A DNA stretch of 20,682 nt from a virus. Each line of letters opens with the position of its first letter. Positions within the stretch are counted from its first letter, which is position 1. The stretch spans positions 1 to 20,682 of the IMG/VR virus record IMGVR_UViG_3300042691_018355. The stretch is one strand, 5' to 3'. The notes beneath the pieces are model-generated. The model was not told the DNA's origin. It did not search any database and saw nothing but the letters and a program-made list of their open reading frames with translations. The position numbers were made by a program, and so were the translations under genes. Below are positions 1 to 20,682 of the stretch, in pieces.

Positions 1-403
1 CAGGCAATTGAGCCGTTAAAACCCCGATAAGAGTTCCCACAATACCTTTTACCCATTCATCAATTTGAATATCACTAGTAAGTGTCATTTGTATGAATGC
101 CCACAGAAGTACAAAATATCCTACATTGTAAAGTATAGTCACAGTAATTTGAGGTAACTCTCCAAGACTTGTCTTTTCCAATACTGGAGCATTTGCCAAT
201 GCTTTTTCATAATTTGTTTGAGCATTTTGCAAAAGTGCTAAACTTTTATCGTTTGAAATTAACTTTTCTTCTAATTGCTCTACTGTTTTTACTTTGAACT
301 GCTTAAATACAAAAAGCAATGCTTGTGCTTGCAGTGGACCACGCAGTCCTTCTGCGAGCGACGGAGCAATAGAATCTGCAATTTGTAATAATTTATCCAT
401 CAT
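1..403 (-). CDS. Holin-like membrane protein (3TM gene-transfer-agent holin type), 3' part cut by window edge
   Basis: The reading frame opens with two consecutive ATG codons (403 and 400) and stays open for 134 codons to the left edge, so the C-terminus is missing. The second ATG is better spaced from a weak GAG element. Residues near 10-25 read IADSIAPSLAEGLRGPL, which resembles the start of the GTA-type 3TM holin family. A charged, probably helical stretch follows (about 35-75), then one clear membrane segment (VTILYNVGYFVLLWAFIQ) and the start of a second (WVKGIVGTLIGVLTAQLP). Proteins of this kind are thought to permeabilise the inner membrane at the end of infection. The gene starts 5 nt after the stop of the fibre assembly gene, so it belongs to the same transcript. 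The family match is from memory of the pattern; another small phage membrane protein is possible. Confidence 0.65.
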   Translation of the reverse strand, partial: MMDKLLQIADSIAPSLAEGLRGPLQAQALLFVFKQFKVKTVEQLEEKLISNDKSLALLQNAQTNYEKALANAPVLEKTSLGELPQITVTILYNVGYFVLLWAFIQMTLTSDIQIDEWVKGIVGTLIGVLTAQLP

Positions 404-408
404 TTTTC

Positions 409-861
409 TCAGTTAGTGGGAGGCGTCGGCCACACCACATCTTCTAGCGAAGTTAAGCTAGGTTGATTTTGAGGAAGATCTCGAAGTTGTTGTCGATAGA
501 CTGCCCATTCTTGTTTTTTACTTTGTGTTAGGGGAGAATCAGCGAGCTGAGTCCAATCACAGATATATAATTTTGATAGTCTTTCTTGTCGAATTATATC
601 ATATAATATCTGTGAGTTATACTGCCAACTTTCGTTTTCCCTATCCCAGATGTAGTAATCCCCTGGTCGGGGACTGCGAGTACGCCATTCGTTATTTTTA
701 CGATAGCGAGTAAGTATAAAATTTACCTGATCTTCATTTGAAGAAATTTCATATACTGTACAGCCATCTATAATTTGACCATCATAGTAGTCATTATCGT
801 TACCTGGAGACACAACATGTACCACTTCTCCATTACCGTTTACATATGCAAATTGTTTCAT
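409..861 (-). CDS. Tail fibre assembly / tail assembly chaperone-type protein
   Basis: A protein of 150 residues. The start at 861 is chosen because AAGGAG lies 5 nt upstream and the ATG overlaps the previous stop as ATGA; a TTG 27 nt further upstream has no such support. The C-terminal half holds the signature of caudoviral tail-fibre assembly or tail assembly chaperone proteins: an R-rich helix, then CDWTQLADSPLTQSKKQEW and YRQQLRDLP (residues about 91-130), ending in VVWPTPP. The N-terminal half is a short beta-rich region (FAYVNGNGEVVHVV) of unknown partner. Family members chaperone folding or trimerisation of fibre or tip proteins. Its place just after the tip genes suggests its client is J or one of the two small tip proteins, but the sequence does not show this directly. 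Confidence 0.8.
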   Translation of the reverse strand: MKQFAYVNGNGEVVHVVSPGNDNDYYDGQIIDGCTVYEISSNEDQVNFILTRYRKNNEWRTRSPRPGDYYIWDRENESWQYNSQILYDIIRQERLSKLYICDWTQLADSPLTQSKKQEWAVYRQQLRDLPQNQPSLTSLEDVVWPTPPTN

Positions 862-1526
862 GACAACTCCTTTACTATCATATAGCAACTATCTTTATTT
901 ATTTTTTGAGGAGTAAATACTCCTCCAGGTAAATTATAAGACTCAAATATTATTCTACCATGTGTAGAATTTGCCCAAATACAATTATAACGAATTCGAA
1001 TATCTTCTCCTACAACGTAAGGAGGTGCATGAGGTAGAAAAAATGTACTAGTTCCATTAACAAGACAATAATACTTACTAAAATCTGAATACCAAGTAGT
1101 AGCTGAAGGGAACGCTATATTAATACTATTAGACACATTGCTATTAAGTACTCCAACAGCTACAATCTCAAAATTTCTCTCAATATTAGAATAAAATGTT
1201 ACATTTGATGAGGTATTATATACTGCTATTCCGTAATTTGAATTTGCAGATATTCCTAATGCATCAAATCTTCTACAGACATAGTATCTTGCGGAAGACA
1301 CTAAACTTTTAGACCAATTTGTACCGACATAATCTCTAGCAAGTATACCATTAGTATTGGTATTTGCTCTGGCAAATACCAAATCAGAAGATAATGAATT
1401 TGCTACTCCGGGATACGCAGAGTTTGGAGTAGCCGTATTTAAATTTGAAAAAAAGCCGATATTAGGGTAGTTTAAATCAATAACAATTCTATCATTATTA
1501 TTTAATACTTCGATACCATAGCTCAT
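858..1526 (-). CDS. Small tip-associated protein with M-S-Y-G-I-E-V N-terminus (222 aa)
   Basis: A soluble, Asn/Ser/Tyr-rich protein of 222 residues with no signal peptide or membrane segment. Its first residues, MSYGIEVLNNNDRIVIDLNY, match the opening of the next gene upstream (MAYGLEVYNSSGNTVLSFTS), so the two look like paralogues sharing an N-terminal beta domain. Proteins opening this way are common directly after J-like genes in siphoviruses (I recall DUF6453-type virion proteins) and are presumed tail-tip accessories. The remainder (about 30-222) looks beta-rich with several aromatic residues (YYVCRRFDALG, WYSDFSKYYCLV) and has no motif I recognise. The start overlaps the upstream stop as ATGA, and the stop overlaps the next ATG, so translation is probably coupled. 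A role in receptor binding is inference from position only. Confidence 0.7.
   Translation of the reverse strand: MSYGIEVLNNNDRIVIDLNYPNIGFFSNLNTATPNSAYPGVANSLSSDLVFARANTNTNGILARDYVGTNWSKSLVSSARYYVCRRFDALGISANSNYGIAVYNTSSNVTFYSNIERNFEIVAVGVLNSNVSNSINIAFPSATTWYSDFSKYYCLVNGTSTFFLPHAPPYVVGEDIRIRYNCIWANSTHGRIIFESYNLPGGVFTPQKINKDSCYMIVKELS
867..872 (-). promoter_or_regulatory. Ribosome binding site for the fibre assembly gene
   Basis: AAGGAG on the minus strand lies 5 nt before the ATG at 861. It is one of only two strong Shine-Dalgarno sequences in the window and decides the start of this gene over the upstream TTG at 888. It lies inside the end of the preceding coding sequence. Confidence 0.8.
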
Positions 1527-1804
1527 GATCGTATTACCCAGTAATCTACATTTATTGTAGTTGTAATTTGAGTTTTAACCGTAAAAGACCCTGAGTTTAA
1601 AGTAATTGTTAATCCTACATAAGTATAATTTACAGGAAAAGCAATTACATCCCAGGAGTCATTATTTGCCAACCCTGTAACAGTAACAGTCGTCCCAGTT
1701 GAATTGGCAGTAACAGTTCCACTTTGTACAAATCGAGGAACTCGACTTGTAAAAGAAAGTACTGTATTTCCGCTCGAATTATAAACTTCTAGTCCATATG
1801 CCAT
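1523..1804 (-). CDS. Small tip-associated protein with M-A-Y-G-L-E-V N-terminus (93 aa)
   Basis: A 93-residue, Thr/Val/Asn-rich, probably all-beta protein. It opens MAYGLEVYNSSG and continues SRVPRFVQSGTV, a pattern I associate with small virion proteins encoded next to J in many siphoviruses (DUF6453-like). No catalytic motif, cysteine or membrane segment is visible. The ATG shares one base with the stop of J (TAATG); an AGGA element lies about 12 nt upstream, so reinitiation after J is likely. The same N-terminal pattern recurs in the next gene, which suggests duplication with the longer copy gaining an extra domain. Function in the virion is unknown. Confidence 0.72.
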   Translation of the reverse strand: MAYGLEVYNSSGNTVLSFTSRVPRFVQSGTVTANSTGTTVTVTGLANNDSWDVIAFPVNYTYVGLTITLNSGSFTVKTQITTTINVDYWVIRS

Positions 1805-4800
1805 TATGTTAAATTTCCTAATTTAACTCGTAAAGTTCCACTGGTATCAAAAATTCGAATGCTAGTAGTACTTATTTCCATTCTTTCTCCAGAAGTATTA
1901 CTTTTAATACTTAGTCCTGTAGTAGAAGTACCTGAAATATTAACTACTGCAACATTTATTGTTCCAGCATTCAGTTTATCAGCAGAAAGGTCTAGTATTT
2001 TTGCATTGTTAATAATACCATTTGCAATTTGAATAGTACCCGTAATTACTGCTTCAGTAGTAGAAATTTTAGCTGCTGTTATTGCGCCTGCATTAATTTT
2101 ATTTGTTTCAATAGCATTTGCAGCTATTTTATCTGCTATTACAGCATTTGCAGCAATAGTATATGCTACTACAGCGTTTGCGGCTATTTTACCTGCAATT
2201 ATTGAGTTTGCTATTAGTTTTTCTGCATTAACAGAATTAACATCAAGTTGAACAGTAGTAATTGAATTTGCAGCTATTTTATTAGCAGTTACAGCATTTG
2301 CCTCTAGTTTGGAAGTAATAATAGCTCCATCCTCAATAAGAGTAGCGGTTACTAGCTCTTCAAATCTAACATCTGCAATTTGAATTTCTCCGCCTGAATT
2401 TTCCCAATTAAGTAAAAAAGAAGGAGCTACAAATCTAGTATTAGCATGAAAATTTGAAGGTCCCGCTGTGGTAGTTACTTTTGTCCAGCTTGCAGATGAA
2501 GCACTGCTAGCCCATAGATAAAAGTTATGCCCAGAATTTCCTCCTATAAGAGCGCCCGTAGAATCTCGTTCTTGAAGAGTTGCATAATTATTATATCCTG
2601 GAGTTCCTATTGTTCTATAATAAAACGTAAGTCTATAAGATTTTGTTCTATCAATAGGAATTGTTTTTATACCTTCTCCAGGATACCAGGTCATATTTCT
2701 TGCAGCAGTTCCACTTGCAGCATATGCTACATATCTACCTGCTGGAGCATCTGTTACTATTTTAAATAAAGCTAGCGTACCCCCATAAGTATTACTCCAG
2801 CTAGCTTGATCTTCAAAAGTCGAATCTGGCAATAAGGAAGCTGCTGGATTTGCTACTAATAATTTGTTAGTTGTAACAGAACCTGCTGCTATCTTTACTG
2901 AAGTAATAGAATTAGCTGCTAATTTATCTGTTTCAATAGCTCCCGCTTGAATATTTTCAGCTAATACAGCATTTGCAGCTAATTGAATTGTACTAATTGA
3001 ATTAGCTGCTATTTTTTCTCCTACAATAGTGCCATCTACTATTAAATCTCCTACTGTTTTTTCCTCAAGACGAATATCAGTTATTTCCTGATAGTTAGTA
3101 GTTGAGCTACTTCCAGTCCAGTTTAATATAGTTCTAATTTTTACAGCTCTTTCAGAAGCAGTAGGCGTAAACTCTGTTGATAACTTTTGCCAGGAAGCGG
3201 TGGGAGTAACATATTCTAGTCCACTAAAAGTTAGCTGAACACCGCCTTGATCTAATAATCTTAGATATAAACCACCATTATCGCTACCAACTTTACGTAC
3301 CCAAGCAGATAGTCTATACTTTTTACCACTAGAAACCGGATAACTATTTACAGTTTGAATAGCACACGGTCCTAGACCGTAAGAAGTAAAAACAGAATCA
3401 CCAGAAACCGAATCCCCAATAGTTCGTCTAATAGCTGTTGCGCCATGTGCTCCGTCAGCCCAAGCTGTGTCATCTTGACATCCTGGATCTTCATTTATAG
3501 CTTGGCCTTGTCCAGTAACATATAATTTATTTGTTGTAATTGAACCAGCAGCTATTTTTACCGAAGTAATAGAATTAGCAGCTAACTTATCTGTTTGAAC
3601 AGCCCCTGCTTGAATATTTTCAGCTAATACAGCGTTTGCAGCTAATTGAATTGTAGTAATTGAATTAGCTGCTATTTTATTTGCATCAACAGAATTTGCC
3701 GCTAATTTACTAGTAGTAATGGCCCCATCAGTTATTAAAGTAGCATCTGATTTTTCCATTAATCTTATATTTGTTACAGCATGTTGAATTCCTGTATTCG
3801 AACTATAATTTAATAGTGCCACTAATCTTACATATCTTGCCGCAGTAGGAATAGCTGCAGCTTCGCCAGGACCAAATCCTATTGTATATTCTGTCCACGA
3901 AGAAGGAAAGGCACCCCCTGTTATTCCATAATAAGAATAAGTACCATTACCCCCCCAACCAGAAGGAGAGTTTGCTCCTCCATTTGCCGTATCAAGATAA
4001 GAAGGCATAAGAGCACCGTTAGCAGCATACCAAGCAATTCCTAAATATCCATTTCCTTGTCCTAAAGTTCCTGCGGTTTGTTTAGCCCACATATCTAGTC
4101 TATAAGGCTTATTGGGTTCAATTGGAATGAGCTCAGCATTTTTAACTTCTACAGCTATTCCAGCTGGATTAACTATAGCAGTATTTCCTGCAGGACCATC
4201 TGTTATTCCAGTTAATTGACTACCATTAGGCCATGCTGCAATATCTTGGCCCATAGGATCTGGATTTAATGCAGCCCCACTTCCTGTTACTAGTAACTTA
4301 TTAGTAGTAATAGACTTTGACGCTATTTTTACGGAAGTAATAGAATTAGCTGCTAATTTATCTGTTTCAATAGCTCCCGCTTGAATATTTTCAGCTAATA
4401 CAGCGTTTGCAGCTAATTGAATTGTAGTAATTGAATTAGCAGCTATTTTTTCTGCAATTACTGAGTTAGCAGCTATTTTATTAGCAGTTACAGCATCTGC
4501 GGCTAATTGAATTGTGGTAATTGAATTAGCAGCTATTTTTTCTGCAATTACTGAGTTAGCAGCTATTTTATTAGCAGTTACAGCATCTGCGGCTAATTGA
4601 ATTGTAGTAATTGAATTAGCAGCTATTTTTTCTGCAATTACTGAGTTAGCTGAAATATTTTCGGCTATAACAGAATTTGCTGCTAAAGATTCAGTAGTTA
4701 CAGAATTTGCACTTAAATGACGAGTTACAATTGAATTTGCAGCTAATTTTTCTGCAACTATTGAGTTTGCTTCAAGCTTTTCTGTAGTAATAGCATTTGC

Positions 4801-7800
4801 TGCAATTGTATTTGCCGTAACAGCATTTGCAGCTATTTTACCTGCTACTACTGCTTCTGCTATGAGTTTAGGGCTAGTTATCGCATTATTTGCAATTTCT
4901 GTAGAAGTAATTGTTCCAGGTAATATTTCATCTGGGCGTGGAGAATATGCCGTAGAGACATCGCCTAATTCTACTTGACAATTATCCCAATATACAGTTC
5001 CATTTGGAGCATAAATTCTTACTTCTATAAAAGAAGGGGATGCAGAAGTAGTAAAAGTAACACTTTTTTTAGTCCATACTCCTGTCGCGTGCGAGCTAGA
5101 TAGAGTTAAGTCGGCATTAGAAAGAGTTCCGTCATAAATTAATACACTTCTATTATCTACAGCCCCGCCAGTTATGGAGTTTACATATACCCAGGCTGTA
5201 AAAGTATATGTTGTACTTGGCAATACTGAGCCTGTATATTGTTGATATAAATAAGAATCTTGTCCAGAGGTAGTATGTACAAATTTTGCAGATTTTGTAC
5301 CGCTCAAAGCTCTATCCGTTGAACTAGAGCCTGTAAAACTAATAATTTTAGTCCAATTTTCTAAATCTACAGCGGACTCAAATCCACTATTGTTTAGTAG
5401 ATTTCCACCCCCAAGTGTTATATTTAACTTAGGAGCAGTAATTGCACCAACTTGAACTTGAGCAGCTCCAACAGCATTTGCAGCCATTTTAACTTGTGTA
5501 ATTGCATTTGCTACAAGTGCCGCAGTATTTACAGAATTTAAAGCCATTTTGGCTTCTGTAATTGCACTGCCCACTATTGCAGATGTATTTACAGAGTTTA
5601 GAGCCATTTTGGCTTCTGTAATTGCACTACCTACAATCGCTGCAGTATTTACAGAGTTTAGAGCCATTTTGGCTTCCGTAATTGCGCTTCCTACAATTTG
5701 AGCAGTATTAACAGAAAGAGGCGCTATTTTTGTCTCAGTTACAGCGTTAGAAATTAATTGTGCTGTATTTACAGATAATGGGGCTAATTTTACTTCTGTA
5801 ATTGCAGTATTTGCTATTTTTGTGCTAGTTACTGCACTTGTTGCTATCTTAAGTTCTGTTATAGCTGCAGTTATAATCTGGGCAGTATTAACAGAAAGAG
5901 GGGCTATTTTTGTTTCACTTACTGCATTTGCAGCTATTTTAATTTCAGTTATTGCAGTATTTTGAATTTGTCCTGTATTAACAGAATTTAGTGCTAATTG
6001 AGCTTCTATAAGTTGTCCAGTAATATTTGCTGCGGGAACTGCAGAAGTCCACGCACTACCAGTATACCTGTATAAAACATCTTCTCCGGTTAAAAATACT
6101 ACCCTACCTTCAAAAAGATTAGTACTTGGTAAAGTTCCTACAATCTCATATCCGCCTTTTGCTTTTGCTACTGAAAATTCTCCAGTATACGTTTTTCCAG
6201 CATAACTTGCATTTATTGTTAAAGTTCCAGTATCGTTTGCAGTTGCAAGATTTGTAACAGAATATTGACCTTTAGTAGTTGCAGTATTTGATACTGTACC
6301 TGTAAGTCCAGTAGTTGTAGCACTTGTCCAGCTTGCATTTTCTGTAATATTTACGTCACCACGGTATAGACTTGCTTGACCAGAAGCTCCCGAATAACTT
6401 GCGACAGTACCTTCAGCGTAAGCAAATAAAGTAATACCTGCGCGAGATATTGATAATGAAATTGCAGGCTCTCCTGCAGCGCCATTTGCGCCCGTAGCGC
6501 CATTAGCTCCGGCTGCACCAGCACGAACTCCAGTAAAACTTTGTTGCCGAGTATAAGTTGTTAAATTACCTAAAGTATCTTTTACTGTAATATTATATAC
6601 AATTGAACCTGTATTTGCAGTAAGATTACTATGATTACCATAACGTCTTGTATCGTTTGTAACTGCTGTAGTATTTGTAGTGGGATTAGTATTTACATTA
6701 ATATTTGTATTGCTTGCTACTGCTACATTAAAACTAGGGGATGGAGTGGCTGTTGCATTATAAGTTAATGGAGTATTACCTTCCCATACTAAAATGTCTG
6801 TTCCAGAAGCAGTATAAATACCGTTTAATCCAGAAGAATCTAAAGGAATAGAGTGATTTTCATTTACTACTAATACAGTATGCGCTCCCCTGCCATTTAC
6901 TCCATTAGCGCCAGCTCTTAATCCAGTAAAGCTTTGTTGTATATAATAAGTAATAAAATTACCTAAAGTATCTCTTACACCAATACCGTATACAATATAA
7001 GCTGAATTTGAAATAAGATTACTATGATTACCATAACGTCTTGTATCATTAGTTACAACAGTAGTTACTGTAGTAGGATTTGTATTTGGGGTTATATTTA
7101 AACTATTCTGAACTATAACATTAAAGCTAGGCACTAAAGTTCCAGAAACATTATATGTTAATGGGGTATTCCCTTCCCACACTAAAATATCTGTTCCTGA
7201 AGCAGTATAAATACCATTAGATCCATTAAGGTCTAAAGGAATAGAATGATTCTCGTTAGTAACTAATACTGTATGAGCACTTCTACCTATTGTCCCATTT
7301 GCTCCGTCTACTATTTTTAATATAGTATAAGAGCTGGAAAAGCTTCCAACATTGCTTGTAACTTTTACAAAATTATTATTTGATATCGAACCAAAACTTG
7401 TTGCATTAATTTGAGCTGAAGTATCTGTTCTATTACTTAAAATAGTATTTGCTAAAATATTATTATTCGCATCATAAACATACCAGAGTGTATTAGCTCG
7501 TAAATTTTGACGATTTGCAAATAAAGTTATAACCGAAGGACCAATTAATCCTCCTGCTGACGTATACCTAAATCCATTGCTATCAGCATCTAATATTAAC
7601 AACTGTGGCTCATCTATGGCTGTAACAGCATACCGTATTTCTTCTGAAGCTACATTGCTTGCGTTTTTAGCAATTTTAGAGAATATTGCATCATTAACAA
7701 GATCGATCTTTAGGCTTGGAGTACGAATAGTTTGATTAGTAAAAGATTTTTGTATAACTTCTCTTGTAGTTAGAGAAGTATTACTAGAAATTGTCGAAAC

Positions 7801-10800
7801 TACCGCATAAAAAGAATTTGCCGTATTAGAAGAATTATGTAGTTTAATTAAGCTTCCTATGCCTAAATTACTTGTAAAGTAAGTTCCAGTACCAGTAATT
7901 GTTCGAGAACCGACTGTGGCAGAGACAGTACCAGGAATTTGTATTAGTCCACTATTAGCAATTCCAGCTTCGCTCCAATAGCTATTTCCAGAGCCGTACG
8001 GAGTACGAATACTTGTATCAGTATAATATTTTATAACTTTCCATGGATCAGTAGAATCACTATCATCCCACATTAAAAAGTAGTCGTCATTAGCGGGCAA
8101 AGATTGAAAACTTTGTGAAGTTTGTGCACTTGTGGCCCCATTTACCGTGTACGCTTTTCCTAACGGATTCACATAAGTATATTGACTATCAATTACAGTA
8201 AAAGTATTTGCTTCGAAAAGTACAGCAGAATCTAAAGAACCGCCAGCTTTAATGCCAAAGATATCATAGCCAGGACCTGCAGAAGGCCGAATAAAAGTAA
8301 ACTCAATACTATACCAAGAAGAGTATTGCCCAAATATATTTTTTGTTCGAACTCGTACTATATAAGTTCCCGGACTAATTCCAGAAAGAACTAAATTATT
8401 TCTATTTCCAGAAACTGTTTCTGTTAAAAAGTCTCTATAAGAAGTATTAATATCATCATAAAAATTATGTTGTATTTCATAAGCATCAACATATCTATAC
8501 TCACGAGTATTTGTGTTACCATTACTGTCTGTAAAAGACTCTACCGGGGGTGTCCAAGAAATATAAGCATATAAAATAGAGTCAGAAAGATTGTCCTCAT
8601 CATTTACGTCCATTCTATAGTAATTTGCTATTAAATTAGTAACATTTGGAATATCTTGTCCTGGTCGAGGACCGGTAAAAGTATTATCTCGAATTTGTAC
8701 TTTTGCTTCTAATTCATCAAATTTTTGTTCAGCATAGTTTGATGCTACTATTGAATACACTCCACCCTGTTCTTCTTTGATGCTCAATACTCGATATTTT
8801 TTAGGCTCTACATTATTATCATAAGTAGCATTTTCTAATGCCCAGATACTATCCGTATTTGGAGTAGAAGTAAATGCAGAACTTATATCTATTATATTTC
8901 CTACATAAGGCTCGGCAGTAGTAATAGAACGCTTTTGTACATGTGTATGCTCACTAAATGTAGTGGTTACCACGTTCCCGCTATCATCAAGTAAATTTGT
9001 TGCAGCAACACTTGTAGTAACCCCAGGAATTAAATCTCCTCGATAATAAGTAGTTCCTGATATAACTGCAGAAGCTTGTTGTAGATAACAGCCTGGACCA
9101 TCAAAAACAACATGCAGCGTATGCGCCGTACTTTGAACCGCCGAAGAAGTGTTTCCAAGAATAAGATTATCAATAGTAATAAATTCATTTGTAGAAGATA
9201 CAGCATTAGTAAAACTTATGCTTACATTTGCTATATTTGTACTTAATGAACTACTAAATCCAAAAAACTTATCTTTATTTGCTACTATATTATAAGATTT
9301 TACAGTACCGGAAGTGTATCCAACATTTACTGTAAGCGGCACTTGAGCATTATACGTTCTATACGAAGCAATACCATTTACATTATAGTCTTCAGAAGTA
9401 GTATTTGCAATTGTACGAACAGATATTTCTGCACCAAAAGAACTAATTGCTGGACTAAACTGAGAAAATACTATTCCGGCTTTACTTGTACTTGTAGTAA
9501 GCCCAACATTATTAGAAGTATTTGCAATAGCAGAACTATATCCTTGTGCAGTATATTCTGTCATTGCATCTATTGCTAAAGTACCTGTAGTGCTATTTGC
9601 TCTATAACTGTAACTACCAAGAGATGCGGTATTAGTAGAAGAACGAGTTATCGAAGCTGCTTTTGCTCCAGTGTTCCCCACAAAAGAATTAAAGTTATCG
9701 GTACCAGAAGAGACCAAAGCATTTTCAAAAGAAGTTCTATTGCTAAAAGTGCTGCTCGCAATTGTAACGTCTCTATCTAACGTTATTGTTGTTCCAGAAG
9801 CGGAACGAATACGCCCACTTGCTTGAATAGCATTTAAATGATGATCTTGTACATTTACAATATCTCCAGGTAACAAAAAGTTGGCATTCATGCCAGTACC
9901 AAAACTTATAAATTCTGTCTCAAGCTGAGAAGTTAACATATTCCATAAAGCTACACGATAGGCTTGTCCTTGGCTAGTGCAGCCAAAAGCTACCGAGTTC
10001 ATTGGAACAACTTTTCCTTGCTTAATTATATCCGTTTGATCTGTAACTGTTAATACATCTTGCTGATAGAATTGATCTGGATTGTTCCAGGTAATATTTA
10101 CTTCATTATAACGAGCAAGTCTTCCTGAGTATTCATAATTAAATAATCCATCAACCACATTACCCTGAGTAAATGTATAAATAGGCTCTTTTGGACTATC
10201 TTGAATGGCTAGTAATGCGCCCTGTGCCCATATCATCATACCGCGGAAAGTAGTAGCCAAATCTCGTAATACTTTATAAGCTTCTTCTGCTTCAAAAATA
10301 TATACGTTACAAGTAAAACGAGGCTCCATTCCTCCTTTACCATCTGGAACCAGTTCATCGCAATATCGACCAATTCTATATAAACTATATTTATCTACTA
10401 GTGAGGGGTCTACATATTTACCCAAACCGTATCTTTTATTTGTAGCAAGATCATAAAAAATCCAAGCAGGATTATTTGTATATCGTGTAATAAACGTGCC
10501 GTCCCATGCTCCATTATATTTTGCTTTTCCATCAAAAGATTCTTCTCGCGTCGTATAGTTGGAAGGTACTTGAACTTTTATACCGCGAACATGATATGAA
10601 CGTCCCGGTATGGAATTAAATCCTTCTGAAGGAAAAGTAATTGCAGCATACGCAGAATGAGGATACCTAAATTTATCCAATACCTGACACTCGACATATT
10701 TCAAAGTCGAGGCGCTAACAAAAGTAGCATCATCTGTGCTATAATCACTAGAACTATGTGGATTAATTCTGGATACAATAACTGAAAAATTAGTAAAAGG

Positions 10801-12018
10801 TTTAAACTGCTCTACAGGAATTTCAATTTCGTGTAGAAATGCAGATTCAACCTCTGTTTTATAGAATCCAGAATACCCAGATATTGCCGCCTCCCAGTCA
10901 CGTATTCTTAGATTGCCAGAAGGAAATCCTGCTCCAGAAGAAGGCCCTACTATAATTGCAGTTTTAACCTCTCCTCCTTGAGTATATTGAAACTTAACTT
11001 GAAAACCTGCAAATGCAGGTTGAATTCTACCAGAAGCTCCAGAATTCACGTAAAGACCTGCAGGAAACTCTATTCCTAGCCTTATTTTATCAATTTCTGA
11101 AGCTTCTGTCACTCCCAATGCGGCTGCAGAATAGCTAAGTGGAGATTGTAGTCCATTAAAAGTATTTGTCCATTCTAAAGGCTGTTCAATTGAAGTTAAA
11201 AAGCTAGCAGTTGGAACATCTCCAAAAGTTACTGGAGTTTGATTTAAAGTACCGACTCTAAAATTTACCGCAGTGTTTTTAAAGTTCCATTTATCATTGT
11301 ACAGTTGATCTTGGGCCACTGCTGGAGGTAAGATTTGAAATTTGGTGCCAGAAACGGCTGGAGCAACGTAAACTGTTAAAGAATTTGAAGTTGCAGTATT
11401 TACTACAGCAATGTGATCAATTCCACCAGCTTTATTTACGCCAGAAGTACTTATTGGGGGCTCCACTACAGCAGTATTTGCGTCTATATATTGAGTAACG
11501 GTACCTACATATTCTCTTCCTGCTGCCCCCATGCCAGTAATTCGTAGTTTTGGTCGTGCAGCTATTAATAGAGCAGGATTTATTGCCATATTTGCGGTAA
11601 AAAATCCATTTGCTCTTATTCTAGTATCTCCGACATTTGCGGTAAAAGCGCTTGAAGTTTTTCCTCCGCGTTCGAGAAGTATAATTCGTCCACCTGTGCC
11701 AGATAAATTTACTTCGTTTGAAGATACTGTAGTGCTATTTGCAGTAAAAGTACCATTACCGGAAACTATAGAACTTACCGAAGGTCTATTCGCTTCGGTT
11801 GTTAATGGAGTACCATTTAAATATACACTTGCAGCTCCATTAACAAGACCGTGAATTTCGCCTTCTGAAATTAAGTCATAAACTACGGCATATTGAGGGC
11901 TAGTAGCTCCGGTAGTGCTGCCAACAGAAGTTGCTGTTTGTTGCTGTGTTCCTTGTATTGCCTGGGCTTGTGCTACAGCATCTGCTACCAGTTCTCCATT
12001 TATCGCTGAAATTCCCAT
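1804..12018 (-). CDS. Giant modular tail-tip / central fibre protein, lambda J-like (3404 aa)
   Basis: This is the tip attachment and host-recognition protein, about three times the length of lambda J (1132 aa). Residues 1-750 are the conserved tip hub: VYDLISEGEIHGLVNG near 48-63, the WIFYDLATNKRYGLGKYVD segment near 518-537, and LLPGDIVNVQD near 716-726. An extra domain interrupts the hub (about 754-965). A fibronectin-like domain follows (about 1126-1245), then beta-rich modules, a tandem duplication of about 131 residues (1578-1839), a Gly-X-Y run and an Ig-like domain ending in FSVAKAKGG. The distal half (about 2005-3320) alternates decapeptide-repeat stalks with four carbohydrate-binding-like domains. 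The last 85 residues (LDLSADKLNAGTIN, then SIRIFDTSGTLRVKLGNL) form a typical J C-terminus. The start has a strong AAGGAG 6 nt upstream. The hub assignment is firm; the sugar-binding role is inference. Confidence 0.92.
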   Translation of the reverse strand: MGISAINGELVADAVAQAQAIQGTQQQTATSVGSTTGATSPQYAVVYDLISEGEIHGLVNGAASVYLNGTPLTTEANRPSVSSIVSGNGTFTANSTTVSSNEVNLSGTGGRIILLERGGKTSSAFTANVGDTRIRANGFFTANMAINPALLIAARPKLRITGMGAAGREYVGTVTQYIDANTAVVEPPISTSGVNKAGGIDHIAVVNTATSNSLTVYVAPAVSGTKFQILPPAVAQDQLYNDKWNFKNTAVNFRVGTLNQTPVTFGDVPTASFLTSIEQPLEWTNTFNGLQSPLSYSAAALGVTEASEIDKIRLGIEFPAGLYVNSGASGRIQPAFAGFQVKFQYTQGGEVKTAIIVGPSSGAGFPSGNLRIRDWEAAISGYSGFYKTEVESAFLHEIEIPVEQFKPFTNFSVIVSRINPHSSSDYSTDDATFVSASTLKYVECQVLDKFRYPHSAYAAITFPSEGFNSIPGRSYHVRGIKVQVPSNYTTREESFDGKAKYNGAWDGTFITRYTNNPAWIFYDLATNKRYGLGKYVDPSLVDKYSLYRIGRYCDELVPDGKGGMEPRFTCNVYIFEAEEAYKVLRDLATTFRGMMIWAQGALLAIQDSPKEPIYTFTQGNVVDGLFNYEYSGRLARYNEVNITWNNPDQFYQQDVLTVTDQTDIIKQGKVVPMNSVAFGCTSQGQAYRVALWNMLTSQLETEFISFGTGMNANFLLPGDIVNVQDHHLNAIQASGRIRSASGTTITLDRDVTIASSTFSNRTSFENALVSSGTDNFNSFVGNTGAKAASITRSSTNTASLGSYSYRANSTTGTLAIDAMTEYTAQGYSSAIANTSNNVGLTTSTSKAGIVFSQFSPAISSFGAEISVRTIANTTSEDYNVNGIASYRTYNAQVPLTVNVGYTSGTVKSYNIVANKDKFFGFSSSLSTNIANVSISFTNAVSSTNEFITIDNLILGNTSSAVQSTAHTLHVVFDGPGCYLQQASAVISGTTYYRGDLIPGVTTSVAATNLLDDSGNVVTTTFSEHTHVQKRSITTAEPYVGNIIDISSAFTSTPNTDSIWALENATYDNNVEPKKYRVLSIKEEQGGVYSIVASNYAEQKFDELEAKVQIRDNTFTGPRPGQDIPNVTNLIANYYRMDVNDEDNLSDSILYAYISWTPPVESFTDSNGNTNTREYRYVDAYEIQHNFYDDINTSYRDFLTETVSGNRNNLVLSGISPGTYIVRVRTKNIFGQYSSWYSIEFTFIRPSAGPGYDIFGIKAGGSLDSAVLFEANTFTVIDSQYTYVNPLGKAYTVNGATSAQTSQSFQSLPANDDYFLMWDDSDSTDPWKVIKYYTDTSIRTPYGSGNSYWSEAGIANSGLIQIPGTVSATVGSRTITGTGTYFTSNLGIGSLIKLHNSSNTANSFYAVVSTISSNTSLTTREVIQKSFTNQTIRTPSLKIDLVNDAIFSKIAKNASNVASEEIRYAVTAIDEPQLLILDADSNGFRYTSAGGLIGPSVITLFANRQNLRANTLWYVYDANNNILANTILSNRTDTSAQINATSFGSISNNNFVKVTSNVGSFSSSYTILKIVDGANGTIGRSAHTVLVTNENHSIPLDLNGSNGIYTASGTDILVWEGNTPLTYNVSGTLVPSFNVIVQNSLNITPNTNPTTVTTVVTNDTRRYGNHSNLISNSAYIVYGIGVRDTLGNFITYYIQQSFTGLRAGANGVNGRGAHTVLVVNENHSIPLDSSGLNGIYTASGTDILVWEGNTPLTYNATATPSPSFNVAVASNTNINVNTNPTTNTTAVTNDTRRYGNHSNLTANTGSIVYNITVKDTLGNLTTYTRQQSFTGVRAGAAGANGATGANGAAGEPAISLSISRAGITLFAYAEGTVASYSGASGQASLYRGDVNITENASWTSATTTGLTGTVSNTATTKGQYSVTNLATANDTGTLTINASYAGKTYTGEFSVAKAKGGYEIVGTLPSTNLFEGRVVFLTGEDVLYRYTGSAWTSAVPAANITGQLIEAQLALNSVNTGQIQNTAITEIKIAANAVSETKIAPLSVNTAQIITAAITELKIATSAVTSTKIANTAITEVKLAPLSVNTAQLISNAVTETKIAPLSVNTAQIVGSAITEAKMALNSVNTAAIVGSAITEAKMALNSVNTSAIVGSAITEAKMALNSVNTAALVANAITQVKMAANAVGAAQVQVGAITAPKLNITLGGGNLLNNSGFESAVDLENWTKIISFTGSSSTDRALSGTKSAKFVHTTSGQDSYLYQQYTGSVLPSTTYTFTAWVYVNSITGGAVDNRSVLIYDGTLSNADLTLSSSHATGVWTKKSVTFTTSASPSFIEVRIYAPNGTVYWDNCQVELGDVSTAYSPRPDEILPGTITSTEIANNAITSPKLIAEAVVAGKIAANAVTANTIAANAITTEKLEANSIVAEKLAANSIVTRHLSANSVTTESLAANSVIAENISANSVIAEKIAANSITTIQLAADAVTANKIAANSVIAEKIAANSITTIQLAADAVTANKIAANSVIAEKIAANSITTIQLAANAVLAENIQAGAIETDKLAANSITSVKIASKSITTNKLLVTGSGAALNPDPMGQDIAAWPNGSQLTGITDGPAGNTAIVNPAGIAVEVKNAELIPIEPNKPYRLDMWAKQTAGTLGQGNGYLGIAWYAANGALMPSYLDTANGGANSPSGWGGNGTYSYYGITGGAFPSSWTEYTIGFGPGEAAAIPTAARYVRLVALLNYSSNTGIQHAVTNIRLMEKSDATLITDGAITTSKLAANSVDANKIAANSITTIQLAANAVLAENIQAGAVQTDKLAANSITSVKIAAGSITTNKLYVTGQGQAINEDPGCQDDTAWADGAHGATAIRRTIGDSVSGDSVFTSYGLGPCAIQTVNSYPVSSGKKYRLSAWVRKVGSDNGGLYLRLLDQGGVQLTFSGLEYVTPTASWQKLSTEFTPTASERAVKIRTILNWTGSSSTTNYQEITDIRLEEKTVGDLIVDGTIVGEKIAANSISTIQLAANAVLAENIQAGAIETDKLAANSITSVKIAAGSVTTNKLLVANPAASLLPDSTFEDQASWSNTYGGTLALFKIVTDAPAGRYVAYAASGTAARNMTWYPGEGIKTIPIDRTKSYRLTFYYRTIGTPGYNNYATLQERDSTGALIGGNSGHNFYLWASSASSASWTKVTTTAGPSNFHANTRFVAPSFLLNWENSGGEIQIADVRFEELVTATLIEDGAIITSKLEANAVTANKIAANSITTVQLDVNSVNAEKLIANSIIAGKIAANAVVAYTIAANAVIADKIAANAIETNKINAGAITAAKISTTEAVITGTIQIANGIINNAKILDLSADKLNAGTINVAVVNISGTSTTGLSIKSNTSGERMEISTTSIRIFDTSGTLRVKLGNLT
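2065..2345 (-). repeat. Decapeptide stalk block 5 in J
   Basis: Residues about 3225-3318 contain about nine decapeptides (for example TANKIAANSI, AEKLIANSII, ADKIAANAIE) leading into the conserved C-terminal cap. These copies are more diverged at DNA level than those in block 2. Confidence 0.8.
2346..2860 (-). other. Carbohydrate-binding-module-like domain 4 of J
   Basis: Residues about 3053-3224 show the entry SLLPDSTFEDQASWS, then DRTKSYRLTFYYR, WTKVTTTAGPSNF, RFVAPSFLLNW and the closing IQIADVRFEE with junction LIEDG. It is aligned by landmarks with modules 2 and 3 but diverged in the loops. Confidence 0.6.
2861..3045 (-). repeat. Decapeptide stalk block 4 in J
   Basis: Residues about 2992-3052 run from TIVGEKIAANSI to SVTTNKLLVAN. 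It is the third copy of the composite linker (2861-3015), including LAENIQAGAIETDKLAANSI. It separates modules 3 and 4. Confidence 0.85.
3046..3519 (-). other. Carbohydrate-binding-module-like domain 3 of J
   Basis: Residues about 2834-2991 share an architecture with modules 2 and 4: entry GQGQAINEDPGCQDDTAW, SGKKYRLSAWVRK, WQKLSTEFTPTASERAVKIR, closing EITDIRLEEK and junction LIVDG. Two cysteines (GCQ and GPCAIQ) occur only in this module. Confidence 0.6.
3520..3737 (-). repeat. Decapeptide stalk block 3 in J
   Basis: Residues about 2762-2833 run from AITTSKLAANSV to SITTNKLYVTG. The distal 150 bp (3524-3677) is nearly the same sequence as 2861-3015 and 4295-4449, so a composite linker of about 50 residues recurs before three of the four binding-like modules. 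Confidence 0.85.
3738..4290 (-). other. Carbohydrate-binding-module-like domain 2 of J
   Basis: Residues about 2577-2761 begin after LLVTGSGAALNPDP. They show the jelly-roll landmarks IEPNKPYRLDMWAKQ, a Gly/Trp/Tyr-rich loop (SPSGWGGNGTYSYYG), WTEYTIGFG and a closing VTNIRLMEK followed by the junction LITDG. The fold is inferred from the strand pattern and its similarity to modules 3 and 4. Confidence 0.6.
4291..4923 (-). repeat. Decapeptide stalk block 2 in J, including a 90-bp near-perfect tandem repeat
   Basis: Residues about 2366-2576 consist of roughly twenty-one decapeptides of the form xTxKIAANS[VI]. Within it, 4411-4500, 4501-4590 and 4591-4650 are tandem copies of a 90-bp unit (two full, one two-thirds) that I read as differing at only two positions, 4411/4501 and 4426/4516. 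Each unit encodes three decapeptides (TTIQLAADAV, TANKIAANSV, IAEKIAANSI). Such identity points to very recent amplification or gene conversion. Confidence 0.9.
4927..5420 (-). other. Carbohydrate-binding-module-like domain 1 of J
   Basis: Residues about 2199-2364 open with GGGNLLNNSGFESAVDLENW, a hallmark of CBM4/9/22-like jelly-rolls (N-x-GFE-x-W). They continue with SGTKSAKF, TTYTFTAWVYV, WTKKSVTFT and VYWDNCQVELG. This is the most recognisable of the four modules. No ligand can be read from the sequence. Confidence 0.7.
5421..6008 (-). repeat. Decapeptide stalk block 1 in J, including three 60-bp tandem copies
   Basis: Residues about 2005-2198 consist of roughly nineteen 10-residue units alternating between AITEAKMALN-like and SVNTAAIVGS-like sequences. 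At DNA level the period is 60 bp. The clearest copies are 5521-5580, 5581-5640 and 5641-5700, which differ at about ten positions per pair. Older, more diverged copies extend to about 6000. It probably forms an extended trimeric stalk before the first binding-like domain (inference). Confidence 0.85.
6502..7287 (-). repeat. Tandem duplication of a ~131-residue beta domain in J
   Basis: Copy A is residues 1578-1708 (DNA 7287-6895) and copy B residues 1709-1839 (6894-6502). Both contain AHTVLV, NENHSIPLD, NGIYTASGTDILVWEGN, TNDTRRYGNHSNL and QQSFTG at matching offsets. The central part (after TPLTYN) has diverged while the flanks remain nearly identical. Each copy is joined by a short Gly-X-Y stretch. 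It is an in-frame duplication within coding sequence. Confidence 0.88.
8281..8643 (-). other. Fibronectin type III-like domain of J
   Basis: Residues about 1126-1245 hold the usual landmarks: a proline-containing first strand region (YAYISWTPPVESF), YEIQHNFYDD in the middle, and the closing pattern SGISPGTYIVRVRTKNIFG. Lambda-type J proteins carry such domains after the hub. It probably spaces the hub from the distal binding region. Confidence 0.65.
9127..9759 (-). other. Extra jelly-roll-like domain inserted in the J tip hub
   Basis: Between the conserved strand LDRDVTI (residues 747-753) and HTLHVVFDGPG (from 966), lambda J has only a short connection. Here about 210 residues are inserted, rich in Asn, Ser and Thr. 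They read as a beta-sandwich: SLGSYSYRA, then FGAEISVRTI, KFFGFSSS and the closing ITIDNLILG, reminiscent of anchor or lectin jelly-roll domains of bacterial surface proteins. Boundaries are by eye and the fold is inferred. Confidence 0.5.
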
Positions 12019-12024
12019 TTTATG

Positions 12025-12030
12025 CTCCTT
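12025..12030 (-). promoter_or_regulatory. Ribosome binding site for the J-like gene
   Basis: AAGGAG on the minus strand, followed by a 6-nt spacer (CATAAA) and the ATG at 12018. It is the strongest initiation site in the window and sits in the longest spacer among the tip genes, 13 nt after the stop of the gpI-like gene. J may therefore be translated independently rather than only by coupling. Confidence 0.85.
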
Positions 12031-12031
12031 A

Positions 12032-12802
12032 TTACATAAACCTTATAGATAGAGTATAAGTATAATTCGTTAAAGAATCTATAATTACTTGTGGATTTGA
12101 TAAAGCATCAAAATCTCCTCTATAATCTCCTGCATATTCTTGCGGATTTGGTGTGTAAGGATTTGAAGTTGAAGTAGTTCCTGCAGGAGCAGGCCCCGCT
12201 GTAGCATCAGAATACACATACCCCGTTGTAGCTGTTCTTGATTTTGTATATGCTACAGAAATTGGAGCGCCTCCAACTATTAATTCTCCATAAAGAAGAG
12301 GTACAGGCTGACCTTGTTTAATCGTATTGATAGGACCAGAAAAAAATGCTCCACCTTGTTTTCCTTTGTCTGGCTTTGGCATAAGCAATTCATTTACGCC
12401 TGCCATAACTAAATTTAATCCTATGCCGAAAAGCATTGCAACTCCTACTTTTCCCCAAGTAAGTGATGCTCCCCCAGTATAGGGGGCTAGAAGTACTGCG
12501 GAAATAATAAGTATAGCTCCAACAATAATTTTACCCCAACCGCCAGAACCCACAGGAACTTCCGTAATATAAACATCATCTTCAGTGACGTTCATATATA
12601 GCTCTTCGCCGGTCTCTAGCAACTCTTTCCCAGTTCGAACTGCAAAATTTGTACCTTCTTCTACAGCATCTATTAGATACTTTTTAAAGTCTGGGCACTG
12701 ACATTCAATGAGCCTTAATGCTTCTGAAACTGTAGAACATTTTGCTCTCCATAGAGGACCAAATTTTTCTCCCAAATTTCCTAGTAAATGAATTCTTTTC
12801 AT
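12032..12802 (-). CDS. Tail tip assembly protein, lambda gpI-like
   Basis: A protein of 256 residues, slightly longer than lambda gpI (223). The ATG at 12802 is preferred over a TTG at 12826 because it overlaps the upstream stop as ATGA and gives the usual start MKRIHLLGNLGEKFG. Residues 1-82 look like the small ubiquitin-like N-domain of the family (TVSEALRLIE, then a beta strand DDVYITEVP). Two hydrophobic segments follow (about 91-107 and 119-136), then the conserved NTIKQGQPVPLLYGELIVGG (159-178), where the family shows a VP-x-x-YG motif. The Gly/Pro/Thr-rich tail (about 208-225) looks flexible. In lambda, gpI works with gpK, gpL and J to start the tail tip and is absent from the mature virion; the same role is inferred here from family and gene order. 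Confidence 0.88.
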   Translation of the reverse strand: MKRIHLLGNLGEKFGPLWRAKCSTVSEALRLIECQCPDFKKYLIDAVEEGTNFAVRTGKELLETGEELYMNVTEDDVYITEVPVGSGGWGKIIVGAILIISAVLLAPYTGGASLTWGKVGVAMLFGIGLNLVMAGVNELLMPKPDKGKQGGAFFSGPINTIKQGQPVPLLYGELIVGGAPISVAYTKSRTATTGYVYSDATAGPAPAGTTSTSNPYTPNPQEYAGDYRGDFDALSNPQVIIDSLTNYTYTLSIRFM

Positions 12803-13113
12803 GGCGTATAAATTTCCATTTCCCAATTTCGTAAAGAAATTATAATATAACTCAAATTAAATCTTTTTGCTTGCAGCATATCCATTTCACTTGGTTTCGG
12901 TCCCGAACGAGGATGAGAATGCACTATTGCTTGTGGCTTTCCATACAATTGACATTTTATCCAATCTAAATCATTTATTTCAAAATCGTTTTCTACATTG
13001 TTTGCAACATTTTTACAAATTACAAATTTTTTATTTACGATTACTCCGCAAGCTTCTTCTTCAAAATGTTTACAAAAATGAATCAAAAGTTTAAGAATAT
13101 GTTCGTGATCCAG
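12799..13113 (-). CDS. JAB/MPN-domain tail assembly peptidase, lambda gpK N-domain-like
   Basis: The readable domain is about 104 residues and carries a complete JAMM zinc-metalloprotease motif: Glu in FEEEACGVIV (residue 20), His-x-His at 75/77 (IVHSHP), seven residues, then SEMD with Ser85 and Asp88. Such domains cleave isopeptide-type bonds, and in tail modules are thought to act in tip assembly. Lambda gpK adds an NlpC/P60 domain, which is absent here. The start is uncertain. The frame is open from a GTG at 13242, but that would overlap the gpL-like gene by 152 nt. The domain itself begins near a CTG at 13113, 5 nt after GGAGG, with a TTG at 13086 as an alternative. The coordinates given use the CTG. 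The stop overlaps the next ATG (ATGA). Confidence 0.8.
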   Translation of the reverse strand: MDHEHILKLLIHFCKHFEEEACGVIVNKKFVICKNVANNVENDFEINDLDWIKCQLYGKPQAIVHSHPRSGPKPSEMDMLQAKRFNLSYIIISLRNWEMEIYTP

Positions 13114-14257
13114 GAAATCCTCCAAACGGTAAAATAACTGTTTGATCGTAGACGGTGCTTGGCACAGTAGTTCCGTTAGAGGTTGCATTTTTATATTGAA
13201 ATCTTCGTGTGCAAGAATAAAGTCTTTTTCCACAAACGTCACCTAATTCCCAATGTTTATTGTAAGCTGGATTACTGCCTTGTGCTACTCCAGCCTGTGT
13301 GCGTAATATTTTTTTAAAAAGTCGAGGAAAACTTTCGCCTGCCAAAGTATGTGTGACATAATCATTATAGTTTGGATCTGTATATACAGTATACGTACCG
13401 GAAGTGCTATAAGCAGAATAAATCCAAACTCGTCTCCATGCAGCATTGCCGTCACTGGGAGTACTAGTAGTGCTTGTTACCATTTGCCAATAGTCATAAG
13501 CTGAAGATCCGGTTGTAAAACTACCGCTATTTTCAATTTTGGTAAGACCTGACTTTACTGTTCTATACACTCCATTTACTGTACCACTGCCGCCCCAAGT
13601 TCCAATTACAGCAGTCGAGTCTACAACGGGCTCGTCTCTTGAATTTACATAGTTTATGTATGTTACTCCAGTACTCGGTACAGTTACACGACTAAAACGA
13701 TTATATGTGCATCCGCCAAGTTGGGCGTTTTCCGCCAAATCTGGCGAAGCTCCTTGGTATTGCCAGCTACACCCTCCGCCCATAACTACACGAGACGGAA
13801 GCTTTACTCCTTCGATATCGAAAGGAGAAGCAAGTTCTAATTCTACGCTTAAAATATTTGTAGTACCAATTCGATCTACATAATAAATATTTTTTGGCAA
13901 TTCTACAGCAGGACTTGAAGTTAAGTATTTTTGTAAAGTTCTGCGACGAGTAAATTGTTTACCCAACAAATCTTCATAAGTAAAGCCGCTACCTAAAGCA
14001 TCTTTAAATATTGTAAGTACATTTCCAATTTTTAGCGTAGGACGACTTGACGGACCATCGCTTGTTAAATCTACGCCATCAAATTCTACTGGAATACCTT
14101 CGTAGGTATTTCCATCAAAAGTAATATCAGCGGAAGAAGAATCTTTGCCATCATGAAAATAAAAAGTAGACCCATCTGGCATTTCCAGTTCATATAATAT
14201 AACAAGAGAAGATCCTGGACTTTGTGTTTGTAAATCTCGAATTAATAATTGACTCAT
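13091..14257 (-). CDS. Minor tail protein, lambda gpL-like, with four cluster cysteines and a large insertion
   Basis: A protein of 388 residues; lambda gpL is about 230. The N-terminal part (ELEMPDGSTFYFHDG, then FDGNTYEGIPVEF, EDLLGKQFTRRRTL) is a beta domain typical of the family. The C-terminal domain has four cysteines, C163 (GGGCSW), C183 (GGCTYN), C342 and C349 (CGKRLYSC), and ends with the conserved PFGGFPGSR. In lambda gpL, equivalent cysteines bind an iron-sulfur cluster, so the same is inferred here. The spacing between the second and third cysteine is 158 residues, against roughly twenty in lambda. The intervening region is Ser/Thr/Tyr/Trp-rich (AYDYWQMV, WRRVWIYSAYSTSGTYTVY) and looks like an inserted beta domain. 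The start overlaps the gpM-like stop as ATGA. It would sit in the tail tip between the tape measure base and J. Confidence 0.88.
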   Translation of the reverse strand: MSQLLIRDLQTQSPGSSLVILYELEMPDGSTFYFHDGKDSSSADITFDGNTYEGIPVEFDGVDLTSDGPSSRPTLKIGNVLTIFKDALGSGFTYEDLLGKQFTRRRTLQKYLTSSPAVELPKNIYYVDRIGTTNILSVELELASPFDIEGVKLPSRVVMGGGCSWQYQGASPDLAENAQLGGCTYNRFSRVTVPSTGVTYINYVNSRDEPVVDSTAVIGTWGGSGTVNGVYRTVKSGLTKIENSGSFTTGSSAYDYWQMVTSTTSTPSDGNAAWRRVWIYSAYSTSGTYTVYTDPNYNDYVTHTLAGESFPRLFKKILRTQAGVAQGSNPAYNKHWELGDVCGKRLYSCTRRFQYKNATSNGTTVPSTVYDQTVILPFGGFPGSRTYS

Positions 14258-14625
14258 GATTCATATACTCGTCTAAAAACAGCATCTAAACTATAAAAAC
14301 TTCCGTACTCGTAGCTTACGGAAAAATCTGAACAAACAACTTTCATTGTAAATTCAGCATTTGCACTATTTGTATCTGGAACAGTAAAGTTAAAGCTATT
14401 GGCTCCTTTTGTATTTTGTAAAAAGGTAACCATATCATCTATTTCTTCTTTTGGTCTATATTTGAAAGTTACTGCATATTCTTGCCTTAAATTATTAATT
14501 CCCATAGGAATTCTTTGTTCATACCCATCGCCAAATTGTGCTAATAGTACTTGAGCACTGCTTCGCTTTGCCATTGCACGATCTGGAATTTTATTGCTTA
14601 CACCGTCATTAAATCCGATTGGCAT
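14254..14625 (-). CDS. Minor tail protein, lambda gpM-like
   Basis: A protein of 123 residues, close to the usual length (lambda gpM 109). It shows the family landmark QFGDGYEQRIPMGIN (residues 30-44), followed by EYAVTFKYRP, a helix (EEIDDMVTFLQNTKG), NSFNFTVPD in the position of the SFLWTPP strand of lambda gpM, and a final strand SLDAVFRRV. This protein caps the tape measure end of the tip. The gene begins 9 nt after the tape measure stop with a weak GAG element, and overlaps the next gene by ATGA. Position between the tape measure and gpL-like genes matches lambda exactly. Confidence 0.88.
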   Translation of the reverse strand: MPIGFNDGVSNKIPDRAMAKRSSAQVLLAQFGDGYEQRIPMGINNLRQEYAVTFKYRPKEEIDDMVTFLQNTKGANSFNFTVPDTNSANAEFTMKVVCSDFSVSYEYGSFYSLDAVFRRVYES

Positions 14626-14634
14626 ATTTTATTC

Positions 14635-17600
14635 TCAGAAAGGACTGAGCAGTCCGCCAGGACGCTTTTGTCTCTTTAATTCTAATTGAACAACATTTTG
14701 AATAGCTTGTGCCATTGCGACTCCACGCTCTCCTGTAGCTTGTACATCTCCCTGCATTTGTCCATTGGAATTTACATTTATATTGATTCCAATATTATTT
14801 CTGTCCCCGCCGCCGGTTTGCATAATTACTGGAATCGACTTGCCGTCCGGCAGAGGAACTACAGCTTCATTATATCGACCTTCTCCTACTAAACCAAGTG
14901 TAGGCTTGTTTACGACCCCGCCGTTTGCAAAAGCTCGAAATCCTCCTGGCATTATTCCACCGTTTGCTGCGCGCACAGTGTTAGGAAAACTATCATAGGA
15001 TAGAGTTCCACCTGGAGTTTGAGGCGTATTCCCTAGTCCGCCTAACCAGCTACTAAATCCAAAACTTAGTCCAGATATGGCACCACCAATAATTGCATTT
15101 CTCCATCCATTTCCACCACCACTACTTAAAGCTCCTACAGCTAGTCCACCAAGTGCACCCGCCAGTCCGCGAGTCATTGAGTTTATCCAAGGTGCGTCTG
15201 CACTAAAAATAGAGCCTAGTTTATCAAGAAAAGGCGCATCACTTGCAAAAGTTTCTTGAACTTGATTACCAAAGTTTCTTATGTCAGTACCTATTTTTTT
15301 AGCTCCATTTGCAATAGTCATGCCAACACTAGTTGTTGAGCTTTTATCTGGTACAGGTAGCCGCTGAGCTGTAACTTGTACTTCTTGAATTAAAGGATTA
15401 TCATTTGGAGTTGGTAATGCTGGCGGCTTTATCGAAAGATTAGCATTTTGAAATGCTCTACCAATTGCTCGTTCTACCTCTACTGCTCCTGTAGATAATG
15501 CTCTTACTATACATGCCTCTAATTCTTCTATTCCTGTAACTTTTACGGATAAGGGAGCTACGGATTGATTAGAACTTGGTACTACAGTTGAATTAGATAC
15601 TGATTCGATCCCAGATACTTGTTTAATACCAGAAACTTTTACTGCTTGTGGAGCTACAGGTAATTTTACCTCTTCTTTTTGCTCTTCCATAGGCATTTTT
15701 GGTTGTATTTGTGCATACGCTTCTTTTATTAAATTTGCAGTATAGCGTGCTGCTTCTTCCATAGCTGTTTTAATCGTATTAGAAGCAGTAGTACCACCTT
15801 CTCCAACAGAATTTTTTAATGATTGAGTAATGCGAGTATCTACCTCAGATAAGGCTGCCTTAATAGCATCCGCGGTAGAATTGCCAGCATTGCTCATAGC
15901 TGGACCAATTACTGATTCTGCATAGTTTGCCGCTTCTTTCATAGCTGAATTAATCTTTTCAGCCTCTGACTCTTCTCCTAGACCTAATCCATCAAGTATG
16001 AAGTTTGTTGCGGTTTTAGCCATTTGATCGGCTGCAGCTTCTCCTACAGATTTTACTATATTTAAAAAGCTGGTCTCTATATCTATTTGTCCGCCTTTTA
16101 GAAAAGCTGCTATTTCTTGCTCAATTCCTTGTCCAAATGCTCCTTTTACTGCCTGAGAAATTTTATTAATTTCTTTTTCTTGTTCTTGTAAAACAGTTAA
16201 TCGAGCTTTTTCCGCTATGATTTTATCTTTTAGTGCGGGCAATTGTGCTTTTGAAGTATACTCTATTTCTTTTTCCAAAGCAAGTAATGAAGTAGTACTT
16301 TTTTCTATTTCTAACCTTTCTCTTAATTCTTCTTGAATATAAGGATTGCTTAGATTACTTAACTCTTGCTGTACATTTAATAAATTAAGTGCGGTATCTG
16401 TTTGTTCTTTTAATAGACCAAGCGCGGCTTGCCGTTGCGCTTCTTTTCTTTGTACAGCGTTGCGTATAATCTCAAGACGCAGTGCTTTTTCTCTTTCATT
16501 GTTGGCTGCCGTTAATCCTCTTAATTCATCCTCATAAACTTTTCTCTGATCGTCCGTTATATTTTTTTGATTTATTAAATTTGTAAGTCTATTTTCTTGT
16601 AGTTTATTAACAGCAACAGTAGCACTATAGTCTTGAATCTCTAAATTAGTAAGTTCTTTAGATAATCTTACTTGAGCTTCTAATTTTTTTGCTGTACTTT
16701 GTTGAAAAGAATCAATTTCATTTTGAATATTTAATGCGCTTTCTTGAGCTTTATTACGAGCTAACGTATCTTGTAAAATTCTTTTTTCGTTATCACTTAT
16801 GACTTTTAATGGGCCTAATAACTCTAATTGTGCGATTTGTTGTTGCTTTAATGCTTCAGCCTGGTCCATTGATATTTTAACGGCCTCGTCCATGCTAATA
16901 GCTGCTTCTCTGGCGGCTTTAGATACATCTGCTAATGCAAGATCACTAACAGTTCGTTGTAATTTTGAAGAAAATTCACTAATTTGATCTAAGCTATAAA
17001 AATCGGTTGATGCTATTTCCTTAAATCCATCTATTGCCTCATTAATAAATACCTTAAGCCTTTCCGGCGCAATAGCCAATGCTTGTGTTCTCAAAGTTTC
17101 TACTGACTTTGGATCAAATGTTATTCTTTGAGTAACCAGATCATTGAAATCTTGAGGAAGAGATCTTTTTGTTACTTTGCTTTCACTGTCATTTATAGCA
17201 GCAAGATTTTTAATTAAATAATCGTTTTCTTCTCGTAGTTGCTCTATAAAAGTATTAGTAACAGACGAGAACTCCGTTTTAAAAGTATTTGCATTTTCTA
17301 CTCCAGCAGCTCTAAGAGCTGCCGCAGCTTTATCTGATGCAATAGCTGCATTTATTACTGGATTTTTTCCTTTTATTAAATCAAATAGATCTTTATCTAG
17401 CTGTATTGTTTGTAGTTCTGTTTTTAATTTATTAATTTGTAGATTTAATTCGGTCTCATCTAACTCTTGCAATAAGGAAAGTGGTTGAAAATTTTCAGCG
17501 GTAAATAACGCAATAGAATTTCTAAGCCTTGCAATATTTTGCTCTTGCTCTTGTAATTCAAAAGTTCGTCTAAATTGATCTTTTAATTTTACTAGTATGG

Positions 17601-19935
17601 CAGTGAAAACTTTAAAAGTTGCTTGTGTTTTAAATAAATCTGTTGAGGTAGATCCATTCCATTGTGCAAAAGCATCTGATAAATTTTTTACTAAATCAGA
17701 TATTTGTACTAATCTTTTTTGTAGGGGGCTTAAATTTATAGAATCTATAAGTTGTTTTTCCAGCGTTCTAAACCCTTCTGAATATGCCTGCAAAGAAATA
17801 GCAACACTTTTTGCAGCTTTTGCATAGTCTACGATAGGCTTAGTGGCAGCAACTATTTGTTCAGAAGAAACCTCGGTAGCCTGCTTTAAATTTTGAATTG
17901 TTTCTACATATTTTCTTAGTTCTGGTATGCCGTGTGCGTAGGCTTCTATTAAAGTTAATTGATTATCGCGCGTAGCATCCTGTACCTTTTGTACTCTTTC
18001 TAGCTCTTTGCTTGTTCTTCCGATTTCATTTTGTAGCGCATTATATGAGTCAATGGCTGAAGGAGGAATTCCAGCTTCTGAAATTGGTATTAATAATGTA
18101 GAAGGTCTTTCTAGCCCTTTGAGGCGCTTTTCGGCTTGATCTATATTACTCTGTAATTGTTCAAATACAGAGTCTGCGGCTGTAGCTTGCTTTATAAACT
18201 TATCCATAGAGTCTGGAATGTTTCCACCCATACTAGCTTCAAAAGAGGCTACGTCTAAAAAAGTTCCAATTGTTTTAATATTTTCTAAACCTTTTGCCGC
18301 TCTTTCTACATCTTTAATTTGTTCTTTTAATAATTCGATTTCTTCTCCGTCGCCTATAATTTGTTCAGCTAAACTTTTTTTTACAAGATCTTCTTTACCA
18401 AATCTATCGATTAAATAAAGAGCTGTTGTTTTTATAACTTCTGCAATAGTAATTACTAAACCAATAATTCCTATAACTTTAATAATTCTATTCATTACTC
18501 TTACTGCTCCAAGAGTAAGTTCTTGCAGTCCTTGCATGGCAGTAGCCCAAGCTAATTTACCTTCTGCTGCTGCTTGACCAATATTGTTTCCAAGTCTTCG
18601 AAATTGTCCTTGCATACCTTCCGTAGCTTTTTGAGCTGCTGTTTGCATTTCTTCAAGTCCGGCTTTTGTCTCCTCTAATTGCTCCTTGGTTAAGCCTTTG
18701 AAAGCTGGATTTCTTGCCTGATGCTTCGCCATTGCTATTAAATCATCATCAATTTGTTTTATCATTGCAGTAACTTGGCCTGGATCAAATTTATCACCGG
18801 CGGTTAAACGTAGTAAATCTTCTATAATTGGAGGAGCTTTTGCTCCTTGAACTTTTTTGATAGCAGAAGCTAATCCTTGTATATTATTTACTGCCGGCTT
18901 TACTGTTCTAGTAATAGTAAGCTGCCCGCGAGCAAACGCATCAGCTTCAAGTGTATAATCTGCAATTTTATTTGCATATTTTTCAATTTTAGCATCTATA
19001 CGTTCAGTTATAGTTTCCATATCTGGCAAAGCTTGTTTTATTACACCTCCAAGTAATAATCCGAAGGCTGAAACTACTGCGGCAACATTATTTTTTACAG
19101 ACCCCGCTAAAAATTCTGCTACTTTTGATACTTCTGGTAATATTTTATTTCCAAGTTCTGAAAAAGCCGCTCCAAGTTGACGAATTCCATTTGCGGATAA
19201 TTCACTTGAGTCTCGCAAAGCTCCATATTTTTTCTCAGCTTGCTCTAAAGTAAATATAGCAACGCCTTGAGTTCTTTCGTAAGCAGTAAGATCGCTAGCC
19301 GTTTTATTAATACTACGAGCATACTCAGAAGTAGCGTCTGCAAGACGAAGTACAATACCAAGTTCATCTAAAAGTTCTGGTTCAGCTTTTGTAATACCAC
19401 GAATAAGCCTATTGAAAGTATCTTCGAGATCTCGACCTAATACTGCGGAAATTGTTTGAGAATAACTAGCAATGTCTTTTAACATTGTGGCAGAAAGACC
19501 TGCGGCCGTACCAATTGCAGCAGCTTGAGCAGCTTGCTTATATCCTAGTTGGGCATCAGTAGCTGCCTGAATAGATTTTGTAATTGAAGTATAACCAATT
19601 CCAGTTTGCTCAGTAAGTGCTTTTTGTCCTTCAATTAATATACGAAAATCTGCAGCTTGTAGTAAAAATTGATAAGCCGCACTGAGTGCAAAAACTTGAG
19701 CAGCAATAGTCGCATAGGCAGCAACAAGTCCGCCCATGCCTTGAGACATTTTGGAAAAGTTTTTGGTAGCATTCGAAGAAGCCTGAGCAACTCCTTTTAT
19801 ATTTCTATCGGCTTCTGCAGAGCCTGTTGAAGCACGGCTCATAGCATCTGCTAGACGATTAGTGTCTACGGCAACACGACGTGTTGTGCCATTATCGTCT
19901 ACTACTACATCCAAGTATATTGTATTTTTTGCCAT
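14635..19935 (-). CDS. Tail tape measure protein, lambda gpH-like (1766 aa)
   Basis: The tape measure sets tail length and later helps DNA cross the envelope. At 1766 residues it is about twice lambda gpH (853). Residues 1-60 are a short beta start (IYLDVVVDDNGTTRR) and helix. Hydrophobic segments occur near 69-92 (GLVAAYATIAAQVFALSAAY), 479-505 (IIKVIGIIGLVITIAEVIKT) and in a Gly-rich region near 1585-1632. The middle (about 500-1300) is almost entirely charged alpha-helix with coiled-coil character (for example LEKEIEYTSKAQLPALKDKI). The C-terminal part has AFGQGIEQEIAAFLKG, the typical ANGGVVNKPTLGLVGEGRYN and ends KRQKRPGGLLSPF. Its ATG shares a base with the T-frame stop (TAATG), so translation is probably coupled to the chaperone, as expected since G/GT act on this protein. 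Confidence 0.93.
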   Translation of the reverse strand: MAKNTIYLDVVVDDNGTTRRVAVDTNRLADAMSRASTGSAEADRNIKGVAQASSNATKNFSKMSQGMGGLVAAYATIAAQVFALSAAYQFLLQAADFRILIEGQKALTEQTGIGYTSITKSIQAATDAQLGYKQAAQAAAIGTAAGLSATMLKDIASYSQTISAVLGRDLEDTFNRLIRGITKAEPELLDELGIVLRLADATSEYARSINKTASDLTAYERTQGVAIFTLEQAEKKYGALRDSSELSANGIRQLGAAFSELGNKILPEVSKVAEFLAGSVKNNVAAVVSAFGLLLGGVIKQALPDMETITERIDAKIEKYANKIADYTLEADAFARGQLTITRTVKPAVNNIQGLASAIKKVQGAKAPPIIEDLLRLTAGDKFDPGQVTAMIKQIDDDLIAMAKHQARNPAFKGLTKEQLEETKAGLEEMQTAAQKATEGMQGQFRRLGNNIGQAAAEGKLAWATAMQGLQELTLGAVRVMNRIIKVIGIIGLVITIAEVIKTTALYLIDRFGKEDLVKKSLAEQIIGDGEEIELLKEQIKDVERAAKGLENIKTIGTFLDVASFEASMGGNIPDSMDKFIKQATAADSVFEQLQSNIDQAEKRLKGLERPSTLLIPISEAGIPPSAIDSYNALQNEIGRTSKELERVQKVQDATRDNQLTLIEAYAHGIPELRKYVETIQNLKQATEVSSEQIVAATKPIVDYAKAAKSVAISLQAYSEGFRTLEKQLIDSINLSPLQKRLVQISDLVKNLSDAFAQWNGSTSTDLFKTQATFKVFTAILVKLKDQFRRTFELQEQEQNIARLRNSIALFTAENFQPLSLLQELDETELNLQINKLKTELQTIQLDKDLFDLIKGKNPVINAAIASDKAAAALRAAGVENANTFKTEFSSVTNTFIEQLREENDYLIKNLAAINDSESKVTKRSLPQDFNDLVTQRITFDPKSVETLRTQALAIAPERLKVFINEAIDGFKEIASTDFYSLDQISEFSSKLQRTVSDLALADVSKAAREAAISMDEAVKISMDQAEALKQQQIAQLELLGPLKVISDNEKRILQDTLARNKAQESALNIQNEIDSFQQSTAKKLEAQVRLSKELTNLEIQDYSATVAVNKLQENRLTNLINQKNITDDQRKVYEDELRGLTAANNEREKALRLEIIRNAVQRKEAQRQAALGLLKEQTDTALNLLNVQQELSNLSNPYIQEELRERLEIEKSTTSLLALEKEIEYTSKAQLPALKDKIIAEKARLTVLQEQEKEINKISQAVKGAFGQGIEQEIAAFLKGGQIDIETSFLNIVKSVGEAAADQMAKTATNFILDGLGLGEESEAEKINSAMKEAANYAESVIGPAMSNAGNSTADAIKAALSEVDTRITQSLKNSVGEGGTTASNTIKTAMEEAARYTANLIKEAYAQIQPKMPMEEQKEEVKLPVAPQAVKVSGIKQVSGIESVSNSTVVPSSNQSVAPLSVKVTGIEELEACIVRALSTGAVEVERAIGRAFQNANLSIKPPALPTPNDNPLIQEVQVTAQRLPVPDKSSTTSVGMTIANGAKKIGTDIRNFGNQVQETFASDAPFLDKLGSIFSADAPWINSMTRGLAGALGGLAVGALSSGGGNGWRNAIIGGAISGLSFGFSSWLGGLGNTPQTPGGTLSYDSFPNTVRAANGGIMPGGFRAFANGGVVNKPTLGLVGEGRYNEAVVPLPDGKSIPVIMQTGGGDRNNIGININVNSNGQMQGDVQATGERGVAMAQAIQNVVQLELKRQKRPGGLLSPF

Positions 19936-20342
19936 TACTTAGCTGCTGCTTTGGCTTTCGCCGCTCGTTCAGAAGCTTTTCGCTTTTGAGCAATTTTTCC
20001 GTTTACCGAGTCTGTTGTAGTTACATCTATAATTTTAAGTAACTGCAACGTAAATACTTTATCTTCTACTTCGAATATATTAAAGATTGCATCTAGGGAG
20101 GACCAATCTTTGCCAAAGTAAGCTCCTGAAGCTCCGTCCCAATGATCCGGCAGATAGTTATAAATAAAAAATGCCACTTGAACCTCGACTGGAAAATCAG
20201 CGTCAGTTAGTGGCATTTTTTCAGGATCAGGCTCGCGCCCTAGCTGTTCACAAATAGCTAGGTACGATTCTATAGATATGTCAGATTCTTGTTTTGCTTT
20301 TCGTTTTATAAGTCGAGTTACTTCTTCGACTTGTTCTTCGAA
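19935..20342 (-). CDS. T-like C-terminal extension of tail assembly chaperone GT (made by -1 frameshift)
   Basis: From 20342 the -1 frame is open for 135 codons to the TAA at 19935. It reads FEEQVEEVTRLIKRKAKQES first, then YLAICEQLGREPDPEKMP, PVEVQVAFFIYNYLPDHWDG, and a Lys/Ala-rich end (KRKASERAAKAKAAAK). An ATG at 20216 lies inside this frame, but it has no Shine-Dalgarno sequence, and conserved-looking sequence precedes it. So the segment is best read as the extension fused to the G frame rather than a separate gene. In lambda, the rarer GT form binds both tape measure and tail tube protein and is required for assembly but absent from the virion. The slippery site and hairpin next to the start of this segment support the model. 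Confidence 0.88.
   Translation of the reverse strand, partial: FEEQVEEVTRLIKRKAKQESDISIESYLAICEQLGREPDPEKMPLTDADFPVEVQVAFFIYNYLPDHWDGASGAYFGKDWSSLDAIFNIFEVEDKVFTLQLLKIIDVTTTDSVNGKIAQKRKASERAAKAKAAAK
20310..20332 (-). promoter_or_regulatory. Hairpin stimulating -1 frameshift in G/GT
   Basis: On the minus strand AAGTCGA (20332-20326) and TCGACTT (20316-20310) form a perfect 7-bp stem around a 9-nt loop. The stem starts 9 nt downstream of the slippery heptamer, inside the spacing range of known -1 frameshift stimulators. The 0-frame stop TAA (20320-20318) sits in the loop. Confidence 0.78.
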
Positions 20343-20682
20343 AAATTTGCGAGATCACCCACTGTATCTACAACCCAAGAGTCAAAGTCAGGGCTGTTCT
20401 TCATAAGAGTTGCGGCATTGTCCGCAGAATAAACAAGTTCTTTCATACCAGTCGGTAAAGCCGATGTATCCACTAACAGAAGCTCTTCTAAGTAAGATAC
20501 TTGGAGACCCCGCCAACCTTTTACGACTGCTTGCGTATATTCTGCTGCAAATCTTTCTTCATCAAGTTCTTCTTCGGGCTGACGTGTGCGACGATTAAAT
20601 TTTGTCGATACACAACGCTTACGAAGTTTTACCATTTCTTCTCTTGAGAGAAAGCATAGATCTACTTCAAAACCAGGAAATC
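20318..20682 (-). CDS. Tail assembly chaperone, lambda gpG-like (5' end outside the window)
   Basis: The frame is open to the right edge (first full codon at 20680), giving at least 120 residues. The first ones visible, FPGFEVDLCFLSREEMVKLR, continue a typical chaperone pattern, so the ATG at 20635 is internal and not the start. KLRKRC, the charged KFNRRTRQPEEELDEERF and EYTQAVVKGWRGLQVSYLEE are landmarks of tail assembly chaperones encoded just before tape measures. This shorter form ends SKNKSKK after the slippery site. It is expected to coat the tape measure during tail tube polymerisation, in excess over the frameshifted GT form. The gene upstream (probably the major tail protein) is not in the window. 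Confidence 0.87.
   Translation of the reverse strand, partial: FPGFEVDLCFLSREEMVKLRKRCVSTKFNRRTRQPEEELDEERFAAEYTQAVVKGWRGLQVSYLEELLLVDTSALPTGMKELVYSADNAATLMKNSPDFDSWVVDTVGDLANFSKNKSKK
20342..20348 (-). promoter_or_regulatory. Slippery heptamer A AAT TTT for -1 programmed frameshift
   Basis: The G frame reads GCA AAT TTT TCG here, which gives the X XXY YYZ pattern A AAT TTT in the correct phase. Slippage by one base keeps both tRNAs paired at non-wobble positions. The next codons (TTC GAA GAA CAA) continue openly into the frame of the T-like segment; the 0 frame ends seven codons after TTT. Confidence 0.87.

Follow-up and report, generated by a model that had tools for sequence, protein, structure and literature searches.

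How is the distal half of the longest J protein among those compared here built, and how did its repeated parts come to be arranged as they are? The window, the whole 20,682-nucleotide stretch of virus DNA that was analysed (IMG/VR record IMGVR_UViG_3300042691_018355), contains a 3404-aa tip-protein frame that runs uninterrupted over 1804-12018 on the minus strand. An earlier note on this DNA had proposed a normal J hub followed by four sugar-binding-like modules on repeated stalks, and both parts of this description were borne out. The hub matches PHROG 31 'central tail fiber J' over aa 243-755 (E 5.9e-143) and PF13550 over aa 577-730 (E 7.1e-21), and it also matches by sequence the solved lambda J structure 8iyk, homologous to window aa 410-757, and a pyocin tail fibre. 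The neighbourhood has the gene order tape measure, minor tail M and L, K-like, I, J: the ORFs 5' of J match Phage_min_tail, Phage_tail_L, Prok-JAB (K-like) and PHROG 32 tail assembly (I-like). The tape-measure position is occupied by a 1766-aa ORF without Pfam match. We consider it quite probable that the gene encodes a lambda-J/Tal-type tip consisting of the hub, four CBM modules on a stalk and a cap, with linker-bounded exchange of the modules. The features of the protein are as follows.

1804..12018, minus strand: J-type tail-tip protein gene, 3404 aa, single reading frame (PF13550, PHROG 31, solved lambda J match)
9754..11292, minus strand: conserved J hub, aa 243-755 (PHROG 31 and PF13550)
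6499..7278, minus strand: tandem pair of ~130-aa domains, aa 1581-1709 and 1712-1840, 'HTVL...QQSF' (75% DNA identity)
5425..5994, minus strand: stalk 1, aa 2009-2198, 10-residue repeats (periodicity scan; 30-nt spaced repeat families)
4933..5421, minus strand: module M1, aa 2200-2362, CBM_4_9-like (PF02018 E 5.1e-9, above cut-off)
4285..4923, minus strand: stalk 2, aa 2366-2578, near-identical 90-nt tandem units plus linker K1 (periodicity, repeats, 89-nt exact repeat)
4285..4452, minus strand: linker K1, aa 2523-2578 (DNA identity 90.5% to K3, 84.6% to K2)
3751..4284, minus strand: module M2, aa 2579-2756 (homologous to M3/M4; AF2 pLDDT 61.8, Foldseek CBM16 6e-5)
3523..3681, minus strand: linker K2, aa 2780-2832 (DNA identity, dN/dS, synonymous codons)
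3049..3510, minus strand: module M3, aa 2837-2990, CBM4-like (PF02018 28.3 bits; AF2 model on CBM4-2 2y64)
2851..3018, minus strand: linker K3, aa 3001-3056 (DNA identity, dN/dS, synonymous codons)
2344..2847, minus strand: module M4, aa 3058-3225 (homologous to M2/M3; PF02018 sub-threshold E 0.0026)
1972..2334, minus strand: stalk 5, aa 3229-3349 (periodicity scan)
1807..1971, minus strand: C-terminal cap, aa 3350-3404, end RVKLGNLT (similar ends in the J-type proteins of records L034 and L113; weak match in L089)

Over aa ~2009-3404 the order is stalk-M1-stalk-M2-stalk-M3-stalk-M4-stalk-cap. Specifically, a periodicity scan identified five stalk runs with a 10-residue period (aa 2009-2198, 2366-2575, 2763-2832, 3004-3053 and 3229-3349), and the gaps between them, of 168, 188, 172 and 176 residues, are modules M1-M4. 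The entry signature T-x-x-K-L-x-[VI] is found at aa 2194, 2571, 2828 and 3049 only and precedes all four modules, while the exit LI-x-DG closes M2-M4 (aa 2761, 2992 and 3227) and occurs a fourth time at aa 2293 inside M1. The common signatures claimed earlier for M2-M4 are thus present, the entry being shared with M1 as well and the exit closing only the other three; the ~50-residue linkers reported before M2, M3 and M4 lie within about 10 bases of the positions given above. The 30-residue tandem units of the stalk differ by one synonymous change and, judged from their sequence, appear to be very recent. Comparison of the stalk with the PDB returned weak, repeat-driven matches only. Between the hub and the first stalk, an extra domain with the C-terminal sequence 'EFITIDNLILG' sits right behind the hub (aa 761-1000; 9019-9738, minus strand). 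The HTVL...QQSF domain pair is present as two copies in the related record L003 too; per-segment identities hint at gene conversion within the pair but are mixed (82% between copies 1 and 2 of L003, 89% between window copy 2 and copy 1 of L005).

Two of the four modules, M1 (37.1 bits) and M3 (28.3 bits), exceed the curated cut-off of 25.9 bits for PF02018 (CBM_4_9), whereas M4 stays below it (18.6 bits, E 0.0026) and M2 has no PF02018 match. After removal of the linkers, M2, M3 and M4 are mutually homologous, with Smith-Waterman Z scores of 11.8, 13.9 and 14.3 against 500 shuffles, and M1 is a more distant relative of them (Z 1.6-4.5); M2 and M4 thus appear CBM-like through their kinship to M3 rather than as Pfam members. 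The AF2 model of M3, built from nine sequences (pLDDT 77.8), superposes on CBM4-2 (2y64) with a Z score of 15.4 and an rmsd of 2.5 Å over 142 aligned residues, and its top Foldseek matches are CBM4, CBM16, CBM61 and phage tailspike domains. The M2 model is of low confidence, and its best Foldseek match is CBM16, with CBM4 also found. Unrelated module folds, the outcome that the earlier note held would speak against its proposal, were therefore not found: M2-M4 are homologous, the M3 model is CBM4-like and the M2 model matches the same families. Together, sequence and models indicate that M1-M4 are CBM4/16-type β-sandwich modules set in line on the stalk, and probably sugar-binding domains. Beyond its hub the protein carries at least two CBM modules joined by linkers, as multi-CBM tip proteins do. 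Across 48 records, PF02018 matched in six only, although further modules are visible by eye; Pfam counts therefore understate the number of modules. An iterated HMM built from the modules also collects aa 739-877, possibly a further β-sandwich or a product of profile drift, and because drift is possible this segment was left out as a fifth module.

Lambda J, at 1132 aa, is too short for a four-module array, unlike the 3404-aa window protein, and to our knowledge it carries no CBM chain. The general arrangement is nevertheless not new, contrary to the earlier note: multi-CBM tips have been published (PMC9437275; PMC8540738), and the chain with the LIVDG exit can be found in public records. Tal proteins are predicted to carry one to five CBMs on linkers, in variable number and 'LEGO-like' (PMC9437275; PMC8540738), and ongoing shuffling of receptor-binding domains has also been published (PMC10684548). 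The Tal proteins of Oenococcus phage Vinitor162 (PMC8540738) and of S. thermophilus phages (PMC9437275) are likewise long tip proteins in which linkers string CBM4/16/22-like modules together behind a hub, with up to five CBMs per monomer and a variable number of similar modules. They differ from the window protein, with its lambda-J-type hub and 10-residue-repeat stalks, in their Gram-positive hosts and, for S. thermophilus, in linkers that are collagen-like with 3-beta domains. Also similar in design are J or tail proteins from Paracoccus phage Pkon1 (MK291442), DSS3_VP1 (MN602266), Rhizobium phage RHph_X3_2 and contig L113, which have a window-like 10-residue stalk, a LIVDG-type exit and 160-215-residue modules between stalks. 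As read from sequence, the modules number three in Pkon1, three to four in DSS3_VP1, two in RHph_X3_2 and five in L113, and they can hardly be aligned with those of the window. The tip-type protein of L113 (4539-10139) contains a non-adjacent duplicate pair, its modules 1 and 3, with 42% identity. The best internal DNA repeats of these four proteins are in the stalk, at about 67-89%, whereas the window has three linkers of 85-90% identity between its modules.

These linkers, K1, K2 and K3 (~54 codons each), share 85-90% DNA identity over 157-195 nt, within a sharp-edged identity block of ~50 codons. By the Nei-Gojobori method, dS is 0.28-0.44 between linkers versus 0.84-1.36 among M2, M3 and M4, and dN is 0.05-0.09 versus 0.8-1.0. 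Because codon usage is AT-rich and the linkers are very low in GC3, we scored the sharing of codons at identical amino acids against a null based on codon usage in the stalk itself. The linkers share 36-41 of 48-50 codons against a null of 24.6-26.3 (Z 3.4-4.3), whereas module pairs, with Z from -1.3 to 1.4, stay close to the null; the exception is a weak excess in M2-M4 (Z 2.3), a pair that may trace back to one older joint duplication with its linker. Since silent sites are alike in the linkers and near the null in most module pairs, the sharing or homogenisation of the linkers postdates the divergence of the modules. The linkers are far more alike than the modules, as would be expected for module swapping at common linkers, and this contrast in age points to exchange at the linkers or gene conversion of the linkers, not to one event that duplicated module and linker together.

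The earlier note had taken module plus linker as the unit of duplication. In such a history, a module with its preceding linker would have been copied twice as a block, the modules then diverging fast under selection while the linkers were structurally conserved. The modular logic stands, and M2-M4 are clear paralogues with common entry and exit signatures; moreover, the linker identity runs slightly into the first codons of the following module, the M2-M4 pair shows its excess of shared synonymous codons, and modules 1 and 3 of L113, at 42% identity, are evident paralogues. The very different divergence of linkers and modules, however, does not fit a jointly duplicated unit: fast protein divergence leaves unexplained why synonymous similarity was lost in most module pairs and retained in the linkers, and purifying selection on the linker protein sequence does not hold silent sites. 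We therefore regard block copying as unlikely and module exchange at linkers as the better model of these sequences. For the window's own lineage, exchange is what we infer; another J family offers direct evidence from sequence comparison that modules are exchanged between conserved linkers. This family, found in Pasteurellaceae-like prophages (host inferred; L027, L034, L035, L038 and L039), resembles the window in having a J hub and CBM-type modules between conserved linkers, and its modules vary in number and identity across near-identical hubs. Between L034 and L038, the hubs are mostly 95-100% identical and the linkers 90-100%, while the modules are only 10-40% identical; L038 and L039 are near-identical save chiefly for one module region, of which the L038 version is CBM_4_9, and the shorter L027 is without a stretch found in L034. 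The hubs of these distant J proteins are ~42% identical to that of the window, and their linkers are of another type: instead of the 10-residue stalk, a '...DWTPAPEDADSAI...' segment leads into a stretch resembling a coiled coil. In the pair DSS3_VP1 and DSS3_PM1, which are 97% identical and collinear, exchange was not found. A module 43% identical to M3, with the window-type entry ITTNKLLVTGQGAALN and the exit GDLIVDG, lies inside an unlike 2452-aa protein in L082/L083 (8001-8501), which suggests that such modules move between unlike proteins.

Could the order and number of modules instead be a product of short-read assembly, mis-joined at exact repeats of 62-89 nt in a mixed population whose members carry different modules? 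The window, a virus record of the IMG/VR type, contains exact repeats of 89, 71 and 62 nt, which could lead a short-read assembly astray and are the chief caveat on how many modules there are and in what order. In addition, the contigs of the closest relatives (L002-L007, hubs 86-95% identical; L008-L012, 51-64%) run out inside J in 11 of 11 cases, which is expected if assemblers break at the distal repeats; L003, for instance, aligns collinearly at 82% identity as far as aa 2117, short of M1, and its contig ends there. Nevertheless, no break interrupts the reading frame, other records (L113, DSS3_VP1, Pkon1) also hold chains, of three to five modules, and the linker copies differ from each other at 10-15% of their positions, enough for longer k-mers to tell them apart. 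We thus consider an artefact very unlikely. Full-length J genes from close relatives were sought by megablast of the J gene against phage records and by scans for M2-M4 as a single block and for the downstream 222-aa gene, each of which gave no match, whereas a scan with the J C-terminus gave a single weak match, L089.

The modules might also be structural spacers that bind no glycan, the receptor being bound by the C-terminal cap alone. Lambda J contacts LamB via its C-terminal 149 residues (PMC7291167), and the module loops of the window protein are highly divergent, both of which would suit such a role. The fold and family are, however, those of glycan binders (PF02018, Foldseek, CBM4-2 superposition), and the Dit and Tal CBMs of dairy phages, where assayed, bind host cells (PMC9437275), which makes a purely structural role improbable. 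In skunaviruses, the ancillary CBMs that were assayed do not differ in specificity from the main receptor-binding protein (PMC8540738), which favours avidity over several specificities.

On the preferred reading of a hub, four modules and a cap with exchange at the linkers, and by analogy with known J and Tal biology, a presumed homotrimer would display up to 12 modules on a flexible fibre extending beneath the tail. Reversible, avidity-based binding of these modules to surface glycans would precede engagement of the final receptor by the tip. The linkers may act as conserved joints kept alike via recombination or gene conversion, at which whole modules would be swapped; the module would then be a linker-bounded unit of exchange and not half of a block-copied cassette, and the stalk would lengthen and shorten by recent tandem duplication of its 30-residue units. 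More speculatively, the near-identical linkers might be kept as recombination joints through which phages with this linker draw on a common CBM pool and reassemble their tips in the population, yielding trimers with several glycan specificities, a scenario that we regard as doubtful. The multi-CBM tip has been described chiefly in phages that infect Gram-positive bacteria; the window protein extends it to the lambda-J type, and its young linkers beside old modules provide a testable case for module exchange at linkers. Such exchange, if true, would explain how tips alter their glycan recognition by replacing single beads.

Downstream of J, two consecutive genes on the minus strand (858-1526 and 1523-1804) have a common N-terminus (MSYGIEVLNNN and MAYGLEVYNSS) and match only PHROGs of unknown function; they are likely to be small tip or fibre accessories. 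The third gene downstream (409-888, minus strand) encodes a tail fibre assembly chaperone (PF16778).

Follow-up and report, generated by a model that had tools for sequence, protein, structure and literature searches.

The -1 frameshift of the G/GT genes of phage lambda was reportedly described by Levin in 1993 and by Xu in 2004. The lambda heptamer is G_GGA_AAG, its frameshift rate is a few per cent, and the lambda site is described as having no strong hairpin. G-T frameshifting of the lambda type is common among long-tailed phages (PMC5009743). The motif H_HH.U_UU.Y, which covers A_AA.U_UU.U, is among the efficient ones in E. coli, and stimulatory structures generally begin 5-8 nt downstream of the heptamer (PMC4066793). 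The use of +1 frameshifts in phage structural or tail genes is cited for the Listeria phage PSA and the haloarchaeal virus HSTV-2 (PMC10299305, PMC5009743). A literature search for AAATTTT together with frameshift and phage gave one match, which concerns a Wolbachia hydrolase and makes a different claim (PMC10299305). In this work, a virus record of 20,682 bases, a linear fragment called the window below, was examined. It comes from an uncultured long-tailed phage in which two genes for tail assembly chaperones are very probably joined by programmed -1 ribosomal frameshifting. Judged by the parts read from the DNA, this would be lambda-type G/GT frameshifting and a further example of a known phenomenon.

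All elements of interest are on the minus strand, with the 3' part of G at the right end of the window. Gene G, encoding a gpG-like tail assembly chaperone, is an open frame at 20680-20318 whose 5' end is cut by the contig end, and its stop TAA is at 20320-20318. The gene upstream of G lies beyond the contig end in the window, and its counterpart in T5-like relatives encodes a minor tail or base plate tail tube protein. The T domain occupies the -1 frame at 20342-19935 (135 codons and the stop, at 19937-19935), and fused to G it would read ...LANF followed by FEEQVEEV.... The gene of the tape measure protein (1766 aa, 19935-14635) follows directly after T, and lambda-like tail tip genes come next. 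The position of lambda J is taken by a 3404-aa tail protein (1804-12018, minus strand) with many 'AANSITTIQLAANAV'-type repeats in its C-terminal half. The stop of T and the ATG of the tape measure gene overlap by one base in TAATG (19933-19937), an overlap shared by 27 of 44 clusters. The tape measure protein may be made in coupling with the completion of T, and so mostly by frameshifted ribosomes, in which case its amount would track the frameshift rate. Among the relatives, the overlap is TAATG or TGATG and its Shine-Dalgarno sites are weak.

The G protein matched PHROG 313 'Tail assembly chaperone' (E 9e-14), and T matched PHROG 3914 'tail assembly chaperone' (E 1e-22). In Pfam, G had only a sub-threshold XkdN-like match and T had none. 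The comparison of the G and T models with solved structures, by sequence and by fold, gave no credible match; myosin and calmodulin sequence matches for T were weak and were judged to be helix-driven. The tblastn searches gave 897 records with G and 892 with T, in which T5-like phages dominate, with Vibrio, Salmonella, Escherichia and Klebsiella as hosts of the T5-like records. A sequence match to lambda G or T was not detectable in the searches made here, and the relatives found were T5-like, not lambda-like. On protein similarity, G and T thus belong by descent with the T5-like chaperones rather than with those of lambda. Their families and position point to a chaperone role for both.

The slippery heptamer A_AAT_TTT is located at 20348-20342, in phase with G (read GCA-AAT-TTT), and is conserved in relatives. 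It is followed by the 9-nt spacer TCGAAGAAC (20341-20333; 8 nt in most relatives) and by a 7-bp stem without mismatches. The stem has AAGTCGA (20332-20326) as its 5' arm and TCGACTT (20316-20310) as its 3' arm, and the loop AGAAGTAAC between them (20325-20317) holds the G stop. The first-pass annotation had already proposed this heptamer in the G phase, the spacer, the stem with the 0-frame stop in its loop and an uninterrupted -1 frame of 135 codons into the next gene. Each of these proved exact in position, on the minus strand, which it had not given; the -1 frame runs from 20342 to the T stop and ends at the tape measure start. The apparent gap of about 100 bp that it noted at 20217-20317 corresponds to the 101 nt from the G stop to the first ATG of T, and is open in the -1 frame. 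Its reading of a -1 frameshift is also supported, as the heptamer and its phase, a conserved T-frame protein before any usable start and a covarying hairpin all fit it. The -1 frame is closed upstream by a TGA at 20357-20355, which bounds a stop-to-stop ORF at 19935-20354, so any shift is confined to the overlap at 20354-20318. This overlap of about 12 codons contains one canonical heptamer. In the other genes of the window, in-phase X_XXY_YYZ heptamers occur at 0.0071 per codon, and the overlap would be expected by chance to hold about 0.085 of them (0.011 for A_AAT_TTT). Furthermore, none of 5412 stretches of 135 codons was open in the -1 frame of these other genes. Upstream of the heptamer, GGTGATC (20353-20359) is complementary to the 3' tail of 16S rRNA (5'-GAUCACC-3') and was considered as a possible stimulator. 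The mean 16S duplex energy in this stretch is -9.3 kcal/mol versus -2.7 kcal/mol in the rest of G. However, the value for synonymous recodings is -7.7 kcal/mol, and 35% of them are as strong. The coded peptide (VGDL) explains most of the complementarity, and an upstream stimulator is therefore not claimed. The complementarity extends past the usual Shine-Dalgarno core both in the window and in relatives.

Relatives were collected by viral-contig scans with the window's G and with the G of two relatives (L081 and L075). After the removal of repeats and of two truncated contigs, 201 distinct contigs with a readable site were available, including the window. The heptamer AAATTTT is in phase at the homologous place in 190 of these 201 contigs, mostly with four T, although contig counts are not independent events. 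Many contigs are near copies, so the tests were done on clusters, which reduces shared ancestry and does not remove it. After AAATTTT, the -1 frame is open for about 120-145 codons in nearly all complete contigs. In one contig (L226), the -1 phase is kept with G_GGA_AAC replacing A_AAT_TTT just upstream of the G stop, and in the other ten T is in the +1 phase. The scan of genome contigs with G found no relative, and neither the scan with VCPH G nor a profile scan with a mixed alignment found anything. The DNA of cultured phages gave no match to the window, and the T5-like records were reached by protein searches only. Synonymous variation was compared with the expectation from codon use at 101 G codons in 56 clusters differing by more than 10% in DNA. 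It was zero in exactly three codons, namely the two heptamer codons and the codon giving the first A; the median observed/expected ratio was 0.92, and the next lowest codon had 0.20. The pairs GAA/GAG, AAT/AAC and TTT/TTC all vary freely elsewhere in G. The residue before Asn varies (Glu, Ala, Gln), its codon ending in A throughout the 56-cluster set; some loci found later have other codons before Asn. The first-pass annotation had proposed an alignment of relatives and had named relatives that lack the heptamer and keep both frames as evidence against the frameshift. In the alignment, the heptamer is conserved at the frequency given above and the hairpin covaries. Relatives with both frames and no heptamer do exist (the T5-like phages and the ten contigs), but these have T in the +1 phase, with TTT-CG at the shift codon, and L226, the only -1-phase relative found without AAATTTT, has another canonical heptamer. 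These exceptions therefore fit the frameshift reading and do not refute it.

Among 5000 synonymous recodings, a perfect stem of the window's length starting 5-12 nt past the heptamer arose once (p = 0.0002), and by folding energy the window stem had p = 0.017 against such recodings. The stem is A+U-rich and unremarkable against dinucleotide shuffles of the 86-nt stretch (z = -1.4), and its 9-nt spacer slightly exceeds the usual 5-8 nt. In the main clade (42 distinct sequences), the stem has 8-10 bp, begins mostly 8 nt after the heptamer and includes the G stop in its 5' arm, as CAAGTAG...CTACTTG or CAAGTAA...TTACTTG. Changes on both sides of the stem were seen in 40 cells versus 18.2 in shuffles, and the covariation score was 0.235 versus 0.112 in shuffles, with none of the 500 shuffles reaching 0.235. 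This signal collapses once the partner arm is slid. Columns 23 and 36 form one such pair, in which the second position of a varying codon finds its match in the third position of a different codon. Thus, in the main clade the hairpin structure is kept by compensatory change. The window's own register was rejected as a structure for the family, with 44.9% of cells paired and covariation not above shuffles; it is common only to near copies. The 5' arm of the window has its homologue in the fixed CAAGT(A/C) arm of relatives. Around the fixed CAAGT, the 3' arm takes at least four different registers. Compared with most relatives, including the main clade, it lies one codon earlier in the window clade, a few bases later in L005 and L007 and about eight bases earlier in the clade of L081. 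The hairpin folds better than synonymous recodings (p<=0.05) in 36 of 50 clusters. About a quarter of the clusters, among them L180, L188 and L194, have no significant hairpin, and it is therefore not essential in every lineage.

Other explanations of this arrangement were considered. T could be a separate gene translated from its own ATG, with the upstream overlap being incidental. An ATG is present at 20216-20214, the start that a gene caller would pick, and gene callers annotate T of T5-like phages from an internal start. Its Shine-Dalgarno site is weak (-2.2 kcal/mol, with a mean over clusters of -1.5 kcal/mol); since most genes of this phage have weak Shine-Dalgarno sites, its weakness does not exclude a start. 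On the other hand, the Met-Pro start is absent at this site in 16 of 50 clusters, and the T-frame codons 1-43, up to the first ATG, are open across the family. Codons 15-42 differ mostly at the third position (0.40, 0.27 and 0.57 for positions 1, 2 and 3), like the body of T, and the residues Q4, G35 and P38 are invariant. Moreover, residues 1-43 are modelled as two helices with pLDDT of about 85-92. Conservation at the protein level before the ATG together with a weak or missing start is predicted by frameshifting and not by a separate gene, which would also give no reason for the invariance of the heptamer or the covariation of the hairpin. A separate gene is thus very unlikely, and internal initiation may operate alongside frameshifting.

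The change of frame might also come from an error made in sequencing or assembly, or the T run might have mutated recently, and the five-T run at the site of the window is a usual spot for such errors. The same phase and heptamer in 190 contigs, with both frames conserved as protein, refute this through the relatives, and its probability is practically negligible. The A-T homopolymer junction could in principle join the frames by transcriptional rather than ribosomal slippage. However, with its three A and its four or five T, AAATTTT is short for a polymerase, as polymerase slippage usually needs eight or more bases in a run. Such slippage needs no exact codon phase, fixed distance or hairpin, and the GGGAAAC of L226 obeys the ribosomal heptamer rule and not that of polymerase slippage, so this explanation is scarcely credible. 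The role of the hairpin is less certain. The heptamer might shift ribosomes while the hairpin is kept for another function, e.g., mRNA protection or control of T translation. The clusters without a significant hairpin and the description of lambda as lacking a strong one are in line with this possibility. It is nevertheless rather unlikely, since in most lineages the 5' arm is fixed 4-9 nt past the heptamer and the 3' arm moves, as fits a stimulator that depends on distance.

Returning to the programmed -1 frameshift, the locus has two chaperone-matching ORFs just before the tape measure gene. The second one is in the -1 phase, overlaps the first and does not need its own start, and the in-phase canonical heptamer in the overlap is under constraint at the nucleotide level. 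We propose that most ribosomes would stop at 20318 and release gpG. A minority would pause at A_AAU_UUU as the downstream hairpin meets the ribosome, tRNA-Asn and tRNA-Phe would re-pair one base back, on AAA and UUU, and decoding would continue in the -1 frame to give a small amount of gpG-T. The shift itself and its rate are what we infer here, as is the stimulatory function of the hairpin from its conservation. By analogy with lambda (PMC5009743), G would bind the tape measure protein and T the tail tube subunit, and both would be absent from virions. In such a lambda-like division of labour, G would coat the tape measure protein and T would recruit tail tube subunits. Conservation alone makes it very likely that A_AAU_UUU and the covarying hairpin set the ratio of G to G-T in this phage group, and gene calls for these contigs should therefore join both frames. 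The group also represents a natural experiment, in which the heptamer stays the same over about 190 versions and the hairpin varies in the place of its 3' arm.

The T5-like phages show the opposite phase. In 13 T5-like records, as well as in further records and contigs, the phase of T is +1 (or -2). The opposite-phase loci comprise the T5-like records L082-L084, L134-L143 and L227-L229 and the viral contigs L210, L212 and L218-L225. An alignment of both groups shows one invariant Phe codon, at which these loci read TTT and then CG. In all 20 clusters used this Phe is TTT, against a share of 37% for TTC among the remaining Phe codons of their G; the count leans toward TTT, as TTT-CG served to locate the sites. 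From this codon onward the T frame is open in each of the 20 clusters, and in a tree of 71 clusters one branch divides the two directions (SH-aLRT 96). The T5-like frames would be joined if tRNA-Phe slipped by +1, from UUU to UUC; a -2 slip would have no good re-pairing. This suggests a +1 frameshift that has been overlooked in T5-like phages. According to a genome announcement, T5 and Sugarland are without a predicted frameshift signal (PMC6256483), while the Shivani record joins the two ORFs. We lean towards the view that the direction of frameshifting was reversed once in the homologous G/T pair, with +1 at UUU-C in the T5-like phages and some uncultured viruses and -1 at A_AAU_UUU with a hairpin in the group of the window. 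To a similar, limited degree, we favour that one invariant Phe codon serves both directions, so that an adjacent one-base indel would be enough to switch. The site of L224 (AATTTTCGAAGA) and that of the window (AATTTTTCGAAGA) differ by one T. Read side by side, and not as a reconstruction, these two sequences suggest that a one-base change could convert one direction into the other. T5 is a model phage, and TTT-CG in its overlap makes the +1 frameshift directly testable there.

Compared with the described systems, the locus shares with lambda a pair of genes before the tape measure gene with a short overlap and two chaperone products, and a -1 shift close to where G ends, as reviewed in PMC5009743. 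It differs from lambda in having A_AAT_TTT and not G_GGA_AAG, and in the conserved, covarying downstream hairpin of the window's family. With the -1 signals of the IS911 and IS3 transposases it has in common an X_XXZ_ZZN heptamer and a downstream stem-loop or pseudoknot, the upstream Shine-Dalgarno being optional in those signals (PMC4066793). These are, however, insertion sequences, and their genes and products are unrelated. The +1 frameshifts of PSA and HSTV-2 bear only on the observation about T5-like phages. The T5-like phages (Demerecviridae; T5.143/T5.142) have homologous G and T, with G about 30-36% identical to that of the window, the same order before the tape measure gene and the junction at the same invariant Phe, but their T is in the +1/-2 phase with TTT-CG and no heptamer.
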